A stretch of 64,000 bases of DNA from positions 62,001 to 126,000 of the IMG/VR virus record IMGVR_UViG_3300025154_000052. One strand, 5' to 3'. Below the pieces are notes generated by a model that was given only the letters and a program-made list of their open reading frames with translations, did no database searches and had not been told where the DNA came from. Below are positions 1-64,000 of the stretch, piece after piece. Origin of the DNA: a virus. The position numbers and the translations under genes were made by a program. The stretch's first letter is position 1; each line of letters opens with the position of its first letter.

Positions 1-256
1 CTCCCGCCGCCAGATAGAGGGCTCCATCGTGCCCGGCCGCGGGATCCGCGTAACTGATGAGCAGGCGAGGCTTGGCTATCAGTTTATGGTCGCACTTCTG
101 CCGCTCCCAGACATCAGCCAGAGACGGCAGGCGGTCACCACACATGCACCAATCTGGTAGCCAGTGGATGATCGCGCGTTTCAGCGCCATATCGTGACCT
201 GCCGCCAGTGGGCAGTGTGGCTTGTGCCGCTCCCCACGGATTACCCTGCGAAGCAC
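1..256 (-). CDS. Mom-like putative DNA-modification acyltransferase, 3' end off the window
   Basis: A leftward reading frame leaves the window at its left edge, so only its N-terminal part (about 85 codons) is seen. The visible end reads SYADPAAGHDGALYLAAG, a block I associate with Mom-like/GNAT-fold phage DNA-modification proteins; a second Mom-like gene lies at 1010-1816. The start is uncertain: GTG at 256 is the first plausible codon and ATG at 190 is an alternative, yet the frame looks coding even upstream to about 308 (TPSVAPDFTPE), where a TAA closes it. The HNH gene at 294-944 directly abuts it, so the 5' end may have been lost or replaced when that gene inserted. Family assignment is inference from a short motif. 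Confidence 0.55.
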   Translation of the reverse strand, partial: MLRRVIRGERHKPHCPLAAGHDMALKRAIIHWLPDWCMCGDRLPSLADVWERQKCDHKLIAKPRLLISYADPAAGHDGALYLAAG

Positions 257-293
257 CTCGGGTGTGAAGTCGGGTGCGACCGATGGTGTGAGG

Positions 294-944
294 CTACTTG
301 TGATGCCCCCACATTAAAGGGGTCTCTAGCGCTTTTGCAATACTCCAGCCTCTTTTAAGCCGTGCGGAGATACAATCCGATCTAAGTCCATATCTTTCCG
401 CCCATTCACTCAAACAGAGCGTCTCGCCATTGAACTCCATACGTCTATTGCTACGCATGTTCCTCGTTTGTGTTGTTATCGTGGCCCATCGACAATTACC
501 AGGTTCGTAGTTTCCATTGACGTCGATTCGATCTAGAGTACTATCATTTGGCCTAGGCCCCATGTCTGACAGAAACGCTTTGAAACTGGCCAACCAGTTT
601 TCGCAAATTGAGATGCCACGGCCACCATAATTGTGGAACTCGGGGTCGTAAACATTTGTGCAGCGTGCTTTCATGCTAAGCCATGACGAGTACTCTGGCG
701 TGCTATGACCTCCTCGTTTAGCTCCGTGCGTTATGTTCCAGTTGGAGTGCATTTCCTGTCTCAGGCAACCGCAGGATTGACTGTCACCGCTGGTTAGCAC
801 ATGCTTCGGGAGTTGACGCTCTATACCGCATTCACATTTCACATGCCATAGTTGTACCCTTGCTGGCGAGCGTTGTCCTTTGCCTAATACGGTCCATCGA
901 CCGAACTTAGATCCAATAAAATTGGTAAGGTCATACTTTGGCAT
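294..944 (-). CDS. HNH-type homing endonuclease-like protein
   Basis: The 216-residue protein begins with the phage pattern IGSKFGRWTVLG, followed by a zinc-ribbon-like segment (CECG...CGCL) and the block YGGRGISICENW...LDRIDVNGNYEPGNCRWA that is typical of free-standing phage HNH/AP2-type endonucleases. Such genes move themselves by cutting sites in related phages. The base composition is visibly richer in A+T than the flanking genes, a sign of recent arrival. It sits between two Mom-like genes. I chose ATG 944 because MPKYDLTNFIGSKFG matches the usual family start; the frame stays open up to 992. The C-terminal 60 residues look like a DNA-binding repeat (LSEWAERYGL). Confidence 0.82.
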   Translation of the reverse strand: MPKYDLTNFIGSKFGRWTVLGKGQRSPARVQLWHVKCECGIERQLPKHVLTSGDSQSCGCLRQEMHSNWNITHGAKRGGHSTPEYSSWLSMKARCTNVYDPEFHNYGGRGISICENWLASFKAFLSDMGPRPNDSTLDRIDVNGNYEPGNCRWATITTQTRNMRSNRRMEFNGETLCLSEWAERYGLRSDCISARLKRGWSIAKALETPLMWGHHK

Positions 945-1009
945 AATGTGGTTCCCATGTAAGTAGTGATACTGTGTATAGTATAGCATCAACAGAACAT
1001 AATGAGAAG

Positions 1010-1816
1010 CTACTCCGTGTAGGAGAACTTCGGATAAGGCAGGGCGGTCCAGTGCCTATCGACATGTCGCCTATCACGCCGATTCAGCACCCATGCATAC
1101 TTGTGGTTTCCCGGGTGTCTGAGCGGCCTGGTAAGCTTCGGAAGCCAGTAGTTGAGCCATACGTCAGAAGGCTCGAACAGTGGCCCCTGATAGGCTGTGG
1201 CGCCATGTTTTTCGAGGAGGGCGCAACTGTACTTCCACCCACGCTCGAGACTACGAATTTTGGAGATCGCACGGTCGCTCATGACGGTGCCGTCTGGCAA
1301 GAGTCTTAGCCGGCGAGATGTCCCCCTGCCCAGGTAGGTTGCGTTATGCCCTTGGTATATTCCCCCGATGTGGCCCGCGAACACATGGTGTCCGTCGATA
1401 GATTCTCGAGGCATAGGGTCGCTAAACGACAGCACCCCGACCATATCCCTCTTCCGAAGCAACTCCCAGCACCTGGCCAACATCCAAGTTTCACCATTCC
1501 CAGGAACATCGTCCAGAAGGACGAAGCGTCCGAGCTCGACGGATTGAAGTCGCTCCCCCGGAAAAATGGAGAGCAACCTGTCATTCGTCGGGTGGGAGAA
1601 CACCGCTACGCCAACCAGAGATCCAGCACGGTACAGACCGAACCTGAAGCGTGCCGCTGGATAACTGGCGCTGTAGTGATGGGTCTCTACGAAGGCTCGA
1701 GCAATTGTGTCACCGGGGATCTCAGCCACCTCGTAGTGGCTGGTGTTGATGACTTCATCTGCGGGACGATACACGCCTCTGCGTTCCCGCCAGCGCTGCG
1801 CTACCGCTGTGATCAC
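1010..1816 (-). CDS. Mom-like putative DNA-modification protein
   Basis: A 268-residue protein with a strongly conserved-looking core: HHYSASYPAARFRFGLY, GVAVFSHP, LGRFVLLDDVPGNGETW, FSDPMPR, GGIYQGHNATYLGRG and HPGNHKYAW. This pattern resembles phage proteins grouped with Mom, the phage Mu GNAT-fold enzyme that alters adenine and protects DNA from restriction. The family link is from memory of motifs. It lies 8 bp after the start-proximal end of the neighbouring zinc-ribbon gene and upstream of the HNH gene, in the unit transcribed leftward from the promoter at 3236-3277. Confidence 0.65.
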   Translation of the reverse strand: MITAVAQRWRERRGVYRPADEVINTSHYEVAEIPGDTIARAFVETHHYSASYPAARFRFGLYRAGSLVGVAVFSHPTNDRLLSIFPGERLQSVELGRFVLLDDVPGNGETWMLARCWELLRKRDMVGVLSFSDPMPRESIDGHHVFAGHIGGIYQGHNATYLGRGTSRRLRLLPDGTVMSDRAISKIRSLERGWKYSCALLEKHGATAYQGPLFEPSDVWLNYWLPKLTRPLRHPGNHKYAWVLNRRDRRHVDRHWTALPYPKFSYTE

Positions 1817-1824
1817 TTCAACCT

Positions 1825-2034
1825 CTACTTTTGGCCGAGTCGTCGTTCCGCTACCTCGTCCCAGTCGATGTCGTCGTGCTTATCCTGACATCCCTGGCAC
1901 CAAGGACGGCCCAAAACATCTTTACGAATGGTGCCGTCCTTCTCAGTCGAACCGCTGTCCTTCCATCGCCCGATGGTTTCATCGGTCAGGTAAACACCGC
2001 ACATTGGGCACTTGCCCCACGGTGGTAAAATCAT
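1825..2034 (-). CDS. small zinc-ribbon protein
   Basis: A 69-residue protein with two CxxC pairs (KCPMCG near residue 8 and PWCQGCQ near residue 46), which should bind one zinc ion. Its ATG overlaps the TGA of the upstream gene as ATGA, so translation is coupled. It ends with an acidic stretch and RRLGQK. In phage Mu the mom gene is preceded by com, a small zinc-finger translational activator; the position of this gene directly before a Mom-like gene is similar, but no sequence similarity is claimed. Confidence 0.7.
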   Translation of the reverse strand: MILPPWGKCPMCGVYLTDETIGRWKDSGSTEKDGTIRKDVLGRPWCQGCQDKHDDIDWDEVAERRLGQK

Positions 2035-2396
2035 TTTTCCTCCCGGGTCGATTCGATCCGATCACAGGTTCGGCAGAGCGCCAGCCCGTCATAGCGCTCA
2101 TGAGTCTTGACCGTACTGTCCACATTGAGCGGGACGGTACGAGCCGTGATGGGACGGTTACAACGAGGGCAATGATCGTTGGGTACCGGGCCCACCCAGC
2201 GACAGCCGATGAAGTCCATGTAGATGGGGACGACGGCCTGGAGCGCATCGTCCATGGGCTCACCCGGGCACTCAGTAGGCAGACTGAAGTCCTCCAGCCC
2301 GTCACACACCCTGCAATGGTGGACGTGCCCATCACAGTACGGGCAGTTCCCGGGACTGCAACACTGGCCCTCACATTTGTGCCAAATGTGGTTCAC
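2031..2396 (-). CDS. cysteine-rich zinc-binding protein, unknown function
   Basis: The 121-residue protein carries many CxxC and CxxxxC motifs (KCEGQCC, NCPYCDGHVHHCRVC, HCPRCNRP, LCRTCDR), enough for at least two zinc sites. I use the GTG at 2396 because it overlaps the phosphatase stop as GTGA; the frame could be extended to 2444 but that would run inside the phosphatase gene. I do not recognise the family. It belongs to the PP2C/Mom leftward unit. Confidence 0.7.
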   Translation of the reverse strand: MNHIWHKCEGQCCSPGNCPYCDGHVHHCRVCDGLEDFSLPTECPGEPMDDALQAVVPIYMDFIGCRWVGPVPNDHCPRCNRPITARTVPLNVDSTVKTHERYDGLALCRTCDRIESTREEK

Positions 2397-3208
2397 GCCA
2401 GCACCTCCACCACGATAAGTGTGAGATTGTCGGAGGGGTCGCATTCGGCCAGCCGCATGCTGGAATCAGCAACCGAATGACCTACCAGTCGACGACCGAT
2501 CTCGTCGTCGTCGAGTTTCCCATGCAGTCCATCGCTGCACAGAAGGAACCGGTCGTGTGGCTCAACGCGGATAGTGGAGACGTCGGGAATCCCGTCGCCA
2601 CTACTGCAACCGATGAGCCGCCCGAGCCGGTGCCCGATGCCGTGGTCGATGGTCAGCCTGTGCAGTTTTCCCCACCGCGCCAGGTAGCAGCGGGAGTCCC
2701 CGATGTGAGCGATAGTGGCCTTGTAGCGACCGTCAAAAAGCGACAGTCGCAGTGCTACGGCTGTCGTGCCCGGTGCCTTGGACCATCCCTCACGGGGAAT
2801 CGCCTTGACCGCTTCGTTTGCCCGGCGAAAACCGAACCGCAGATTGGGCGCGCCGGAGATATGCTCGACCGCTACTCGGGAAGCCTCCTCCCCTTTGGCA
2901 TGTCCTCCCATCCCATCGGCCACAATGAATAAGCCGGTAGTACTGTCAGTGTGAAAAGCGTCTTCCTGGTTCTCACGCTCGCCAAGAAGATTCTCCGTCG
3001 ACACATCCAGGAACATAGTGTTGGGATTTCTCAGGGCGTAGACATTGTCCTTCACCCCGAGAACTCCCTGCGATGCCAGGGAGTCGATGGTCTTGGTGTC
3101 GACCCAGCACCGCTCGTCTGGGCTAGAGAGAAGGACAAGGTTTGCCTTGACCAGCCGACAAGGTCCGCGTCGGATCAACTGCAAGGCCGCGGCAGCATTC
3201 GAGTGCAT
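2393..3208 (-). CDS. PP2C-type Ser/Thr protein phosphatase
   Basis: The 271-residue protein shows the ordered motifs of metal-dependent PPM/PP2C phosphatases: GERENQEDAF (about residue 76), FIVADGMGGHAKGEEAS (94-110, metal-binding Asp98), GTTAV, AHIGDSRCYL, FLLCSDGLHGKL and DPSDNLTLIVVEV at the C terminus. It would remove phosphate from serine or threonine in the host cytoplasm, perhaps reversing a host or prophage kinase signal. The first 65 residues precede the catalytic domain and resemble a small helical regulatory region. It is the first gene of the leftward unit, 28 bp from the -10 at 3236, with the ribosome site GGAGGTG just before its ATG. Confidence 0.9.
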   Translation of the reverse strand: MHSNAAAALQLIRRGPCRLVKANLVLLSSPDERCWVDTKTIDSLASQGVLGVKDNVYALRNPNTMFLDVSTENLLGERENQEDAFHTDSTTGLFIVADGMGGHAKGEEASRVAVEHISGAPNLRFGFRRANEAVKAIPREGWSKAPGTTAVALRLSLFDGRYKATIAHIGDSRCYLARWGKLHRLTIDHGIGHRLGRLIGCSSGDGIPDVSTIRVEPHDRFLLCSDGLHGKLDDDEIGRRLVGHSVADSSMRLAECDPSDNLTLIVVEVLA

Positions 3209-3235
3209 GTTTCACCTCCAGATAAGTCTGAGGTA

Positions 3236-3277
3236 AGAATAACATGACCGTGCATACTGATCAACTAGTATTTTAAT
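3236..3277 (-). promoter_or_regulatory. phage promoter with ATTAAAATA module, leftward
   Basis: Read on the minus strand: ATTAAAATA (3269-3277), four bases, TTGATC (3259-3264), a 17-base spacer and TATTCT (3236-3241). It is a copy of the module that recurs through this genome and it drives the PP2C gene and those after it. Confidence 0.8.
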
Positions 3278-3287
3278 CAATACGCAA

Positions 3288-3734
3288 TCAGAACAAGGAA
3301 AGTTGAACGACAGCAATAGATGGTAGTGCGGGCATGGGAAGAGGAAGGATGTTCGGTGACTGCTCTTGTCCAGATATATGCTGCTGGCACAAATCCCACG
3401 ATTCGTCATCCAAGGGAATTACGCCAGCCAGCGCAGCGACACAGATGAAGTGGGCCACCGCGCGTTGTGACTCCATGCCTGGCATTCGTCGTGACATGAT
3501 AACGCAACATGACCCTCGCCCTGGGGTTACCTGCCTGACGACTTCCCCTCCTTCAGAAGCCGCTATCACGTCCAGCGCCTCCCAGGAGACGAGAGGTTGC
3601 ACCGTGTTCCATCTGTCGATTGCCTCCCGTGCCCTGTCTCGGCTTCTGCCACTGTAAAGGATGGGGCGATAATTCTCGTTCGGGTACGCTCCGAAGTGTC
3701 CCGGCGCCAGTTCATGAATGATGTAGTCGCTCAT
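3288..3734 (-). CDS. hypothetical protein ending in a clamp-binding-like peptide
   Basis: A 148-residue protein of unknown family. Its N-terminal half (GHFGAYPNENYRPILYSGRSRDRAREAID is the start region) is soluble and the last five residues are QLSLF, the exact consensus of peptides that dock on the bacterial replication sliding clamp. The gene is the last of the DndC/radical-SAM leftward unit, and its 3' end is 11 bp from the promoter of the next unit. Confidence 0.7.
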   Translation of the reverse strand: MSDYIIHELAPGHFGAYPNENYRPILYSGRSRDRAREAIDRWNTVQPLVSWEALDVIAASEGGEVVRQVTPGRGSCCVIMSRRMPGMESQRAVAHFICVAALAGVIPLDDESWDLCQQHISGQEQSPNILPLPMPALPSIAVVQLSLF

Positions 3735-3736
3735 CG

Positions 3737-3922
3737 CTAATCCTTGATCTTGGGCACTCGCTCAGCGGGGAGTGTATCGGCTGGGATGATGGCCATGCGC
3801 TCGATGGAGACGTAGTTGTCACCCTGGCTGCTGTTGTGGATCAACTCGTACAGCGCCCGTGAGAGCGACATCCGGCAGGCGTGATCTGGCCGGTTGTACC
3901 ACTCGCCATGCCTGAACCACAT
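3737..3922 (-). CDS. small hypothetical protein, downstream part of an interrupted frame
   Basis: A 61-codon frame (MWFRHGEWYNRPDHACRM start) that ends 2 bp before the next ATG. It continues in the same reading frame from a 35-codon frame upstream, the two being separated by one TGA (3944-3946) inside a perfect hairpin. It may be translated alone from ATG 3922, although no ribosome site is obvious, or be the second half of a single 103-codon gene. Confidence 0.45.
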   Translation of the reverse strand: MWFRHGEWYNRPDHACRMSLSRALYELIHNSSQGDNYVSIERMAIIPADTLPAERVPKIKD

Positions 3923-3940
3923 GTTGAGTAGTCCATTCGT

Positions 3941-3999
3941 CGCTCAAGAAGGCCGATACTTCTCCTGTGAAGCCGGCGCAGTATCGGCCTTCTTGAGCG
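3941..3999. repeat. perfect 20-bp inverted repeat (long hairpin)
   Basis: Arms 3941-3960 and 3980-3999 are perfectly complementary over 20 bp, with a 19-base loop. There is no T-run on either side, so it is not an ordinary intrinsic terminator. On the transcribed minus strand the 3' arm holds the in-frame TGA that ends the small frame 3944-4051. It could be an mRNA processing or stability element, or a protein-binding dyad. Confidence 0.85.
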
Positions 4000-4051
4000 C
4001 TACCAGTGCTGCTTCAGCGGTTTGGAACTGGATGATCTCACGCCTCTTCAT
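3944..4051 (-). CDS. small frame overlapping the end of dndC
   Basis: The frame has 35 codons. Its ATG at 4051 overlaps the last codons of the DndC gene, and it reads MKRREIIQFQTAEAALVALK and on to a TGA inside the hairpin 3941-3999. The coupling and composition look genuine, but its shortness and the in-frame continuation into 3737-3922 leave open that this is the first half of a broken or recoded gene. Confidence 0.4.
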   Translation of the reverse strand: MKRREIIQFQTAEAALVALKKADTAPASQEKYRPS

Positions 4052-5549
4052 ACTCCTCAACCTCGTGAATGTTTGTGCCGAGCAGACCCAGTTGGGCCTG
4101 CTCGCGAATCTGGTTCACCTCTCTCAGATACGCGAGTGCGTCTTCTTCGTTCACGTACTTGGTGCGCACGAGTACGTTCTCAAGTGCGTCATACAGGCCC
4201 GCACGTCGGACGGAAGTTCTGTACGACGCTTCAACGTGAAGCAGGTTCCGAATTCGCTCGTACTCCATGGGGTCGCTGCAGCACTCCTTGAGAAGCCCCA
4301 GCGCGTCTTTCTCAAAAGGAATGTCTACAGGTCCGAGAATGTCTCGGTCTGGATAGGGATGTCCAATCTCTTGCTCGTAGATACCGGGTAGGAGGTCTTC
4401 TATCTCGTGTTTGTCGAGCACCCAGATACGGCGGATTTCCCGAAGTTCATCCATGGAGATCAACTCGAGCCGTTCGCCGGCCGGTGCGTATTCGCTCACC
4501 TCGCGTTGAGTGCGCAGGAGTTTCCGTAGCCAGTCGGCTCGAGCCTGTTGAGTATATGGACCGGGGATCGTTCGGTCGTGGAAGAGTTGCACGCGGCCAT
4601 TCATGCGCCTGAAGTCGCGCAGATGGCGATCCTTCTGCATGGCCAGATCGTCACGCAAGCCAAGCAGTGGTTCCATCCACTCCTTTTCCGTGTCGTGCTG
4701 GATCATGGCAGCCATCGACTTGTCTTTTTCGACCAGCGTGCAGACCCAGCACCCGAACCGGCTCGAGCCGCATGACGGCGTTCCCGTATCGACTACCAGT
4801 GGACACTCTCCGGAGTCAGATCCCGCCGCGTACATCCTGAACAGTGCCCGGTTGTGCCACCCCCACGGGTTCGGCACCTGGAAGAGGAACGTCCACACAT
4901 CGTCGTTAGACCAGTCCTCGATGGGCGAGTAGACCCATGAGCCGGGTAGCGACTTGTTCGGGCTCAGGCGGTCACGTATACGCCCTTTCTCGGCTGCCTC
5001 CATGGTACGCCGGCGACTCGCACTCTCAGCCTTGCGAGTACCCAGGCACAGGATGGCCTCACCATGACGGCTGACGACGTTGGTGATGAACTTGTTGGAT
5101 GGCTTGATCTTCAGCCGTTCGGTACACCAGCGCATACCGGGCATGCGAGGGGAGCAATAGCCCTTGCCGATCAGGCATACCCAGAAGCTATCAAGCAGCT
5201 CCGGAGTGAGTTTGTGTGGCTTGATGGGCATTCCCTGCTTGTCAGCAGCAACGCCCATCTGCTCGAGCGACTTACCAACCCAGGCAGCGACCACCGGGTT
5301 CTCGACAAGCGTGTCTGTGCTGATGACGTGGACTGGCTTCTTGATGTCGGCTCGAGGCAGTTTGGCCAGCGCCGTCCAGACGAGTTGTAGTGTCGCAGAG
5401 CTGTCCTTGCCTCCGCTATAGCCCAACACCCATGGAGTGCCATCCTCGAGGTACAGGGTGCGGATCTCCTCCTGCAGGTCAGCGATGGACTGGGCCAGGC
5501 TTACCTTGTCAGACGATTCTTCTTGTTGCAGAAGCGATAACTGACTCAT
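4038..5549 (-). CDS. dndC: DndC-like DNA phosphorothioation sulfurtransferase
   Basis: A 503-residue protein of normal DndC length. It has the PP-loop VLGYSGGKDSSATLQLVW near residue 45, then ISTDTLVENPVV, FWVCLIGKGYCSPR, RWCTERLKIKP, LGTRKAESASRR, SPIEDWSNDDVW, NPWG and the cysteine cluster PSCGSSRFGCWVC, followed by RIWVLDKHEIEDLLP. DndC activates the DNA backbone with ATP and helps insert sulfur in place of a non-bridging oxygen. DndA, DndD, DndE and DndB are not in this window, so it is an orphan here. ATG 5549 overlaps the upstream TGA as ATGA; an ATG at 5558 is in frame. Residues 3-7 are QLSLL, a clamp-binding-like peptide. Confidence 0.88.
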   Translation of the reverse strand: MSQLSLLQQEESSDKVSLAQSIADLQEEIRTLYLEDGTPWVLGYSGGKDSSATLQLVWTALAKLPRADIKKPVHVISTDTLVENPVVAAWVGKSLEQMGVAADKQGMPIKPHKLTPELLDSFWVCLIGKGYCSPRMPGMRWCTERLKIKPSNKFITNVVSRHGEAILCLGTRKAESASRRRTMEAAEKGRIRDRLSPNKSLPGSWVYSPIEDWSNDDVWTFLFQVPNPWGWHNRALFRMYAAGSDSGECPLVVDTGTPSCGSSRFGCWVCTLVEKDKSMAAMIQHDTEKEWMEPLLGLRDDLAMQKDRHLRDFRRMNGRVQLFHDRTIPGPYTQQARADWLRKLLRTQREVSEYAPAGERLELISMDELREIRRIWVLDKHEIEDLLPGIYEQEIGHPYPDRDILGPVDIPFEKDALGLLKECCSDPMEYERIRNLLHVEASYRTSVRRAGLYDALENVLVRTKYVNEEDALAYLREVNQIREQAQLGLLGTNIHEVEEYEEA

Positions 5550-5839
5550 CGATCCCATGGCTCCGAGCCAGCCCGCTCCGCGAGTTCTGCCTGGTAGGTT
5601 CCGTATACGTCCCGGCTCACCATGATATAGGCGCGGAGTATGTCGACAATGGCCACCTGTGCTTCTGTAAGGCCTGTCAGAGCGTTATCAACTAATATCT
5701 CGATCAATGTGTCGGGTGTTATGCTCAGCGACGACGCCAGGGCGTCTAGGTGCGCTTTGAGCCGCGCTACGAACGCGGTCTCGAGCGGCTCCAGTGATTG
5801 GGATGGCTTGTTGCGAATGTGGTGGAGTAGAGTGGTCAC
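5546..5839 (-). CDS. hypothetical protein in the DndC operon
   Basis: A 97-residue, mostly helical and acidic protein (LETAFVARLKAHLDALASSL, then LTEAQVAIVDILRAYI). The GTG at 5839 overlaps the radical-SAM stop as GTGA, and its own stop overlaps the dndC ATG, so the three genes are translationally coupled. No family is recognised; it could be a small partner of DndC or of the radical-SAM protein. Confidence 0.7.
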   Translation of the reverse strand: MTTLLHHIRNKPSQSLEPLETAFVARLKAHLDALASSLSITPDTLIEILVDNALTGLTEAQVAIVDILRAYIMVSRDVYGTYQAELAERAGSEPWDR

Positions 5840-6666
5840 GGGTTGGTTCCTTTCGCCAGATTCGCACTGATGGCCGGTCGTGCCCAGAGTCGTTGAAAAC
5901 GAGCCCATTCTTGAGAGACGTTCCCATGTCTGTTACGCCAAACCATGGCCATGGGCCAGAAGCCTGCGTCAACCACCTGTCTCATCCGTTTCTCGGCCGC
6001 TTCAAACGTATCCTTGGCATACCCGCAGAGCACGTATGCTCTCAGGTGATGATTGTTGCGACCATAGCCCGCCTGTTGGAACAGACGACCAGCATCCACC
6101 AATGGCTCGAGGTCGTCGGGCGTGTCGTAAGCGAAGAAGACAGATTCGGGAGCCAGCTTTCGGATCTCTTCCACATGCCAGGGCTGAAGTTTCGCAGCCT
6201 CGAGCCCGCCCGTAAACTCGGCACGGTGACCGACCCGCTTCTGTCGGTGAAGCATGGCGAACACCGCCCTGATGTGCTCCTCAGGGCATGCCAGTAGGTT
6301 GTCGTCGAGGATATTCCAGCCATCGGTGATGGCGAGTTCCCGTAGAGCGCCCTCTCGTTTTGGGACCGAACAGAACCAGCAGCGATTCGGGCAGCCGCGA
6401 GACGTGATGACGTAGCCTGGCTTGAGGTACATACCGGGTGTGAAGTTTCCGCCACGCTCACCAGTCGCTGGCCCACCTATTCTGACCGGTGCGACGTGCC
6501 GCCAGAGATTCTCGAGTCGCTCGGCCACCGGGAGATCCCAGATAAACGCCACGCTGATGTGAACCTCGTCGGCTTCGTCGAACAGGCCTGGCGGGCAATC
6601 GACGCGCACAAGGGCGTCATTCGGTGTGGCTGTGGTTCGTCTCGGGAAGAGTCGGATGATTTTCAT
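5836..6666 (-). CDS. radical SAM protein
   Basis: A 276-residue protein with the motif GCPNRCWFC (cysteines 92, 96 and 99), which holds the [4Fe-4S] cluster that cleaves S-adenosylmethionine in radical-SAM enzymes, inside GYVITSRGCPNRCWFC. Downstream, EFTGGLEA and the SVFFAYDTPDDLEPLV and LRAYVLCGY strands fit a partial TIM barrel. The substrate is unknown. Its operon mates are DndC and a mini PP-loop ATPase, so a role in sulfur or base modification of nucleic acid is a reasonable inference, not shown by sequence. Confidence 0.85.
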   Translation of the reverse strand: MKIIRLFPRRTTATPNDALVRVDCPPGLFDEADEVHISVAFIWDLPVAERLENLWRHVAPVRIGGPATGERGGNFTPGMYLKPGYVITSRGCPNRCWFCSVPKREGALRELAITDGWNILDDNLLACPEEHIRAVFAMLHRQKRVGHRAEFTGGLEAAKLQPWHVEEIRKLAPESVFFAYDTPDDLEPLVDAGRLFQQAGYGRNNHHLRAYVLCGYAKDTFEAAEKRMRQVVDAGFWPMAMVWRNRHGNVSQEWARFQRLWARPAISANLAKGTNP

Positions 6667-6681
6667 GCTACTGCACCGAGT

Positions 6682-7170
6682 TCAGCGACCTTCGCCGTCA
6701 ATCTTCGCCTTCCACTCCCACATCTCCATCTGCGTGGGCAGTGGAGCGAGTGGGCGAAGACGGGATCGAGTCGATGTGTAGTTCACGGCGTGCTGGACAC
6801 GTTCGAGAATGGTCAACTCCCAGCGGCGGTCAGACCGGCAGTCCTCGGGCTTGATGATGAGACAATCATCACTCTTTCGCTCGAGGATCGACCACGCATG
6901 CTGGTTGATGACCACGATGAGCGGGTCCTGCCACACCTCGCCCGTGAAGGTGAGCCCATCCATCCCGGCTTCAAAGAACGCGTAGCAGGGACGAGAATAG
7001 GACTTCGGTGGAGGCTCGGACCACGCCTTCTTCCCCTCCAGCAGATAGCCAAGCAGGCCACCTCGAGCGCTATGGCTGGCATCCATGGCAAAGAAGATGG
7101 GGTTGACTGGCTTGCCTTCAGCCTGCCGCACCATGAGCCACGTCTGGATCTTCTCGTACTCGGCGCTCAT
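6682..7170 (-). CDS. hypothetical protein
   Basis: A 162-residue soluble protein, unrecognised, with the segments NPIFFAMDASHSARGGLLGYLL and CYAFFEAGMDGLTFTGEVW. ATG 7170 overlaps the upstream stop (7167) as ATGA, which decides the start over a longer in-frame option at 7191. It precedes the radical-SAM gene by 15 bp. Confidence 0.65.
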   Translation of the reverse strand: MSAEYEKIQTWLMVRQAEGKPVNPIFFAMDASHSARGGLLGYLLEGKKAWSEPPPKSYSRPCYAFFEAGMDGLTFTGEVWQDPLIVVINQHAWSILERKSDDCLIIKPEDCRSDRRWELTILERVQHAVNYTSTRSRLRPLAPLPTQMEMWEWKAKIDGEGR

Positions 7171-7424
7171 TGCAGTCTCCGCACTGGACACCTTGGCTTG
7201 AGGTCACAGTTTCCGCACCGGCCCGTCTCGGCCAGTTCTTGACATGATGGCTCGCTGTCGTCGTCCATCAGCATGTCGATGTCAGGCACATCATAGCCAC
7301 GCTCCTTCAACGCCTGGGTGACGGCGTCCACACCCAGTATCTCGATGATCCGATTGGCGAGCTCCACGCGGGCATGGTGGGCCTCGAGCATGACGGCGAC
7401 TGACTCAGTGGTGATGGGCTTCAC
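7167..7424 (-). CDS. small cysteine-motif protein
   Basis: An 85-residue protein with a helical N terminus (MLEAHHARVELANRIIEILG) and a C-terminal four-cysteine cluster, SCQELAETGRCGNCDLKPRC, that could bind zinc or an iron-sulfur centre. Start and stop both overlap the neighbouring genes as ATGA. Function unknown. Confidence 0.7.
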   Translation of the reverse strand: MKPITTESVAVMLEAHHARVELANRIIEILGVDAVTQALKERGYDVPDIDMLMDDDSEPSCQELAETGRCGNCDLKPRCPVRRLQ

Positions 7425-7846
7425 TTCCCCTCCACGACGGCGAGGAAGGCTTCGGTCTCTGAGAAGCGTGAAAAATTGGCCCGGGTCGCTCGAGATATAA
7501 CCTCCTTCCGTCGCTGCTCTGGTGTGAACGTGCCGACGTAGATACGATCAATCTCTTCCTGGGAGAGAGCGCGCCAGTCAATGGAGCGTAGACGGTGGCG
7601 CACATCCTGTTCGTACTTTTCCTGTTGACGTATTCGCTCGAGCCGCTCCAGGTTTTCATGATAGCGCTTCGTCGTCGATTCATTGATCGGCTCGAGGGAT
7701 TCCCCTCCACCGTAGCGCCTACCCATCGACGTGAACCGTTTACCGTCTACGTACATCTGGCCCGATGGTGTGATGCGCTCGATAGTGCCGACACTCTCGG
7801 GGTCGCCATGACCCATGTAGACCTTGTCACCGACTTTCCAACTCAC
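7421..7846 (-). CDS. hypothetical protein
   Basis: A 141-residue protein. The first 45 residues (WKVGDKVYMG, GTIERITPSGQMYVDG) look like a small beta-barrel of the SH3/KOW type; the rest is charged and helical. Its ATG lies inside the last codons of the mini PP-loop gene. Function unknown. Confidence 0.65.
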   Translation of the reverse strand: MSWKVGDKVYMGHGDPESVGTIERITPSGQMYVDGKRFTSMGRRYGGGESLEPINESTTKRYHENLERLERIRQQEKYEQDVRHRLRSIDWRALSQEEIDRIYVGTFTPEQRRKEVISRATRANFSRFSETEAFLAVVEGK

Positions 7847-8138
7847 TAGTTTCCTCCTTTCTCATCTCCTGCCATCGCAACAACGTGTCGATGGCATCCT
7901 GAATGTCTCGGGTGATGTCTTTGCCCCCACCACGTCCACCGGCCACCAGCAACTTCTTGATGGCGTGCTGAAGGCATGGGTCAGTCACGCCGAGCAGAAG
8001 CAGCACGCAAGCAGTCGAGTCCTTACCACCGGAGAACGCGACGATGATCCGGTCGTAATCGTCAAACAACCACGGCGGCATTACTTCGGGCGGTTCTGTT
8101 ATCAGCGACAACTGCTTCGGCTTCACGTCAGCCCCCAT
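7827..8138 (-). CDS. mini PP-loop (PAPS-reductase-like) ATPase fragment
   Basis: A 103-residue protein. After QLSLI (residues 9-13) comes a PP-loop, DYDRIIVAFSGGKDSTAC, as in adenylylsulfate/PAPS reductase-like enzymes. The usual remainder of the domain is missing and is replaced by a glycine-rich stretch and a helix (RGGGKDITRDIQDAID). It is either a truncated enzyme or a nucleotide-binding subunit working with another protein such as the DndC of the same unit. ATG 8138 is preferred over the TTG at 8144 because transcription should begin near 8146, giving a leader of only about 8 bases. Confidence 0.7.
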   Translation of the reverse strand: MGADVKPKQLSLITEPPEVMPPWLFDDYDRIIVAFSGGKDSTACVLLLLGVTDPCLQHAIKKLLVAGGRGGGKDITRDIQDAIDTLLRWQEMRKEETSELESR

Positions 8139-8152
8139 ACACAACTGAGCTG

Positions 8153-8193
8153 AGTATAGCAGGCTGGTAGCAACAATTCAACGGGTATTTGAT
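8153..8193 (-). promoter_or_regulatory. promoter of the DndC/radical-SAM unit, leftward
   Basis: On the minus strand: an ATCAAATA element (8186-8193), four bases, TTGAAT (8176-8181), a 17-base spacer and TATACT (8153-8158). This is a diverged copy of the recurring module. Confidence 0.75.
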
Positions 8194-8236
8194 TGATTCT
8201 TGAGAGTTGAAGGCGGGCCGGACGTGTAGTAGCCGT

Positions 8237-8467
8237 TCATGGCTGCTTCGGGCGGGTGGACCATCGCCGCGTTCGTCGGCTTTGTGTCAACTGCTTGCGG
8301 GCACAGTCGCTACACTGCCTGGAACGGCCCTGCCGCAGGCTATCCCCTCGCACGAGGTGGATGGTTGCGCATGCCAGGCAGCGGCATTGGAATGTTTGTT
8401 CGCCAATGTATCGGAGAACGTCCCAGCCAGCAATACTGGTTCCTTCGAGTTTACGGCGATGGTTCAC
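8237..8467 (-). CDS. short zinc-ribbon protein, possibly a decayed HNH relative
   Basis: A 76-residue protein with GWDVLRYIGEQTFQCRCLAC and a second pair CSDCARK. This layout (fold start, CxC/CxxC, then CxxC) is found at the N terminus of phage HNH/AP2-type endonucleases such as the one at 294-944, but no nuclease part follows. It starts 2 bp after the previous gene. Confidence 0.5.
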   Translation of the reverse strand: MNHRRKLEGTSIAGWDVLRYIGEQTFQCRCLACATIHLVRGDSLRQGRSRQCSDCARKQLTQSRRTRRWSTRPKQP

Positions 8468-8469
8468 AG

Positions 8470-8733
8470 TTACTCCACGTTGGTTTTGGTACAGTCGGCG
8501 ATGACCTCGCCCTTCTCATCGAAGTACCGGATACGCCATGTGGGATGACAGTTCATCGGGTGTTTGCCATGTTTGAGTCGGTTAGCAAACATCACGTCAA
8601 GGTTGGCGCTTTGATTCATCCCGATGATGGTTCCCACATCCCCATCGACTTCGACCATCATTCCAAGCCGGGCGAAGTCGATGCCCCGGCATCGTTTCAT
8701 GTCGTCGATGAATTGTTTTTCCTTCTGAGTCAT
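8470..8733 (-). CDS. hypothetical protein
   Basis: An 87-residue protein (MTQKEKQFIDDMKRCRG start; central DVGTIIGMNQSANLDVMF). ATG 8733 is chosen because TTGGAGATC stands directly before it; the frame stays open upstream to 8832 without a better site. Unknown family. Confidence 0.65.
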   Translation of the reverse strand: MTQKEKQFIDDMKRCRGIDFARLGMMVEVDGDVGTIIGMNQSANLDVMFANRLKHGKHPMNCHPTWRIRYFDEKGEVIADCTKTNVE

Positions 8734-8776
8734 GAGATCTCCAAGGAGGCAAGGTTTATCCGGCCAGGGAAGACGG

Positions 8777-9103
8777 TTACCAGATATGAATGCCAATGTG
8801 CCACGACGGCTTGACGTCCAGTCCGAGCACATCGGCGCACTTGGCCAGGGCGTCCAGATGCTCAGGCTTGATCGGGCTCGGATCTGCCGTCATCTCGACG
8901 TGTGGACCGAATACCGTGTCTTCATCGCCTTGGTACGCGGAGCCGATTTCCGCGTACCACCAGTTGACCTCGAACGTAGCTTTCAGGAAGTCATCAAGCG
9001 AGTCTGGGCCGTCGTCGATGTCGAGCTTCGCGCAGATCTCATTCAGTTGCTCAGCCGTGAAGCGGAAGCCATACTTCACCACTGCCGTGTAATCGATGCT
9101 CAT
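8777..9103 (-). CDS. hypothetical protein
   Basis: A 108-residue acidic, tryptophan-rich protein (FEVNWWYAEIGSAYQGDEDT; ends in SWHIGIHIW). Leftward unit with the MDF-family genes upstream. Not recognised. Confidence 0.65.
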   Translation of the reverse strand: MSIDYTAVVKYGFRFTAEQLNEICAKLDIDDGPDSLDDFLKATFEVNWWYAEIGSAYQGDEDTVFGPHVEMTADPSPIKPEHLDALAKCADVLGLDVKPSWHIGIHIW

Positions 9104-9113
9104 CTGATTCCCC

Positions 9114-9311
9114 CTACTGGTCCACGCCGATGATGCTCATCATCTCGGCAACGAGGTCTCGAGCCGCCCGTTCGACGTCCGCGGATGACGGCTTGTCGAG
9201 TTCGCCGTCGTTGTCTACATCAACGGCGTCGATCATCTCCTGAATGGCTGACTCGGCCGCGTGGCGAAGCGCCTGATCTTCCGTACTCGTCGTCTGTGCT
9301 TTGAAGTCCAT
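9114..9311 (-). CDS. small acidic MDF-start protein
   Basis: A 65-residue acidic helical protein starting MDFKAQ. Two neighbours upstream begin MDFNAV and MDFEAL, so the three may share an ancestral N terminus. Function unknown. Confidence 0.65.
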   Translation of the reverse strand: MDFKAQTTSTEDQALRHAAESAIQEMIDAVDVDNDGELDKPSSADVERAARDLVAEMMSIIGVDQ

Positions 9312-9340
9312 AGGCTCCTTTCGCTGTTGGTAGGTTCAAG

Positions 9341-9366
9341 GGATGCTCCGTAGCGCCAGAGCATCC
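9341..9366. repeat. 8-bp hairpin between leftward genes
   Basis: GGATGCTC (9341-9348) and GAGCATCC (9359-9366) are perfectly complementary with a 10-base loop. It lies in the 100-bp gap before 9311 and could be a processing site or weak terminator; there is no T-run. Confidence 0.6.
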
Positions 9367-9411
9367 GGTTGAGCCTGCCTTTGTACCATTCTCCCGACGC
9401 CGGGAAGATGG

Positions 9412-10152
9412 TCAGTCGTTGTGGCTGTAGTAGGTGTCGTAGTCGTCCGGGTCGGTATCGGGAACGATCACGATGGTTCCGCCCGCGTACATCTGGAAGA
9501 GGCGCCGAGCGAAGCCGTACATGGCCGTGGGGAGGAAGTCCTTAGTGGACTTACTGGCATACCCGCCGAACCAGATGAACTGTAGGGAGTAGCCGCCATC
9601 GGACTTCTGCATGTGCAGATGGATCTCGCAGTCATTGACTTTGGTGATGGACTTCTTGCTACTTGAGTAACTGGAGATGTCGCGCTTGTGGGGAGCAGGA
9701 TTCAAACCGATGCTTAAATTTTTGTCTCCCTCGATCTCGATGAGCAGCCCGATGCATTCCGCATCGTCACGATTGGTGTCGTCCGCCTTATCTTCCTTGT
9801 AGGCGTCGATCAACTCCTGAAGGGCGATCGTCTTCGGGGGAGCCTTGAAGATTTCCTCCAGCCGCTTGGTGAGTACCGGGTGAGTCTGCTCGGTCACGTA
9901 CCGGTTGACGGCTCCCTCGACGAGATGTCCCATACCCAGCATGGCGGTCTGCAGGTTGACCTTGATGAGTTCGATGCCGATGGCCTCTTCGACCTTCTTG
10001 GTGAGAGCCTTGCCCATGTCGCCGTAAGGGCGAAGTGACTCGACGATGACGCCCTCGATGGTCTTCTCCAGATGTTTGGCCACCAACTCGCGCACCTTAC
10101 CGGAGTCGACCATCTTTGCCAGTTCATCTGCCACTACTGCGTTGAAGTCCAT
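9412..10152 (-). CDS. hypothetical MDF-start protein
   Basis: A 246-residue protein. The first 120 residues are helical and resemble coat-binding or scaffold-like helices (MVDSGKVRELVAKHLEKTIEG); the rest is a beta-rich domain (DCEIHLHMQKSDGGYSLQF). It begins MDFNAV like its neighbours. The family is unknown. Confidence 0.7.
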   Translation of the reverse strand: MDFNAVVADELAKMVDSGKVRELVAKHLEKTIEGVIVESLRPYGDMGKALTKKVEEAIGIELIKVNLQTAMLGMGHLVEGAVNRYVTEQTHPVLTKRLEEIFKAPPKTIALQELIDAYKEDKADDTNRDDAECIGLLIEIEGDKNLSIGLNPAPHKRDISSYSSSKKSITKVNDCEIHLHMQKSDGGYSLQFIWFGGYASKSTKDFLPTAMYGFARRLFQMYAGGTIVIVPDTDPDDYDTYYSHND

Positions 10153-10190
10153 GTGTTCCTCATAACTGAACTGTTTACTGGAAGTGTTGC

Positions 10191-10700
10191 CTACTTGGCG
10201 AAGTGCGCCGTGACGATATCGGTCATGGCCTTGGACACTGCCGCCTTGAACTCATCGCGAAGTGCGTTGATGATCCGCTGTATGTCGAGTTTGAACGTCT
10301 CGCTCACCACATCCGTCATGACCTTCTTGGCCACGTATTCGGCCCGGGGAATAGCCTTGCTGCCGTAGTTGTGGACGTCGGGATTACCTTTGCTATCCAC
10401 CTTCACCGCCCACCATTCCCTGGCAGCATCCACGAACATCTGCCGGATCGATGTGGGTTTGCCGTTCTCCTCGCCCCACGATGTGAGCGGTTGAAACCGC
10501 CCCTCAAGCGCTTTGGTCGCCTCGTCGTTGATGATGGCGGTAACCTTCTCACGAATGCCTTCGAGTGAGATACGCCGCACCTCGTCCCGGACGTCCCGAG
10601 CGCTATCATTTCGGTACTCTTCGACCAGAACAGTCACCGCGTTGTCTACAATTCGGTCGATGATGTCTTCCTTGGAGATCCCAAGTGCTTCAAAGTCCAT
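10191..10700 (-). CDS. hypothetical MDF-start protein
   Basis: A 169-residue helical protein with start MDFEALG. ATG 10700 has AGGA six bases upstream and gives the same MDF start as the two downstream neighbours; an in-frame ATG at 10712 overlaps the methylase stop. Its charged helices (SARDVRDEVRRISLEGIREK) suggest an oligomer. No family recognised. Confidence 0.7.
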   Translation of the reverse strand: MDFEALGISKEDIIDRIVDNAVTVLVEEYRNDSARDVRDEVRRISLEGIREKVTAIINDEATKALEGRFQPLTSWGEENGKPTSIRQMFVDAAREWWAVKVDSKGNPDVHNYGSKAIPRAEYVAKKVMTDVVSETFKLDIQRIINALRDEFKAAVSKAMTDIVTAHFAK

Positions 10701-10708
10701 AATGTTCC

Positions 10709-11701
10709 TCATTTCAGGTTAAATAGGCTGATCTGTTGAGCTTTTCGCGAATCAGGGATGGGTTCGCGTGAGCTGATAACTACTTGAGATAGGGATGGCT
10801 CCACCACCGGCTCGAGCCGGTGGATGGTGTCGAGAAGGTTGCGGAAGCGCCCTACCTGCTCGGTCAGGAGTCGTGTGTTGTCGAAGATGTCGTCAGGAAT
10901 AGGGACCAGCCCCCATGGCACATAGAGCGCCATGTTGATACGAGATGCCAGAAGCACCGTCGTGTCAATATCTGCCCCCGTAAGCCGCATAGTGTAGTTG
11001 GAGGCGGACAGAAGCATTCGCCCAGTGCCACAGCACGGGTCAAGCGTCCGTAACGCCCGGGTATCGCCTGCTTGCCGAGCGTCATGGAAGACCATTTCGG
11101 CCTTGGCATTGCACACGCCTTGGGGAGTCGGGAAGAATGCGTTCGGCCCGCCCCCGAACCGCTGGGAGATGAGTGTTCCCAGATAGTCGCCAGCGGCCAC
11201 CAGAAGATGACGCAGGTTCACCTCACGGTAGAGTGTTTCGCAGACGTTCTCTCGAAGTTCAGGAGGGCTGTCATGAACGCCCAGCGACCAGCCCAGCCAC
11301 TCGAGCAGCGATACCAGCGCCCGCCATCCGCCCCCGTCACGCTCAATAATGGACACCCATCGCTGAACCTGAGCGAAGGCAGGCTTAGCCGCTTCCTGGT
11401 AGGGTTGATGGAAGGTCACCCATGGGATGCCCTCAGACGGGAGCACCCCATGCATGAGCGTGTCAATGAGATAGCCCCATCGCTGCGGGATTGCCGGCGC
11501 ATTGCAGGTCTGGAGCAGAATGACGTAGTAGAGCGACCAGCCCTTGTACATCCATGGCCGTGGTGTGTCTTCAAAGGAAGGCATGCGCCCATGAGTGCGA
11601 CAGAACGCCAGCCATTCAGGAGATATAAGCCCAGTACCAGTCATAGCAGCGTCAGCGTCCACAATCCACCCAGCAAGATGGTCAGTCGATACGCGCACCA
11701 T
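10709..11701 (-). CDS. N6-DNA-methylase-like protein, catalytic motif not found
   Basis: A 330-residue protein. Near residue 235, TLDPCCGTGRMLLSASNY is the AdoMet-binding motif I of N6-adenine methylases of the HsdM type, preceded by FFPTPQGV. The catalytic (D/N)PP(Y/F/W) motif that should follow within about 60-80 residues is not present; the sequence goes to MALYVPWGLVPIPDD instead. It may bind AdoMet without methylating, or be a decayed enzyme. It ends in QQISLFNLK, a clamp-binding-like peptide. Confidence 0.75.
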   Translation of the reverse strand: MVRVSTDHLAGWIVDADAAMTGTGLISPEWLAFCRTHGRMPSFEDTPRPWMYKGWSLYYVILLQTCNAPAIPQRWGYLIDTLMHGVLPSEGIPWVTFHQPYQEAAKPAFAQVQRWVSIIERDGGGWRALVSLLEWLGWSLGVHDSPPELRENVCETLYREVNLRHLLVAAGDYLGTLISQRFGGGPNAFFPTPQGVCNAKAEMVFHDARQAGDTRALRTLDPCCGTGRMLLSASNYTMRLTGADIDTTVLLASRINMALYVPWGLVPIPDDIFDNTRLLTEQVGRFRNLLDTIHRLEPVVEPSLSQVVISSREPIPDSRKAQQISLFNLK

Positions 11702-11927
11702 CTTCAGAGGAGTCGGAATGAGACTCCTCTGATTGAATCCAAGTGTTGAGTTGATCGCGGAGCGCTTTGGCCGTCTCGACGTCGAACGAACCGAGCAAAA
11801 AGAGGTCAGTGGTATGTTTGTGCGGCTTGATACACATCAGGGTAAGAAGTCCAGGGTACCAACGGCTTTCGCCGACGGCATAGGTGTTCTTTTCGTTGCT
11901 ATGGTCTCTGCAAATCTTGAATGGCAC
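11682..11927 (-). CDS. hypothetical protein
   Basis: An 81-residue protein (MPFKICRDHSNEKNTYAVGE; SFDVETAKALRDQLNTWI) with an acidic tail. Its 3' end overlaps the methylase-like gene start by 20 bp. Unknown family. Confidence 0.6.
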   Translation of the reverse strand: MPFKICRDHSNEKNTYAVGESRWYPGLLTLMCIKPHKHTTDLFLLGSFDVETAKALRDQLNTWIQSEESHSDSSEDGARID

Positions 11928-11937
11928 AACGCTCCTT

Positions 11938-12450
11938 TCAGCCTATACGCTCGAAGTATTCGCCCTCGACGTATACGGGCGAACAGATGAGGACGCCGTT
12001 GATGTCCTCGAAAAGTACATCCACGCCCTCAGATACGAATCGCCCGACGATGTAACTACCACCCACCGCTATGTGGTATATCCACCTTCCAGGATAAACC
12101 TTGTCGGGCCAGCAATGTAGCCGTGTCGGTTCCTCCCCGTGAACGCACTCCTCAAGGCTGGAGACGTCCAGTCCCCGATTCCGAAGAGCGTCAACTACAG
12201 CAGCCATCGGGATCGTACTCAGGAACCGCTCACACGCCCTGACCATGCTGTCGTGATGGCCGATCCACCCCTCGATGTCGCAGAGGTCGGAGGGCGCATC
12301 TTCGCCGTCGCGCAGGAGTAGTGCCAGAGCCAGCATATCGGACTGGCCAGCCGACAACACGTACTCATCCGTGTCGCAGTCGATGAGCACCTGGTCTTGC
12401 TCGGTAATGACGGTGAGCCGGTGCCCACGGGCGTCATTGATGGCTATCAT
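11938..12450 (-). CDS. hypothetical protein
   Basis: A 170-residue protein. ATG 12450 overlaps the upstream TGA as ATGA, so MIAINDARGHRL is the start rather than the longer frame to 12525. The beta-rich N terminus (LTVITEQDQVLIDCDTDEY) is followed by a helical segment and an aromatic C terminus. Not recognised. Confidence 0.65.
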   Translation of the reverse strand: MIAINDARGHRLTVITEQDQVLIDCDTDEYVLSAGQSDMLALALLLRDGEDAPSDLCDIEGWIGHHDSMVRACERFLSTIPMAAVVDALRNRGLDVSSLEECVHGEEPTRLHCWPDKVYPGRWIYHIAVGGSYIVGRFVSEGVDVLFEDINGVLICSPVYVEGEYFERIG

Positions 12451-13241
12451 CGCTTCGCCCCTTTTGCCCGTCTGGCCTCGAGCGACCGCACACCGGCATG
12501 ACATCGTGCCCATTTGCCGTTGCACCGCTGGGACGCCGGCAATGTGGGATCACACTCACATGTGATCTGCCTGGCTTCGAGCTCGCCCACCCTGGCAGAC
12601 AGCGCCGCATTCTCACGCCGGAGACGGGCGATCATGGCCTGACTGTCGTCATCCACCACCGGGAGGACAACCCGGGCCGGTGCCAACTCCGGCCACCCAC
12701 GATTGATGATGTGACTAACGACGGTATGCCACCCGATGATCTCCACCACAGCGAGAAGACCGGGATCCCCGGGAGAGTCACCCTTCATCCATGTGGCCAG
12801 CGCCGCCTCGGGGTGTATGCCCCACGGCTCCTTCAGAGCGATGCTCCAGCCGTTGCTCCGAAGTCCACAGGTGTAGCCAGGCTCTACGTCAGAACTACCC
12901 ATACGATGTTTGATTTCGTAGGACCTCGGGTGCTCGAGCGCTCTGAACTGGTCGTAACTCAAAGAAGCAGGGTAGACCCGCCCCGCCGCCTTGACGATAC
13001 GGGTGTTGTGCGAGATGAATTGGTCATCGAAGGTGACCCGCCACCCAGTCTTGACGTCGATATGCCGGGTGGCATACTCCGATCGAAACACCGTCGCGCC
13101 CTCGTCCCGGTAGGGATTCCCCTGCTGGAGAGTGTCCCGCACCAGATACGGCCGATGATTCACGGTGTACACGAGCACACCGTCTCCCAGATCCGACCAG
13201 TCGTCGTCAGTCTGGAAGATCTCTCCCAATGGACCACTCAC
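12447..13241 (-). CDS. hypothetical protein with C-terminal coiled coil
   Basis: A 264-residue protein. Residues around 205-225 (IARLRRENAALSARVGELEA) form a short coiled coil, followed by a cysteine-containing tail (CECDP...CNGKWARC) that may bind a metal. The N-terminal region has no recognisable domain. ATGA coupling occurs at both ends. Confidence 0.65.
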   Translation of the reverse strand: MSGPLGEIFQTDDDWSDLGDGVLVYTVNHRPYLVRDTLQQGNPYRDEGATVFRSEYATRHIDVKTGWRVTFDDQFISHNTRIVKAAGRVYPASLSYDQFRALEHPRSYEIKHRMGSSDVEPGYTCGLRSNGWSIALKEPWGIHPEAALATWMKGDSPGDPGLLAVVEIIGWHTVVSHIINRGWPELAPARVVLPVVDDDSQAMIARLRRENAALSARVGELEARQITCECDPTLPASQRCNGKWARCHAGVRSLEARRAKGAKR

Positions 13242-13555
13242 AGTCGCTCCTTTCCGAATCTGAGCGTCAGCATCAGCCGCTCGCCCAATCCACCGTTCTC
13301 ATCCGTAAACTGCTCACGAACGAACACCCGCCGTACATCGTTATCCAGCCGCAAAACCGCCGATCGAAGCGCCTGCTCTGTGACAGGAAGCGGATCAAGT
13401 ACCACCACCCGAATCATTCCCCGCCCCTGAACACGCACCGCCGCCTCGAGCGCAGGGGGAATCATCACCTGAAACTCCCCCGTAAACCGCGCCACGTCAG
13501 ACCATGTATCCCCGCCATCAGGAGACACCGATACCGTAGAGTCGAAGTCATGCAT
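13238..13555 (-). CDS. hypothetical protein, first gene of the third leftward unit
   Basis: A 105-residue protein (MHDFDSTVSVSPDGGDTWSD; then GRGMIRVVVLDPLPVTEQAL). GGAGGATTGAGCT precedes the ATG. It lies about 100 bp from the promoter 13652-13692 and starts the unit that runs to 8237. Unknown function. Confidence 0.7.
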   Translation of the reverse strand: MHDFDSTVSVSPDGGDTWSDVARFTGEFQVMIPPALEAAVRVQGRGMIRVVVLDPLPVTEQALRSAVLRLDNDVRRVFVREQFTDENGGLGERLMLTLRFGKERL

Positions 13556-13651
13556 AGCTCAATCCTCCGAACATCTTTCGGGAAAATATGTACCACCATC
13601 ACAACCCGATGGCGGCATCCACACAAGCACTCAAGTACATCGTCCAGAGTA

Positions 13652-13692
13652 ATTCTATCACAGCTAACACAACTTTCAAATGTTATTTTACT
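13652..13692 (-). promoter_or_regulatory. promoter of the third leftward unit
   Basis: Minus strand: AGTAAAATA element (about 13684-13692), four bases, TTGAAA (13674-13679), a 16-base spacer and TAGAAT (13652-13657). It matches the recurring module apart from the one-base-shorter spacer. Confidence 0.65.
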
Positions 13693-13693
13693 G

Positions 13694-13736
13694 ATTCCAG
13701 TATTTTCTCACTACGATATACCGCAAATACTGGAAT
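13694..13736. repeat. 12-bp inverted repeat upstream of the leftward promoter
   Basis: ATTCCAGTATTT (13694-13705) and AAATACTGGAAT (13725-13736) are perfect complements with arm centres 31 bp apart, about three helical turns. It abuts the promoter element, suggesting a binding site for a dimeric regulator. Confidence 0.7.
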
Positions 13737-13903
13737 GAAAGTACATAAATGCTGTACTACCGGCAGTTTTACACTTAAGGATCTGGCTACTAGCAAAATG
13801 GCGCAAGTCCTCAATATATCACTTTATGCTATATGACAAAAGTGCTCACGATTTTGGAAAAGACAAGCATTCCAATATGTTACAAGTTGGCGTTTATTCG
13901 ACA

Positions 13904-13944
13904 GTTTCTGACACGGTGTCAGCGATTGACAGCGTGTCAGAAAC
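13904..13944. repeat. 11-bp inverted repeat
   Basis: GTTTCTGACAC (13904-13914) and GTGTCAGAAAC (13934-13944) are perfect complements around a 19-base loop that itself contains TGTCA...TGACA. There is no T-run, so it is an operator or origin hairpin rather than a terminator. Confidence 0.75.
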
Positions 13945-14225
13945 TCATGGGCGGGGTAGCGGATTCAAGGACGGGAAGAGCAAGGTTGAGCCGTGTGGTA
14001 GAACGCGATAGAGAGACTGGTGTAACGGCGAGAGTGAAGGGGAGGAGAGTAGGGACAGTAATGTAAGGGATCGGGAGAGCGATAAGGGGACAGACGAGGG
14101 AAAAGGGCAGAGATCGCGGGAGAAGTGACCCACCCGCCGCCCTCACCGAGCCACCTCTGGCCCAAAATTCACCCCATCCGCCACTCCACCATCTCAGCCA
14201 TCCAATTATACTTGACTGTTCACCC

Positions 14226-14300
14226 TGTTGATTCCGTAAAGTACCGTTTAAAGGAATGACGTAAAAAGCCGGGAAAACACCACTCTTCGCAAAAACACGA
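14226..14300. repeat. 75-bp direct repeat, copy 1
   Basis: This copy begins TGTTGA and contains AAGGAATGACG, CCGGGAAAA and GCAAAA at the same spacing as copy 2 at 14481-14555. The match is roughly two-thirds by eye, gap-free over 75 bases. Confidence 0.7.
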
Positions 14301-14480
14301 ACAGTCAACGCTATCTTGACGTACTGAAAAACACTGAAACCATCAATCCTGGCGTGATAATCTGGCATCTCACCCGGTGATATGGCCCCTGTTCTCCCTC
14401 TCCAGGAGGTCTCACCGTACCTGTCCATGCCCAGAATCAGCCTTAATTCGACTCTCCAGATAACTACTGACTAGTCGTAT

Positions 14481-14555
14481 TGTTGAAATAGACAAACAAC
14501 GCTTTAAGGAATGACGCTTAAACCCGGGAAAATACAGCACTTTGCAAAAGGGCGA
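14481..14555. repeat. 75-bp direct repeat, copy 2
   Basis: This is the second gap-free copy of the element at 14226-14300, with offset exactly 255 bp. The best-conserved core is AAGGAATGACG followed by CCGGGAAAA. It could be an iteron-like initiator site or paired structured elements. Confidence 0.7.
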
Positions 14556-15711
14556 GATTCAGTAGCCTACTGGATGAGTGGATATTGCTGAGACATAGGC
14601 TGGTGCTCACCCCAGAACACGGCTCTGGAGCGTTGACAGCGGCGCTGGCTGCGTGATAATAGGAGTGTCCGGAGCTGATAAAACTGAGACACTAGCCTGG
14701 CTGCGATGTCTCCATCAAGGCCCAGTGTAGGGCGAGATACCCAGTGAGTTGAGGTTCCGATCGTTCATGGATTGTGAATCACCAGCTATTCAAAGGGAGT
14801 CTACAAGGACGTGTAAAACCGTACCACTCCGTAAGCCTCTGTACTTCAATGGCATTATTGCCAGGTGCCTACTCGCTGCAAAGGGTCATAAGTTGTCATA
14901 ATGTATGTTATCAGACGTAGGTTTGAGCCGTGTTTTCCCGATTATCGACGTAACTACTTGACAACACACATGTATCATAATGGTCAAGTGAAGCTTGATA
15001 TCCATGCGTAATCAAGAGTGAACATGCAACCCGCACCTGGAATTATCATGCCCAGGTTGTACCAGGAAGGGACGTCCATCAAGCGCTCGCCGTCTCCCCC
15101 TACCTGATGATGATGTGGTTTGCTCGGCCATAGAGGCTGCCCAGTGTCCGAGTTGCGTTATCACCGGCCCGACGATCGCCACACAGCAGCGCTGCATACG
15201 AGTTCGTCATTCTCCGAGGGTGTCTCATTCTCTGGCCTGGCTCTCCTCCTTCGTCACGCGTACCACGCTACGAACCAACCATCTCCTGGACGCCGGAGCA
15301 GTTCATACCTCACCCGGAAAGCGTAAGACAGACGTAAGTGCTCGCTATGATTAAAGATTGTACCATTTTGGGTAAGTGCCTGATTTTTCTACAGAAATTA
15401 GGATTTTCCACAGCGCCGGATGTTTACTCGACCCCTCTCGCAAATTTGTCCATTTTTCCTGGAAATCAGCCCACAGTCTAGTTACACCATACCGCCATAA
15501 GTTAACCATACCTCCCGTGTCCGAGATTCCCTCCCCTCGCGCATCCCCATTTCTTCAGAACCTGCCCCCGACTACTTGTACTTGTTCCTTGTATCATTGT
15601 CTCACCCGCATATACAAGCCGCTGCCCCTCACTCCACCCGATCACTGTTCCCCTGCCGAATCCTGATTCCGAATCGTCCAGAAAAATTTTCCCAGGTTCC
15701 GCTCAAAATCG

Positions 15712-15741
15712 TTGCAAACCATTAAAATAGTGTTGTATAAT
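15712..15741 (+). promoter_or_regulatory. promoter of the long rightward arm
   Basis: TTGCAA (15712-15717), an 18-base spacer and TATAAT (15736-15741). ATTAAAATA (15721-15729), which elsewhere sits upstream of the -35, lies inside the spacer here, so at this promoter it could act as an operator. Confidence 0.65.
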
Positions 15742-15768
15742 AATCACACCACGACGGAGGTGCTTCAC

Positions 15769-16155
15769 ATGACGACTTATCGGCGCCTGGGTATCAACGA
15801 CGACGTAGACTCCTGCGATTGCTGTGGGAAAACTGGCCTGAAGCGGGTGGTCTGGCTTGAGGACGAGCACGGGGCGGTAACCCATTTCGGTGTGAACTGT
15901 GCGGCTCGAGCCCTGGGGCTTTATGGAAGCTTCAAGACCAGTCAGGACCTGAAGGACGCGTTCGACCGTGCCCAGACGGATCGTCAGGCGTATGAAGCAA
16001 CTCGTACCCAGTGTACTGAGCAGACGGCCCGCACTGGTGAGGAGCATGTCATTCTGCGTAGCCGTAGCGGGCATGGGGTTCGCTACCTAGTCATCCGCGA
16101 GAAGGCGTTCAACGCCGCTCCTGAGCGGTACCGTAACTGTTCATTCATGAGGTGA
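15769..16155 (+). CDS. small zinc-binding hypothetical protein
   Basis: A 128-residue protein with SCDCCGKTGLKRVVWLEDE and GVNCAARALGL, a two-part cysteine motif common in short phage proteins. GGAGGTGCTTCAC leads the ATG. It is the first gene of the rightward arm and its TGA overlaps the next start. Confidence 0.75.
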   Translation: MTTYRRLGINDDVDSCDCCGKTGLKRVVWLEDEHGAVTHFGVNCAARALGLYGSFKTSQDLKDAFDRAQTDRQAYEATRTQCTEQTARTGEEHVILRSRSGHGVRYLVIREKAFNAAPERYRNCSFMR

Positions 16156-16157
16156 GT

Positions 16158-16688
16158 ATGAACTACATCAATCCCGAGAGTACAGAGATCGGAATGGGAG
16201 AGCGTGTTCTTTACCAGGCGCTCGAGCACAACACGCGCCATGGGTTTTCACTGGCGCTCACACAGACACTCGAAATGCTACTGGGCGCACTGTCTATATT
16301 GCGCGGCCAGACGCGGCGACAGTTGGCCGATGATCTCAGGCGAGCGGGAAGTCAACTCGCTGATGAACTCGAGCGCATCGCCCGTTGCGGCCCGTGGATC
16401 GACGGGTACAGATGGCGGGCGGTTAAGGGCGCCGTCTATCGTGCCGACGTCGATCCCACGCCCGAAGAACGAAGCGAGTGGAACGTCGGGGCAGATGACG
16501 TGTTGCCTCTGCTTCGCATGGTTTACACCAGGCCGGTCATCCGGCGTATCCCTGCGGAAATTCAGGCTTACCTTGAGTCCGAGGGTCTGACTGCCAATCA
16601 GGCGACCGATGCGCCGTGGATTGGTTGGTTCAACTCTGCGGGTGAGATCGTGGCGGTGGTCGCGCCAATCGAGGAAGATGGCGAGTAA
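16158..16688 (+). CDS. hypothetical protein
   Basis: A 176-residue protein. GAGGTGAGT precedes ATG 16158; a GTG at 16152 in the same frame overlaps the upstream stop. The middle (RGQTRRQLADDLRRAGSQLADELERI) is helical, and the C terminus ends in EIVAVVAPIEEDGE. Unknown. Confidence 0.65.
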   Translation: MNYINPESTEIGMGERVLYQALEHNTRHGFSLALTQTLEMLLGALSILRGQTRRQLADDLRRAGSQLADELERIARCGPWIDGYRWRAVKGAVYRADVDPTPEERSEWNVGADDVLPLLRMVYTRPVIRRIPAEIQAYLESEGLTANQATDAPWIGWFNSAGEIVAVVAPIEEDGE

Positions 16689-16780
16689 ACGGCGCAGTTA
16701 ACCATTCATGAGGTAACAGAGACATCTGTACCGAGCGTGGGATTGACTGGAAGACGGCGATCGCGTAGTTGGAGGCTGTA

Positions 16781-17236
16781 GTGGGAACCAAGGCACACCT
16801 GTTTATCTTCCGTGGGCTTCCTGCGAGTGGGAAGAGTTCGATCTCTCAGTCCATGCTCGACGCGGGATTGCTGGATGTGGTCGTTACCCGGGATGACATC
16901 CGGCAGGAGATCAAGCCGGGTCGGAAGTTTGTTGATCGGGATCTGCAGTCCGATGCCGATCGTGAATTCGAGCGGATCGTTCTTGAACGACGGAACACGC
17001 TGATTACGAGAGCGCTCTGCGCGGGCATGCGCGTAGCCTGTGCTGACACGAATCTCTCGGGGACTGCGTTGCGGGAGTTACATACTCTCGCCGGCAACAA
17101 TTGTGCCGAGGTGACCATCATCACAGTGGACACTCCTCATTGTATCTGCATCGAGCGGGACAGTGCCCGGGTACGCCCTGTCGGCGCGAAGACAATCCAG
17201 CGGATGTCCCGCGATTGGCACTGGCAGCGTAGGTGA
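16781..17236 (+). CDS. P-loop kinase, polynucleotide-kinase-like
   Basis: A 151-residue protein with Walker A FRGLPASGKSS near residue 9, then TRDDIRQ, VACADTNLSG and the lid-like RDSARVRPVGAKTIQRM. The layout matches the kinase domain of T4 polynucleotide kinase and related small phage kinases, which phosphorylate 5'-OH ends of nucleic acid; the phosphatase half of T4 Pnk is absent. GTG 16781 follows GGAGGCTGTA, a ribosome-site string reused before the methylase at 17713. Confidence 0.75.
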   Translation: MGTKAHLFIFRGLPASGKSSISQSMLDAGLLDVVVTRDDIRQEIKPGRKFVDRDLQSDADREFERIVLERRNTLITRALCAGMRVACADTNLSGTALRELHTLAGNNCAEVTIITVDTPHCICIERDSARVRPVGAKTIQRMSRDWHWQRR

Positions 17237-17238
17237 TC

Positions 17239-17694
17239 ATGTCCCTGCTGGCTGACATCACCAGGATCATAGCGGTTCCGTGGTATTCGCCCGGCTTCCC
17301 GGAGGCGTGGCGCGAGTATGCCGACTCCGTGCAGCGGGCCAGGGCGTGTGATGTCTCCAACAGGGAGGTCCGCCAGTTGGTGGCGGTTTTTCTCAAGACG
17401 CCGACTGGATGCCGGGTCACGGAAGTGGTGCAGGACTGTGACGGGCTGGGGTTGTGTCTGAACTACTCGTGTCTGCTGGCCGATTGGCTGGTGGAGCGTG
17501 GCTACCCGGCGTTCGTTGAGTACATCGAGGTGCGACGACGGCCCCATTGGGTAGCGATATTGGGTGAAGTGCGGATCGATCTGACGATGCGTCAGTTTCG
17601 GCAGAATGCCGCATTCCCGTACTTCTCTCGGGTGGCTCGTTTTCAGAGTGCTGACATCACAGAATGCTTGAGCGGGCGTGTTACCGCATGCTGA
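17239..17694 (+). CDS. hypothetical protein
   Basis: A 151-residue soluble protein. The segment CDGLGLCLNYSCLLADWLVERGYPAF followed by RPHWVAILGEVRIDL has a cysteine, then histidine, then aspartate order that resembles papain/transglutaminase-like folds; this is only a suggestion. AGGTGATC precedes ATG 17239. Confidence 0.6.
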   Translation: MSLLADITRIIAVPWYSPGFPEAWREYADSVQRARACDVSNREVRQLVAVFLKTPTGCRVTEVVQDCDGLGLCLNYSCLLADWLVERGYPAFVEYIEVRRRPHWVAILGEVRIDLTMRQFRQNAAFPYFSRVARFQSADITECLSGRVTAC

Positions 17695-17712
17695 CTTATC
17701 GTGGAGGCTGTT

Positions 17713-19116
17713 GTGAACGAGTTGATTCCCCGAACGACCGTGACCGAGATCTGCGCTCACCGTGGCGCTGCGATGTCCACCATGCGTGAAGCCGTGGCTG
17801 CTATGGTCCACGGTATTGAACTGGTTGAGAAGTCCGAATATCACGCTCAACATGCGTATGGAGCGGCGCACTTTACCCTTTCTGACCGGAGTGAGTTGAC
17901 AGCATACAAGCGCCTATTCGAGGGGATCGACGCTGTTGCATCTCTCAAGGCGTATCGCCAACAGGTCGACGCCCGGGTGTGGATGAATCTCCTCGCACTG
18001 ACCGGTATGGAGAGCATGATGGACCGGACGGCCAAGGATGAACTCTATAAGCAGCTCTGTGGCGACGTCCCCGAAGTCACCGAGGACACCGTCTGGTCGA
18101 CGTTCGATTCTCTCGCGGGCCAGGCGAAACTCATCTTCCAGCGTGGCCTGGCTCGAGCCTTCATCGACCTTGACCGGCGATTCCGATCACACGACGGCTT
18201 CAAGATTGGGAGCCGGATCATTCTGACCCGCGTCTTTGATGACTGGGGCAGTTGGTCCCACTGGAACGGGACGCGAGATACCATCTGCGACGTTGAGCGA
18301 GTGTTCGCGGTGCTGGACGGCAACAAGCCGAACCCGCGGGGACTGATTGCGGCCATTGATGACAGCAGGGGCGGCAGATACGGGAAACGCCAGTCATACA
18401 TGGAGAGCGAGTATTTCCGTATCCGCACGTTTCAGAACGGCAATGCTCACTTATGGTTCACCAGGGACGAACTCGTCGAGAAGGCCAACCTTCTCCTGGC
18501 CGAGTATTACGGCGAAGTGCTCCCGGACGGTGTCCCGGACGATGTCACCGCGAAGGACATCAAGCAGTGCACAGCGCTCTGCAAGGACCTGTCCTTCTAC
18601 GCCACCCAGGAACCGGTCGTATCGACCATTCTTGACGGTGTCTACTTCCCAGACGGTGCCCATGTGCTCGAGCCATCTGCCGGGACGGGGAATATCGTCC
18701 GTGAACTGCTCCATCGGGGCATGCGGGTTGACGCTGTCGAGGTTGACCCTGGCCGCGTCCGGGTGCTTCAGGAGATGGAGCGGCAGATTCACGGGTTGAC
18801 CGTCACACATGCCAACTTCCTGCAGATGGTTGCTCGGCCCATCTACACCCATGTCGTCATGAACCCGCCGTTCCACGGCACCCACTACATGCAGCATGTC
18901 ATGCATGCATTCGACTTCCTGGCACCTGGCGGGGTGCTCGTCTCCATTCTCCCCGCAACAGTCGAGTTTGGGGAGAGCAAGAAACATGAGGCGTTCCGCA
19001 AGTGGGTGGAGCAGCACAAGGACAACTACTCCGCGTTCCGGGATCTGCCGATCGAGTCGTTCGCGAGTTCGGGAACGCGGATCAACACCGTGTACGTCGT
19101 GCTGCACAAGAGGTGA
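17713..19116 (+). CDS. DNA methyltransferase with DUF4942-like N-terminal region
   Basis: A 467-residue protein. The C-terminal third has the AdoMet motif HVLEPSAGTGNIVRELLHRG and the catalytic tetrad NPPF within THVVMNPPFHGTHYM, so it should methylate adenine N6 (or cytosine N4) in DNA. The first 270 residues, including FDDWGSWSHWNGTRDTICDVE, resemble the DUF4942 region fused to such methylases in phages. GTG 17713 follows GGAGGCTGTT. It may protect phage DNA from restriction. Confidence 0.85.
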   Translation: MNELIPRTTVTEICAHRGAAMSTMREAVAAMVHGIELVEKSEYHAQHAYGAAHFTLSDRSELTAYKRLFEGIDAVASLKAYRQQVDARVWMNLLALTGMESMMDRTAKDELYKQLCGDVPEVTEDTVWSTFDSLAGQAKLIFQRGLARAFIDLDRRFRSHDGFKIGSRIILTRVFDDWGSWSHWNGTRDTICDVERVFAVLDGNKPNPRGLIAAIDDSRGGRYGKRQSYMESEYFRIRTFQNGNAHLWFTRDELVEKANLLLAEYYGEVLPDGVPDDVTAKDIKQCTALCKDLSFYATQEPVVSTILDGVYFPDGAHVLEPSAGTGNIVRELLHRGMRVDAVEVDPGRVRVLQEMERQIHGLTVTHANFLQMVARPIYTHVVMNPPFHGTHYMQHVMHAFDFLAPGGVLVSILPATVEFGESKKHEAFRKWVEQHKDNYSAFRDLPIESFASSGTRINTVYVVLHKR

Positions 19117-19118
19117 CA

Positions 19119-19490
19119 ATGGAAGACAACGAACTCGAGAAAATCGGGCGGGCGTTGCCCCCTGGCTGGCTGCTACAGATTCATGTTGGCCATGATGTAC
19201 TCGTCATGCTGCTCCCGCCCGGGAGCAAAAGGGACATGATTACGGGCTTCGAGGGAACGATCATCGAGCAACTTCAAGAGGCCGCCACAGAAGCGCACAA
19301 GATGCATCCCAATCCGTGGCCAATGGACTACGCGCATTGCGGCTCATGCCCTCACCAGTCTATCTATCGAGAGCATGAGAGCGGCACTTGCAAGTTGTTC
19401 GGTGAGAGTATCGACATCTTCCCGGTCACTGGCGGACGTGGCGCGATACGTAGCGCCCAGTGTATGAGACACCATGAAGATCCCTACTGA
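19119..19490 (+). CDS. hypothetical protein with cysteine cluster
   Basis: A 123-residue protein. CGSCPHQSIYREHESGTC near residue 74 and C-terminal QCMRHHEDP could bind a metal. GAGGTGACA precedes the ATG, and the gene overlaps the next by 17 bp. Unknown family. Confidence 0.65.
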   Translation: MEDNELEKIGRALPPGWLLQIHVGHDVLVMLLPPGSKRDMITGFEGTIIEQLQEAATEAHKMHPNPWPMDYAHCGSCPHQSIYREHESGTCKLFGESIDIFPVTGGRGAIRSAQCMRHHEDPY

Positions 19491-19839
19491 CAACTTCGAA
19501 CGCTTGGCTGATCGCCTCGAGCAGTGGGCGACTGAGTACGAAGCCCTTGCGGCGAAAGCGGACGCCGTGAAGGTTCACCCTCACAGTGCTACTCGCTGGC
19601 GTGGTCGTGCACAAGGCTACCGGAGCGCTGCACAACTCATCCGGGACGAGATCCGGCGCGAGAACGAGCGGATTCTATCCGCTGAATGCGGATGGTGTGG
19701 ACAGACTGCCGAGATGGACGCTACTGGTCGAATCCTCTCTCACCCGTTTCCGCCTGACTCTGGCCTTGATGGTCCATGCGACGGGGTGGGATTGACACTC
19801 GCTGAACAGTGGGAGCAGGCGACCTTTCGTGAGGAGTGA
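19474..19839 (+). CDS. hypothetical helical protein with CxxC
   Basis: A 121-residue protein. Its long N-terminal helix (DRLEQWATEYEALAAKADAVK) is followed by ECGWCGQTAEMD, a lone CxxC, and a hydrophilic C terminus. Not recognised. Confidence 0.65.
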   Translation: MKIPTDNFERLADRLEQWATEYEALAAKADAVKVHPHSATRWRGRAQGYRSAAQLIRDEIRRENERILSAECGWCGQTAEMDATGRILSHPFPPDSGLDGPCDGVGLTLAEQWEQATFREE

Positions 19840-19842
19840 CAC

Positions 19843-20307
19843 ATGAACGAAGCACTTCAACGTGCCGGTTATCGCCCGATGCCAGAAGGCGAGGCACAAG
19901 AGGATGAGATCCTGAGTCCGTGGGAGGCGGAGGGCGGATTGTGGCAGTTTGTCTGTCCGCGCTATCAACTGCCTGACATTCTCTATCGTGGTGATTGGAT
20001 CGAGTGGCGAGGTCATGGCGCGTGGTGTCGTCCTGTCAATGCCGTGACCGGCGACTACGATCCAGCAGGTTGGAATGAGCCGATCGTGCCGGCTGAACCG
20101 GGGTGGTGGCTCTGGGATGCCGACGACGGGCGGCGGATGATCTTCCGGATCGACATACCATCGATCGGACCACAAGCGCTCTTCGCTTGGGGTCCGGAAC
20201 CAGTCGAGGACTACGACCTGGACCTGAGTGCCTACGTAGAACGGTTCTGCGTGATCAATGGCGGGCGATGGATCGGCCCCTGTCGCAAGCCAGGGTGTAA
20301 ACCGTGA
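19843..20307 (+). CDS. hypothetical tryptophan-rich protein
   Basis: A 154-residue protein with many aromatic residues (DWIEWRGHGAW, EPGWWLWDADDGRRM) and a C-terminal cysteine motif (GPCRKPGCKP). Its stop is coupled as GTGA with the next start. Unknown. Confidence 0.65.
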   Translation: MNEALQRAGYRPMPEGEAQEDEILSPWEAEGGLWQFVCPRYQLPDILYRGDWIEWRGHGAWCRPVNAVTGDYDPAGWNEPIVPAEPGWWLWDADDGRRMIFRIDIPSIGPQALFAWGPEPVEDYDLDLSAYVERFCVINGGRWIGPCRKPGCKP

Positions 20308-21059
20308 TCCCTTTCTGGTGTACATCAGAAGATAGTGACCGGTGCGCCCGATGGCGACGTGTTGATGCCGAGATGACTCGTGTACCCGCGCAACTCACCG
20401 GGCATGTACCCGGCACCGACGACAGAGACTCCGGTGCGACCGGTGCCCTATTGGCAGCAGATAGCTGCCCGAAAGCGGCGGAAGGGATGACGATGAGTAC
20501 CAGGCTAACCAAAGATGCGTTTAAAGCATTGGTGGATCAGGATCTTCAGTGGCTCAAGTCCATGCCTTCTTCGCTGGAGCGTCAGCACATCCTGATGATA
20601 CTGCTCGACGCCGTGGAACATTACTATCCGGATGCGCCCGACATCCGCCCGGCATCGGAGTTGACGCCCGAAAAACTGAAGGCGTGGCAGTGGTGGACCA
20701 TCGTGGGTCAATTCGGTACGGATACCCGGAGTGACCTGTCCATCATCGACGACAGCGACCCGGATGGACCGGCGCTGCATGATGGCGGGTTCGAGCGGTG
20801 GTATCTGGACCGCGTCAGAGTGTATCCCTGTCATGATGGCAAGCCGTGGCGCCCGGCTTCGTGGCCCGAAGTCGATCAGGCGATACACGCAGCGGAAGCC
20901 TCGAAGCGCGAGGAGGATACTACCGGAGAGTGTCTTTCCTGCTCTGATGCGCGGGAGGAAGAGGTCTGCCCGAAGTCGAAGCGGGCATGTAAGCACCACT
21001 GCAATCATTCGTGGTCCCATGACGAGTGTTGCTGGTGTGGACAGACGTGGGACGAGTAA
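20304..21059 (+). CDS. hypothetical protein with C-terminal zinc-like cysteines
   Basis: A 251-codon frame from GTG 20304, overlapping the previous TGA. A second start cluster with GGAAGGGATGACG lies near 20487-20493 (MTMSTRLTKDAF), giving about 190 residues and a more protein-like composition; either may be used. The C-terminal part has CLSCSD, CPKSKRACKHHCNHSW and CCWCGQTW, enough for two zinc sites. Confidence 0.6.
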   Translation: MIPFWCTSEDSDRCARWRRVDAEMTRVPAQLTGHVPGTDDRDSGATGALLAADSCPKAAEGMTMSTRLTKDAFKALVDQDLQWLKSMPSSLERQHILMILLDAVEHYYPDAPDIRPASELTPEKLKAWQWWTIVGQFGTDTRSDLSIIDDSDPDGPALHDGGFERWYLDRVRVYPCHDGKPWRPASWPEVDQAIHAAEASKREEDTTGECLSCSDAREEEVCPKSKRACKHHCNHSWSHDECCWCGQTWDE

Positions 21060-21061
21060 TC

Positions 21062-21358
21062 GTGCAGTATCAAGATGCCGTCTCCCAGTGGCTCGAGGAA
21101 GTGCGGGCTGTTGGAGCTCACGGAACACGACTCATTGACTACCTGGTCTGGACGTATCCCGGCAACGGAGCAGCAACGGACAGCGCTGACGGGCTACTCC
21201 GGGACCTTGTAGACATGGGCGCTGTAGTACCTGCCCGATGGAGTCCCACGACGTCACAGCGGGCGTTTATGGGCCTTGTTTATCCGGGTGGACTCCAGCA
21301 GGGTTTCGAAGCCGGTAAGCGTGCCTGCTGGTGGTATGAGGCTGTGAGTGAAGCGTAG
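21062..21358 (+). CDS. hypothetical protein
   Basis: A 98-residue protein starting at GTG 21062, two bases after the previous stop. TDSADGLLRDLVDMGAVVPAR and PGGLQQGFEAGKRACWWYE suggest a small alpha/beta fold. Unknown. Confidence 0.6.
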   Translation: MQYQDAVSQWLEEVRAVGAHGTRLIDYLVWTYPGNGAATDSADGLLRDLVDMGAVVPARWSPTTSQRAFMGLVYPGGLQQGFEAGKRACWWYEAVSEA

Positions 21359-21572
21359 ATCGAACTGTCTCATCGCTGTCCTGATTCTTCGACGACGGCT
21401 GAAATGTGGTCGTGTCAAGATGCGGTGGTGGCCACGTCGCCTATTACCTCACTTCTTTCTTGAACTCTCTGACGGCTGGTCCATCCATTACACCTGGCCG
21501 ACAGAGAAGACTAAAAGTATCGGTTCGTGTTTGTGGTTTCGGGGCGAGTTTCGACTGGACAGATTCAGTTGA
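21348..21572 (+). CDS. small basic hypothetical protein
   Basis: A 74-codon frame, GTG 21348, very basic at the N terminus (MKRRSNCLIAVLILRRRLK) and tryptophan-rich later. It overlaps the previous gene by 11 bp. It could be a genuine small protein, but coding character is weak. Confidence 0.45.
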   Translation: MKRRSNCLIAVLILRRRLKCGRVKMRWWPRRLLPHFFLELSDGWSIHYTWPTEKTKSIGSCLWFRGEFRLDRFS

Positions 21573-21586
21573 ACGCAGGAGCAGTC

Positions 21587-21822
21587 ATGAACTGGCTCGA
21601 GTACCTGAAGACGTGGTTCGTTCTCCCGGATGGGAGTAAGCGACGAGCCAGGTAGTCGGCGGTCCCTGGCTCGTGGTCCAGGTGGACGGCGGCGAGTGGC
21701 GGAATGTGGACTTCAAGTCGTCGCTAAAACTCAGGGCGACGATCTCAGCGTGCGATAACCTGGCGGAGATCGAGGCGTGGGTGGTCCATGGCTCGCAGTG
21801 GAGCCCGTTTGTGAAGGAGTGA
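21587..21822 (+). pseudogene. probably frameshifted small gene
   Basis: ATG 21587 has AGGAGCAGTC in front and reads MNWLEYLKTWFVLPDGSKRR before TAG at 21653. A second frame, offset by one base and open from 21640 to the TGA at 21820, reads VVQVDGGEWRNVDFKS and ends GSQWSPFVKE, just before the next gene. Joined, they would give one protein of about 76 residues. This is a frameshift mutation, a sequencing error or a programmed shift; no clear slippery site is seen. Confidence 0.5.
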
Positions 21823-21829
21823 GGAGATC

Positions 21830-22036
21830 ATGGGCGAAAAGAAACGTCGATTCAAACTGAGTGCCGAGTTGGTGGACGGTGACCATTGGACGATCCTGGA
21901 CCGTCCTGAAGATGTCCTGCAGATGGTGCAGGCATGGTGTGAGGAACGGCTCACGTACGGCGGAGCAGGCGAATCCTGCTCTATTGACGTAGTCGAGATG
22001 ATTGACGAAGAGGTCGCGGCACTGCCGGAAATCTGA
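21830..22036 (+). CDS. small hypothetical protein
   Basis: A 68-residue acidic protein (FKLSAELVDGDHWTILDRP; VEMIDEEVAALPEI). AGTGAGGAGATC precedes the ATG. Unknown. Confidence 0.65.
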   Translation: MGEKKRRFKLSAELVDGDHWTILDRPEDVLQMVQAWCEERLTYGGAGESCSIDVVEMIDEEVAALPEI

Positions 22037-22051
22037 AGGGATGAGGGGATT

Positions 22052-22597
22052 ATGCGAAAAGGTGACTGGTGCCAAACGTTCACGGGCCTGCAGTTCTGGC
22101 CGTTGGACCCGAGACCTGAGGAGATCTGTATCGAGGATATCGCCCATGCCTTGGCGCTCACATGCCGATTCAACGGGCACTGCCGGTGTTTCTATTCCGT
22201 CGCTCAACATTCTTACCTCGTAAGCCAGGAGTGCGGAGTTCTTGATCCTGATTGGTCCCCGATCGTGCAGTTGTGGGGACTCCTGCACGATGCGGCTGAG
22301 GCATACATTGGTGATATGGTGCGTCCTTTGAAACGGGACATGCCCGCCTTTAAGGACGCGGAGAGAGCGATCATGCGCGCCGTCTGCACGCGATTCGATT
22401 TGCCGATGGATGAGCCAGCGATTGTAAAACACGCCGACAACATTCTTCTGGCTACCGAAGCCAGGGATCTGATGGGTGCGCCTCCGGTCCCGTGGATGCC
22501 TCTGCCCGAACCGCTGCCGTTTCACATCGCGCCCGCGTCGCCCGACATGGCTGAGCGCATGTTTCTGAGCATGTTTAAGGGACTGAGGGAGGAGTGA
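22052..22597 (+). CDS. HD-domain phosphohydrolase, YfbR-like
   Basis: A 181-residue protein with the HD-domain order: YSVAQHSYLV (first His), WGLLHDAAEAYIGDM (His-Asp pair) and VKHADNILLATEARDL (final Asp). Single-domain HD proteins of this size in phages are commonly 5'-deoxynucleotidases that trim dNMPs. It would shift the nucleotide pool, which fits a phage carrying base-modification genes. AGGGGATT precedes the ATG. Confidence 0.8.
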   Translation: MRKGDWCQTFTGLQFWPLDPRPEEICIEDIAHALALTCRFNGHCRCFYSVAQHSYLVSQECGVLDPDWSPIVQLWGLLHDAAEAYIGDMVRPLKRDMPAFKDAERAIMRAVCTRFDLPMDEPAIVKHADNILLATEARDLMGAPPVPWMPLPEPLPFHIAPASPDMAERMFLSMFKGLREE

Positions 22598-22598
22598 G

Positions 22599-22850
22599 AT
22601 GCCTGACGGTCTCTACCGCTGCGTCATCTACTACGCCGTAGCGGCGTTTGTGGTCGAAGGTGGCACCGTGACCCGGTGCGCGCCGATCCTGCGGCGATGG
22701 ACAAGAACGGCTCCAACGTGGTCCGAGCGACGAGGCGGGAGATCCGGGAGACACGGGAGCAGATCCGCTCAGCGATTCTGCGGGCGGGAGGTGTGCGTGG
22801 ATTCTGTGGGAGGTAAGCGTGAGAAACCGACGTTCGTCCGCTCAACCTGA
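22599..22850 (+). CDS. small hypothetical phage protein
   Basis: An 83-residue protein. The first 35 residues, MPDGLYRCVIYYAVAAFVVE and then GTVTRCAPILRR, resemble a short protein common in large phages; the arginine/serine-rich tail is low-complexity. It overlaps the next gene by 32 bp. GGAGGAGTGAG precedes it. Confidence 0.6.
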   Translation: MPDGLYRCVIYYAVAAFVVEGGTVTRCAPILRRWTRTAPTWSERRGGRSGRHGSRSAQRFCGREVCVDSVGGKREKPTFVRST

Positions 22851-23280
22851 TCCCGATCTTCCACCGGTGGACCCCGTGCTCGAGTCGGTATTGCCCTGGG
22901 GATGGACACGGATCGAGCCAGAGGGGGGAGGCCCCGCATTCTGGATCGGGTTCGAGCCGCAGACAGGGGATGTCTGGTATGTGGACCCTGGTACCCGTGG
23001 ACAGCGTGAGGGATGGTGGATGGTACACGGCGCGGCAGGAGGGATCTCGTATACGTGGGGACGATCACCTGTGCAAGCGCTTCAGAGGGGGAAACGGCGG
23101 ATCGAGGTAGAAGCCCGGCAAGAGGCAGTGAGGGCGGAGCGGAATAAGCGGGCATGGCGTATCGGAGGAAGAGATCCGCTTGTGTCGACCTGGTGGCAAG
23201 CGCGATATGGTAGTAGGAAGCGCATGTACCGAGAGAGGGCGGCTATATGGCGCAAACTCCCTCGACGGAGGCTCCCGTGA
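22819..23280 (+). CDS. hypothetical basic protein
   Basis: A 153-residue protein from GTG 22819. The N-terminal domain is rich in Trp, Gly and Pro (LPWGWTRIEPEGGGPAFWIG); the C-terminal 60 residues are basic and helical (RIEVEARQEAVRAERNKRAW). Unknown. Confidence 0.6.
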   Translation: MRNRRSSAQPDPDLPPVDPVLESVLPWGWTRIEPEGGGPAFWIGFEPQTGDVWYVDPGTRGQREGWWMVHGAAGGISYTWGRSPVQALQRGKRRIEVEARQEAVRAERNKRAWRIGGRDPLVSTWWQARYGSRKRMYRERAAIWRKLPRRRLP

Positions 23281-23480
23281 CAACAGTCGCATTCTGGCTG
23301 TTCAACCTGCTCGCGCTCGTCTGGTCGCGGGACCACCGGGCATGGCTCGCGGTACCTGCGGGCACCCTGTCGCTCTTCGCGTGGGCGGCGGTAGTAATGG
23401 GTAGCCTCGAGCCGGTGCTATTTGCGGTAATGATGATCGGGATCGGGGCGATAATAGCGACAATGGGAGGTGAACGATGA
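23247..23480 (+). CDS. small membrane protein
   Basis: A 77-residue protein with two or three predicted membrane spans (TVAFWLFNLLALVW, WLAVPAGTLSLFAWAAVVMG, VLFAVMMIGIGAIIATM). Role unknown. Its stop is coupled to the next start. Confidence 0.65.
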   Translation: MAQTPSTEAPVTTVAFWLFNLLALVWSRDHRAWLAVPAGTLSLFAWAAVVMGSLEPVLFAVMMIGIGAIIATMGGER

Positions 23481-23677
23481 GTAGGCACCTTTGGACCGAC
23501 GTGGACGGCGACGAGGGGTATGTTGAGATCATCGGCAGGTCGATCTGGCTGTGGCTTGCGAACGAGGAGGATGACGCTGAGGCATTCCACCGACTGACCC
23601 CCAAGACTGCCCGACAGGTGGCGCGGTATCTGATCGAGGCTGCGAGTTCGATCGATGGAAAGGGCGGAGATGAGTGA
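23477..23677 (+). CDS. small hypothetical protein
   Basis: A 66-residue protein (IIGRSIWLWLANEEDDAEAF; LTPKTARQVARYLIEAASSI), probably a small alpha/beta fold. ATGA coupled to the upstream gene. Unknown. Confidence 0.6.
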   Translation: MSRHLWTDVDGDEGYVEIIGRSIWLWLANEEDDAEAFHRLTPKTARQVARYLIEAASSIDGKGGDE

Positions 23678-24068
23678 CGATACCTTGATCAACCGGCTGC
23701 GATGTCGGTATCCTATTGGACCCATCGGAGCCGACAGCGAGCCGGAGCAGCGGGCGGCAGCGATGACACTGGGGGGGGAGGCACGGGTGAAAGTCCTGTT
23801 GATCGGTGACAGTGACAGCGCCCGCGTGCAAGCGCTGATCGACGCAGCAAGGCAGCACGGCATCGACCTCACCGTCGAGACCGCGATCAGCGGTGTACCT
23901 CCGCGTATCCCCGGCGAACCGCGACACACCGAAGCAGCCAAGGAATCGCTCCGCGACGTGGCAATGATACTCAGTCGGCAGCCGGTGGAAGCCGTCGAGC
24001 TGATCAAGCAGGTGCCGCACTGGCAGGAGATCGGTGCTCGGAAGCGCCGGAAGTCGTGGCGAAGGTGA
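23670..24068 (+). CDS. hypothetical protein
   Basis: A 132-residue protein. VKVLLIGDSDSARVQALIDAA looks like a Rossmann-like beta-alpha unit. Start MSDDTLIN at 23670 overlaps the previous stop. Its basic end (RKRRKSWRR) overlaps the next gene. Unknown. Confidence 0.6.
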   Translation: MSDDTLINRLRCRYPIGPIGADSEPEQRAAAMTLGGEARVKVLLIGDSDSARVQALIDAARQHGIDLTVETAISGVPPRIPGEPRHTEAAKESLRDVAMILSRQPVEAVELIKQVPHWQEIGARKRRKSWRR

Positions 24069-24250
24069 AGCCAAGTATCCTGCTACCGCTGGCTTTCCTG
24101 GGGTTGGGCGACGTGTGGGCACGGTCTGATCAGCAGTCGACGCATCGACCGTCACAACCGTCATCTGCTCAGGTGATCGCGCGGAAAAAGCGCAAGAAGC
24201 GCAAGAAGCGCCGCGACCATGTGCGACGCAATCAAGGAAAGAAGCGATGA
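24056..24250 (+). CDS. small protein with basic tail
   Basis: A 64-codon frame from GTG 24056. It has a hydrophobic stretch near the N terminus (PSILLPLAFLGLGDVW) and a strongly basic end (KKRKKRKKRRDHVRR), the shape of a small nucleic-acid- or membrane-associated protein. ATGA overlap with the next frame. Confidence 0.5.
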   Translation: MAKVKPSILLPLAFLGLGDVWARSDQQSTHRPSQPSSAQVIARKKRKKRKKRRDHVRRNQGKKR

Positions 24251-24363
24251 CTGAACTTCTCATCCCCATCGCTCTGATGGTCGGGCTTCCTCTCGCAGCC
24301 GCACTGGTAGGCGAGATCATTCACCGGATCGCCACACGGAAGAGTAAGCATGAATCTGAATGA
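24247..24363 (+). CDS. 38-residue membrane peptide
   Basis: The ATG at 24247 overlaps the previous TGA and the frame reads MTELLIPIALMVGLPLAAAL with a short basic tail, stopping 14 bp inside the helicase gene. One membrane span is predicted. The tight coupling supports it. Confidence 0.5.
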   Translation: MTELLIPIALMVGLPLAAALVGEIIHRIATRKSKHESE

Positions 24364-25636
24364 GCAGCAGCAAGCAGCGCTCGAGCAGATGGGAACGTTC
24401 CTGAAGGGGAAGGAGCGTCACTTCCTGCTGGAAGGATTCGCCGGCACAGGGAAGACGTTCTCCGTCCAGCAATTCCTGCTGTCTGCCAGGGTGAAAAAAC
24501 TCGCCATAGCTGCACCCACCAACAAGGCGGTGAAGGTAATCCGCGACTTCGGCAAGACGACGGGACTGGATGGTGCTCACTACGCGACGGTTCACCGGCT
24601 ACTGGGCCTGAAGGCACAGGTGGACCCTGACACCGGGAAACAGGTGTTTGTACCCGATCCATGGAACAAGACCACGCTCGAGAACTTCGACCTCGTTGTC
24701 ATCGACGAGGCGTCGATGGTCGGGAAGCCGCTGTACGATCTCGTCTGCCGGTACATGGGCAAGAAGACGAAGATCGTCTGGATGGGTGACCCGGCGCAAC
24801 TTCCGCCAGTTGGGGAGAAACACTCGCCTGTGTTCTCGACGTCCAACAGAGTACTTCTGACTCAGATCATGCGACATGGTGGTTCCATCCAGGGTGCGGT
24901 GAACCTCGTTCGTGACCGCATCGGGAAGGGTGTGTTACCGGAGTTCCTGTCCTGCAACGACGGGAATGAGGGCGTCTGGTCTATCTCGAAGCGACAATGG
25001 CTTCAGCGGCTGGAAACCGACTTCACGAGCCAATCGTTCAAGGCTGACAGCGACTTCGTGCGAGCTGTTGCATGGACGAATCGGGTAGTGGACTGGGGCA
25101 ACAACCGCATCCACCGTGCCATCTACGGCGACGATGCTAAGCCGTTCATGCCGGGACAACGAGTCGTCGCTCGAGACCCGGTCGTGGACGGTGAAGAGAT
25201 CCTGATGACCACGTCCGAAGAGGCGACGGTCATCACCGCAGAACCGACTACGGCGAAGGGACTGGCCGCCTGGGAACTCAAACTGGAGATCGAGACGGGC
25301 ACCGGCTCATCCATCATCTACGTTCATGCACTGGACCCATCCGCTGAGATGTCGTTCCAGAACGAACTCGAGCGACTCAGAGCGCGGGCACTGTCCGCTA
25401 CCCCGCGTGACAAGTCCAGTGCATGGAGGGCCTATTACGCCTACCTGCAATACTTCGCCCCGCTGGGCCCAATCTATTGGAGCACGGTACATAAGGCCCA
25501 GGGGAGTACCTTTACCCGGTGCTATGTCGCGTTGGGAGACGTGAAGCGTAACCCGAACCGACTCGAGCGAGACCGGTGCATCTACACGGCATACACCAGA
25601 GCGGCGAAGCAGTTGGTGATCCCGAGTGGAAGTTGA
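24350..25636 (+). CDS. SF1 DNA helicase, Dda/RecD-like
   Basis: A 428-residue protein with ordered helicase motifs: LEGFAGTGKTFSVQQF (I), AAPTNKAVKV (Ia), VVIDEASMV (II), GDPAQLPPVGE (III) and near the end TVHKAQGSTFTRCYVALGD (V) and YTAYTRAAKQL (VI). This matches the single-subunit SF1B family of T4 Dda and the RecD motor, which unwinds 5'-to-3' at forks and during recombination. It is the main motor recognisable in the rightward arm. Confidence 0.9.
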   Translation: MNLNEQQQAALEQMGTFLKGKERHFLLEGFAGTGKTFSVQQFLLSARVKKLAIAAPTNKAVKVIRDFGKTTGLDGAHYATVHRLLGLKAQVDPDTGKQVFVPDPWNKTTLENFDLVVIDEASMVGKPLYDLVCRYMGKKTKIVWMGDPAQLPPVGEKHSPVFSTSNRVLLTQIMRHGGSIQGAVNLVRDRIGKGVLPEFLSCNDGNEGVWSISKRQWLQRLETDFTSQSFKADSDFVRAVAWTNRVVDWGNNRIHRAIYGDDAKPFMPGQRVVARDPVVDGEEILMTTSEEATVITAEPTTAKGLAAWELKLEIETGTGSSIIYVHALDPSAEMSFQNELERLRARALSATPRDKSSAWRAYYAYLQYFAPLGPIYWSTVHKAQGSTFTRCYVALGDVKRNPNRLERDRCIYTAYTRAAKQLVIPSGS

Positions 25637-25663
25637 AGTGAAGCAACCAGAACAGGAGCAGTC

Positions 25664-26377
25664 ATGCAAGCACAACTGATAGCAGATGAAGCAACAATGG
25701 ATTGCCAGCGGGCATTCGTGCAGTTGGTACAGGTGGTTCAGCAGCAGACCGGTGAGCCGATGCGCTTTTCCGTCGAGCGATTGGCCAGACTTTCGCTTGA
25801 CAACGAACAGATCAACGAAGCGTTCTTGGTGCTCCGGCACTTCATGTACGTGAAAGGATGGACCGCCCAGGGGTTCTCCCAACGGTTCAAGAACGGTATC
25901 ACCTTGGATGGCGTATCTGTCGCGCTCGTTCCTTACGCAGCCGACAGGGATAAGCGGTGGCGCGTCGTCGACACCGTCCCCGAAGTGACACGGTGTCCCG
26001 ATGAGAAGCAGGATGTTCGTCACCTGCTCGATCGCATTGAGCAGGTGACGAACCAGTACGGGCGGGATGGCGCGGACATTGTCGAGTGGCTGAAGTTTGC
26101 ACTGGACGATCGGCTCGACTTCAGAGCGTCAGTTGGTGTCCTGGAAAACGAATTGCAGAGCCTGTGGACAAGGGCGCAAGACCTCGGTCTGCCCGTCGAA
26201 AGTGATGCCGGGAAGGTCGTGGACCAGATCATCAGTGAGATCGGCAGACTGCAGAAGAGCGCCGGCGTCGTCCGGAAGATCCGCAACCTCGTTCTGGACG
26301 TCGAAAGCGACGAACGGCCGCGAAGTCTCGCCACGGATGTGATCTCCGACATGTCAGACTCAGAGTGCCGTGTCTGA
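25664..26377 (+). CDS. hypothetical protein
   Basis: A 237-residue protein, helical throughout, with predicted coiled segments (VGVLENELQSLWTRAQDLG; IISEIGRLQKSAGVVRKIR). AGGAGCAGTC precedes the ATG. It follows the helicase and is followed by a small RNA gene; it is perhaps a replication accessory. Not recognised. Confidence 0.65.
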   Translation: MQAQLIADEATMDCQRAFVQLVQVVQQQTGEPMRFSVERLARLSLDNEQINEAFLVLRHFMYVKGWTAQGFSQRFKNGITLDGVSVALVPYAADRDKRWRVVDTVPEVTRCPDEKQDVRHLLDRIEQVTNQYGRDGADIVEWLKFALDDRLDFRASVGVLENELQSLWTRAQDLGLPVESDAGKVVDQIISEIGRLQKSAGVVRKIRNLVLDVESDERPRSLATDVISDMSDSECRV

Positions 26378-26387
26378 TCTTTCCTCC

Positions 26388-26416
26388 TTGACCCGTTGCT
26401 TTCGCCTCGGTACAAT
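26388..26416 (+). promoter_or_regulatory. promoter of the small RNA at 26.4 kb
   Basis: TTGACC (26388-26393), a 17-base spacer and TACAAT (26411-26416). No ATTAAAATA module. Transcription should start near 26422. Confidence 0.75.
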
Positions 26417-26421
26417 CTCAC

Positions 26422-26522
26422 CCAGCGACACCAGAGTTGAACCGGGAGCCCTGAACCGGGGTCCCCTCCAAAGTTAACTGGTGAAGCTATGCCCTTGGGT
26501 CGCGAGGCTCAGGGGCTTTTTT
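26422..26522 (+). ncRNA. putative small RNA with GNRA-capped terminator
   Basis: About 100 bases between a good promoter and a strong intrinsic terminator: a 10-bp stem 26492-26501/26506-26515 closed by GCGA, followed by TTTTTT. Inside, CACCAG pairs with CTGGTG (about 26429 and 26476), and TGAACCGGG occurs twice. There is no open reading frame. It could be a regulatory RNA or a leader that ends before the next promoter at 26542. No known family is recognised. Confidence 0.65.
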
Positions 26523-26541
26523 GTTTACACCCCACGGAAAC

Positions 26542-26583
26542 ATTAAAATGAGGATTGACTGATTCTCTAGCGTCGGCTATGAT
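26542..26583 (+). promoter_or_regulatory. phage promoter with ATTAAAAT module
   Basis: ATTAAAATG (26542-26550), four bases, TTGACT (26555-26560), a 17-base spacer and TATGAT (26578-26583). It drives the genes from 26618. Confidence 0.8.
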
Positions 26584-26617
26584 CTCAGGTAGCTGTATAA
26601 CACAGGGAGGACATAGC

Positions 26618-26914
26618 ATGCGTAAGAATTTCGTTCCCTCAGATTGCATTCACTACGAAGAGCCGGGGCAGATCGAGCGGTTGACCTACCGCGAAATCGA
26701 CAACAGACGCCTATATCTGGAGCATCCCGCACGGATGACCCGGGCCGATATGCTGGCGGGCAAAGCCGCTGACTGGACCGATGAGCGGGTGGATGCATAC
26801 GCCGCCCAGTTCACCCTACCGGCGCCTTTCCGCATGCACTGCACGGTCCAGGGCCCGGCGAGCGCTGCGCCCAATGCCCCTATGATCGTCATCTGCGACA
26901 TCCGGAGAAACTAA
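26618..26914 (+). CDS. hypothetical protein
   Basis: A 98-residue protein (DCIHYEEPGQIERLTYREID; ADWTDERVDAYAAQFTLP). AGGGAGGACATAGC precedes the ATG. It heads the unit with the SNF2 helicase. Unknown. Confidence 0.7.
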   Translation: MRKNFVPSDCIHYEEPGQIERLTYREIDNRRLYLEHPARMTRADMLAGKAADWTDERVDAYAAQFTLPAPFRMHCTVQGPASAAPNAPMIVICDIRRN

Positions 26915-26916
26915 CC

Positions 26917-28107
26917 ATGCCACGGGTGGAGGGCTACTGTCATCGGTGCGGAACGTGGCTTCGTATGGAGAAGGTTCCCGACCGTCGCACTGCCGACTGG
27001 CGATCTGCGAACCGCACCTTCACCTGTGATCCGTGCAAGGAGTTCATCAGACGAGAGCGTACGCGGATGGCAGCCAAAATCAATGCCGCTCGAGGCCGCC
27101 CTCCACTGGTAGGAAGCCAGTCCCAAATTGACTGGGCCGAGACAATCCGGCTCGAGGTTCTTCAGAAGGTGGAGGACGCCATCAATCGCATCTACATGGT
27201 GGACCCGGTGGCGAGTGCAGCAGACATATTCATGTGCCGCTCGCTTGGTGTGCAGGCGTGGGATCGGCTGCTGGTCGCCATCGAGGCGCTCGAGCAGCAG
27301 GACGATGCTCACTGGTGGATCGACAACCGAGAGTCCTTTCATGTCGGCATCATCGGTGAGATGGCTCGAGCCGTCCTGTCACCTGAGCAGGTGGAAGCCA
27401 AGGAGGCTCAAGAGGCGAACACCCAGGCCGCTATTGAGGATAGTACAATCGGTCCACCGATCGGTATCGCGCTTCAGTCTCCACTCCCCGTGGAGATTCG
27501 TGTTGGTTCGTCGATGGTGACCGCCCTTCTGCCTGACCGCCACGAGTCGTTCCGTGTACTGGTTCGGTCGCTCGGATACCGATGGAATCCAGACGTTCGT
27601 GTCTGGCAACGTCTAATCGATGATCGCAATGGTCCAAGCGATGACCGGGCCGTTGAACTTGCACATAGATTGCTGACGGCAGGCTTTCGGGTTTGTATCC
27701 ACGACTCGGTTCTGCGCCGACGAGTTGCCGCTGCCGAATTTATGCCTGAGCATACTCGGTGGATCATGCGCCGGGGCGAGGGCAAATATACCGGGTGGTT
27801 CGCCATCCAGTGGGCGCGTGGGGAGGATTACTACCAGCGCGCCAAGCGGCTGCCAGGCTCGAGATATGACAAGCCCTACGTTGTTGTGCCTTCGTCGGCT
27901 TACGAGTCGGTGGCAGATTTCGCGGAGTTGTATGACTTCAGATTCTCGGCTGTTGCCAATCAACTCCTTGAGCAGGCCGAGAAGGCGGTCCAGGCTACTC
28001 GCCTAGAGAAACTGGCCAAACGACTCGAGAAGCCAAAGCCGAAGGACGGGCTGAGAGAGATCCTGTCCACAACATCCGGAATCCCAGCCGAGTTACTTGA
28101 TGACTAA
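26917..28107 (+). CDS. zinc-ribbon protein paired with the SNF2 helicase
   Basis: A 396-residue protein. The N-terminal CHRCGTWLRMEKVPDRRTAD and CDPCK form a zinc ribbon. The middle is helical and the segment LVRSLGYRWNPDVRVWQRL resembles DNA-interacting modules seen near SNF2-type ATPases. Its stop overlaps the helicase start, so the two are likely made together and may form a complex. Family not recognised. Confidence 0.65.
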   Translation: MPRVEGYCHRCGTWLRMEKVPDRRTADWRSANRTFTCDPCKEFIRRERTRMAAKINAARGRPPLVGSQSQIDWAETIRLEVLQKVEDAINRIYMVDPVASAADIFMCRSLGVQAWDRLLVAIEALEQQDDAHWWIDNRESFHVGIIGEMARAVLSPEQVEAKEAQEANTQAAIEDSTIGPPIGIALQSPLPVEIRVGSSMVTALLPDRHESFRVLVRSLGYRWNPDVRVWQRLIDDRNGPSDDRAVELAHRLLTAGFRVCIHDSVLRRRVAAAEFMPEHTRWIMRRGEGKYTGWFAIQWARGEDYYQRAKRLPGSRYDKPYVVVPSSAYESVADFAELYDFRFSAVANQLLEQAEKAVQATRLEKLAKRLEKPKPKDGLREILSTTSGIPAELLDD

Positions 28108-29533
28108 GACTGATCTCCTACCATTTCAGATTCCTGCCGTGGAAAAGCTTCAGCCGTTGCGTGTTGGGGCGCTCTTTATGGACATGGGGCTTGGCAAGAG
28201 CAGGGCCGCCATCGAACTCGTTGCGCGGCGGCAAGAGAAGATCAGTCGAGTCGTCTGGTTCTGTCCAGTCAGTCTGAAGGAGACGATTGAGTTTGAGATC
28301 CACAAGCATGTGGACACGGAGTCGCACCCGGTTTACGTCTTCGACGACAAGACACATCAGGGCGCAATCCCACGAGCGTTCTGGTACGTGATCGGGCTCG
28401 AGTCGATGGGTTCCAGCAGTCGAGTTATCCTGGCCGCTCGAGATCTGATGGACGAGAGCACATGTGTCATCGTGGACGAGTCGGACTTCATCAAGGGCCA
28501 CCGTTCGCAGCGGACCTGGTGGGTCACTGAGATCAGCAAAAACACTCGATATCGCCTCATCCTGAGTGGCACATCGGTTACCCAGGGTATCGTGGACCTT
28601 TACGCCCAGTTTCGCTTCCTATCCCCTCTCATCCTCGGGTATCGGTCATTCTACAGCTTTGCCGCGAATCATCTTGAGTACAGTGAGAAGTACCCGGGTT
28701 TGATCGTTCGGTCGCTCAACACCGGATACATCGCGGCGAAGATTGCGCCGTTCACCTATCAGGTGACGAAGGACGAATGTCTGACCTTGCCCAAGAAATT
28801 GTACGAGACGAGATATTTCGGAATGACACCACAACAGGAGATGACGTATCAGCAGGCGAAGTATGAACTCCTGATGGACGTGGACCCGGACGAGATGAAC
28901 TCGTGGGTCATCTTCCGGCTGTTCACGGCGCTCCAGCAGATCGTCTGTGGCTTCTGGAATCGACGGCCACCGCGAGAGAACCGGCGCGACCGTCCCGAAA
29001 TGGAGCACATCGATCTGCCACACTATCGTCTGGAGGTGCTTCAGGACGTGCTGGCGCGGATTCCAGGCGATGAGAAGGTGATCATCTGGGCCAAGTTCGA
29101 CTACGACGTACAGGGGATTATGGGCGCCTTAAACGCTCACTACGGAGCAAGCCAGGTCTCTCTGTTCTGCGGTAAGAACGCGGCGACACGAGATGAAGAA
29201 CTCGAGCGCTTCCGTGGTCCTGCCCGGTTCCTCGTTGCTACCCCGTCCAGTGGCGGGCGCGGTCTTACAGTCAACGATGCCCGATTCATGGTGTTCTACA
29301 ACAACGGGTTCAAATACAGCGAGAGGAAGCAAGCCGCTGATCGCAACTACCGGATCGGGCAGGATATGCCGGTCACGATTATCGACATCATCTGCAACGC
29401 TGGCATTGATCTCCGAATCATGGATGCACTGGCCACCAAACAAGGTGTGGTCCAGTCATTCCGACGTGAGGTCAAGAAACTTCGCGAGATGAAGGACGAA
29501 AAAAAATTCGCTGAGTTGGTCGCTTCGGTGTGA
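28100..29533 (+). CDS. SNF2-family helicase/translocase
   Basis: A 477-residue protein with LFMDMGLGKSRAAIEL (Walker A), CVIVDESDFIKG (a DESD variant of the DEAH box), LILSGTSVTQ (III), EKVIIWAKFDY and the C-terminal GGRGLTVNDARF...QAADRNYRIGQ (V and VI). SNF2 ATPases track along duplex DNA and remodel bound proteins; small phage versions are usually linked to replication or repair. The DESD change from DEAH or DEGH is uncommon. Confidence 0.88.
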   Translation: MTKTDLLPFQIPAVEKLQPLRVGALFMDMGLGKSRAAIELVARRQEKISRVVWFCPVSLKETIEFEIHKHVDTESHPVYVFDDKTHQGAIPRAFWYVIGLESMGSSSRVILAARDLMDESTCVIVDESDFIKGHRSQRTWWVTEISKNTRYRLILSGTSVTQGIVDLYAQFRFLSPLILGYRSFYSFAANHLEYSEKYPGLIVRSLNTGYIAAKIAPFTYQVTKDECLTLPKKLYETRYFGMTPQQEMTYQQAKYELLMDVDPDEMNSWVIFRLFTALQQIVCGFWNRRPPRENRRDRPEMEHIDLPHYRLEVLQDVLARIPGDEKVIIWAKFDYDVQGIMGALNAHYGASQVSLFCGKNAATRDEELERFRGPARFLVATPSSGGRGLTVNDARFMVFYNNGFKYSERKQAADRNYRIGQDMPVTIIDIICNAGIDLRIMDALATKQGVVQSFRREVKKLREMKDEKKFAELVASV

Positions 29534-29540
29534 TTTCCTG

Positions 29541-29569
29541 TTGACGCCGAATATACGTAAGCGTATATT
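29541..29569 (+). promoter_or_regulatory. promoter overlapped by a perfect palindromic operator
   Basis: TTGACG (29541-29546), a 17-base spacer and TATATT (29564-29569). AATATACG (29550-29557) and CGTATATT (29562-29569) form a perfect dyad with a 4-base centre that covers the spacer and the -10, so a dimeric repressor bound there would block the polymerase. It precedes the GNAT gene. Confidence 0.75.
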
Positions 29570-29601
29570 TAAGCCATACCACATCACATCGGAGATACAT
29601 C

Positions 29602-30018
29602 ATGGCCACCCAGATTAAGATTGAGCGCTTCGAAGGTCGGTCCCCTCGGTTCTGGTCCTTGATGGGACCGGTCTTTGCAGGTCGTGCGTACCGGAAGGAG
29701 TTCCCCCATCTGCACGACGATGAGGGCTATATCTGGTTCCTCGGTCTGGATGGTGACAAGGTGGCCGGTGGAGGCGCCTGTCACATAGTCGGCACGACCG
29801 GTCACCTTCACGGGATCTTCGTCATGCAGCCGTATGCCGGTGCCGGGCTGTATAGTCGACTGGTGAGCGAGCGGATCGATTTCATGCGCTCCAAGGGCGT
29901 CAAGGTAATCCGGATCAAGGCGTTCGCCTCGAGTGTTCCGGTGCTCGAGGCGCTGGGGTTCAAGGCCACAGGGAAGTTTGGGACGGTGGTCCCGATGGAA
30001 CTCAAACTGGAGGAATGA
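29602..30018 (+). CDS. GNAT-family N-acetyltransferase
   Basis: A 138-residue protein with the acetyl-CoA-binding pattern LHGIFVMQPYAGAGLYSRLV and the C-terminal VPVLEALGFKATGKFG typical of GNATs. The substrate is unknown. It is the first gene behind the operator-promoter 29541-29569, with GGAGATACATC before the ATG. Confidence 0.8.
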   Translation: MATQIKIERFEGRSPRFWSLMGPVFAGRAYRKEFPHLHDDEGYIWFLGLDGDKVAGGGACHIVGTTGHLHGIFVMQPYAGAGLYSRLVSERIDFMRSKGVKVIRIKAFASSVPVLEALGFKATGKFGTVVPMELKLEE

Positions 30019-30180
30019 ATGATGTTGTCACAGGAACAGCATGCGGCCAGGTTCGCCTATGTCGCGAAGTATCCTCACCTTAATTCTATCCGCGACTGGA
30101 GGACATTCTGTCTCAATGCCAGCAGGTTGAGTTGCGCGGGTATCCCGGTTCGTCACTTGTTGGTGATTACGAGAGACTAG
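30019..30180 (+). CDS. small hypothetical protein
   Basis: A 53-residue protein (MMLSQEQHAARFAYVAKYPH) with GGAGGAATGA right before its ATG, which follows the GNAT stop directly. Composition is protein-like. Unknown. Confidence 0.55.
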   Translation: MMLSQEQHAARFAYVAKYPHLNSIRDWRTFCLNASRLSCAGIPVRHLLVITRD

Positions 30181-30183
30181 GCC

Positions 30184-30384
30184 ATGACGGTTCAAGAAGT
30201 TGCGGCACGACTCGGGACGTCGATCCGAGTCGTGCAGGACATGTGTAAACGCGGCGTGCTCGGTGCCGTTCCCCCTCGGGACTGGGATGTGTGCCCCTTG
30301 TGCCTCGAAGAGTATGTGCTGAGACCTCGGGGCAAGGGACGCCGGCAGCCGAAACAGGTATGCAGTCACAGGAAGGAAACGTGA
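30184..30384 (+). CDS. small helix-turn-helix protein
   Basis: A 66-residue protein. TVQEVAARLGTSIRVVQDMCKRG reads as a MerR/excisionase-like helix-turn-helix. A CPLCLEEY zinc-like pair follows and the tail is basic. It may be the regulator that binds the local palindrome at 29550-29569; this is inference from position. Confidence 0.65.
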   Translation: MTVQEVAARLGTSIRVVQDMCKRGVLGAVPPRDWDVCPLCLEEYVLRPRGKGRRQPKQVCSHRKET

Positions 30385-30548
30385 TGAGAGAAAAAGGAGC
30401 ATGGTACATCGAGACGTCGTCGGGGAGCATATATTACTACCACGTCAAGTTTGACGTGGCCGAACGGATGGCTCGTAAGATCGAGCGTGAGAGGGGTCTA
30501 CCTGAGTTCTCCCTGATGGTCCGGTGGTACGATGACTGGCAGAGGTGA
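30384..30548 (+). CDS. small hypothetical protein
   Basis: A 54-residue protein (GAWYIETSSGSIYYYHVKFD; VAERMARKIERERG). The start overlaps the previous stop as TGATG. It is followed by a similar small gene. Unknown. Confidence 0.6.
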   Translation: MREKGAWYIETSSGSIYYYHVKFDVAERMARKIERERGLPEFSLMVRWYDDWQR

Positions 30549-30551
30549 GGT

Positions 30552-30845
30552 ATGCGTTTTCTTGTTGTACGCGCAGTGGCCCTTCTGCCGGATAATCTTC
30601 GGTTGGAGATTGAGGAGACCATCGAAGCGATTGGTTTCCATGGGATCGTCGAGCAGGTTGACGGGGTCGACTTCGATTACTCGACCATCCCAGGATTGGG
30701 CGATGGGTGCGTCATTCCGATTCCCGGCTTTCCGTTTGCGGATGCCGAGAACACTGAAGAGGCGATCACAGAGTACCGGCAGGGGCATAATGCCGGCGTG
30801 TTTGAGACCAGAGAGATGGCTGAGCGATTTACGAGGGATGAGTGA
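30552..30845 (+). CDS. hypothetical protein
   Basis: A 97-residue protein (MRFLVVRAVALLPDNLRLEI; HNAGVFETREMAERFTRDE). The beta-start and helical tail suggest a small alpha/beta fold. TGATG coupled with the methylase gene. Unknown. Confidence 0.6.
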   Translation: MRFLVVRAVALLPDNLRLEIEETIEAIGFHGIVEQVDGVDFDYSTIPGLGDGCVIPIPGFPFADAENTEEAITEYRQGHNAGVFETREMAERFTRDE

Positions 30846-31495
30846 TGTATTACAGATGCACGTTCCGCGACTGCACGCAGATCCTGATGTGTCGGGATCT
30901 GGAGGACCCGCAGACGATAGAGGATTACCGCAGGTTGATGCCGCCTCGGGTACGACTGGTATACTCGGACCCGCCGTGGAATCCCGGAAATGCCACCTAC
31001 TGGCGCACGCATGCGCAGATGGCCCCTTGCCCGTCATACGACCGGTTTCTCGATGCATTCATCTCTGTGGTCGGGCTCGCGGTGGAGCGCGGCGCCTTTG
31101 ACCTACTCATTGAGCAGTCGATCAATGAGGCGCACAGCGATTACCTGCTACGGGCGCTCGAGCGCAATGTGGTGCTCATGCCTCTTCGTCGCAGATACGA
31201 GGTCATCTATTCGGGAAGACCGAATGCCCTGTTCCACTTCGGTATGCGTGACCTGCATACCGACCCGACCGGGATGTCGGAGGATGAGATGACTCTGCGC
31301 GCATGCGTAGGTGTATGGGCACCTGTCGGCTCGTGGGTCGTCGAACCATGCGTCGGCAAGGGCATGACAAGCCGGGCCGCTCACGCTCTCGGGTGGAATC
31401 TGATTGGCAGCGAGTTGGCCCAACACAGGCTCGATATCACGCTGAAATGGCTCGAGCGGCGTGGGTATCGTGTTGAGGAGCGGTATGATCCATGA
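30845..31495 (+). CDS. DNA N6-adenine/N4-cytosine methyltransferase
   Basis: A 216-residue protein with DPPW (YSDPPWNPGNATYW, near residue 42) before the AdoMet motif VVEPCVGKGMTSRAAHALG (near residue 166), the motif order of beta-class methylases. It should methylate DNA, most likely adenine N6 or cytosine N4. ATG 30845 follows the previous stop as TGATG. Confidence 0.78.
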   Translation: MYYRCTFRDCTQILMCRDLEDPQTIEDYRRLMPPRVRLVYSDPPWNPGNATYWRTHAQMAPCPSYDRFLDAFISVVGLAVERGAFDLLIEQSINEAHSDYLLRALERNVVLMPLRRRYEVIYSGRPNALFHFGMRDLHTDPTGMSEDEMTLRACVGVWAPVGSWVVEPCVGKGMTSRAAHALGWNLIGSELAQHRLDITLKWLERRGYRVEERYDP

Positions 31496-31835
31496 CGCTT
31501 GGATGGTCTTGATAAGGCGCGAGTATTTTTTGAGGTCCTTCGCCCGCAAGATCGCCCAAGTGGACATAGTTTTTGAGTTCAACGGGGGCCCGATAGGTGT
31601 TTACTGCCCACATGTGGATAAGTCTGGCTTTTTCCGCGTCGGTCCGATATGGGTTCATCCGGACTATCGCGGCAAGGGCTATTGCAGCGCCTTTGTCGCA
31701 TCAGTGACGAAAGGTAAAAAGGCGCGCGCCCTGATCGAGGACACCAACGAGGCTTCTCAGCGGGCGTTCTCTGCCGCCGGATTCATACTCCAGGGAAGAG
31801 GGAATAGAATCAGTTCCTGGTGGGTGAAGCCGTGA
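31485..31835 (+). CDS. GNAT-family acetyltransferase
   Basis: A 116-residue protein. VGPIWVHPDYRGKGYCSAFVA is the acetyl-CoA-binding loop and IEDTNEASQRAFSAAGF the C-terminal GNAT block. It is short for the family, lacking part of the N-terminal strands. AGGAGCGGT precedes ATG 31485. The substrate is unknown; it leads into the IbrA-IbrB cluster. Confidence 0.72.
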   Translation: MIHDAWMVLIRREYFLRSFARKIAQVDIVFEFNGGPIGVYCPHVDKSGFFRVGPIWVHPDYRGKGYCSAFVASVTKGKKARALIEDTNEASQRAFSAAGFILQGRGNRISSWWVKP

Positions 31836-32698
31836 TCCACATCGGACTCGACACCGCCTCGAAATCTCGCGTGGTCGGGGAACTCTGCCAGCGCGAGGAT
31901 ATCAACCGCGTGGTTATCATCTCGACGATTGGCAGAGAGTTTCCCTGCGCTCACAGTCGCTACGAAGTGGTGACTTATGAACAAGTCATCCAATACGCTT
32001 ACTTCTATAGGCTTCTGCAGGAGATAGACAAACGGACGCTGGTTGTAGTCAACGAGTGCCTGCGGACGCAGAACCGGCACGACCTGACCTATAATTGCAT
32101 CCGCCACTTTTTGAACCAGGCCGGGCATGTACTGGTGTTCCAATACCTACCGCTGATCGACACCGCAGAGGACTTCAGTATCCTCTTCGACTTTGACACT
32201 CAGAGCCGGTGGAAGCGGTCGAAGTTCGCGGACCTGCCGCTCGAGGAAGCACGGCTGGAGGTGGCACCTCGACGGCTCGAGTTCAGCAACACCGACGTCC
32301 GCGTGTCGCCCTCGTTCCGTGCCCGCTACCTGGCCGAGAAGGAGCGGCTGTTCGCCAACCTGGGTGCCAGTGACCCCCACACGCTACCACGCAACCTGCA
32401 CCTGTTTACCGGCCGGCCCAAGTTGGGTGCTATGGATCCTTCGAGGCAGTACGTCTGTCGTAACGGGCGTTTCAACGAGCCCAGCCTGACCACCTATGAA
32501 AACGCCCAGCCCGGGCGGGAATACGCCATCTTCGAGTGGTGCCATCGATACATCGACTTCACCGACTTCCTTTGGACGACGGGCCAGGACCGATTTGATG
32601 TACTCAGCACGGACCTGCCGGTAGATCAGTGGTATCTGCAACGGTATACGGATTGGAGGGATAAGTTGGATGCCTGCTATTCAGCGATACAGCGATAA
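31832..32698 (+). CDS. hypothetical protein preceding the IbrA-IbrB cluster
   Basis: A 288-residue protein from GTG 31832, coupled to the GNAT stop. The N-terminal half alternates beta and alpha (RVVIISTIGREFP, TLVVVNECLRTQ, HVLVFQYLPLID), like a thymidine-kinase- or Rossmann-like nucleotide-binding core, but without a Walker A motif. Its end overlaps IbrA-1 by 29 bp, so it is probably part of the same system. Confidence 0.6.
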   Translation: MIHIGLDTASKSRVVGELCQREDINRVVIISTIGREFPCAHSRYEVVTYEQVIQYAYFYRLLQEIDKRTLVVVNECLRTQNRHDLTYNCIRHFLNQAGHVLVFQYLPLIDTAEDFSILFDFDTQSRWKRSKFADLPLEEARLEVAPRRLEFSNTDVRVSPSFRARYLAEKERLFANLGASDPHTLPRNLHLFTGRPKLGAMDPSRQYVCRNGRFNEPSLTTYENAQPGREYAIFEWCHRYIDFTDFLWTTGQDRFDVLSTDLPVDQWYLQRYTDWRDKLDACYSAIQR

Positions 32699-33797
32699 GA
32701 CGGTTTTGGAAGCTGCCAGGGAGCGCATCGCCTTTCTCTTCGATCACTACGAGACAATCCACGTTTCTATCAGTGGAGGGAAGGACTCGACGGTGCTTGC
32801 TCATCTGGCGCTGCTCGAGGCATATCGACGCGGGCGCAAGGTGGGCCTGTTCCTACTCGACGAGGAGGCCATGTACCAGAGTTCTGTGGACCAGGTCGAA
32901 TACCTGATGAGCCTGTTCCCGGAGAACTGTAATCGCCTATGGCTTCAGGTGCCGTTCTACCTGACCAATGCCACCAGTTTGACAGAGAGCCAGTTACAGG
33001 CATGGGAGCCAGGCAAACACAAGATCTGGATGCGTTCCAAAGGGGAGGGGAATATTAAGGCTCCTCCATGGGCTGGGCCTCCTAAATTCCGAACAGGTTA
33101 TTCCTGGCTGGATTTCTACGGCGTGATCGACAACTTCGAAGCCTGCTATGAGAACACAGTTTTTCTGGTCGGCCTACGAGCTGCTGGCGAGTCCCCCAAC
33201 CGGTGGCGCGCCGTCACCAAGAACCCGGTCACGGTGGCAGGTCAGGATGTCTACTGGGGCACTCAGAAGGGGCGAAATATCGCCTTCTACCCCATCTACG
33301 ACTGGAACTTCAGCGACGTGTGGAAGTACATTGCGATCAACGGATTGCGTTACTCCCGCGTCTATGACTGGCAGTTCAAGAAGGGATTCGGCATTTCAGA
33401 GATGCGCGTTTCGAGCCTCATTCACGAGCGCTCCTTCAAAAGTCTTGTAGAACTCCCGGAGTTTGAGCCGAAGACCTACGACCGGCTGTGCAAACGCATC
33501 AAGGGCATCCAGTTCGCTCAGGAGACCGGCAAGAACGCCAAGATGATGAAGTGTCGGAAGTTGCCGAAGAACTTCACATCCTGGCGCGTTTACCGGAACT
33601 TCCTGCTTGAAACCTACCCGGTAGCCGACCACAAGCCGACCTTCGAGCGGCGTTTTGCCCGACAACTAGATAACGAGTACGTGGCCAGGCAGCAGTGCCG
33701 ACAACTGGTACTCAACGACTACGAAAACAACCTTCATGTGGACAACAAGCCAGACCCACGTGAAGAGTTGATCGAATACTATCGGAGGGTGCTGTGA
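32670..33797 (+). CDS. IbrA-like PAPS-reductase/sulfurtransferase family protein, copy 1
   Basis: A 375-residue protein with PP-loop IHVSISGGKDSTVLAHLALL near residue 30, followed by FLLDEEAMYQSS, LVGLRAAGESPNRW, FYPIYDWNFSDVWKYI, RVSSLIHERSFKSL and FTSWRVYRNFLLETYP. This is the pattern of DUF3440 proteins such as E. coli IbrA, whose PP-loop activates a substrate with ATP. The actual reaction is not known. Its stop overlaps the ParB-like gene start, as in ibrAB operons. See copy 2 at 34297. Confidence 0.85.
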   Translation: MPAIQRYSDKTVLEAARERIAFLFDHYETIHVSISGGKDSTVLAHLALLEAYRRGRKVGLFLLDEEAMYQSSVDQVEYLMSLFPENCNRLWLQVPFYLTNATSLTESQLQAWEPGKHKIWMRSKGEGNIKAPPWAGPPKFRTGYSWLDFYGVIDNFEACYENTVFLVGLRAAGESPNRWRAVTKNPVTVAGQDVYWGTQKGRNIAFYPIYDWNFSDVWKYIAINGLRYSRVYDWQFKKGFGISEMRVSSLIHERSFKSLVELPEFEPKTYDRLCKRIKGIQFAQETGKNAKMMKCRKLPKNFTSWRVYRNFLLETYPVADHKPTFERRFARQLDNEYVARQQCRQLVLNDYENNLHVDNKPDPREELIEYYRRVL

Positions 33798-34300
33798 AGA
33801 TTCTCTTCCCGTGTCTCAATACCTTCATGGTGCCACGTGTCCGCGTCGTGGCTAACAACTGGAATCCCAACCACGTGAGTTCGGACAAGATGCGGCTACT
33901 CATGCAGTCCATCATCGATAATGGTTGGTGTTTCCCTATTGTGACGGTTCATGATTCGGACGAAGACGTTTATCGTGTGGTCGATGGCTTCCACCGTTGG
34001 ACGATTGCCGGCCCCGAATGGCTAGACTTGCCGGAGGTTCCGATCGTAGTCATCGCTGTGTCTGTTGCCCAGCGGATGGCCGCGACAGTCCAATTCAACA
34101 AGGCACGTGGGGTCCACCAGGTAGATCTTGACGCCGACCTGATCCGGGCGCTCATCGAACAGGGCATGAGCGAGGAAGAGATCTCTTTGCATCTCAGTAT
34201 CGAGATGGAAACCATCCACCGCTACAAGTCACTGACCGGAATAGCGGCTCTCTTTGCCAATGCCACATGGTCCACGGCATGGACCATGGAGGAGACGTGA
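33794..34300 (+). CDS. IbrB-like ParB-domain protein, copy 1
   Basis: A 168-residue protein. IDNGWCFPIVTVHD and VYRVVDGFHRWTIAG match the ParB/Srx nucleotide-binding fold (DGFHR motif), followed by FNKARGVHQVD and a helical C terminus (MSEEEISLHLSIEMETIHRY). ParB-fold proteins bind CTP or act as nucleases; IbrB is the obligate partner of IbrA. GTG start overlaps the IbrA-1 stop. Confidence 0.8.
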   Translation: MKILFPCLNTFMVPRVRVVANNWNPNHVSSDKMRLLMQSIIDNGWCFPIVTVHDSDEDVYRVVDGFHRWTIAGPEWLDLPEVPIVVIAVSVAQRMAATVQFNKARGVHQVDLDADLIRALIEQGMSEEEISLHLSIEMETIHRYKSLTGIAALFANATWSTAWTMEET

Positions 34301-35376
34301 TCCCGAATGGGTGCAAACTCTACCTACCCAAGAACGTTCTCGAGGCCGCTATTGAGCGTATAGCCTGGATATTCGACCATTACGAGAACGTCTGTGTCTC
34401 CGTCTCGGGAGGAAAGGATAGTTCCGTGCTGGTCGAACTGGCACGGCGTGAGGCCGAGAGACGTGGACGGGTGATTCACGTTTTCTTTCTCGACCAGGAA
34501 GTTGAGTACCGTTCCACGGTTGAAGTCATGCGGTACATCATGACTCGCCCGGCTGTAAAGGCACACTGGGTACAGGTCCCCATCCGAATGACGAACGCCA
34601 CATCCTATGAGGACGAGTTCTTGTATGCCTGGGGACCGGGTGAGGAATGGGTCAGGCCGAAGGAGCCCGACTCCATCCATGAACTCCCGGATGCACCAGA
34701 TCGATTCTACTCGTTCTTCGACTGGTGGGAAGCCCAGTGGCCTGAGAACACAGCGTGTCTTGTCGGTCTTCGGGCCGAAGAGAGTCTAAATCGGTTTGGC
34801 GCTGTGACCCGTCATCCTGCCATTCCAGGCATCAACTGGTCGTCTCCTGGCGGCGGGAAGAGCATTAAGTTCTACCCTCTCTACGACTGGACGTTCGAGG
34901 ACATCTGGACGTTCATCGGCAACGAGGGACCGGTCTACAACCGCGTCTATGACTGGATGTGGGCCAAGGGGCGAAACATCGGAGATCTTCGGGTCTCCAA
35001 CCTCATTCATGAGCGTGCGTTCAAGAGCCTGGCTGACCTTCAGGAGTTCGAGCCCGATACATACGATGCGCTCATTCGCAGGCTAAAGGGTGTGCACACA
35101 GCTGCTCTGTACAGTCGAGAGCAGATGGTGTTCAGCACGAAGAAACGGCCAGCGCAGTTCTCATCCTGGCGAGCGTACCGAGACTTTTTACTCGAGACGC
35201 TTCCGAACGAGAGACGACAACAATTTCTCGAGCGGTTCGGAAATCAACTCCAGAGCGAATCCGTGTTCCGGCAGCAGGTCCGCCAGCTCCTGCTGAACGA
35301 TTGGGAGAACAACATCCCGGTGGTCCAGCAGCCGGATCGGCCGAACCCATTACTGAAGTGGATGGACATCCTATGA
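34297..35376 (+). CDS. IbrA-like PAPS-reductase/sulfurtransferase family protein, copy 2
   Basis: A 359-residue paralogue of 32670-33797: VCVSVSGGKDSSVLVELARR, FFLDQEVEYRSTVEV, CLVGLRAEESLNRFGAVT, FYPLYDWTFEDIWTFIG, RVSNLIHERAFKSL and FSSWRAYRDFLLETLP align block by block. GTG 34297 with GGAGGAGAC overlaps the previous TGA; a longer start at 34267 is possible. The two copies are clearly diverged, so they may have different substrates. Confidence 0.85.
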   Translation: MIPNGCKLYLPKNVLEAAIERIAWIFDHYENVCVSVSGGKDSSVLVELARREAERRGRVIHVFFLDQEVEYRSTVEVMRYIMTRPAVKAHWVQVPIRMTNATSYEDEFLYAWGPGEEWVRPKEPDSIHELPDAPDRFYSFFDWWEAQWPENTACLVGLRAEESLNRFGAVTRHPAIPGINWSSPGGGKSIKFYPLYDWTFEDIWTFIGNEGPVYNRVYDWMWAKGRNIGDLRVSNLIHERAFKSLADLQEFEPDTYDALIRRLKGVHTAALYSREQMVFSTKKRPAQFSSWRAYRDFLLETLPNERRQQFLERFGNQLQSESVFRQQVRQLLLNDWENNIPVVQQPDRPNPLLKWMDIL

Positions 35377-35933
35377 GCCAGATCACATTCCCTTGTTGCC
35401 ATGTGCAGATGGTTACTGCTGTTAAGGTGGTATCCAACGACTACAACCCTAACAACGTGGCAACGCCAGAGATGGACCTGCTTGCCCTCTCCATCGAAGA
35501 GGATGGAGTTACTCAGCCCATCGTTGTTGTTTATGATCCGGTCCTGGATCTGTATGTGGTGGTGGATGGCTTCCACCGGTACACCATCCTGACAAAGAGG
35601 TTCAAGTGTCCAGAGATCCCGGTGGTGGTGATCGACAAGTCCATCAATGACCGCATGGCCTCCACCATTCGGCATAATCGAGCTCGTGGCAAGCACAAGG
35701 TAGACATGATGTCTGTCCTTGTCGAGAAGCTTCTCAAACTCGGCTGGAGCGACACCGACATCGCGAAGCAGTTGGGGATGGAGGCAGAGGAGGTGCTTCG
35801 GCTCAAGCAGATGACCGGGTTGGCGGGCCTGTTCAAGGGCCAGGGTTACAGCCGATCATGGACACGCCCGGAAGGGGCGCCGCTATTCCAGGACGAGCCC
35901 ACCAATGATGACGACCGGGAAGACTCCGAGTAG
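35373..35933 (+). CDS. IbrB-like ParB-domain protein, copy 2
   Basis: A 186-residue paralogue of the 33794 gene: DGVTQPIVVVYD, LYVVVDGFHRYTIL, IRHNRARGKHKVD, and LGWSDTDIAKQLGMEAEEVLRL. The acidic C-terminal tail (DEPTNDDDREDSE) is unique to this copy. ATGA overlap with IbrA-2 completes the second module. Confidence 0.8.
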   Translation: MSQITFPCCHVQMVTAVKVVSNDYNPNNVATPEMDLLALSIEEDGVTQPIVVVYDPVLDLYVVVDGFHRYTILTKRFKCPEIPVVVIDKSINDRMASTIRHNRARGKHKVDMMSVLVEKLLKLGWSDTDIAKQLGMEAEEVLRLKQMTGLAGLFKGQGYSRSWTRPEGAPLFQDEPTNDDDREDSE

Positions 35934-35944
35934 TCCAGCGATAC

Positions 35945-35986
35945 ATTAAAATACCTGTTGATTAGTACGTCGATCACCTATATACT
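35945..35986 (+). promoter_or_regulatory. phage promoter with ATTAAAATA module
   Basis: ATTAAAATA (35945-35953), four bases, TTGATT (35958-35963), a 17-base spacer and TATACT (35981-35986). Transcription should begin near 35992, which is itself an ATG. Confidence 0.82.
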
Positions 35987-36018
35987 GAGTCATGGCTACT
36001 GTGGAGGCTGTGACGAGT

Positions 36019-36651
36019 ATGCATGTCCTGACTACCCCCAATTACCCACCCGGCTATGTCGCGATAGACAACCCTGGCGACATAGCCGTCCTTGACCTCG
36101 AACATTGCTCCATCAAAGACCCCGTCACCCTTGTCATTATGAAGGACTGGAGACCGCGCGCCCAGTACTGCACTCAATTAGAGTACGGCTGGACGGCTCG
36201 ACTATCACAGCCTCGAGGGCCGGGTAACGAGAGGACCCCTACCTATTTTGAGATTTATGCCGAGCGTGACGACTTCGACCGTACACAGGCATGCTGGACG
36301 CTCACAGGTTTGACCATCCAACAGGCTATCCATGAGATTCAGGAGATGGCGCCCATCGTTAAAGACTGGTTCGATCAACGGGAAGGCGTGAACGCTGCAC
36401 AGTCGCTCGAGGACCTGTTGACGCTCATCAAGGAGAACCATCCATCTACACGCCTTCCCAGTGGTGGTCGCAGGGTGCGCTGGCCCAAGTTCGGAGGACC
36501 AGTCATTCCACATCCGTGGGTAATCTCATGGGATGAAGAGCGCGCACTGGTGTGTAATTTCGATTACGCCGACATCGTGACCAGGGGCGATGTCGAAGAC
36601 ATGTGGCAGGAGTGGAAACGTGGTGAACCGTCACGATGCCCCAAAGACTGA
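36019..36651 (+). CDS. hypothetical protein
   Basis: A 210-residue soluble protein (MHVLTTPNYPPGYVAIDNPG start; later DDFDRTQACWTLTGLTIQQA). ATG 36019 is preferred because GTGGAGG lies upstream; the in-frame ATG at 35992 coincides with the predicted transcript start and would give a leaderless form 9 residues longer. Unknown family. Confidence 0.65.
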   Translation: MHVLTTPNYPPGYVAIDNPGDIAVLDLEHCSIKDPVTLVIMKDWRPRAQYCTQLEYGWTARLSQPRGPGNERTPTYFEIYAERDDFDRTQACWTLTGLTIQQAIHEIQEMAPIVKDWFDQREGVNAAQSLEDLLTLIKENHPSTRLPSGGRRVRWPKFGGPVIPHPWVISWDEERALVCNFDYADIVTRGDVEDMWQEWKRGEPSRCPKD

Positions 36652-36898
36652 GGCTGAGCTACTTCAGAAGCGTGAACGGGTAGCCCGACAAGTCAGGGCT
36701 GTCTTTCGCGGTGAACCTGTCCGGTGTGGGTGTGGCTGGGTCCCTCCTACTCTATCCATCTATCGGTGCTACTACTGCGCCGAGTGGTACTGCGAGCGGT
36801 GCGCCCCCGATCACTTCGGGGGCAAGCGTGAAGCGATTGCGAGCGTCACTCAAAGTGGAGGACATCATGAGACTCGGAACGAAGCATGTGGAGATTGA
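36620..36898 (+). CDS. zinc-binding hypothetical protein
   Basis: A 92-residue protein with RCGCGW and YRCYYCAEWYCERCAPDHFG, a four-to-six cysteine cluster like a treble-clef zinc knuckle. AGGAG precedes GTG 36620. Overlaps both neighbours by about 30 bp. Unknown. Confidence 0.6.
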   Translation: MVNRHDAPKTEAELLQKRERVARQVRAVFRGEPVRCGCGWVPPTLSIYRCYYCAEWYCERCAPDHFGGKREAIASVTQSGGHHETRNEACGD

Positions 36899-37100
36899 GC
36901 CAGGTGTCTCGCCGCGTCAGCGTGGTGCAAGTTGGCCCGTGATGGACGGCAGCAACCTCATTGGCACGGTCAGGCGTGAACGTCATCGCCAGCAGGGATA
37001 TCAAGCGGTCGTCACAGTCTGTGGGCAAGAAATTCATGTGAGCGGTCACCGTCGTAAGGATGTCTTGTCTCGTCTTCGTCGCCGTGTGGCGAGTCTTTGA
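36867..37100 (+). CDS. small hypothetical protein
   Basis: A 77-residue basic protein (MRLGTKHVEIEPGVSPRQRG; HVSGHRRKDVLSRLRRRV), possibly nucleic-acid binding. GTGGAGGACATC precedes the ATG. Unknown. Confidence 0.6.
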   Translation: MRLGTKHVEIEPGVSPRQRGASWPVMDGSNLIGTVRRERHRQQGYQAVVTVCGQEIHVSGHRRKDVLSRLRRRVASL

Positions 37101-37115
37101 GTGAGGAGTATTGGC

Positions 37116-37295
37116 ATGAAGGTGTTAGCCAAGAAGGAGTGGGCTTCTCATCTACGAGTGGTCCGCCTGTCGATGGAGTGGAAGTTGGAGGACTTTTGGG
37201 TCGGTGCATCCTGGCGACGTCAGCCAGGGCATCTTCAAGTCTGGGCCTGTTTGGTTCCGTGCCTCCCGATTCATCTCAGTTGGACGCGGCTGTAA
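37116..37295 (+). CDS. small conserved phage protein
   Basis: A 59-residue protein. WKLEDFWVGASWRRQPGHLQ and VWACLVPCLPIHLSW form a Trp- and Cys-rich pattern I recognise from short proteins in many actinobacterial phages. No function is known to me. GAGGAGTATTGGC precedes the ATG. Confidence 0.6.
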   Translation: MKVLAKKEWASHLRVVRLSMEWKLEDFWVGASWRRQPGHLQVWACLVPCLPIHLSWTRL

Positions 37296-37312
37296 TCGAA
37301 GACCCCAGGATC

Positions 37313-37678
37313 ATGAGGCATGCAGTGAAGACCGTTCTTGACCAGTGGCTCGAGCGTGTGAAGCGCAATGCAGAACCGTTCATCTCGGCAGAAGAGCAGG
37401 GACAGATCCTGCGGTGTATTGATGACCTTGACGACGCCTGTACGCCTCGACCGCCACAACCGGAGTGGTTCGGTACGGGTCCGGGGCAGTGGGATTCGTG
37501 GACAATACTTGGACTAGGCCAGCCTGGCAAGTGGCGACCCATTCAAAGGTCGAAGCACTGGCAATACTACGTCGAGTTGATGTTGGTGACGGGCGGGTGC
37601 CTCGTTGTCCCTGTTCGTCGTCCGCCCGATCCGCCTGCGATGGATGTTGGGTGGGGAGTTATAGATGGGAGTAAATAG
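37313..37678 (+). CDS. hypothetical protein
   Basis: A 121-residue protein (MRHAVKTVLDQWLERVKRNA; ending AMDVGWGVIDGSK). The frame stays open far upstream, but ATG 37313 with CCCAGGATC is the likely start because the 59-residue gene ends at 37295. Unknown. Confidence 0.6.
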   Translation: MRHAVKTVLDQWLERVKRNAEPFISAEEQGQILRCIDDLDDACTPRPPQPEWFGTGPGQWDSWTILGLGQPGKWRPIQRSKHWQYYVELMLVTGGCLVVPVRRPPDPPAMDVGWGVIDGSK

Positions 37679-37680
37679 AA

Positions 37681-38310
37681 ATGATGTATCTCGATGATTT
37701 CACTGACGGTATTGATGTGCTGGCAAAGGCGTGTGAGCGTGCAGGCATTTCAGACCCCGGATATGGTCCGGATGGAGTGGAGTGTGACCCTGACTTGACG
37801 CCAGAAGAGATGACACTTTTACGGCGATGCGGATGGATCAGAATCCAACTCAATGGGCGAGTGCTTTGGACAACCCATATGCAGATCGACCATGAGAAAA
37901 CCACGCTGGCCGGCATTCCCAACAGCGAGTTGGGCACAAAGGTTTTATCCTGGTATCGCAGTGGTGATCACGGCATCTCCTCTGAGTATCTGGCTGCCAC
38001 TGCACTGGACGATACGGCGTGGGTTGCGAGACTTCGCCTGAGTGCGCCATGGCCTCACGATGCCAGCGACTTCGGGCGATGTTATCGACTGGTGGAGCAG
38101 ATTCCAAAAGTAAAGGAACTCGCTTTTGCCAGACTGGCCGATCATCCGGTGTGGGGCAAGCTCGTCGCCGCGTGGGACGATCTTTCTGCACAATACCTGA
38201 AGGCGTTGCAGGAGAGTAAGGACCAGGAAAGCCTTCTAAAAGGGCAGCGGCGCTATCCGATCTCCACACGCCTTCACAACCGTATCAAGAGGTGTGGTCA
38301 TCATCAATAG
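37681..38310 (+). CDS. hypothetical protein
   Basis: A 209-residue protein. SAPWPHDASDFGRCYRLVEQ and IPKVKELAFARLADHPVWGKLVAAWD are recurrent phage phrases of unknown role. Its N terminus is acidic. ATG 37681 lies two bases after the previous stop; ATG 37684 also possible. Confidence 0.65.
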   Translation: MMYLDDFTDGIDVLAKACERAGISDPGYGPDGVECDPDLTPEEMTLLRRCGWIRIQLNGRVLWTTHMQIDHEKTTLAGIPNSELGTKVLSWYRSGDHGISSEYLAATALDDTAWVARLRLSAPWPHDASDFGRCYRLVEQIPKVKELAFARLADHPVWGKLVAAWDDLSAQYLKALQESKDQESLLKGQRRYPISTRLHNRIKRCGHHQ

Positions 38311-38342
38311 GTCTATGCACGCCACATGAAGGGAGGCAACAA

Positions 38343-38732
38343 TTGAAGGGTGACAGGCTGTTCAAATGGTTCGGTAACTACATCGTTGCGCCGTCGATTG
38401 ACGCGGCGTGGCAGGGCCTTCAGGAACAATTCGTCGATGAACCTGATGTGAAAGGCGGGTTCCATTCGATGGAGGAAGTCGCTGAACACTACTACACTGA
38501 TCGTCAGGATCTCTGGCCATTGTATCAGAGTGTCAACGCTCGAGAGTATCTGGCTGCCGTCGATCCGTGCGAGTATGTGGAACTGGTGGAATATGAACTT
38601 CCGTCGTCGCATGTGCGCGTGTCGGGCACCGTTACTGAAGGATTGGAACCTCCAGTGTTTCTGGCCCGCGCCGAGGCTCGTGTGTGGGCTGAACTGCTTC
38701 CCACCGGGTTCATCTACAAGGCTGACTATTGA
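38343..38732 (+). CDS. hypothetical protein
   Basis: A 129-residue protein using TTG 38343 behind GGGAGGCAACAA (LKGDRLFKWFGNYIVAPSID). It ends in an aromatic beta-rich region and its stop overlaps the next ATG as TGATG. Unknown. Confidence 0.55.
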   Translation: MKGDRLFKWFGNYIVAPSIDAAWQGLQEQFVDEPDVKGGFHSMEEVAEHYYTDRQDLWPLYQSVNAREYLAAVDPCEYVELVEYELPSSHVRVSGTVTEGLEPPVFLARAEARVWAELLPTGFIYKADY

Positions 38733-38983
38733 TGGATATGCAAGCGATTGTGGACGAGTTGCAGCGGGTGCTGGCGCTACTTGTGTCGATAGAGATGATC
38801 GCAGGTGACGGCAGGATGTCACCCGACTGGCGGCTGATCAGGATAGCGGACTTGGCGCGGAAGGTGGTGAGGGATGAGGTTTTACCTGGGGACTCATCAG
38901 ACGGGATGGCTGTTCGACCAACGACTGATTGGTGTTCCCTTGTTCGTCAGCCGGAGAACACTGAATCCGTTGCGACTTTCTAA
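38732..38983 (+). CDS. small hypothetical protein overlapping dpdA-like gene
   Basis: An 83-codon frame. Residues 1-50 are a regular helical segment (MQAIVDELQRVLALLVSIEM), but the last 35 codons run inside the following gene, where composition looks non-coding. It may have lost its natural stop. Confidence 0.5.
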   Translation: MDMQAIVDELQRVLALLVSIEMIAGDGRMSPDWRLIRIADLARKVVRDEVLPGDSSDGMAVRPTTDWCSLVRQPENTESVATF

Positions 38984-39821
38984 ATTAAAAGGCCCACAAG
39001 CACCTGACTCCCGAGTCATCCGTATTGATATGCGCCTCGACGCATCGGGGCGATGGGTTCCCGTTGCAGTAGATGGGGACGGGTGCGTCTTGCCGGTCAA
39101 AAGTCGCAAGCCGTGGCGGCGTGCTGTCACTCGCTGGGCGCTGGACTCTGGTGGATTTCAGGAACTTGATCTGCACGGTAAATGGACGGTACCCGCTCGA
39201 CAGTACGTGGAAGAAGTCCGGATCTGTGCAGAGGAGATTGGCGGTCTTGACTGGGCTGCTATTCAGGACTGGATGTGTGAGCCTCGAATCAGAGAGAAGA
39301 CAGGTCTGTCCACGGAAGAACACCAGAAGCGGACGATTGCATCGTACCTTGAACTTTCCTCCATGGCACCAGATCTGCCGTGGGCACCGGTCATCCAAGG
39401 GTGGTCCCTCTGGTCGTATTTCCGACATCTTGAGATGTACGACAAGGCTGGAATCGATCTGAGGAAGTTCAAAGTGGTGGGTGTGGGAAGTGTTTGCCGG
39501 CGCCAGGGAACGTATGAAGCAGCCGGGATTATGGAGTCCCTTGCTCGAGAAGGCATACGTCTTCACGGCTTCGGCTTCAAGCAACTGGGCTTGAAGATGG
39601 CAGCGGCTTCTATGACTAGTGCCGACAGTCTGGCGTGGTCGTTCGAAGCTCGACGGGCAGCTATCGCCAACGGACAGGCGTTTACTCATCGGCTGTGCCA
39701 TGACCCAATAGCCACTCATCAGAACTGCGCGAATTGTCTTGAGTGGGCGCTGATGTGGCGGCGGTATGTGCTGGATTCAATTGAGCATGGTGAGAGCCAG
39801 GTTCAGATGGGGCTGTTCTAA
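38874..39821 (+). CDS. DpdA-like queuine/deazapurine transglycosylase family protein
   Basis: A 315-residue protein. FYLGTHQTGWLF, WALDSGGFQELDLHGKWT (DSGGFQ at 91-96), GGLDWAAIQDWMCEP, VIQGWSLWSYFRHLEMYDKA, VVGVGSVCRRQGTYE and LHGFGFKQLGLKM match phage proteins related to tRNA-guanine transglycosylase, of the type named DpdA, which swap guanine in DNA for a 7-deazaguanine. The deazaguanine synthesis genes (FolE, QueC/D/E) are not recognised in this window, so precursor supply is open. It ends QVQMGLF, another clamp-binding-like peptide. Confidence 0.8.
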   Translation: MRFYLGTHQTGWLFDQRLIGVPLFVSRRTLNPLRLSKLKGPQAPDSRVIRIDMRLDASGRWVPVAVDGDGCVLPVKSRKPWRRAVTRWALDSGGFQELDLHGKWTVPARQYVEEVRICAEEIGGLDWAAIQDWMCEPRIREKTGLSTEEHQKRTIASYLELSSMAPDLPWAPVIQGWSLWSYFRHLEMYDKAGIDLRKFKVVGVGSVCRRQGTYEAAGIMESLAREGIRLHGFGFKQLGLKMAAASMTSADSLAWSFEARRAAIANGQAFTHRLCHDPIATHQNCANCLEWALMWRRYVLDSIEHGESQVQMGLF

Positions 39822-40891
39822 TGGGAGATGTGGCAAGGCTTATTGTGGAGTCAGACGGAGTCTACTACTACGGATCGCGGAAGGTGGCTTTTATCGAGCG
39901 CAGACGGGGTGATATGCGGGTCTGTCGGATAGATGGCTCTCCTGTCAGCACTTCGGTTGACTCGCCTGCTGCTGCCCTCTCTATCGTCCGCGAATGGGTT
40001 GAAGAAGTGCAGTCTCATGAGGACGCCAGGGCGGTCAGAAACCCGGTGTTCGCTGAGCCCGATCCTCTGGACAAAATTCCCCAGGAAGAACGAGAGCAGC
40101 CTGATACAACTGTAGCCGAAAAACTTCGGGCTGGTGTAGCAAAAAAGCGCGCCGAGCTCGACAAGAAGGTGAAGATTCTTGATGTGGAGGAGTGCAAAGC
40201 CGAGTGTGAACCCACGCGGCTGGCATTCAAGCGTGAACGTGATGAGCAGAAGCAGAAAAGGAGAGTAGTGATGGCAGGAAATCCCAAAGTGACACAGGCG
40301 ATGAAGGAACACGGTATCGCGACATGGCGAGGACTCTCGGAGTGTCTCGATATCCCGATCAAAACACTGTCCGGGATGAACACAAGCCGGAGCCTTCGTA
40401 CCGCACGTCGGAAGGTGGCCGAATTCCTCGGTGAGCAGCCCCAGTACCTCTGGCCCCACATGTACACGCCCGATGGTCAAGATCTGCCGACGTCGACCGG
40501 CGTAATCAACGCTGTGGCTGAACTCGAGCCCGACATGTCGATAATTCAGTCCGAACCAGAGTATGTGGAGTTGACGCCGGTCCAAGACTCCCCGGTGGTC
40601 GCCGTCCCCAATAAGCCGGTCAACGTGCATGATCTGAATGTACCCGTTCTGAGAGAATTATCCGTTCTGACGGAGCAGTTCGTCACTCGAGCACTCCATC
40701 GTGCCGAACTGCTGCACGAGGTTCATATCCTGACGGCGGGTGTTCAACTCGGGCGGCTGGGCTGGTGTCTGGAAATGAACGTGCCCGTCGAGCCGGACCC
40801 GGCGCTGTGGCTGCTCAAGAATCACATGCCGGAAACCATTGCCATTTTGAAGCGATGGCACCCGGACAACGAGATCTTGGCCCGCTGGTAG
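39821..40891 (+). CDS. hypothetical protein, possible DNA-binding
   Basis: A 356-residue protein. A central basic coiled region (KRERDEQKQKRRVVMAGNP) is followed by HGIATWRGLSECLDIPIKTL, which resembles a helix-turn-helix. The C-terminal 90 residues are helical. Its ATG overlaps the dpdA-like stop as TAATG. It is the last gene of the rightward arm, converging on 40894. Confidence 0.6.
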   Translation: MGDVARLIVESDGVYYYGSRKVAFIERRRGDMRVCRIDGSPVSTSVDSPAAALSIVREWVEEVQSHEDARAVRNPVFAEPDPLDKIPQEEREQPDTTVAEKLRAGVAKKRAELDKKVKILDVEECKAECEPTRLAFKRERDEQKQKRRVVMAGNPKVTQAMKEHGIATWRGLSECLDIPIKTLSGMNTSRSLRTARRKVAEFLGEQPQYLWPHMYTPDGQDLPTSTGVINAVAELEPDMSIIQSEPEYVELTPVQDSPVVAVPNKPVNVHDLNVPVLRELSVLTEQFVTRALHRAELLHEVHILTAGVQLGRLGWCLEMNVPVEPDPALWLLKNHMPETIAILKRWHPDNEILARW

Positions 40892-40893
40892 AC

Positions 40894-41376
40894 CTACGAC
40901 CGCCACCCCGCTTGCATACCTACCCGCTCCAGCCACTTTCCGCCCACCCATAGATGGACGTCCAGCGAAAAGATGCGGTCGATTGCGGCCTGGAAGCGCT
41001 GTAGTAGCGTGGGATCGGCTAGGAAGTCACGTATACCAGGCTCAGGGACCAAAAGGTGAAGATCGGTCAGGATGGCCTGCACGGAGTCGTTAACGGCTTC
41101 TACCGTAGCATCCTCGGTCGCGAAGCCCTGCTTACAGGTGTGCAACACGTCCGCCTCGACAGTGGTCCACCAGCGATGCTCAAACGAGTAATGCCGGTGA
41201 GTCGTCGTCAGTTTCAGGTGTACGGTCGGACGTGACGACCAGCACCGGGGACATCTGGGCGAGTCCTCGAACGAACGACGGGCGCTATTGCTGGTGAACT
41301 CGACATGATGACCACATTCGAAGGTGTGGCTGGTGGCAGTAGGGGAAGGGACCTCGAGCGAACCTGGCTTGAACAT
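40894..41376 (-). CDS. zinc-finger hypothetical protein
   Basis: A 160-residue protein. FECGHHVEFTSNSARRSFED and SPRCPRCWSSR give a zinc-ribbon with Cys and His ligands; the rest is helical. It faces the end of the rightward arm with only 2 bp between. Unknown. Confidence 0.6.
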   Translation of the reverse strand: MFKPGSLEVPSPTATSHTFECGHHVEFTSNSARRSFEDSPRCPRCWSSRPTVHLKLTTTHRHYSFEHRWWTTVEADVLHTCKQGFATEDATVEAVNDSVQAILTDLHLLVPEPGIRDFLADPTLLQRFQAAIDRIFSLDVHLWVGGKWLERVGMQAGWRS

Positions 41377-41417
41377 GATACCTCCGTTTACCCACCGTCA
41401 GGTGGGTGTCTAGTGTG

Positions 41418-41651
41418 TTACCAGCGTGCAATCATGCGCCGTCCATCCGTCGCCATCGTCTCGTCATGGACGCGATATCCCAGAGCGGATTCGGCGCGTT
41501 CCCGGATCTCCCGAACCGCATACTTTGCATGGGGTGACCACGCCATCGTCCGGGATTGGTAAACCAGCGCTTCCAGGTGACGCTTGTCGCCTGTGGCGAT
41601 TGCTGCGTCCACATGGGATCTCAAGTCAGCCACGTTCTTAATCATTGGCAT
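41418..41651 (-). CDS. small hypothetical protein
   Basis: A 77-residue helical protein (MPMIKNVADLRSHVDAAIAT; YAVREIRERAESALGYRVHD). Its start lies in the previous gene's end. Unknown. Confidence 0.6.
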   Translation of the reverse strand: MPMIKNVADLRSHVDAAIATGDKRHLEALVYQSRTMAWSPHAKYAVREIRERAESALGYRVHDETMATDGRRMIARW

Positions 41652-41850
41652 CCTCCATCTCCCATTTCAGTGGGATGTCGCTCACTCGCCGGTATCCGTC
41701 CGGCGTCGGTCCCCGATAGACCACATTGCCGGTGTCGTCGCACCAGTCGTTGGAAAGAGGGTGCTGCTTGTACAGTGTTTCAGGGAGGTTTCGCTGTGCC
41801 TCTCTGATATGGCGTGCGTAGTCGCTGAGAAAATGTTTCACGTCGTCCAT
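41638..41850 (-). CDS. small hypothetical protein
   Basis: A 70-residue acidic protein (MDDVKHFLSDYARHIREAQR; GPTPDGYRRVSDIPLKW). AGGAGGTTTT precedes the ATG. Unknown. Confidence 0.6.
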   Translation of the reverse strand: MDDVKHFLSDYARHIREAQRNLPETLYKQHPLSNDWCDDTGNVVYRGPTPDGYRRVSDIPLKWEMEDAND

Positions 41851-41988
41851 AAAACCTCCTGTTGTTACTCTCCGTCATTCGTCCCGCCGTCCGACAGTGC
41901 CGGGCGGCGATTCGAAGGGCGGTTACCGGAAATTGGTGCATCCCCATGCCCAGTTTTGCCGGGGGATCAAGAGGCGGCCCCCAACCGA

Positions 41989-42789
41989 TTACAGCGGCCA
42001 GATGGCCGCCACCAGTTGCCGGAACGGCCCGTGCCCGTAGTGGGACACGCCGTCATGCGCGTCATATGCCGCCACCGCATCAGGTCGCACGCTCCGTAGA
42101 TACGCCCGGACATTGGGCCGGGTCATCACCGTAGGTCCCGCGTCAAGCAGGTCCTCGGGTACGGTCTGGCGACTCCCGGGAAACATCGCCCGAGTCTCAT
42201 CGGTATGCTCCATCGGTACCGGCGGCGGCGCGACGACAACGCTCGATCCGAACTGCTCGACGAGCCGGGCAACGACGGGCGGGCGGGTCTTCCACTCCGC
42301 CCACTCGGTGCGGCGACGGAAGAGTATGGCACCGTCCGATGCCCGGGTCCCGATAAGGTAGTGTGTCTCGATCCACGTCCGCGCCTGCTGGGCGGTCTGG
42401 ATATGGAGATAACCGGCGTCGGCAGGGCCGCCGTACAACTCGAGGGCGACGACGGTCAGAACCTTTTCAGGGTCCGCTTCGGCGGTCACAATCACCTCTG
42501 AGATGTGCCGCCACTGCGAGCCGTTCAGGTGCTTCCCGTCCGCGAGGACGAGAAGCCACGTCCACGATGTCACGGTGACGGTCTTGTGCCCGCCGCCGGT
42601 AAAGTGGTCATTCGGCTGGTGAGTGTATTCCCGGGCGCTGTAGGCAATGCGCCCATCAGTCTGGATTGTCTGATTCAGTCTGCCGTTGGGGCAGTGGCTA
42701 TTGTCGTAAAATGAAATCTGCCGCGTCCACTTACGCCAGATTTCCGTTGTGGTCAGGGCGATACCGAGCTGCTTCAGGATTGCTTCCAT
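41989..42789 (-). CDS. hypothetical protein of the mosaic region
   Basis: A 266-residue protein starting at ATG 42789 behind GGGGAGAGTGGA. Beta-rich segments (TVTVTSWTWLLVLADGKHLN) are followed by a helical end that reads GPFRQLVAAIWPL. That last peptide recurs as a decayed copy at 44351-44392, marking recombination among these genes. Unknown function. Confidence 0.65.
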   Translation of the reverse strand: MEAILKQLGIALTTTEIWRKWTRQISFYDNSHCPNGRLNQTIQTDGRIAYSAREYTHQPNDHFTGGGHKTVTVTSWTWLLVLADGKHLNGSQWRHISEVIVTAEADPEKVLTVVALELYGGPADAGYLHIQTAQQARTWIETHYLIGTRASDGAILFRRRTEWAEWKTRPPVVARLVEQFGSSVVVAPPPVPMEHTDETRAMFPGSRQTVPEDLLDAGPTVMTRPNVRAYLRSVRPDAVAAYDAHDGVSHYGHGPFRQLVAAIWPL

Positions 42790-42869
42790 TCCACTCTCCC
42801 CTTCTTCGTTTTCGTTTTCGTTGTTGTCCACGATGCCCGCCTCACATCGGGCATCGGTGTCAGGCGTAG

Positions 42870-43169
42870 TCAGAGCGCAGTGACACCGAGAATCTGCGCC
42901 CATTCCTCACGGTAGCGGCGGCGCCCTTCCGCCTCCTGGTTTTCCATCGCGATCCGGTCGGCGTGGGTGCCGAACCGGGCGAGGTGCTCCGCCTGCTCAA
43001 CGGTCACATCTACGTGCCGATACTCCAAAGGGATGTATCCGTGTCCCGGGCTTACCACCTTCACCAGTTCCCCCACCTTTTCGGTGGAGGGGTCCCACGA
43101 TACGACTATCCGCCGCCCCTGGATCGGATTGCGGCCATAACCACACCCGGCTTTCCACTGAACCTGCAT
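42870..43169 (-). CDS. small hypothetical protein
   Basis: A 99-residue protein (MQVQWKAGCGYGRNPIQGRR; HVDVTVEQAEHLARFGTHAD). AGGAGTATGAG before ATG 43169 fixes the start; the open frame upstream is antisense-like low-complexity reading. Unknown. Confidence 0.62.
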   Translation of the reverse strand: MQVQWKAGCGYGRNPIQGRRIVVSWDPSTEKVGELVKVVSPGHGYIPLEYRHVDVTVEQAEHLARFGTHADRIAMENQEAEGRRRYREEWAQILGVTAL

Positions 43170-43233
43170 CTCATACTCCTTTGCAACTTCGTTCTCCTCT
43201 GCCTCCGGACATCGGGGGCAGGAGAAAACGGCA

Positions 43234-43980
43234 TCACCGGACCTGAAACAGCCCGGTCCGCTGTCCCGACCTCGTGACGTCGGTGACAAGAATCGCGACC
43301 CCGGGATATGTGACATGGACGGCATCGATGATCCGCCCGTCCTGCGGCACCAGGATCGCGTCGTACCCCTCGCACCCGGGGGGCACCTGCACCGTCCCGC
43401 CCGGCAACCGGAGTGTCTGTAACTCGACGGGGACCTGCGCCAGATCCGGACCGTCGGCGACCTCCACCGCGAACGACCCGGGGATCGCCCGGTGAAGGTG
43501 GTAGGCCATGAGCGGGAGGGTGGGACACTTGATAAACCCCGCCGCCTGCCACGTCGGAGTGTCGTCCATACACTCGTCTTCCGAGTCCTCGGGCCACTCG
43601 CCCGGGTCGAGGAATTCCACCTCGAGCCCCTCCGGAGCAGGCTCAAGGACGTCGCAGACAAACGACCCGTTCTGCTGCCGCTGGCCGGAAAGCGGGACGC
43701 AGAACGGGATGAGCCCGGCAGCGCGAACCCACCGGACCGCAGGGGCAAATCGGGGCACGATGACTACGCCATCGTGACTCTCAACACCGCCGTCGAGTCC
43801 GACGGAAGAGCCGTCCGTCGACCTCCATAAGCGCACATCGGGGCCGTTAAACCCCAACAGCACCGGGAACGCCGGATGACTGCCCGGCGCGGTGACCGGA
43901 GTGAAAACGAGCGGAGCAGGGACCGCCGCGGGGTACGTGACACCCGCGACGGCGACGGCGAAATGACACAGATTCAGCAT
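43234..43980 (-). CDS. hypothetical protein of the mosaic region
   Basis: A 248-residue protein. Beta-strand-rich with acidic loops (LDPGEWPEDSEDECMDDTPT); the N terminus (MLNLCHFAVAVAGVTYPAAV) is hydrophobic and could be a weak export signal or a buried strand. GGAGAACGATC precedes the ATG. Unknown. Confidence 0.62.
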   Translation of the reverse strand: MLNLCHFAVAVAGVTYPAAVPAPLVFTPVTAPGSHPAFPVLLGFNGPDVRLWRSTDGSSVGLDGGVESHDGVVIVPRFAPAVRWVRAAGLIPFCVPLSGQRQQNGSFVCDVLEPAPEGLEVEFLDPGEWPEDSEDECMDDTPTWQAAGFIKCPTLPLMAYHLHRAIPGSFAVEVADGPDLAQVPVELQTLRLPGGTVQVPPGCEGYDAILVPQDGRIIDAVHVTYPGVAILVTDVTRSGQRTGLFQVR

Positions 43981-43995
43981 GATCGTTCTCCTTCG

Positions 43996-44017
43996 TCTCC
44001 TTTGCCCGGTATTCCGG
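43996..44017. repeat. leader hairpin of the mosaic cluster, copy near 43980
   Basis: TGCCCGGTATTCCGGGCGTC forms a short GCCCGG/CCGGGC hairpin just upstream of the leftward ribosome site. It is one of four related leader hairpins (others near 44255, 44668 and 45144). Confidence 0.6.
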
Positions 44018-44044
44018 GCGTCTCACGTCTCCGAAAGGACGGGG

Positions 44045-44242
44045 TCAACCCTCATCAGTCTCTTTCCAGGCGGTTACGTCGCACACCTCTTCGGGGTGAA
44101 CACGGGAGTATTCTCTCGCTGCCTCCCGCCTCCTCCGCAACTCCAGTGCGGCTGCCATGTCCGTTACACTGCTTCGCGGGTAGATACAACCGTCCGGGCG
44201 GACGGCGTATCCAGGTGGAACCACTACGTTTTTCAGATCCAT
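44045..44242 (-). CDS. small hypothetical protein
   Basis: A 65-residue protein (MDLKNVVVPPGYAVRPDGCI; ELRRRREAAREYSRVHPEEV). AAGGAGAACGAG before ATG 44242 fixes the start. Unknown. Confidence 0.62.
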   Translation of the reverse strand: MDLKNVVVPPGYAVRPDGCIYPRSSVTDMAAALELRRRREAAREYSRVHPEEVCDVTAWKETDEG

Positions 44243-44253
44243 CTCGTTCTCCT

Positions 44254-44272
44254 TCTGCCCGGTCTTGCCGGG
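44254..44272. repeat. leader hairpin of the mosaic cluster, copy near 44242
   Basis: GCCCGGTCTTGCCGGGC, a 6-bp stem placed between the 42-bp repeat (44288-44329) and the ribosome site of gene 44045-44242. Confidence 0.65.
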
Positions 44273-44287
44273 CTGTTGTTTCGCCAC

Positions 44288-44329
44288 TTCATCCGATCGT
44301 CCGTCTGGCAGTCGGGCGATCGATCAAGG
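44288..44329. repeat. 42-bp exact repeat, copy 1
   Basis: Identical to 45173-45214. It holds a dyad (CGATCG...CGATCG) and lies in the leader of a leftward gene next to a GCCCGG hairpin. It marks gene shuffling by recombination or a shared RNA element. Confidence 0.85.
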
Positions 44330-44350
44330 GACGGTGGGCGTCCAAATCGA

Positions 44351-44392
44351 TTACAGCGGCCAGCTAGCCGCGACCAACTGTCTGAACTGCGC
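44351..44392 (-). pseudogene. remnant of the 3' end of the 41989 gene family
   Basis: The minus strand reads AQFRQLVAASWPL then TAA, nearly the C terminus of the protein at 41989-42789 (GPFRQLVAAIWPL). It is out of frame with the gene upstream (44395-44658), so only the tail of a second family member survives here. Confidence 0.65.
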
Positions 44393-44394
44393 GT

Positions 44395-44658
44395 TTATTC
44401 CACGCGAGCGGCGGATGCACCGCCCGCCCTCCACAATATCGCCCCGGAAACGACCTCGCCATCCTTGAGCCACAGGATGTGCTCGGCGAGTACGGCACCG
44501 TCGATGCCGTCCGGCACGACGGCGGACGCTGTGCCCTGCCGGGAGAATACACGTTCGCCGGGCGTGACCGGCCGGACATGCCAGCCGCAGGGGCTTGCTA
44601 TGACTACCTTGGGCTTGAGTTGGTAGTCAGTGGCGTGGAGAGTGTATCGGTGCTTCAT
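44395..44658 (-). CDS. small hypothetical protein
   Basis: An 87-residue protein (MKHRYTLHATDYQLKPKVVI; GVVSGAILWR region near the end). AGGAGGACGAG precedes ATG 44658. Leader with the GCCCxGGGC hairpin. Unknown. Confidence 0.62.
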   Translation of the reverse strand: MKHRYTLHATDYQLKPKVVIASPCGWHVRPVTPGERVFSRQGTASAVVPDGIDGAVLAEHILWLKDGEVVSGAILWRAGGASAARVE

Positions 44659-44697
44659 CTCGTCCTCCTGCCCTCTCGGGCTGTTTCGTCCGTTTTC

Positions 44698-44752
44698 CTC
44701 TGCCTCCGATCGTCGGGGGCAGGAGAAAACGGCCCGCCGAAGCGGGCCCGGT
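44698..44752 (-). terminator. leftward terminator plus repeated hairpin
   Basis: On the minus strand GCCCGCTTCGGCGGGC is followed by CGTTTTC, an intrinsic terminator for gene 44796-45128. It is followed by TCCTGCCCCCG...CGGAGGCAGA, a hairpin also found at 43196-43226 and, diverged, near 45801. Confidence 0.6.
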
Positions 44753-44795
44753 GCTATTCGTCGTCCCCCCCCAGACGACGGGGAGGACGGGCAAA

Positions 44796-45128
44796 TCAGG
44801 TGGTCTGAGGCGGTAGCACGATAGCCGCCTCGTCCCACCTGGAGTGCAGCCGGTGGCGCGTATCCCACGCCTCGTCGGTGGGCGGCCAGTCCCGCTCCGC
44901 ATCCAGCAGGGACCACCCATCCTCCGATACCGTTACGCGGCCGTGTGCCGCCGCGTGGGCCGTCTGACCTGGACGGGGAGCGATACCCGCCGCCGACAAT
45001 CTACGGACCGGGACGGCCGCCCCGGTCGGACCGAACGGCTCAACTTCCTGCCCGTTACGGTCCTGATATTTATGCCGGCCCCACAGAGCCTGCCATAACT
45101 GCCCATGGCTATCGAAAAAGTAACTCAC
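44796..45128 (-). CDS. hypothetical protein
   Basis: A 110-residue protein from GTG 45128 (SYFFDSHGQLWQALWGRHKY). CAAGGAGATGAA leads the start. The C-terminal end is Trp- and Asp-rich. Its leader holds both the 42-bp repeat (copy 2) and the GCCCGG hairpin. Unknown. Confidence 0.58.
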   Translation of the reverse strand: MSYFFDSHGQLWQALWGRHKYQDRNGQEVEPFGPTGAAVPVRRLSAAGIAPRPGQTAHAAAHGRVTVSEDGWSLLDAERDWPPTDEAWDTRHRLHSRWDEAAIVLPPQTT

Positions 45129-45172
45129 TTCATCTCCTTGCTGTGCCCGGTCTCCCGGGCTGTTGTCGTCCG

Positions 45173-45214
45173 TTCATCCGATCGTCCGTCTGGCAGTCGG
45201 GCGATCGATCAAGG
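45173..45214. repeat. 42-bp exact repeat, copy 2
   Basis: Identical to 44288-44329, again between a gene end (45223) and a leader hairpin (GCCCGGTCTCCCGGGC at 45145-45160). Confidence 0.85.
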
Positions 45215-45222
45215 GGCGGAGG

Positions 45223-45417
45223 CTATAGCGAAGCGTCCAATTTCCGGCAGCGGGCGGTCACCCGTGCCTCGAAGTCGGTATTGGACTCGCCCTCCTGCTG
45301 GTCGATGGTCTCAACCACACCCGACCAGTTGCCGGCGGGGATCTCCTCGTCGGGCTCGAAGGCGTGGACGCCAGGGGTGTATACGCCGGTGTTCTGGATG
45401 AGTTGGTACGATTTCAT
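45223..45417 (-). CDS. small hypothetical protein
   Basis: A 64-residue protein (MKSYQLIQNTGVYTPGVHAF; TDFEARVTARCRKLDASL). Start at ATG 45417 with AGGAGAATAGAA upstream. It lies behind the operator-promoter 45476-45526. Unknown. Confidence 0.62.
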   Translation of the reverse strand: MKSYQLIQNTGVYTPGVHAFEPDEEIPAGNWSGVVETIDQQEGESNTDFEARVTARCRKLDASL

Positions 45418-45475
45418 TTCTATTCTCCTTCTCGTCTTAATCTCCGGCCGCCTCATTGCGACCGTTGATGATATA

Positions 45476-45526
45476 AGTATATCCCCAGCGGGTATGCGTG
45501 TCAACAGAAAAAGATACCCATTGGGG
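45476..45526 (-). promoter_or_regulatory. leftward promoter with inverted CCCC-GGGTAT operator
   Basis: Minus strand TTGACA (45499-45504), a 17-base spacer and TATACT (45476-45481). Two opposed copies of CCCCaNcGGGTAT flank and overlap it at 45483-45495 and 45514-45526, centres 31 bp apart. A third copy sits at 45766-45778 in the next promoter upstream. Confidence 0.75.
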
Positions 45527-45532
45527 ATTATT

Positions 45533-45733
45533 TTACTTCGCCCGCTCCGCCCGAATCCGGGCAATCTCCGCCTCCGAAACCAGGGGCTGCCTGGGCTCCA
45601 GGGGCTGGCCCTCTGGGTCCCGGGCATAGTCCAGTTGCAGCGGCGCCCGTTTCCGGTCCGCCAATTGGCGGATTGAGTTTTTGTCGGCGAACCCGAGTTC
45701 TCGGGCCGCCGCACGAACTGAGTACCATTTCAT
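45533..45733 (-). CDS. small helix-turn-helix protein
   Basis: A 66-residue protein. MKWYSVRAAARELGFADKNS and IRQLADRKRAPLQLDY look like a winged-helix DNA-binding domain of the excisionase/Cox type. With CCCC-GGGTAT operators at its own and the next promoter, autoregulation is plausible. Confidence 0.65.
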   Translation of the reverse strand: MKWYSVRAAARELGFADKNSIRQLADRKRAPLQLDYARDPEGQPLEPRQPLVSEAEIARIRAERAK

Positions 45734-45762
45734 CGTGTATCCTCCGGTTATCCCCCTCTGGA

Positions 45763-45791
45763 GATATACCCGGCGGGGAGAGGGAAGTCAA
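45763..45791 (-). promoter_or_regulatory. leftward promoter of the 66-residue HTH gene
   Basis: Minus strand TTGACT (45786-45791), a 17-base spacer and TATATC (45763-45768), with the operator-like CCCCGCCGGGTAT over the spacer and -10 (45766-45778). Confidence 0.7.
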
Positions 45792-45866
45792 GGGTCGTTC
45801 CTCTCTGCCCCCGGTCATCGGGGACACGGAGGAGCGAGCCGGGATAGGCTCCCGGCGGGCTCGGGG

Positions 45867-46082
45867 TCAGTAGTCGGGGTGAGCGTACACGTGCCCTCGG
45901 CGCCACTCCCAACCAGGATACGCAGCCTCGAGCGCAGCATCCGCCTCGGCCTCGGTGGCGTACCTGCCGAGTTCGGAATCGCGTTCGTCCCCTGCGGTTC
46001 CGCCAACCGGGACGGGCAGGGACCGACCGACACCCCCACTCGCGTCCACCACCGCCGCCCACTCGATCCGTGTCTCGTCCAT
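45867..46082 (-). CDS. small hypothetical protein
   Basis: A 71-residue acidic protein (MDETRIEWAAVVDASGGVGR; TEAEADAALEAAYPGWEWRR). Its last part resembles an arm-like dsDNA-mimicking or integrase-N-terminal repeat, but this is weak. Unknown. Confidence 0.58.
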   Translation of the reverse strand: MDETRIEWAAVVDASGGVGRSLPVPVGGTAGDERDSELGRYATEAEADAALEAAYPGWEWRRGHVYAHPDY

Positions 46083-46194
46083 CTCCCATCTCCCTTGCGG
46101 CTTCCCGCCGCTCTCGGCCCCACCGTCTCGGTATCGGGGCCAGGGTTGGACTCCGGCACAATGCCGGGGTCGGGCTGAGGGCGCCCGCTGAAAA

Positions 46195-46443
46195 CTACAA
46201 CTTCACATTTCGATACTTGTAGGGCGGCTTTATTGGCTGCCCCACTGCGTCAGTACCCCGGGCCAACTCCCGGATGTCGTACTGCTCGAATGCCAGCATC
46301 CACTCATCAGACTTCGACTCCATATCCAACGCTTGAAGCGCCTCCATCATCTTGCGACTGCTGGCGGTGTTCCGCTGAGTCTGCCGCTCGATCTGCTCGG
46401 CCTTCTCTGAATTTCGCCTTGTCCTGATCTGGGCTGCTGTCAT
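46195..46443 (-). CDS. small basic-helical hypothetical protein
   Basis: An 82-residue protein (MTAAQIRTRRNSEKAEQIER; MESKSDEWMLAFEQYDI). GGAGGACAACTA before ATG 46443 sets the start. First gene behind the palindromic promoter at 46478-46506. Unknown. Confidence 0.62.
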   Translation of the reverse strand: MTAAQIRTRRNSEKAEQIERQTQRNTASSRKMMEALQALDMESKSDEWMLAFEQYDIRELARGTDAVGQPIKPPYKYRNVKL

Positions 46444-46477
46444 TAGTTGTCCTCCCAACCTCGATTATCTGATTAGG

Positions 46478-46506
46478 ATTATATGTCCCGGCTGGACATA
46501 TGTCAA
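46478..46506 (-). promoter_or_regulatory. consensus promoter over a perfect palindrome, leftward
   Basis: Minus strand TTGACA (46501-46506), a 17-base spacer and TATAAT (46478-46483), a perfect sigma70 consensus. ATATGTCC (46481-46488) and GGACATAT (46494-46501) form a perfect dyad with centre CGGCT that covers the spacer and part of both elements. The nearby promoter at 46810-46838 has the related GTCC-CGGCT-GG. Confidence 0.85.
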
Positions 46507-46533
46507 CAGGTAAAATTCACTTTCGTAAAAAAA

Positions 46534-46782
46534 TCACGATTTTTTTCGAGACGGCGGAATCGGGTTCGGATTCCGCTTTTTCGGCAAGATGAACCCGTCT
46601 ACCGCATCGTGGGGAATACGGTAACGGCGGACGGTTAGATCTTTAGCCTGGTCAGCGGGTACCCACCCCTGCTCATCGGTAAGTGCATCACCGGCGAGCA
46701 ACCCGTCACTGAGCCATCGACGCACCGCCCGTGTACTACGGCCATATCGCTCAGCAATCTCGTCTTGAGTAAGATAGTTCAT
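46534..46782 (-). CDS. helix-turn-helix DNA-binding protein, excisionase-like
   Basis: An 82-residue protein. MNYLTQDEIAERYGRSTRAV and RRWLSDGLLAGDAL form a helix-turn-helix with wing, like MerR/Xis-type phage proteins that sit beside integrases. It may direct excision or repress the ATATGTCC promoter. Its own promoter is at 46810-46838. Confidence 0.72.
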   Translation of the reverse strand: MNYLTQDEIAERYGRSTRAVRRWLSDGLLAGDALTDEQGWVPADQAKDLTVRRYRIPHDAVDGFILPKKRNPNPIPPSRKKS

Positions 46783-46809
46783 GTTGTCCTCGGCAAAAGG
46801 GTACGCTGT

Positions 46810-46838
46810 ATTATACGACCAGCCGGGACGTAATGCAA
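46810..46838 (-). promoter_or_regulatory. promoter of the excisionase-like gene
   Basis: Minus strand TTGCAT (46833-46838), a 17-base spacer and TATAAT (46810-46815). The spacer carries ACGTCCCGGCTGGTCG, a diverged copy of the dyad in the promoter 46478-46506. Confidence 0.75.
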
Positions 46839-46845
46839 GAGGAGA

Positions 46846-47946
46846 TTACTTGGAGGGGAACTTCTCAGCCATGCGGTCCACGATCTCCTGCTTGTGCGCG
46901 TTTAACAGATGGGAGTAGCGCATGGTCATCTGGAGGGACTTGTGACCCAGAATAGCAGCCACGTCGGCGAGGCTGGCGCCGGACATGATCAGGTAGCTGG
47001 CGGCTGTGTGTCTGAGCGTGTGCCGGGTGACGCCCTGTAACCCAGTCTCGCGGATGCATGCGTCCCAAGCTCGCTTTAGGTCCAGGGGTTTACAGGTGTC
47101 GATCGTACTAGGGAAGAGCAGATCCACACCGAGTAGCCGGTGATGGTTCGTCCAGTCTCGGATTGCGCCCAGCGCAGGTGCAGCTAGGGGGACGTAGCGA
47201 GGTTCGCTGTTCTTAGTCGTCCCCTCGCGCAGTACCAGGTGACGGTGCTCGATATCCACCTGTTCCCAGCGCAGGCCCATGATCTCGGACAGCCGGCAAC
47301 CGGTGTAGATGAGCAGGACTGCTACCGGGTACATAGCCGGGTTCTGACGCTTCGCCGCCTCGAGTAACTGTGCCCGCTCGGAGTCGGTCAAAAACCGGGT
47401 TCGGCCTCGAGGTTCACGCTGCTTTCGGACCTTGACCATCGGGTTGGCATCCATCCATCCCCAGTCCTTGACTGCAGCGGTGAACGCGGTACTGAGTGCA
47501 GCCAGGTACCGGTTGACCGTGGCAGGTGTCCGGACCTGACCGCGGGGAGTCAGTCCTCGTGCAAGATCGTCTCGAGCCTGGGTAAGCATGGTGGCAGCGA
47601 CATCTGGCAACGCTACATCTCCCAGTTGCGCCTTCCACCAGAAGAGCTCTCGCTCAGTGTCCCGGGCGCTCTTCGGCCTATTGGGAAGCACCTCGTCTAT
47701 ATACCGGTCGATCAGGTCTGCCACGGTGCGACTCTGGGCCACAACATCGGGTCTGAGCCTCTCTTCTCTAATGACCGCCTTGGTCGTGTCCTGCCAGTAT
47801 TTAGCGTCCTGGAGGCGGTCGAAGGTTTTCACCTGGGGTGCATACCCCTTGATCCGGACTTCGACCCGGTAGACCTTCCGTCCGGTAGGGTAGACTCGCT
47901 CGATTATCCCCGGTGGGAGTCGCTTACCCTGCTTGGTAGTGCCCAT
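46846..47946 (-). CDS. int: tyrosine-family site-specific integrase
   Basis: A 366-residue protein of normal integrase length. N-terminal arm-binding region (GRKVYRVEVRIKG), SAM-like core-binding domain to about residue 180, then the catalytic set R218 (TGCRLSE), K245 (TTKNSE), H309-R312 (HTLRH), H335 (LGHKS) and nucleophile Y344 (RYSHL). It would recombine the attP at 48031-48080 with the host tRNA-Thr(CGT) gene. It is the last gene of the leftward mosaic and its start lies 44 bp from the attachment-site terminator. Confidence 0.93.
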   Translation of the reverse strand: MGTTKQGKRLPPGIIERVYPTGRKVYRVEVRIKGYAPQVKTFDRLQDAKYWQDTTKAVIREERLRPDVVAQSRTVADLIDRYIDEVLPNRPKSARDTERELFWWKAQLGDVALPDVAATMLTQARDDLARGLTPRGQVRTPATVNRYLAALSTAFTAAVKDWGWMDANPMVKVRKQREPRGRTRFLTDSERAQLLEAAKRQNPAMYPVAVLLIYTGCRLSEIMGLRWEQVDIEHRHLVLREGTTKNSEPRYVPLAAPALGAIRDWTNHHRLLGVDLLFPSTIDTCKPLDLKRAWDACIRETGLQGVTRHTLRHTAASYLIMSGASLADVAAILGHKSLQMTMRYSHLLNAHKQEIVDRMAEKFPSK

Positions 47947-47989
47947 GGATACCTCCCGATGCGACTGCTACGGATTCGCGACCGGAACG

Positions 47990-48022
47990 AAAAAAGGGGC
48001 TGCACCAGTCAGGCACAACCCC
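47990..48022 (-). terminator. intrinsic terminator next to attP
   Basis: Minus strand GGGGTTG (stem) pairs with the CAGCCCC arm before TTTTTTC. It directly follows the tRNA 3' half on the same strand, so it looks like a copy of the host tRNA gene terminator carried within or beside attP. Confidence 0.7.
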
Positions 48023-48030
48023 TTGATTTC

Positions 48031-48080
48031 GTTGAAAGCCGAAGGCCGGATTCGAACCGGCGACCTGCTGATTACGAATC
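48031..48080 (-). other. attP carrying the 3' half of tRNA-Thr(CGT)
   Basis: On the minus strand, from the anticodon loop TTCGTAA (anticodon CGT, Thr) through the T-arm GCCGGTTCGAATCCGGC to the acceptor strand CTTCGGC, this is the 3' half of a tRNA with no matching 5' half nearby. Beside an integrase this is the typical phage attachment core, which rebuilds the host tRNA after integration. Confidence 0.85.
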
Positions 48081-48443
48081 GGGAAAGCACACTGGACTAT
48101 TACAGCACTTGTTTCGATCTTTCGCAGGCTTACAAGTGAGTCGCGTTAGCGTATTGCTACTGATTACTGTCCCGAATCAGGTGTCACTGCTACGGGAAAT
48201 GCTACGGGTGCGGGCGAGTATTGTTGGTGCTAGAGCGGCATGAGCGGCAGCGTCTGCAGGAAATGGCTACTGCGTTTGATCATGCCATAGTGGTATCTGG
48301 CTGTCCATTAGATTTCGCTATCTCGAATATCTCCACCCAGTTGGTAGATAATTCTCTGCTTAAAAGTAAAAGAGTATTTTAAAAGTCCTTGACGACCGGT
48401 TGCGCCTCGTCCATACTCCTAGCAGTGCCTTGCTGGAGTGAAT
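48081..48443. other. intergenic region between attP and the rightward lysogeny genes
   Basis: No gene is convincing in these 360 bases. A rightward promoter lies near its end: TTGACG (about 48390), a 17-base spacer and CATACT, preceded by an A/T-rich TATTTTAAAAG stretch like the recurring module. The part beside attP is likely where integrase arm sites lie; I see no clear repeats. Confidence 0.45.
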
Positions 48444-48842
48444 ATGAACGTGCGTGACCTGACGATAGGCGAATTGATAGATCTACTGGGGCAATTAGCG
48501 GTGATGGCGCCTCAACTTCAGGCGCAGTTGGAGCAGGTACAGCGCTCGCAGGGCGCTCGTCAGCCTCCTATCATTCAGACGGAGAATGGCCTTGACGACT
48601 GGATTCCGCTGAAGGAATGGTGCCAGCGCATGCCATGGCCCGAAAAGGAAAGTCAACTTCGATGGTGGGTGTTCAACGCTGAGCACAACGGATTCAACCG
48701 TGTTTTCAGTAAGGTGGGGAATCGAATCCTCATCTCAAAAAAGGCGTTTGGCGAGTGGATAGCGTCCAATGGCCGGGTTGACATTCCAGCGGCAGCCAAA
48801 CCCGCTGCGCGTCCACAGCGCAAGACTATCAAGCACCGTTGA
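48444..48842 (+). CDS. excisionase/regulator-like protein
   Basis: A 132-residue protein. DDWIPLKEWCQRMPWPEKES and RVFSKVGNRILISKKAFGEW resemble the winged-helix of phage excisionases or Rha-like regulators. The N-terminal helix is amphipathic and the tail basic (PQRKTIKHR). GGAGTGAAT precedes ATG 48444. Role is inferred from its position beside attP. Confidence 0.6.
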   Translation: MNVRDLTIGELIDLLGQLAVMAPQLQAQLEQVQRSQGARQPPIIQTENGLDDWIPLKEWCQRMPWPEKESQLRWWVFNAEHNGFNRVFSKVGNRILISKKAFGEWIASNGRVDIPAAAKPAARPQRKTIKHR

Positions 48843-48930
48843 TACTTTTAAGTAGTATTTTAGTGTTACGTGTGATACGCTCTGTCTTGTACCGGGTGAC
48901 CGGGACCATAACCCAAACAACGGGGAGTCA

Positions 48931-49245
48931 ATGCTTTTCCTCCTCATCCTGATGGTCGCACTCGTCAGTGTCGCCGTATTCCTGTCACACCAGGAGCCCG
49001 TCGCACGAGAGTGGACCCGCCAGACCCGCGGCGTAATGGCGGGCATTCTAGCGCTCGAGGGCGCGTTCCCGGAGCTGGCGATCTGGGAGCCACCGAATTA
49101 TGACTGTCCAGCCGTGCCGGGGCGAGCCCGGCCACTCCGTAGTCTTCGGTTCACCAGATACGTCCGGAATGGTAGAACCGAGTTACCGGAGTGGCGCACG
49201 CCGGGGCGAGCCCGGCTCAATCTCCACTTCGCCCAGTGGGTGTGA
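48931..49245 (+). CDS. small membrane-anchored protein
   Basis: A 104-residue protein. MLFLLILMVALVSVAVFLSH is a single N-terminal membrane span; the rest is soluble and carries a repeated string (GRARPLRSLRF and GRARLNLHF), caused by a direct repeat in the DNA near 49118 and 49201. GGGGAGTCA precedes it. Unknown. Confidence 0.6.
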   Translation: MLFLLILMVALVSVAVFLSHQEPVAREWTRQTRGVMAGILALEGAFPELAIWEPPNYDCPAVPGRARPLRSLRFTRYVRNGRTELPEWRTPGRARLNLHFAQWV

Positions 49246-49430
49246 CACCGGACGGAGCGTCAGATTCTGATCGATTCGTCTTTTCTTGCGATTTTGCTGC
49301 TCCTGCTCTTTTCCGCTGTTCATCTTCCATAGCCGCTGCCGCCGATCCAGATGCCGATACATTAAATAATCCTTGATAATATCAAAACTGCGGGCATATA
49401 CTGGCCCCAATCCACACAAGGAGGTCAATC

Positions 49431-49820
49431 GTGCAAAAGGACAAGGTAGTCGAACAGTTGGAAGCAGATGAACAAGAGTTGCGAAAAAAAGCAGAGGAGA
49501 TAATCAAGGAGGGGCAAGAACTCATTAAAAAGGCCAACTTGTTGCGTAGTGCTCGAGAGGTTTACCTCGGACAGCCCATTGCCGAGACTGGTGCTGTTCG
49601 CAAGATCTCGAAACGATCTGGAACCGACAGTCCCACCCGTGGCAGAGTGGTAGCATACGTAATCGAGCGCAATGCTGTTCTCACGATATCGGAGGTAGCG
49701 GACGCTTTAGGCATCAAATCAGGCCAGGTTGGCAATGTCGTGAAGCGGGCCGTCTATCTGGGTATGCTCTCCCAACCCGCTCGAGGTCAGGTCGCCCCGC
49801 CAAGATGGGGGCAGGAGTAG
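49431..49820 (+). CDS. coiled-coil winged-helix regulator candidate
   Basis: A 129-residue protein from GTG 49431 behind AAGGAGGTCAATC. Residues 1-45 form a charged coiled coil (EQLEADEQELRKKAEEIIK); residues 70-118 (VVAYVIERNAVLTISEVADA) are a winged-helix. Likely a DNA-binding regulator in the lysogeny block. A weak promoter (TTGATA...TATACT) lies at about 49371-49405. Confidence 0.65.
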   Translation: MQKDKVVEQLEADEQELRKKAEEIIKEGQELIKKANLLRSAREVYLGQPIAETGAVRKISKRSGTDSPTRGRVVAYVIERNAVLTISEVADALGIKSGQVGNVVKRAVYLGMLSQPARGQVAPPRWGQE

Positions 49821-49865
49821 CAACAGAATACCGTTCACAACCTCGCCAACATACCTGCCCTTCTG

Positions 49866-49923
49866 TTTACTTTAGTGAATGATTAAAATAGTATTTGACT
49901 GTCGTGCATCTCCCGCGCATAGT
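49866..49923 (+). promoter_or_regulatory. module promoter with a repressor-like operator
   Basis: TTTACTTTAGTGAA (49866-49879) resembles the palindrome TTTACTATAGTAAA in the repressor switch at 51483-51496. It is followed by ATTAAAATA (49882-49890), TTGACT (49895-49900), a 17-base spacer and CATAGT (49918-49923). cI-like control of the recurring module is suggested at this site. Confidence 0.75.
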
Positions 49924-49986
49924 TGATCATGTGGTGGCCGGGCTGTCCGGGCGGCTACGGAGATCGAAGCAGACGTGGAGGTGCTT

Positions 49987-50373
49987 ATGCGGTTTGATCT
50001 CTATCGCGACACGATGTACGTTCGCTCGTTGGATTTCGGCTCCAAGGAACGGGCTGATAAGTACGCTCAACTCAGGTATGGGACTCAGGGCCGCGCCGAA
50101 GTGGCCATCCAGTCGAAACACTCGCCGGATTTCGTTATAATCGAGGAACATGCGAGCGTCGTGAAGTTGGAACCGACGTTCAACCGGTACAACTGTCTAC
50201 CAGCGCTGTGCCCGCCGCCCCCACTCCCCATGCGCGGCACTCCCAACCCACTTCCTGGGCGTACAGTTCCCCCGGTGAGGCGCCTCCCCAGGACGGTTCT
50301 TGCCACTGTCCTTGGTGCTGTATCAGCGGTGGCTGCTGTGATTGCCATCGCAACAGCCACCGGAGTGTGGTGA
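49987..50373 (+). CDS. membrane-anchored hypothetical protein
   Basis: A 128-residue protein. The first 60 residues are soluble (FDLYRDTMYVRSLDFGSKER), followed by a proline-rich linker and a C-terminal membrane span (VLATVLGAVSAVAAVIAIAT). GGAGGTGCTT precedes ATG 49987. It is the first gene behind the operator-promoter at 49866-49923. Possibly a lysogenic-conversion or exclusion protein; inference only. Confidence 0.6.
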   Translation: MRFDLYRDTMYVRSLDFGSKERADKYAQLRYGTQGRAEVAIQSKHSPDFVIIEEHASVVKLEPTFNRYNCLPALCPPPPLPMRGTPNPLPGRTVPPVRRLPRTVLATVLGAVSAVAAVIAIATATGVW

Positions 50374-50377
50374 GCGC

Positions 50378-50599
50378 CTACTTCTTGTGAGGGGTCTTCT
50401 CCATCAGCGCATCGACGATCTGTTCTAGTAGCGTTTGTGGTGGCTGGATCTGCTTCTGAACCTTCTCTCCCTTACCCTTCTGCATCTGCCAGTGCTGCTG
50501 AATGGCGGCCTTGATCGACTCAATGATCATGCCACCAGCATAAGCCTCCTGAGAAACCAAACATCCTGCCAGAATTACGGACACAGCGATTCTTTTCAT
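50378..50599 (-). CDS. small putative lipoprotein
   Basis: A 73-residue protein. MKRIAVSVILAGCLVSQEAY has a basic start, a hydrophobic core and an LAGC lipobox ahead of Cys13, so it should be lipid-modified and kept on the cell surface. The rest is helical and basic. GAGGTCGTA before ATG 50599 sets the start; a longer frame reaches 50635. It sits beside the repressor and could be expressed in the lysogen, for example to change phage adsorption. Confidence 0.62.
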   Translation of the reverse strand: MKRIAVSVILAGCLVSQEAYAGGMIIESIKAAIQQHWQMQKGKGEKVQKQIQPPQTLLEQIVDALMEKTPHKK

Positions 50600-50669
50600 T
50601 ACGACCTCGGTAGTTGGGGTTTTATACAGCCCCACTCAGCAATACTCGCCCAGCTCCGCAGTGGAGATA

Positions 50670-51416
50670 CTAGTCGCTTTTCTTGTCTACTGCAAGTCCT
50701 AACACAACCGACACGGTTGTGTTGCCATGGTTAGCCATTGCTGCCTTGCTGTAACGTCGGGTCTCAACGCGAAGCCGATGAATCAGATCGCGCCCTACAT
50801 CGTCGGGGACCTCTGCTGTCATCGTCAACAGGTGCCCGGTGCTGTCCTGGCGTTCAATAGCTGGGATTACATGGCCAAACAAGGCATCGAGCGCCACCTT
50901 GACATGCTGGCCGATGTCGCCCAACTGTCGAGCTTCGTACTCGGGGACGTTGTCACCCAGGCGGTAGCCACCATTCGACTCGACCACGACGGACTTGATC
51001 CGCATGGCCAGTAGTGCGGCATGTAAGGTCTGCTCGCTCAGCGCCGGAAGTGCCGCTCGTAGTTCGTCAAAAGTGACCGCCCGGGGAATGTACTCGAGCA
51101 GCACCTTGGTAATCTGCCAGATAGGAGCCTGCGTGCCCAGACTCGCGAGTAGTGCCAGTTCGCCAAGACCGAATTCCTCGATAATTGCGTGATGATCAAC
51201 ATCCGGGCATTTCTTCCTTGGCTCGACTCCCGTTGTCAGGTAGTCTAGTGACACATCCAACGCATCGGCAATCCTGAGTGCGACATCCAGTCCCGGAGTT
51301 GCCCCTTGGGAATATTTCGTCAGTGCAGATGGGCTGATATGCACTGACCTGGCGAGATCACGCGACGAAAGCCCTTTCTCTTTAAGTAGTTGCGCCAGAA
51401 CTTCCTTAAACTTCAT
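50670..51416 (-). CDS. cI-like transcriptional repressor
   Basis: A 248-residue protein. The N-terminal helix-turn-helix reads LARSVHISPSALTKYSQGAT within a XRE-type domain (residues 10-60). The C-terminal 180 residues are predicted to dimerise but lack the LexA-type Ala-Gly cleavage site and Ser/Lys pair I would expect for a RecA-cleaved repressor, so induction may work otherwise. It is transcribed leftward from the switch region 51435-51536. Confidence 0.8.
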   Translation of the reverse strand: MKFKEVLAQLLKEKGLSSRDLARSVHISPSALTKYSQGATPGLDVALRIADALDVSLDYLTTGVEPRKKCPDVDHHAIIEEFGLGELALLASLGTQAPIWQITKVLLEYIPRAVTFDELRAALPALSEQTLHAALLAMRIKSVVVESNGGYRLGDNVPEYEARQLGDIGQHVKVALDALFGHVIPAIERQDSTGHLLTMTAEVPDDVGRDLIHRLRVETRRYSKAAMANHGNTTVSVVLGLAVDKKSD

Positions 51417-51434
51417 GCCGCCCTCAAAAATACA

Positions 51435-51536
51435 TTGACAGGGTTGTCCGCTGCGACTAGAGTGAACTCAACAGCTTGCTTGTTTACTATAGTAAATCGT
51501 TTACAGCAGTATAGCAGCTTTCCCAGTAGGCGACAA
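51435..51536. promoter_or_regulatory. lysogeny switch with face-to-face promoters and palindromic operator
   Basis: Rightward: TTGACA (51435-51440), 17 bases, TAGAGT (51458-51463). Leftward: TTGTCG (51531-51536), 17 bases, TATACT (51508-51513). Between them TTTACTATAGTAAA (51483-51496) is a perfect 14-bp palindrome. Because the promoters point at each other, a repressor on the palindrome would lie downstream of both starts. Confidence 0.72.
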
Positions 51537-51788
51537 ATGCAGATTTTATTTGCTGACGGTGTTTCCTTTCAAGGCTCCCCTATCGACATCGTGTCCCAGA
51601 TGCGTGACACGATGTTCACGCGGTCGGACCTCCCGACAATGCCTCTCGGGGACTTCATTGACTGGCTGCGCGGCGAGTTGAAAACCAGTCTCGGTGTGTT
51701 ACTCGACGTGCCACCGGGCAACGATAAATACAGATGTGTTGTGCTGCTGCGACGACTGTTGGATGCCGAAGTAATCAAGGAGGATTGA
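51537..51788 (+). CDS. early gene opposite the repressor
   Basis: An 83-residue protein (MQILFADGVSFQGSPIDIVS; GDFIDWLRGELKTSLGVLLD). It is the first rightward gene across from cI, the position of a Cro-like or antirepressor gene, but no helix-turn-helix is evident. The ribosome site is weak (GTAGGCG). Confidence 0.6.
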   Translation: MQILFADGVSFQGSPIDIVSQMRDTMFTRSDLPTMPLGDFIDWLRGELKTSLGVLLDVPPGNDKYRCVVLLRRLLDAEVIKED

Positions 51789-51790
51789 AC

Positions 51791-52042
51791 ATGGGACACG
51801 TTTGCTGTAAACATTGCGGGTGCACGGATGACGATCCGTGCACCATGGAGTTTGACACCCGGGAGGAGATGAGAGAGTTCTGCTCCGGGTTGAACATCAG
51901 TCCCGTGGAGACGGAGCGGCATATCCGTGTCGCGTTCGACCACGCGCCGGCCGGATTCAGTCCTTGCTGGTGGGCCGGAGATGTGTGCAGCAAGTGCGCT
52001 GCTCATCTGCACGTAGCCATTCCCGAAGCTTCTGCCGCTTAA
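51791..52042 (+). CDS. cysteine-rich zinc protein
   Basis: An 83-residue protein. VCCKHCGCTDDDPCTMEFDT and CWWAGDVCSKCAAHLHVAI form a zinc-binding pattern. GGAGGATTGAAC precedes the ATG. Unknown role beside the switch. Confidence 0.65.
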   Translation: MGHVCCKHCGCTDDDPCTMEFDTREEMREFCSGLNISPVETERHIRVAFDHAPAGFSPCWWAGDVCSKCAAHLHVAIPEASAA

Positions 52043-52053
52043 ACCTGCCCTTC

Positions 52054-52095
52054 ATTAAAATACCAGTTGACTCTTTCTATTCCGCATGACATTCT
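52054..52095 (+). promoter_or_regulatory. phage promoter with ATTAAAATA module
   Basis: ATTAAAATA (52054-52062), four bases, TTGACT (52067-52072), a 17-base spacer and a weak CATTCT (52090-52095). The transcript should begin near 52102, at the hairpin described next. Confidence 0.72.
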
Positions 52096-52101
52096 ATTAC
52101 A

Positions 52102-52168
52102 TACCGTCAAGACGTAATGACGTTCTCAGTATCTCCTTGTGTGGTGATGTCTTGACGGGTCTTTTTCG
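52102..52168 (+). terminator. leader hairpin terminating in a T-run (attenuator or small RNA)
   Basis: CCGTCAAGAC (52104-52113) pairs perfectly with GTCTTGACGG (52149-52158), closing about 35 bases, followed by TCTTTTTC. The stem begins almost at the predicted transcript start, so most transcripts may end here and only escaping ones reach the nuclease gene at 52177. Its design matches the RNA at 59507-59625. Confidence 0.7.
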
Positions 52169-52176
52169 GAGTGTGC

Positions 52177-52926
52177 ATGCGGAAGCAGGTAGGGCGGTGG
52201 AACGAAAAAGCTGAGTTGATACAAGGTCCGCCCGTGGGCGCTCCCCTCACGCCATTCTCAGGCCAACATGTCTGGCGTGACATGTTCCGCTACTACTCCT
52301 TACCTGATGGTCACCAGTTCGCAGGCGTGACTACCATCCTGGCCGCAACAAAGACTCCTCGGGACAAAGCAAAACTCGATGAGTGGCGTAAGCGTGTTGG
52401 CGAGTTCGAAGCCAACCTTATCAGCCACCGGGCGACTGATCGCGGGACGGGGATGCATGCCGCTGCTGAGGCGAGACTCACAACTCAACCCGTCGTCATC
52501 GCTGACGTGGCTGCTCCCTACTGGGAGTCGATCCAACACGTCTTCCCGATGATTATTCGTCCCTACCTTGTCGAGGGCGTCGTCTGGCACCCTTACGGGT
52601 TTGCCGGTAGCACCGACCTTGTTGCTCATGTCGAGTGGCCCGGGATTGTCGGCGGTGTGCCAGTTGTGCTCGACTGGAAGACGTCGGACAAGGTGAAGAA
52701 GGAAGGCTTCCTGGATGACTATCGGTGTCAGACGGCGGGCTACTGTGCGGCTGTGAACCGGTTATACGGTCATCCATACGGTGGTATCAAACACGGCATG
52801 ATCGTGATCGCCGTCCCTGGCCAGGAAGCCCAGATCATCCGGTTGGCTCCCTGGGAGATGAAACACTACTGGGACCTGTTTAAAAAACGAGTCGCCAAAT
52901 TTCACCAGATGATGAGGGAAGTATGA
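52177..52926 (+). CDS. PD-(D/E)XK exonuclease, RecB/Cas4-like
   Basis: A 249-residue protein. YGFAGSTDLVAHVEW and VPVVLDWKTSDKV...YRCQTAGYCAAVNRLYG give the GxxD...DxK...QxxxY order of the RecB/Cas4-type nuclease superfamily. Phage proteins of this type process DNA ends during recombination and replication. ATG 52177 follows GGAGTGTGC. Confidence 0.82.
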   Translation: MRKQVGRWNEKAELIQGPPVGAPLTPFSGQHVWRDMFRYYSLPDGHQFAGVTTILAATKTPRDKAKLDEWRKRVGEFEANLISHRATDRGTGMHAAAEARLTTQPVVIADVAAPYWESIQHVFPMIIRPYLVEGVVWHPYGFAGSTDLVAHVEWPGIVGGVPVVLDWKTSDKVKKEGFLDDYRCQTAGYCAAVNRLYGHPYGGIKHGMIVIAVPGQEAQIIRLAPWEMKHYWDLFKKRVAKFHQMMREV

Positions 52927-53060
52927 CGTCGCTGTTGTTACTACACGGGCTGTTTCCGTGCTGGCTCGAGATTCAGCCGATTCTTGTCCTGCTTCCGTAC
53001 ATCGGGACGGTGGTTCTCATGGCTCGAGCGCTATGGATGCGGGTCCGGAGGTGGTGGTGA
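52923..53060 (+). CDS. 45-residue membrane peptide
   Basis: The frame MTSLLLLHGLFPCWLEIQPI, then a hydrophobic segment (LVLLPYIGTVVLMARALWM), starts within the exonuclease stop as ATGA and ends within the next start as GTGA. One or two membrane spans. Confidence 0.55.
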   Translation: MTSLLLLHGLFPCWLEIQPILVLLPYIGTVVLMARALWMRVRRWW

Positions 53061-53290
53061 AGCGGCTTGATCTGGGGACGAATCCGATACGTGATGGAGC
53101 CGTTGTCGACGTCGTTTCTAAGTATTCATGCTTCGGCGGATGCTCGAAGACGTGGGCCGAAAACGATGGTGGCTGGCTCTGTTTTGAATCTGACGAGACC
53201 GGTGGCGCTCAACTCCGACCCGCTTGGTATTGCGACGAGTGCAACGGGAAACGCAGTGATGGCGGACTGAAAGCCGACACTGGCAACTGA
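53057..53290 (+). CDS. small zinc-binding protein
   Basis: A 77-residue protein with YSCFGGCSKTW and YCDECNGKR, a C-x4-C...C-x2-C zinc site. GTGA start overlap with the preceding peptide. Unknown. Confidence 0.62.
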   Translation: MKRLDLGTNPIRDGAVVDVVSKYSCFGGCSKTWAENDGGWLCFESDETGGAQLRPAWYCDECNGKRSDGGLKADTGN

Positions 53291-53301
53291 GGAGCATAAC
53301 T

Positions 53302-54297
53302 ATGCACGGCATCGAGTATTTGAACCATCAGACTCACCCCGACACCGGCGCCGTACTCAAAGGCGAGACATGGAACGTCGGGTATGGATGCAGGGGATGC
53401 GAACAGGGTCGGAACTGCTGGGCGCTGGGGCAGATTCCGAGGCAAGCGAAGAACACCCCGGGCTCCCGGGAAACATGGGCACCGGACGGCGCAAACCGGA
53501 TTACATGGACCGGAGAATGGCTGAGTCTTCCCGAACGACTCCAACAACCCTTGTGCTGGCGAGATCCGCGCATGATCGCGGTGCAGTTCATGGGTGACAT
53601 CAGTCTGGCGCCGCCTGAATACTTCGCCGCCGTCATGGGAGTCATCGCCGCCACGCCTCAGCACATGTGCCTGATGCTGACCAAGTGGCCGGATGTGCTC
53701 CGGGAGCGGTTCGAGTGGATAGCACAAATCGGCGTACCTCTGGCGGACTGCTTTCGTCATCTCGACAACCATGGGATAGCAGCCACATTCCCTGACAATC
53801 CACGATGGCCCCTGCCCAACCTCATCCTCGGCGCCAGTGCATCGACGCAGGATCTGCTCGAGCGACGATGGCAGGACCTCGCACAGATCCCGGCTCGGTG
53901 GCGCGTCGTCAGCCTGACTCCGAAGGAGGGGTTAGATCTGTCGGTATGTCGCTATGAGATACCGACACCGAAGGATTTCCCGTGGGCGAGAGGTTGCTAT
54001 GGCTTCAAAAAGCCCAACCTTGTCATCTTCGACGGCTCGAACGGACGCGGGGCATGGCCCACGGATCTGTCGTGGGTCCGGTCGCTCCGGGACCAGTGCC
54101 GGGAGTTGGGCATCGGGTTCCGGCTGAAGCAGGTGGGGAGTAAGCCGTTCAGTGTTGCAGACCGGATATCAGCGCAGGGCGTCACGCTGCCCAAAGGGAA
54201 GCCCAACGGCTTCTACCGATTCCTGAATGACCCCGCCGGCGGCGACATGTCCGAGTGGCCCGATGACCTTCAGAACTGTCGTGAATGGCTGTGGTGA
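53302..54297 (+). CDS. phage Gp37/Gp68-like protein (DUF5131 type)
   Basis: A 331-residue protein. IEYLNHQTHPDTGAVLKGETWNVGYGCRGCEQGRNCWA region (CxxC...C near residue 31) and MIAVQFMGDISLAPP, MLTKWPDVLRERF and FRLKQVGSKP resemble the phage Gp37/Gp68 group, sometimes annotated DUF5131, which has an odd cysteine cluster and is often paired with phage nucleic-acid enzymes. The biochemical role is unknown. GAGGAGCATAACT precedes the ATG. Confidence 0.72.
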   Translation: MHGIEYLNHQTHPDTGAVLKGETWNVGYGCRGCEQGRNCWALGQIPRQAKNTPGSRETWAPDGANRITWTGEWLSLPERLQQPLCWRDPRMIAVQFMGDISLAPPEYFAAVMGVIAATPQHMCLMLTKWPDVLRERFEWIAQIGVPLADCFRHLDNHGIAATFPDNPRWPLPNLILGASASTQDLLERRWQDLAQIPARWRVVSLTPKEGLDLSVCRYEIPTPKDFPWARGCYGFKKPNLVIFDGSNGRGAWPTDLSWVRSLRDQCRELGIGFRLKQVGSKPFSVADRISAQGVTLPKGKPNGFYRFLNDPAGGDMSEWPDDLQNCREWLW

Positions 54298-54305
54298 GGT
54301 GACTC

Positions 54306-54686
54306 ATGGCATGCGCGTGTATCTATGTAGACACAGATAACTGTTCACCTACGGTCCATCGTGTCTCATTCCGTTGCGCCAAGAAGCAGTATCGCTGTGG
54401 TGAGTGTGGCGGGACGATCAATCCCGGTGACCAGTACGAGTATGTGTTCGGCATATGGGGTGGAAGTCCAGACTATCACCGGACGTGCCTTGTCTGTCGT
54501 GAGATCAGAGATACACTGCTCTGTACCTGGATTTACACGGAGATGTGGGAAACTCTTATGAACCACTGGATCGAGAATCCATCGTCCATACCGTGGTCTG
54601 ACATTGGCGGGCTTTCCATTCCTGCTCGCGAGCGTGTCTGCGCTCAGATCGAAGAGTTGTGGGAAGACGAAGAAGACGACGATTGA
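54306..54686 (+). CDS. zinc-ribbon hypothetical protein
   Basis: A 126-residue protein. CAKKQYRCGECGGTINPGDQ and HRTCLVCREI give two CxxC pairs, a treble-clef-like zinc site; the acidic tail is EELWEDEEDDD. GAGGTGACTC precedes it. Unknown. Confidence 0.65.
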   Translation: MACACIYVDTDNCSPTVHRVSFRCAKKQYRCGECGGTINPGDQYEYVFGIWGGSPDYHRTCLVCREIRDTLLCTWIYTEMWETLMNHWIENPSSIPWSDIGGLSIPARERVCAQIEELWEDEEDDD

Positions 54687-54696
54687 GAGGTGACTC

Positions 54697-55005
54697 ATGG
54701 CCTTCGACTGTCAACATTCCTTCTGCCTCGTCTGCCCCTTCATGGTGGACAGGGCCTGCACCGCTCCTGAGACATGGATCGAGATCAATGCCGGTTCGGA
54801 TGTGGCTCGAGCCATGGGAGAACCAGAAGGCTACTCGTGTCCGAAAGAGGAGATGGCAGAACGTCAGGCACGGTATGAAGAGTGGCTTGAGGCGCGAAAG
54901 CTTAGCTACTATGCTCGGGACCATTCGGACTTCTCTGTGTACGAGGCGCGACGTGAAGCAATTAAGGCGGGTGCATACGGCCTGGTGCTGGAGGATCTGA
55001 GTTGA
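54697..55005 (+). CDS. hypothetical protein with cysteine motif
   Basis: A 102-residue protein. DCQHSFCLVCPFMVDRACTA is a clustered-cysteine start; the rest is helical (AERQARYEEWLEARKLSYYA). Coupled to the next frame. Unknown. Confidence 0.6.
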   Translation: MAFDCQHSFCLVCPFMVDRACTAPETWIEINAGSDVARAMGEPEGYSCPKEEMAERQARYEEWLEARKLSYYARDHSDFSVYEARREAIKAGAYGLVLEDLS

Positions 55006-55316
55006 GTGGTGCAAAGATAGAGAACATGCTTCACCGACTACGGGCGGCCGGGTTCGTTCTGGAGCACCATGGCGCTCTAGGATACGTTGTCATCTACGAG
55101 CACAATCGTTTTGAGTCGGGCTCGACATTCTATGATCACATCTCTGCGCAACTTAACACGGATGGTGAGATCGAGATGGATGTCTGGGTGGATCTGGTTC
55201 TTGACGACGGGAAGGAATACCTTGGGCGAGTATTCCTCTGGGAATTGGCGTATCCGCCATGGCCTGAGTGGGTACGAAGAGCGGCTGGTGCGCTGGCTGT
55301 CTGCGGGTGGGAGTGA
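55002..55316 (+). CDS. hypothetical protein
   Basis: A 104-residue protein from TTG 55002, which overlaps the previous stop (LSGAKIENMLHRLRAAGFVL). Beta-rich middle (EIEMDVWVDLVLDDGKEYLG). Unknown. Confidence 0.55.
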   Translation: MSGAKIENMLHRLRAAGFVLEHHGALGYVVIYEHNRFESGSTFYDHISAQLNTDGEIEMDVWVDLVLDDGKEYLGRVFLWELAYPPWPEWVRRAAGALAVCGWE

Positions 55317-55606
55317 TGATGTTCAAACGACTGTTCAAATGGCGACCTCGTTTCTACACGATGAACGTGTGGAAAGCATCGAACGCACGCCCAGTCTTTC
55401 CTGCTCTGATGTGGTCACCCGGTGGCTTCTGGGTGGAGAACAAGACACGACTTGTGCGGACGCCTTCCGTCCATCTTTGCTGGCTCTGGCGGGGATGCGG
55501 GGTCTGGCTCGAGGACCCGGAAGGTATGAAGGCGTGGAGTTGTGAGATGGCCGAGTTCCAGAGACAACTTCGTGACCGATACGGCTTCAAAGATATGGGT
55601 GCATAG
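55316..55606 (+). CDS. hypothetical tryptophan-rich protein
   Basis: A 96-residue protein (MMFKRLFKWRPRFYTMNVWK; VHLCWLWRGCGVWLEDPEG). Start ATG 55316/55319 overlaps the previous stop as TGATGATG. Unknown. Confidence 0.58.
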   Translation: MMFKRLFKWRPRFYTMNVWKASNARPVFPALMWSPGGFWVENKTRLVRTPSVHLCWLWRGCGVWLEDPEGMKAWSCEMAEFQRQLRDRYGFKDMGA

Positions 55607-56073
55607 TGGCCTGGCATCCGCATCTAAGCCTTGAAGTACAGGCCATGTTCCGTTCACTCTCTGGTCGTGCTGATGAACAGTACGAGGTCTATGTCCAGGC
55701 ACGTCGAGAGGCAAGACGAGAGCAATTTCGCCGATGGTATTGGCTTCACTCTAGAGAGCCGAGAGAGGTCCTGGCTACGTCTATCCACAATCAGACCATG
55801 TGTCAAGCCAGGAAAACGGACTCCGTCAAGTGGGAGGCTCACAAGGCCGATTCCAGACGGCGACATCGTGACAAGCAGAGTCAGGTAGTGGCTGAGCGGG
55901 GCGTCGAGCGTCGTACATGCCCGACCTGCAATGAATCGTATGTGGTGGACCCACGATCGAACGGGCGCGGACGTCGAGTGTACTGCACATCGAAGTGCAG
56001 GTTGAAGGCGAACAATAACAAGGCATACGCAAAGGTAAAGGCGAAGCGTCTAGCACTGGAGCGTGAACCATGA
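55606..56073 (+). CDS. basic protein with C-terminal zinc finger
   Basis: A 155-residue protein from GTG 55606. Highly basic helical N-terminal half (QARREARREQFRRWYWLHSR) and C-terminal RTCPTCNESYVVDPRSN...YCTSKC, a zinc finger like those in small HNH or transposon-linked proteins. Possibly DNA-binding. Unknown. Confidence 0.62.
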   Translation: MAWHPHLSLEVQAMFRSLSGRADEQYEVYVQARREARREQFRRWYWLHSREPREVLATSIHNQTMCQARKTDSVKWEAHKADSRRRHRDKQSQVVAERGVERRTCPTCNESYVVDPRSNGRGRRVYCTSKCRLKANNNKAYAKVKAKRLALEREP

Positions 56074-56453
56074 TTCGTCTTGCTCACTATGCAGTAGCGA
56101 AGCAGTATTCTCGCCCATGGATCGCCATCTCGAACGGCGTTCCGAAATGGATCGACGTAGACGAACACCGCAGGGACCTTGCGCCTGAGTGGTCGGACGT
56201 TGAAGCGGCGAAGTCTGGACGTATGACAATACACGAGTTCACGCGTCGGTATTGGGCGCAGTTGAATGCGCTCTATGCGTTCGGCGGCATGTCACTGGAA
56301 TTGCCCGACGACTGCACGCTGTTCTGCTGGGAAAAGCCTGTCGAGTTCTGCCATCGGAGGATTCTCGCGGCATTTCTGGTGCGTCATGGTGTCGATGTGG
56401 AGTTGGACGGGCAGCCGGTTGGCAGCGACTTTCGGATCGGTGCTGGAATATGA
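56070..56453 (+). CDS. DUF488-like protein
   Basis: A 127-residue protein. FTRRYWAQLNALYAFGG and CTLFCWEKPVEFCHRRILAA match the DUF488 pattern (CWE...CHR) of small proteins of uncertain function found in phages and bacteria. ATGA coupled. It precedes two methylases. Confidence 0.68.
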   Translation: MIRLAHYAVAKQYSRPWIAISNGVPKWIDVDEHRRDLAPEWSDVEAAKSGRMTIHEFTRRYWAQLNALYAFGGMSLELPDDCTLFCWEKPVEFCHRRILAAFLVRHGVDVELDGQPVGSDFRIGAGI

Positions 56454-57457
56454 CACGCCCTACTCGCTTCATTGAACTCTGTGGGGCCTCTCTCTGCACA
56501 ACTCTCCGGTTGGGATGGGAGGTCCACAAGATCACCATTCCGATGTGGGGGAGTAAGTTCAACTTCTTGGACGCGCTTCTTCCTGCTATGCGGGTTACGC
56601 CGGGGATGGGCGCTGACTCTTATCTGGCCGTTGAACCGGGACCGTATGGCGAGTTCTGGCAGGTTGTAAAAAACCACGACGACAGGGCAGCACTGGTATC
56701 GTGCCTCAAGTCGTGGCAGGACACCGATCCTTCTACTCTATGGGAGAGAATTGCAAAGTCGCCCGTTCCAGATGGGATTCTCGGACGTGTCTGCCACTGG
56801 TCCACACTGCAATTCTGGGGCTACGGTCGGAAAATCATTTATCCCGTGTGTGTCGCAGGCACTGCTCGAGATGGCCTTATCCAGACACATACTGGACACG
56901 CCCGGCGCTGGAAGACGCACGGCATGGATCAGACGGCGCCCTACAACCGGGAATACCGGGAGAAACGCGGTGAAGGGGTAGGCCGGCGCAACGTCCGTCT
57001 TCCAGATCTGATCGAGCGCATTGAAGCACTTCCGGAACTGTCATCACTGACTGTACTCCATTGCTCAGCGCTGGAAGTAGATCCTACCGTGTGGGGCGGG
57101 CCCGGTGTGCTGGTCCTGATTGACCCACCCTACGAGGGGACTGAGGGCTATGGAGAGTACGTCTTCTCGCGGGCGGACGTCGTCAGGGTGGCTCGAGTCT
57201 GGGCCACTACTGGCGCTCGAGTCGTCATCTGCGAGGCTGAACCGATCACCATGGGGACTGGCTGGCAGTATGTCGAGATCACTCAATACCTGAAGGGCAG
57301 AGGGCGGACAAACGGCTGCCGTGAATGGCTCACGATGAACTTCGCTCCCGGCGACTTACCGACACACCCAGCCGATAATCGTTCGCGATCAGATACCAGA
57401 CGACGCCGAACACAGCCAGCGTGCTCAACGCCTGAAGCACGTATCCGGCTGCTTTGA
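56450..57457 (+). CDS. D12-class-like DNA methyltransferase
   Basis: A 335-codon frame. IELCGAS (motif-I-like) near residue 9 and LIDPPYEGTEGYGEYVFSRA near residue 230 are the hallmark of D12-class N6-adenine methylases. The natural end may be near MNFAPGDLP (about residue 303), because the last 40 codons overlap a convergent gene and turn low-complexity (RSRSDTRRRRTQ). ATGA overlap with the DUF488 stop. Confidence 0.75.
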   Translation: MTRPTRFIELCGASLCTTLRLGWEVHKITIPMWGSKFNFLDALLPAMRVTPGMGADSYLAVEPGPYGEFWQVVKNHDDRAALVSCLKSWQDTDPSTLWERIAKSPVPDGILGRVCHWSTLQFWGYGRKIIYPVCVAGTARDGLIQTHTGHARRWKTHGMDQTAPYNREYREKRGEGVGRRNVRLPDLIERIEALPELSSLTVLHCSALEVDPTVWGGPGVLVLIDPPYEGTEGYGEYVFSRADVVRVARVWATTGARVVICEAEPITMGTGWQYVEITQYLKGRGRTNGCREWLTMNFAPGDLPTHPADNRSRSDTRRRRTQPACSTPEARIRLL

Positions 57458-57632
57458 CCGGATCGACGAACAAACTGAACAGCGCCGGCCCGATCAGGTT
57501 CTTCTGTGCTTCAGGAACGCGCTCCTTCAGCAGATCGAAAAACAGTGGGCGGTGCTCGGCACATTCGGCCAGGGACAAGCCACAAGGGCAGGTAACGGAC
57601 ACGAGTTCAATCTTCACTTCACTGGGACGCAT
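57330..57632 (-). CDS. membrane-associated hypothetical protein, convergent
   Basis: A 100-residue leftward protein. MRPSEVKIELVSVTCPCGLS start with GGAGGAGACT in front, and a membrane segment ALSTLAVFGVVWYLIANDY near residue 70. Its 3' half overlaps the end of the D12 methylase by 128 bp; the codon quality favours this gene there. It could be a small lysis-related or membrane protein. Confidence 0.6.
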   Translation of the reverse strand: MRPSEVKIELVSVTCPCGLSLAECAEHRPLFFDLLKERVPEAQKNLIGPALFSLFVDPVKAAGYVLQALSTLAVFGVVWYLIANDYRLGVSVSRRERSSS

Positions 57633-57656
57633 AGTCTCCTCCAAGGATTTGGTGGC

Positions 57657-58568
57657 ATGGTAGCAGCGATTACGGTTAGTGGCAAAAATGGGCTTGAGCC
57701 GCGGCCGTTCCTTCGGTGGGCGGGTGGTAAGGACCAACTACTCGAGCCGATCCTGAGTCTCGTCCCGAAGCGGTTCAACGCCTACCATGAGCCATTCATC
57801 GGTGGAGGTGCTGTCTACTTCGCCATGGTCCGGGAGAGACGGATCAAAGGAGCTGCTTATCTGTCCGACCTGAACCATAGGCTGGTCACCTGCTATCGAA
57901 TGGTCCGTAGCCGACCACAAGATGTGATCGATGAACTCGAGCGACTCATGCAGGAGCGAACGCTGGAGGGCTATCTGCGAGCTCGTACAGAGTTCAATCG
58001 TGGAGTACGCGAGAGACGGTCAGGTGTGTTTGGGCTGTTCACCGACTCAACGCCACCCAGCCCGATAAGGCTTGCGGCCCTGTTCGTCTTCCTGAACCGG
58101 ATATGCTTCAACGGGCTGTTCCGGGAGAACCAGAAGGGAGAGTTCAACGTCAGCTTCGATCCATCCAAGGTGACGGCTGATGTGGTGCGTGGAGATGTCC
58201 TCCTGGCCGCGTCATCGTCGCTCCAGGGTGCTGAAATACTCGAGGCCGACTTCCTTTCCAGTACATCTCTGGCCCGAGCCGGTGACTTCATCTTCTTCGA
58301 CCCACCCTACGTTCCTGTCTCTGTGACCGCCTCGTTCGACCAGTACACGGCTGATGGATTCGGAATGGATCACCAGGCAAGTCTGGCTGAAGCATGCCAA
58401 GACCTGGCGAAGCGCTCTATCAACTTCCTCCTATGCAACAGCGCTCACCCTGCCGTGCTCGAGTTGTACAAGGGCTTTGAGATCTCCCACGTCCGCGCCA
58501 TCCGTTCCGTCAACTGCAAGGGCACCGGGCGTGGAGCCGTCGACGAAGTCCTGATCAGGAATTATTGA
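57657..58568 (+). CDS. Dam-like N6-adenine methyltransferase (D12 class)
   Basis: A 303-residue protein. PFLRWAGGKDQLLEPILSLV (motif X/I of Dam), EPFIGGGAVYFAM, FIFFDPPYVPVSVTASFDQY (DPPY) and LLCNSAHPAVLELY in the expected order and length of Dam. It should methylate adenine in a short DNA motif. ATG 57657 stands 24 bp from the divergent gene start at 57632. Confidence 0.9.
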   Translation: MVAAITVSGKNGLEPRPFLRWAGGKDQLLEPILSLVPKRFNAYHEPFIGGGAVYFAMVRERRIKGAAYLSDLNHRLVTCYRMVRSRPQDVIDELERLMQERTLEGYLRARTEFNRGVRERRSGVFGLFTDSTPPSPIRLAALFVFLNRICFNGLFRENQKGEFNVSFDPSKVTADVVRGDVLLAASSSLQGAEILEADFLSSTSLARAGDFIFFDPPYVPVSVTASFDQYTADGFGMDHQASLAEACQDLAKRSINFLLCNSAHPAVLELYKGFEISHVRAIRSVNCKGTGRGAVDEVLIRNY

Positions 58569-58583
58569 CCTAAACACAGAAAC

Positions 58584-58625
58584 ATTAAAATAATAGTTGA
58601 CAGCTACGCTAACGAACATTATAAA
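58584..58625 (+). promoter_or_regulatory. phage promoter with ATTAAAATA module
   Basis: ATTAAAATA (58584-58592), four bases, TTGACA (58597-58602), a 17-base spacer and TATAAA (58620-58625). This is the cleanest copy of the module. ATTGAGTCA (58625-58633) and TGACTCAAT (58671-58679) flank the start of the next gene as an inverted pair. Confidence 0.85.
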
Positions 58626-58666
58626 TTGAGTCATTGAATGTTCATCACACACTAGGAGCAAACATC

Positions 58667-58915
58667 ATGTTGACTCAATCCGGTCTTCCCGTCGTTGGTT
58701 CCACCTGGATTCATGGCGCCATGTCCGTTCACGTCGTTGAGGTTGCCCAGTGCGTTCGCCCCATCGTGCGCGTCGTCACCGACGACGACGTCAAGGGGAC
58801 CATCTCTCTGGACAACTTCAGCAGGCACTTCCACCCGGCTGGGTCGAGTCTGTCCGAGCGCCTGTCCGTCGCACTCCACACGATCGCTGCTGCCCTGATT
58901 CCCGCTCTCTCCTGA
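58667..58915 (+). CDS. small hypothetical phage protein
   Basis: An 82-residue protein (MLTQSGLPVVGSTWIHGAMS; ISLDNFSRHFHPAGSSLSER). GST-W...SL-F-R patterns occur in small phage proteins of unknown role. AGGAGCAAACATC precedes the ATG. It is the first gene behind the promoter 58584-58625. Confidence 0.65.
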   Translation: MLTQSGLPVVGSTWIHGAMSVHVVEVAQCVRPIVRVVTDDDVKGTISLDNFSRHFHPAGSSLSERLSVALHTIAAALIPALS

Positions 58916-58976
58916 TTTTGTGATTCCCGCCCTTACAGGCTATCCTTTGCTCATACCCTTCAATGATGGAGATCGT

Positions 58977-59450
58977 ATGAGCAACACGCCTTTGGAAATA
59001 GCTATATCTGAGATCGGAATGCAGGAGGCTCCGGACGGCTCAAATCGTACCAAGTACGGAGAATGGTACGGGGAGACTGCTGGGCAGAACTGGGATGGCC
59101 AGCCCTGGTGCGGCATGTTCGTCTCGTGGTGTTTTGACGAGGCGGGCACACCCCTTCCTGAACTTCAAGCCCCTGGATATAACGGCTTTGCTTCCGTCGC
59201 CATCGGCCTCGAGGCGTTTCGCCAGCGCGGGTGGTTGGTCGACGACCCGGAACCCGGATACATCGCCTTCATGGATGTCCGGGGGAATGGCAAGCCCAAT
59301 CATGTGGGTATCGTCGAGATGTCCAACTCATGCTGTGTCGTCACGGTGGAGGGCAACACCGCGCCTCCCAGCGGTGGTAAATCTTCGCATGTCGCGCGTC
59401 GTCTCCGCAAGAGAGCGCTCTGCCTCGGGTTCGGTCGACCGAACCTTTAA
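58977..59450 (+). CDS. CHAP-domain endolysin
   Basis: A 157-residue protein. QPWCGMFVSWCFDEAG carries the CHAP catalytic cysteine, PNHVGIVE the catalytic histidine and VTVEGN the following acidic/Asn position. CHAP enzymes cut peptidoglycan amide bonds, so this should lyse the host at the end of infection. GGAGATCGT precedes the ATG. No signal peptide, so a holin is needed; candidates lie at 62685 and 62929. Confidence 0.85.
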   Translation: MSNTPLEIAISEIGMQEAPDGSNRTKYGEWYGETAGQNWDGQPWCGMFVSWCFDEAGTPLPELQAPGYNGFASVAIGLEAFRQRGWLVDDPEPGYIAFMDVRGNGKPNHVGIVEMSNSCCVVTVEGNTAPPSGGKSSHVARRLRKRALCLGFGRPNL

Positions 59451-59458
59451 GACGAATC

Positions 59459-59501
59459 ATTAAAATAGTTGTTGACTGTATATCTAGGGTCATGGTACAG
59501 T
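59459..59501 (+). promoter_or_regulatory. phage promoter with ATTAAAATA module for the RNA array
   Basis: ATTAAAATA (59459-59467), four bases, TTGACT (59472-59477), an 18-base spacer and TACAGT (59496-59501). Predicted start about 59508, exactly where the 5' arm of the small RNA begins. Confidence 0.78.
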
Positions 59502-59506
59502 CTGGT

Positions 59507-59625
59507 AAAGACTGGGCGGTTGATCCAGTGACTGAGTTGAGTGGCGTTCCTGCTGAGTTGTACATCCGGAGTGGAAGCAGCGCTGTCCTGAGTGGAACCA
59601 GTACCGTCAGCCCAGTCTTTTATTC
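59507..59625 (+). ncRNA. putative structured small RNA or terminating leader
   Basis: AAGACTGGGC (59508-59517) pairs perfectly with GCCCAGTCTT (59610-59619), followed by TTATTCTTT, so the RNA has paired ends and a built-in terminator about 115 bases from its start. Inside, GUUCC/GGAAC and GCUG/CAGC can pair to extend the structure. There is no open reading frame with a ribosome site. No known family is recognised. Confidence 0.68.
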
Positions 59626-59831
59626 TTTCGGCACCCGGGTGAAACTCCCGGCAGAGTAGCGCTCCCGACTCTCTGTGCATGAGTCATCGGGAGGCGGTAT
59701 GGTAACCGGCGCCCTGTAACCTCCGGGGCAAAGCAACCGACCTCAGATTGAGTGGTGGCGCACTCTCTGAGCCCATGCGGGCGTGAAGGCTCGACGAGAC
59801 AGAGCCAGGCAGCCGGGAAAGACGAGCATAC
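59626..59831 (+). other. structured non-coding stretch before the tRNA array
   Basis: No gene is seen. CTCCCGA...TCGGGAG with inner GACTC...GAGTC (about 59662-59692) makes a long hairpin, and GGCTC...GAGCC (about 59788-59806) another. Parts resemble tRNA D-arms, but no full tRNA fits. Confidence 0.45.
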
Positions 59832-59868
59832 GGGGCTGTAGTTCAGTGGGGGAACGTCTGGCCTGCAG
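59832..59868 (+). tRNA. 5' half of a tRNA, no 3' half found
   Basis: GGGGCTG is a possible acceptor strand, TA the spacer, GTTC...GAAC a D-arm with GGGG loop, then CTGGC and CTGCA, as in a tRNA-Cys(GCA) anticodon arm. The expected 3' half (GCCAG, T-arm, CAGCCCC) does not follow; the HNH gene lies 86 bp downstream. This is a truncated or interrupted tRNA. Confidence 0.5.
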
Positions 59869-59953
59869 TATACAAGACGTTTGTATGTGGAGCGCACATA
59901 GCCTGACAGAGATTGGCACCAGAGGATAGCGGTTCAAGCAGAAAAGTACTTCA

Positions 59954-60487
59954 GTGGCGCAAGAAGAGTCAGAGTACATCACATCTGATAGCTATGATGG
60001 CTACTTCAGGAAACTGTATGCTAAGGTGTGTGCTCAATGTGGAGCAACGTTTTATTTGCCAAGGCACATACTTAATGGTGCAAAGTTTTGTAGCAAAAAG
60101 TGCCATGCTAAGACGAAGCAACGCCGCGAGACTCTCACATGCTCACAATGTGGAAAGCAATTCGTCAAACTAACAGGCAAGAAAAAGAATTCAAGACATG
60201 GTTTTTACTTTTGTACCAGAGCATGCAAGGATTTGGCTCAGAGAATTGGCGGGATTGAGGAAATACGGCCAGGACAATACAAAAACGGAAAGAGTTATTA
60301 CAGGGAACGTGCACTCCGGGAATACGGGCAGAAATGTTGTCAATGTGGATACGACAAGTATTCTGCAATGTTAGACGTTGATCATATCGATAATAACCGT
60401 GAACATAATTCACTGGAAAATCTGCAAGTATTATGCGTCTGGTGCCATGCTTTAAAAACGAGAAAGACGCCAGTTCACGACCGCTAG
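59954..60487 (+). CDS. HNH homing endonuclease within the tRNA array
   Basis: A 177-residue protein. CAQCGATFYLPRHILNGAKF...CSKKC and CSQCGKQFVK...FCTRACK are zinc fingers; CCQCGYDKYSAMLDVDHIDN...NLQVLCVWCH is the HNH/zinc-hook core. The gene is clearly A+T-richer than its surroundings, so it is a recent mobile insert. GTG 59954 is the first start and has no good ribosome site. It interrupts a run of tRNA-like sequences. Confidence 0.82.
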   Translation: MAQEESEYITSDSYDGYFRKLYAKVCAQCGATFYLPRHILNGAKFCSKKCHAKTKQRRETLTCSQCGKQFVKLTGKKKNSRHGFYFCTRACKDLAQRIGGIEEIRPGQYKNGKSYYRERALREYGQKCCQCGYDKYSAMLDVDHIDNNREHNSLENLQVLCVWCHALKTRKTPVHDR

Positions 60488-60691
60488 TCCAAAATGGCGC
60501 CGACTCCATTTGAATCCTCACTGGCTCGGCTTTCCGCCCTTCGTCAGTGCCGTTGGCTTGACCAACGGAGACATGCACTAGGCTTAAGGCTGCGTGCGGC
60601 CGCATGTCTGCAAATTACCGCAGATAGGCACTATGGACTGGCCTCCTTGTGTTGAATGTTAGCCTGGCGGGCTGGAAAAGGCCCGCGTTAT

Positions 60692-60775
60692 GGGATCGTA
60701 GCTCAATCGGATAGAGCAACTACACGGCGCGCCAAGGTGTAGCAAGTGCCAGTTCGATCCTGGCCGATTCCACCA
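60692..60775 (+). tRNA. tRNA-like gene with abnormal, enlarged anticodon loop
   Basis: Acceptor GGGATCG/CGATTCC, D-arm GCTC...GAGC with GG, variable loop CAAGT, T-arm GCCAGTTCGATCCTGGC and an encoded CCA end are all canonical. The anticodon arm is not: stem CTACAC/GTGTAG closes an 11-base loop GGCGCGCCAAG instead of seven bases, so no anticodon can be assigned with confidence. Confidence 0.6.
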
Positions 60776-61062
60776 GAGACGGTCATCCAAGACTCCCACG
60801 TCGTTAAATACTTGGAGTCTTCGGCATGTGCGTGAGGCATTTACGGGCATGCCTTCAGGAATCCCGAACCTGAAGTATTAGCGCAGCCCGAAGGGGACGG
60901 ACAGGGGAAGCTGCTCGTTCGATCCGAGCGCCGATGTAAGGTGTCTGAAACTGCCTTATCTGTGTAGGGCGTGACCCGGCACGTTAACCGGGAGTCTTTC
61001 ATGAGGCGCCCATACTACGGGCTTAATGGCGCTGCTTGTTGAACAGCGCCGCCTTATCTTTC
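60776..61062 (+). other. structured non-coding stretch between tRNA-like genes
   Basis: No gene seen. Hairpins: AAGACTCC/GGAGTCTT (about 60789-60821), CTTCAGG/CCTGAAG with loop AATCCCGAA (about 60851-60873), CCCGG/CCGGG (about 60980-60997) and GGCGCTG/CAGCGCC with loop CTTGTTGAA (about 61028-61050). Several 8-9-base loops end in AA and look anticodon-like. Confidence 0.45.
60913..60936 (+). tRNA. 3' end of a tRNA (T-arm and acceptor strand), no 5' half
   Basis: GCTCGTTCGATCCGAGC is a perfect T-arm, followed by GCCGATG as a possible acceptor strand. No matching 5' strand lies directly upstream; CATCGGG at about 59684 pairs with six of seven bases but is 1.2 kb away. A fragment of a tRNA. Confidence 0.4.
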
Positions 61063-61135
61063 ACCGCTGCAGCGTGGCTGGATCGCACGCCGGGACGCGC
61101 AACCGGAAGCCTGGGTTTGATTCTCAGCGGCGGTC
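61063..61135 (+). tRNA. tRNA-like gene with non-canonical anticodon arm
   Basis: Acceptor ACCGCTG/CGGCGGT, D-arm GCGT...ACGC with GG, and T-arm CTGGGTTTGATTCTCAG are good and total length is the usual 73. The anticodon arm has only CCGG/CCGG around GACGCGCAA, a nine-base loop without the invariant U33. The centre would be GCG (Arg), but this is not secure. No CCA encoded. Confidence 0.5.
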
Positions 61136-61159
61136 GTTAACGTGAACATGGAGGCTGAA

Positions 61160-61660
61160 ATGCAGTATCAACTTGGTGACATGGTCCAGTGGAGTAGTCA
61201 GGCTGCCGGTCATGTGAAGGTAAAGACCGGTGAAGCTCTAGCAGTCCTGCCCGCCAAGGTCGCTGTCCATAAGGTCGTCAAGCCGATATTGGCGGATGGT
61301 CAACATACCAGCGAGATACCGGGCAAGGCGCGCCCGAAGCTTTACTGGCCTCGAGTGTCGGCACTGTCTCTCGTGAGTCGTCCGGAGTTGTCGGTTGAGG
61401 AAGATGTTGATGACGAGTCGGACGTTGACTCAGTGACCCTGGCCACGTTCAAGCACAAGTCCGGCAGCAAGAAGCGAATGACCGGAACCGTGTTGACCAG
61501 CGGTGTGAGCGCTGAGACTGCCGCGTACCAATTCGCCCGCACTCACCGGATCTGTTTCAACACGAATTCCGAGGGCGATGTCTTCATCGAGATCCCCTCG
61601 TTGCACCGCAAGCCGCGTCTGTACTGTCGGCGCGGATGTCAGGTCAGTTACTCGATGTGA
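61160..61660 (+). CDS. hypothetical protein between tRNA genes
   Basis: A 166-residue protein (MQYQLGDMVQWSSQAAGHVK, an SH3-like hypervariable-loop start; EEDVDDESDVDSVTLATFKH). ATG 61160 has GGAGGCTGAA, the same ribosome-site string as other phage genes. It begins 24 bp after the tRNA-like gene. Unknown function. Confidence 0.68.
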   Translation: MQYQLGDMVQWSSQAAGHVKVKTGEALAVLPAKVAVHKVVKPILADGQHTSEIPGKARPKLYWPRVSALSLVSRPELSVEEDVDDESDVDSVTLATFKHKSGSKKRMTGTVLTSGVSAETAAYQFARTHRICFNTNSEGDVFIEIPSLHRKPRLYCRRGCQVSYSM

Positions 61661-61748
61661 TCCTGTTCGATTGGCTACACGAGTCCTGCACATGCAGCCG
61701 GTAAGAGTCCGGAAGTTCAGTGCCGTTGAACACGACGGCGCTACCTTT

Positions 61749-61819
61749 GGTCCCATAGTCTAGTGGCAAGACACCGCTCTTTCACGGCGGAAGCCAGGGT
61801 TCAATTCCCTGTGGGATCA
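61749..61819 (+). tRNA. tRNA-Glu(TTC)
   Basis: GGTCCCA/TGGGATC acceptor, D-arm GTCT...AGAC, anticodon arm CCGCT-CTTTCAC-GGCGG with anticodon TTC at 61781-61783, and T-arm CAGGGTTCAATTCCCTG. All parts are canonical; CCA is not encoded. It would supply Glu-tRNA for GAA codons. Confidence 0.9.
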
Positions 61820-61824
61820 TTCAC

Positions 61825-62016
61825 ATGGAGATCGACGTGGATAAAGAAAGCGACTTCCTCAAGTCCATTCTGTTGACCAGTCCCGAGTCTGGTAAGGCAC
61901 TCCATGTCACGGATGTGAGAGGCAAAGAGGCAGGTCTTGACCATCTCGAGATCACAACCGAGTCTGACGACAAGATGGAGCGGTGGAAATACTCCATCAA
62001 GGTCGAAGAGGTCTAA
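61825..62016 (+). CDS. small hypothetical protein between tRNA-Glu and tRNA-Lys
   Basis: A 63-residue acidic protein (MEIDVDKESDFLKSILLTSP; LEITTESDDKMERWKYSIKV). Its ATG lies five bases after the tRNA end, with no room for a ribosome site in the processed RNA, and its stop lies one base before tRNA-Lys. Unknown. Confidence 0.65.
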   Translation: MEIDVDKESDFLKSILLTSPESGKALHVTDVRGKEAGLDHLEITTESDDKMERWKYSIKVEEV

Positions 62017-62017
62017 C

Positions 62018-62089
62018 GCTTCCATAGCTCAGTGGTAGAGCAGCCGGCTTTTAACCGGCAGGTCGTAGGTTCAAATCCTACTGGGGGCA
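62018..62089 (+). tRNA. tRNA-Lys(TTT)
   Basis: GCTTCCA/TGGGGGC acceptor (with GU pairs), D-arm GCTC...GAGC, anticodon arm GCCGG-CTTTTAA-CCGGC with anticodon TTT at 62050-62052, T-arm GTAGGTTCAAATCCTAC. Canonical; CCA not encoded. It decodes AAA and AAG. Confidence 0.9.
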
Positions 62090-62106
62090 TTCCATTTTAC
62101 AGTTTC

Positions 62107-62462
62107 GGGGGCGAAATAGATTCGACGGGGGAACGGTAGATCAGGGCAGCGTGCAGAGGTGGGTCGCCTCGTTAAACAGGCTCAAAACCATAGTCGCAAA
62201 CAACACCGACTACTACGCCGACTACGACCGTCAGGCCGCTTAGTGGGCTGTTCGCCTGGTTCAGACTGCGGGGCCAGGTGGGCATAATGCCAGCAGTCAA
62301 AACCCTCGTGGAGCGCAGGACTAAACGAGGGAATATCACCTGCTAGCCCGGCAGACTGTGTGCCTGCAGATCTAGGGCGAAACTGATCAGAGCACTACGC
62401 ACGTAGACACCTTGAGTCGAGTTCTTTCGGACCCGATGGGCGGTACATCGGCGCCTCCACCA
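62107..62462 (+). ncRNA. ssrA: tmRNA (transfer-messenger RNA)
   Basis: The 5' end GGGGGCGAAATAGATTCGAC and the 3' end CGCCTCC-ACCA pair as the acceptor stem, with the encoded CCA. After TAGTC the tag frame 62196-62243 reads ANNTDYYADYDRQAA then TAG, the layout of bacterial ssrA. tmRNA rescues ribosomes stalled on broken mRNA and tags the product for proteolysis. The tag ends QAA, not the usual LAA, so recognition by ClpXP may differ. Confidence 0.93.
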
Positions 62463-62483
62463 TTTCTGGCAAGCCCAGTTGAC

Positions 62484-62525
62484 AAAAAGGGGCGATTCTA
62501 TCGCAGAGTCGCCCCTTTTTCTTTT
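62484..62525 (+). terminator. intrinsic terminator of the tRNA/tmRNA unit
   Basis: AAAAAGGGGCGA (62484-62495) pairs with TCGCCCCTTTTT (62509-62520), loop of 13 bases, followed by CTTTTCTTCT. A strong terminator, usable in both directions. Confidence 0.9.
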
Positions 62526-62684
62526 CTTCTACCAAACTCATCCATTTGACCCCTGAACGCTGCCCGATGGCATCAGATTTGCGCATGCCCACACGCTGGG
62601 GATAATAGAGTTAGGCACTCACGACGCGTGTTGATTTTTGTCAACACGCCGCATTTGGGATACTGTTGAGACAGGAGACGGGAC

Positions 62685-62996
62685 ATGACACCGGGAACCA
62701 CGGTGGGCTTGGGTGAGGTCATCAAGACCTTTGCAAACTCGAGTCCAAACTACATCCCCTACATCGTGATTCTGATCTCCATCATCCTGGGGGTGCGGGC
62801 AGTCTGGGCACGGTTTGCCCCGCATATCTCAAAGACAATGGAACTCTTGAACAGATCCCTTGAGCACTCCCTGCAGATGGGCATGGAGGAAAGGAGACTG
62901 CTTCAGGAGGTGAAAGAGGAGATCCGTCGTGAGAAATCAACTCGCAAGCGTGGTGGGCGCGTATCAGGACCCCGGGGATCCGACGACAGCGAGTGA
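62685..62996 (+). CDS. small membrane protein, holin candidate
   Basis: A 103-residue protein. YIPYIVILISIILGVRAVWA is one membrane span (residues 23-42), followed by a charged coiled-coil tail (EERRLLQEVKEEIRREKSTR). Single-span proteins with basic tails beside lysis or packaging genes can be holins or spanin-like. ATG 62685 with AGGAGACGGGAC upstream. Function not proven. Confidence 0.6.
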   Translation: MTPGTTVGLGEVIKTFANSSPNYIPYIVILISIILGVRAVWARFAPHISKTMELLNRSLEHSLQMGMEERRLLQEVKEEIRREKSTRKRGGRVSGPRGSDDSE

Positions 62997-63204
62997 TGTT
63001 GCATTCGAGATCCACCGGCACCGTCACAGTCGGGCGATCAAGCGGTATGCCAAGATTGCCGGACTGTACCTGGCTATCAATGTCTTGCGGGGGTCGGTTC
63101 TGAGTTATTCACTGATGGTAGGCATGGGGGCGATGCTTACCACATGCACGATCGCGGATGCCCCGGCGCAGAAAGCGGAATGGAAACACGTTGGGAAAAG
63201 ATAG
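62929..63204 (+). CDS. small membrane protein
   Basis: A 91-residue protein from GTG 62929. The hydrophobic segment YAKIAGLYLAINVLRGSVLS continuing through a second stretch (YSLMVGMGAMLTTC) could be one or two spans. It overlaps the upstream gene by 68 bp and the terminase by 25 bp. Possible second holin or a packaging-associated membrane protein. Confidence 0.55.
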   Translation: MRNQLASVVGAYQDPGDPTTASDVAFEIHRHRHSRAIKRYAKIAGLYLAINVLRGSVLSYSLMVGMGAMLTTCTIADAPAQKAEWKHVGKR

Positions 63205-64000
63205 CAAAGCTTCAGGAACTCGAGAAGATCAGCGCAGTCGCGCGGGCCAGAAAGGTCAAGCAGGCGCGACATGACACCAACGTCTTCGTCGAGTATTGCT
63301 TTTCCGACTCCCGGCGCAAGAACCCGGACGGAACCCCGCATCAGGTCCGCCAGTCGCAAGTTCATCGCGATTTCCAGTCCGCCATAGATACCCAGGAATA
63401 CATCTTTGGCGAACTTCCTCGAGACACCGGCAAGACGACACAGTGTGTGGCCAGAGTGTTGTTCTGGCTGGGCAATAACCCGGATGAACTCATCAAGATC
63501 ATCTGCGTGAGTGATGCGGAAGCCAAGAAGCGTGTCCGCGAGATCACAGAGCACATTCTGCACAACCCACGAGTGCATGAAGTCTTCCCCCACCTGAAGC
63601 CAGCGAACATGGCAGGGTGGACTCAACACGCAATCTATTGCCAGCGTAAGATCATCTCGAAGGACGCCAGCGTCGAAGCTTACGGCCTGGACAGCTCTGG
63701 TATTGGTGGTCGTGCCACACGACTGCTATTCGATGACGTGGTCAATCCCAAATCCGTCCGCTCCGAGGCTATGCGTGAGGCGACAAAGGAGACCTTCTTC
63801 GGTGTCTGGCTCCCGATGGTCGAAGAGGACGACGACGGGGAAGCAGCGGGCTCACCAGTCAACGACGACGGGGAGGAGACCGACTTCAACTCTCTTCCCG
63901 ACACGCTACCGGACAGACGCGCTCGAGGCGGACAACTGGCCGAGTTACCTGAACGAGAATGCGCAGACGGGGCCAAAGTCGTCTGGATCGGGACGCCATG
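63180..64000 (+). CDS. terL: terminase large subunit, 3' end off the window
   Basis: The frame from ATG 63180 (METRWEKIAKLQELEKISAV) runs off the right edge; about 273 codons are seen. LPRDTGKTTQCVARVLFWLG near residue 78 is a terminase-type Walker A (Pro-Arg-Asp-Thr-Gly-Lys-Thr), IICVSDAEAKKR a beta-strand/loop, and RATRLLFDDVVNPKS the Walker B. This ATPase cuts concatemeric DNA and pumps it into proheads. An acidic insert (EEDDDGEAAGSPVNDDGEE) follows Walker B. The nuclease domain should lie beyond the window. Confidence 0.87.
   Translation, partial: METRWEKIAKLQELEKISAVARARKVKQARHDTNVFVEYCFSDSRRKNPDGTPHQVRQSQVHRDFQSAIDTQEYIFGELPRDTGKTTQCVARVLFWLGNNPDELIKIICVSDAEAKKRVREITEHILHNPRVHEVFPHLKPANMAGWTQHAIYCQRKIISKDASVEAYGLDSSGIGGRATRLLFDDVVNPKSVRSEAMREATKETFFGVWLPMVEEDDDGEAAGSPVNDDGEETDFNSLPDTLPDRRARGGQLAELPERECADGAKVVWIGTP

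Follow-up and report, generated by a model that had tools for sequence, protein, structure and literature searches.

The window analysed here, 64,000 nucleotides in length, comprises positions 62001-126000 of a linear viral record of 137,577 bases. According to sequence and family matches the record encodes a tail sheath, which has merely 24-30% identity to those of known phages, a DnaG-type primase, a DnaB-type helicase, an integrase and DNA methyltransferases; on the basis of these matches, the source would be a tailed, contractile phage, possibly a temperate one. Seven tightly spaced genes occupy the minus strand from 8144 to 4038, and include those coding for a radical-SAM protein (rSAM) and for DndC (Table 1). 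At four gene joins a GTGA or ATGA combines the start codon of one gene with the stop codon of the preceding one, namely at g141-g85 (7424-7421), g85-g169 (7170-7167), rSAM-g97 (5839-5836) and g97-DndC (5549-5546), which makes co-translation of the overlapping genes of the module very likely.

Table 1. Features of the DndC locus and of two other regions of the phage (window coordinates).
Feature	Position	Strand	Basis or remark
Sigma-70-like promoter candidate, TTGAAT-17-TATACT, extended -10	8153..8181	-	directly upstream of the first gene
Hybrid ORF ("mini PP-loop"), 99-105 aa	7827..8144	-	family comparisons of both halves
141-aa protein (g141)	7421..7846	-	phrog_9662 match, 2.8e-6
85-aa protein (g85)	7167..7424	-	GTGA overlap with the preceding gene
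163-169-aa protein (g169)	6682..7191	-	start 7170, ATGA overlap with the preceding gene
Radical-SAM protein (rSAM), 276 aa, CPNRCWFC	5836..6666	-	profile, relatives, predicted structure
97-aa protein (g97)	5546..5839	-	GTG start inside the rSAM stop
DndC, 503-506 aa	4038..5558	-	start 5549 (ATGA overlap) or 5558
Perfect 20-bp hairpin, no T-tract	3944..4000	-	just after dndC; z -4.2
61-aa ORF	3737..3922	-	beyond the hairpin
148-aa ORF	3288..3734	-	beyond the hairpin
DpdA (7-deazaguanine DNA transglycosylase family)	38874..39821	+	232 bits
Integrase	46846..47946		

An earlier note on this DNA had counted seven or eight coupled genes, transcribed from a single module promoter. The seven genes stand as described, whereas the operon membership of the 61-aa and 148-aa ORFs is uncertain, because a 115-nt gap containing the 20-bp hairpin separates them from dndC; the inverted repeat has no second copy elsewhere in the window, and the hairpin is a possible transcript end or processing site. 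As for the promoter, the candidate site is well placed, but its pattern is weak, as the region contains three matches where chance alone would give 2.5. Directly downstream of the module lies a PP2C-type protein phosphatase gene (window 2393-3208, minus strand), which is unusual in a phage.

The first gene of the module had been taken for a mini PP-loop ATPase, a description that does not survive the comparison of its two halves. The probable start of the ORF is the GTG at 8126, which follows a GGGGG Shine-Dalgarno sequence. Residues ~1-46 match the opening part, with the PP-loop motif SGGKDS, of a family of phage PAPS reductases (e.g., L336, L340 and L342); residues 47-101 resemble a segment that recurs in 755 phage records, with up to 68% identity there and up to 83% in viral contigs. 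This segment is mostly the end of a ~75-aa phage protein, and the join lies in LLLLGVTDP, where both parent families look alike. A whole PP-loop (adenine nucleotide alpha hydrolase) domain has at least ~170 aa, of which the ORF holds only ~46 residues. Since its two parts come from unrelated families, the gene is a recombination hybrid containing one loop of the PP-loop fold, with no reason to be an ATPase. The ~75-aa protein itself (KHSHYFK..IDVYRVL..VTDPCLQHAIKKLLVAGGRG.., L263-L333) is very abundant, and is found both on its own and as a fused segment at one end or the other of unrelated proteins. For four of the other small genes of the locus, a search of 50,697 phage records returned no relatives. 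The g97 product, which is all-helical in a single-sequence model of low confidence (pLDDT 67), was considered for a DndE-like role; neither this model nor the search of phage records, where it has no relatives, supports such a role.

The radical-SAM protein scores 24.2 with the Pfam profile, below the gathering cut-off of 29.5; however, the assignment made in the earlier note holds, as the three cysteines of CPNRCWFC are invariant in 29 relatives and the predicted structure (pLDDT 90) combines the CxxxCxxC motif with the radical-SAM core fold. The nearest solved folds are AprD4 and MiaB, with a Foldseek TM-score of 0.56 and 13% identity, so that no solved relative is convincing by sequence and the substrate is not predictable at this distance. 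With these two enzymes, and with the phrog_9298-like radical-SAM phage family, the protein shares the cysteine motif, the core and a short N-terminal domain, which in the predicted structure recalls a truncated B12-binding fold. The protein is a member of a large family borne by phages. Among 112 relatives detected in viral contigs, 80 were kept, being 51-68% identical; neither DndC nor any other gene of the module occurs in their neighbourhoods (0/80), and DndC over the cut-off is absent from all 50 records holding relatives of the radical-SAM gene. Likewise, in a search run without a positive control, the radical-SAM protein had no match in the 13 other viral DndC records. No consistent partner emerged from the 80 loci, where the commonest neighbour, a methyltransferase, is found near 14. 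By these distributions it is a roaming phage accessory gene, which precedes dndC incidentally; neither it nor the hybrid PP-loop gene is a regular partner of DndC.

The proposal of a system formed with the partner genes, in which the radical-SAM protein, DndC and the mini PP-loop ATPase would carry out one new sulfur or radical modification, has only the operon coupling in its favour; the counts above, together with the hybrid nature of the third component, leave it most improbable. Indeed, the search of related phages for the same gene set returned radical-SAM relatives without DndC and DndC records without the radical-SAM gene, and it is this solitary occurrence, now seen from both sides, that the earlier note had itself named as telling against its reading. 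What had been observed is partly confirmed and the joint system is not supported; the solid case is the lone DndC on mobile elements.

The phage DndC reaches 597.5 bits with the curated TIGR03183 model (cut-off 290.4) and 578.6 bits with the PADLOC DndC model; over ~460 residues it is 56-61% identical to the DndC proteins of complete dndABCDE operons from Actinobacteria, Proteobacteria and others. The reading frame is intact and of full length; the PP-loop motif SGGKDS is present, as are the equivalents of all four cysteines that act as Fe-S ligands, C146, C273, C280 and C283 in E. coli B7A numbering (PMC12193691). According to the residue map of the same study, mutations of L458, E462 and R471 break DndC-DndD binding (PMC12193691), and these three residues are identical in the phage protein. 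The core of the phage protein retains 109/116 of the positions that are nearly invariant in operonic DndC, and no such position is changed in the middle (34/34) or in the DndD-contact region (5/5). The protein is a genuine DndC, solitary and intact, and it was probably captured from a bacterial dnd operon. It departs from its operonic counterparts in the loop that sets DNA specificity (PMC12193691): in a comparison of 105 sequences, none of the 104 others has the loop GYCSPRMPGMRW, which contains seven residues between GY and F/MRWC, while six are found in 102/105; standard loop length was treated as a variable feature and no bar to DndC membership.

The phage PAPS-reductase or IbrA-type proteins (phrog_424, phrog_2302, DUF3440), which are frequent in phages, belong to the same PP-loop superfamily, but their similarity to DndC is remote (96 bits for phrog_424 vs 597 for DndC). 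The window contains two tandem pairs of this kind at 32670-35933 (plus strand), each consisting of an IbrA-type PAPS-reductase-like gene (DUF3440) and a ParB/IbrB-like gene; counting DndC and leaving the hybrid aside, the phage therefore encodes three PP-loop proteins of full size.

The common view is that phosphorothioation requires DndC, DndD and DndE jointly. In the 137.6-kb record, which is linear and may be incomplete, the DndD and DndE profiles had no match and blastp found none of DndA, DndB, DndD and DndE; thus, the three proteins do not occur together here, neither beside dndC nor elsewhere in the record, and DndC is rightly called an orphan. One could regard it as a passenger, picked up by chance and unused by the phage, given that no close relative of this exact DndC lineage was found and that the adjoining hybrid ORF is evidence of recombination at the locus; this is very unlikely in view of the intact frame, of the retention of nearly invariant residues, of the tight coupling of dndC to the upstream genes, and of the repeated capture of DndC by other phages.

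Solitary DndC is found also in other viral records: neither DndD nor DndE was detected in L183, L185, L187 and L188 and in nine more contigs, counted by a DndC over the cut-off, several of these records being short fragments. The DndC of L258 is long (631 bits) and comes from a 189-kb viral record. In the same record, L350 (2889-3338, minus strand) is a 149-aa protein of ASCH-like appearance coupled to the solitary DndC. In the tree, L195, L238 and L258 are placed beside cyanobacterial operonic DndC (100/99), L221 and L185 belong to another clade, and the DndC of the window falls outside both groups, without a supported placement of its own; this topology points to at least three captures and rules out a monophyletic viral DndC. 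A sister pairing of the window protein with L183 had a support of 84 in a quick tree and did not resolve in a careful one. The L183 protein, the C-terminus of which looks frameshift-disrupted, was for this reason left out of the comparison of the DndD-contact region. Where relatives are close enough to measure, solitary DndC is under purifying selection, with a dN/dS of 0.14 between two close viral copies and of 0.15-0.31 between plasmid copies. No partner gene was found to recur among the viral DndC loci. A further viral contig, L182, carries a full dndABCDE operon with a DndC identical to that of Streptomyces regalis, and is probably a prophage or a host flank. One prophage survey mentions a lone DndC hit (PMC12429752); literature searches found no paper that treats the lone DndC genes of phages or plasmids as a class.

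The likeliest explanation, to which we assign a probability of about 0.4, is that the DndC of mobile elements borrows DndD, DndE and IscS from the host to mark phage DNA with sulfur. DndC would be made during infection, its Fe-S cluster could receive sulfur from host IscS or DndA, and the protein would then dock on DndD-DndE, where the host has both, thereby steering phosphorothioation onto the DNA of the phage. As DndC carries the DNA-specificity loop, which is altered in the phage, the marked sites may also change, and this could protect the DNA of the phage against restriction of the DndFGH or DndI type. Hosts able to use a supplied DndC exist, since DndC is absent in about 30% of the taxa bearing DndD/E (PMC10853773). 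An overdose of DndC was harmful to S. lividans and stopped its growth (PMC2653506), a result that fits an inhibitor equally well and hence counts against borrowing. As such an inhibitor, the phage DndC would act as an anti-Dnd decoy, displacing host DndC from DndD-DndE or draining the sulfur donor, and so disturbing self-marking or defence. The retained DndD-contact residues agree with this role and anti-Dnd proteins do evolve in phages (PMC12345140); however, the catalytic cysteines and the PP-loop motif are strictly kept, though a decoy does not need them, and this role is unlikely.

The borrowing of host machinery has also to be weighed against the lone DndC proteins of Streptomyces and Kitasatospora. 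Six of these (L097, L100, L137, L150, L153 and L156) form a monophyletic Streptomycetaceae clade (100/99), two copies of which are on plasmids (e.g., pZL1 and a Streptomyces xanthii plasmid). Like the phage protein, to which they are 56-59% identical, the plasmid-borne copies are intact, lone and on a mobile element, but they belong to a separate clade with neighbours of its own, none of which is common with the phage: the plasmid-clade dndC genes are accompanied by DUF3560, DUF6197, DUF6884 and HNH in a partly conserved neighbourhood, and some of the lone copies adjoin a DUF6884/YaaA-like gene and HNH. None of the four Streptomycetaceae whole genomes, partly drafts, that carry the plasmid-type lone DndC yielded a DndD over the cut-off, whereas the operonic controls all did (7/7), which counts against borrowing. 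Moreover, since the plasmid-clade proteins keep most of the DndD-contact positions in genomes where no DndD was found, conservation of these positions is no proof of a DndD partner.

These data bring in a close, if more doubtful, rival, namely that lone DndC acts without DndD and DndE, either alone or with an unrelated partner from the mobile element, in an alternative phosphorothioation route or in a different sulfur or adenylation reaction on nucleic acid. The monophyly, the constraint and the partly conserved neighbourhood of the plasmid clade agree with it, as do the short viral DndC-like proteins L187, L188, L219, L225 and L229, which lack the DndD-contact region, although some of them stop at contig ends. 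On the other hand, the viral loci have no recurrent partner, the four genomes include draft assemblies, and the plasmids may move into further hosts. Lone DndC now makes testable the question whether mobile elements hijack a host Dnd system by supplying its specificity subunit, as the borrowing explanation would have it; an activity of DndC of its own is likewise testable, as some constrained lone copies sit in genomes without detectable DndD.

The phage also codes for a DpdA, about 42% identical to mycobacteriophage DpdA, the gene of which is followed by that of an HTH-domain protein. In the L183 phage, which has the closest viral DndC found (57% identical), DpdA adjoins DndC, and its occurrence in both phages counts in favour of an action independent of DndD; apart from this, DnaB-like and Dam-like genes are all that the two phages have in common. 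DpdA is present in 2/14 DndC records and in 0/50 radical-SAM records, so that a general link between DpdA and DndC is suggestive only, and a functional one is not claimed because two cases are too few. It is rather unlikely, though conceivable, that DndC lineages of mobile elements need neither DndD nor DndE to modify nucleic acid and act in a way possibly tied, in this phage and in L183, to the 7-deazaguanine modification by DpdA. Further along the plus strand, at 53302-54297 of the window, lies a gene for a DUF5131 (phage Gp37/Gp68) protein with the cysteine-rich motif GCRGCEQGRNCWA.
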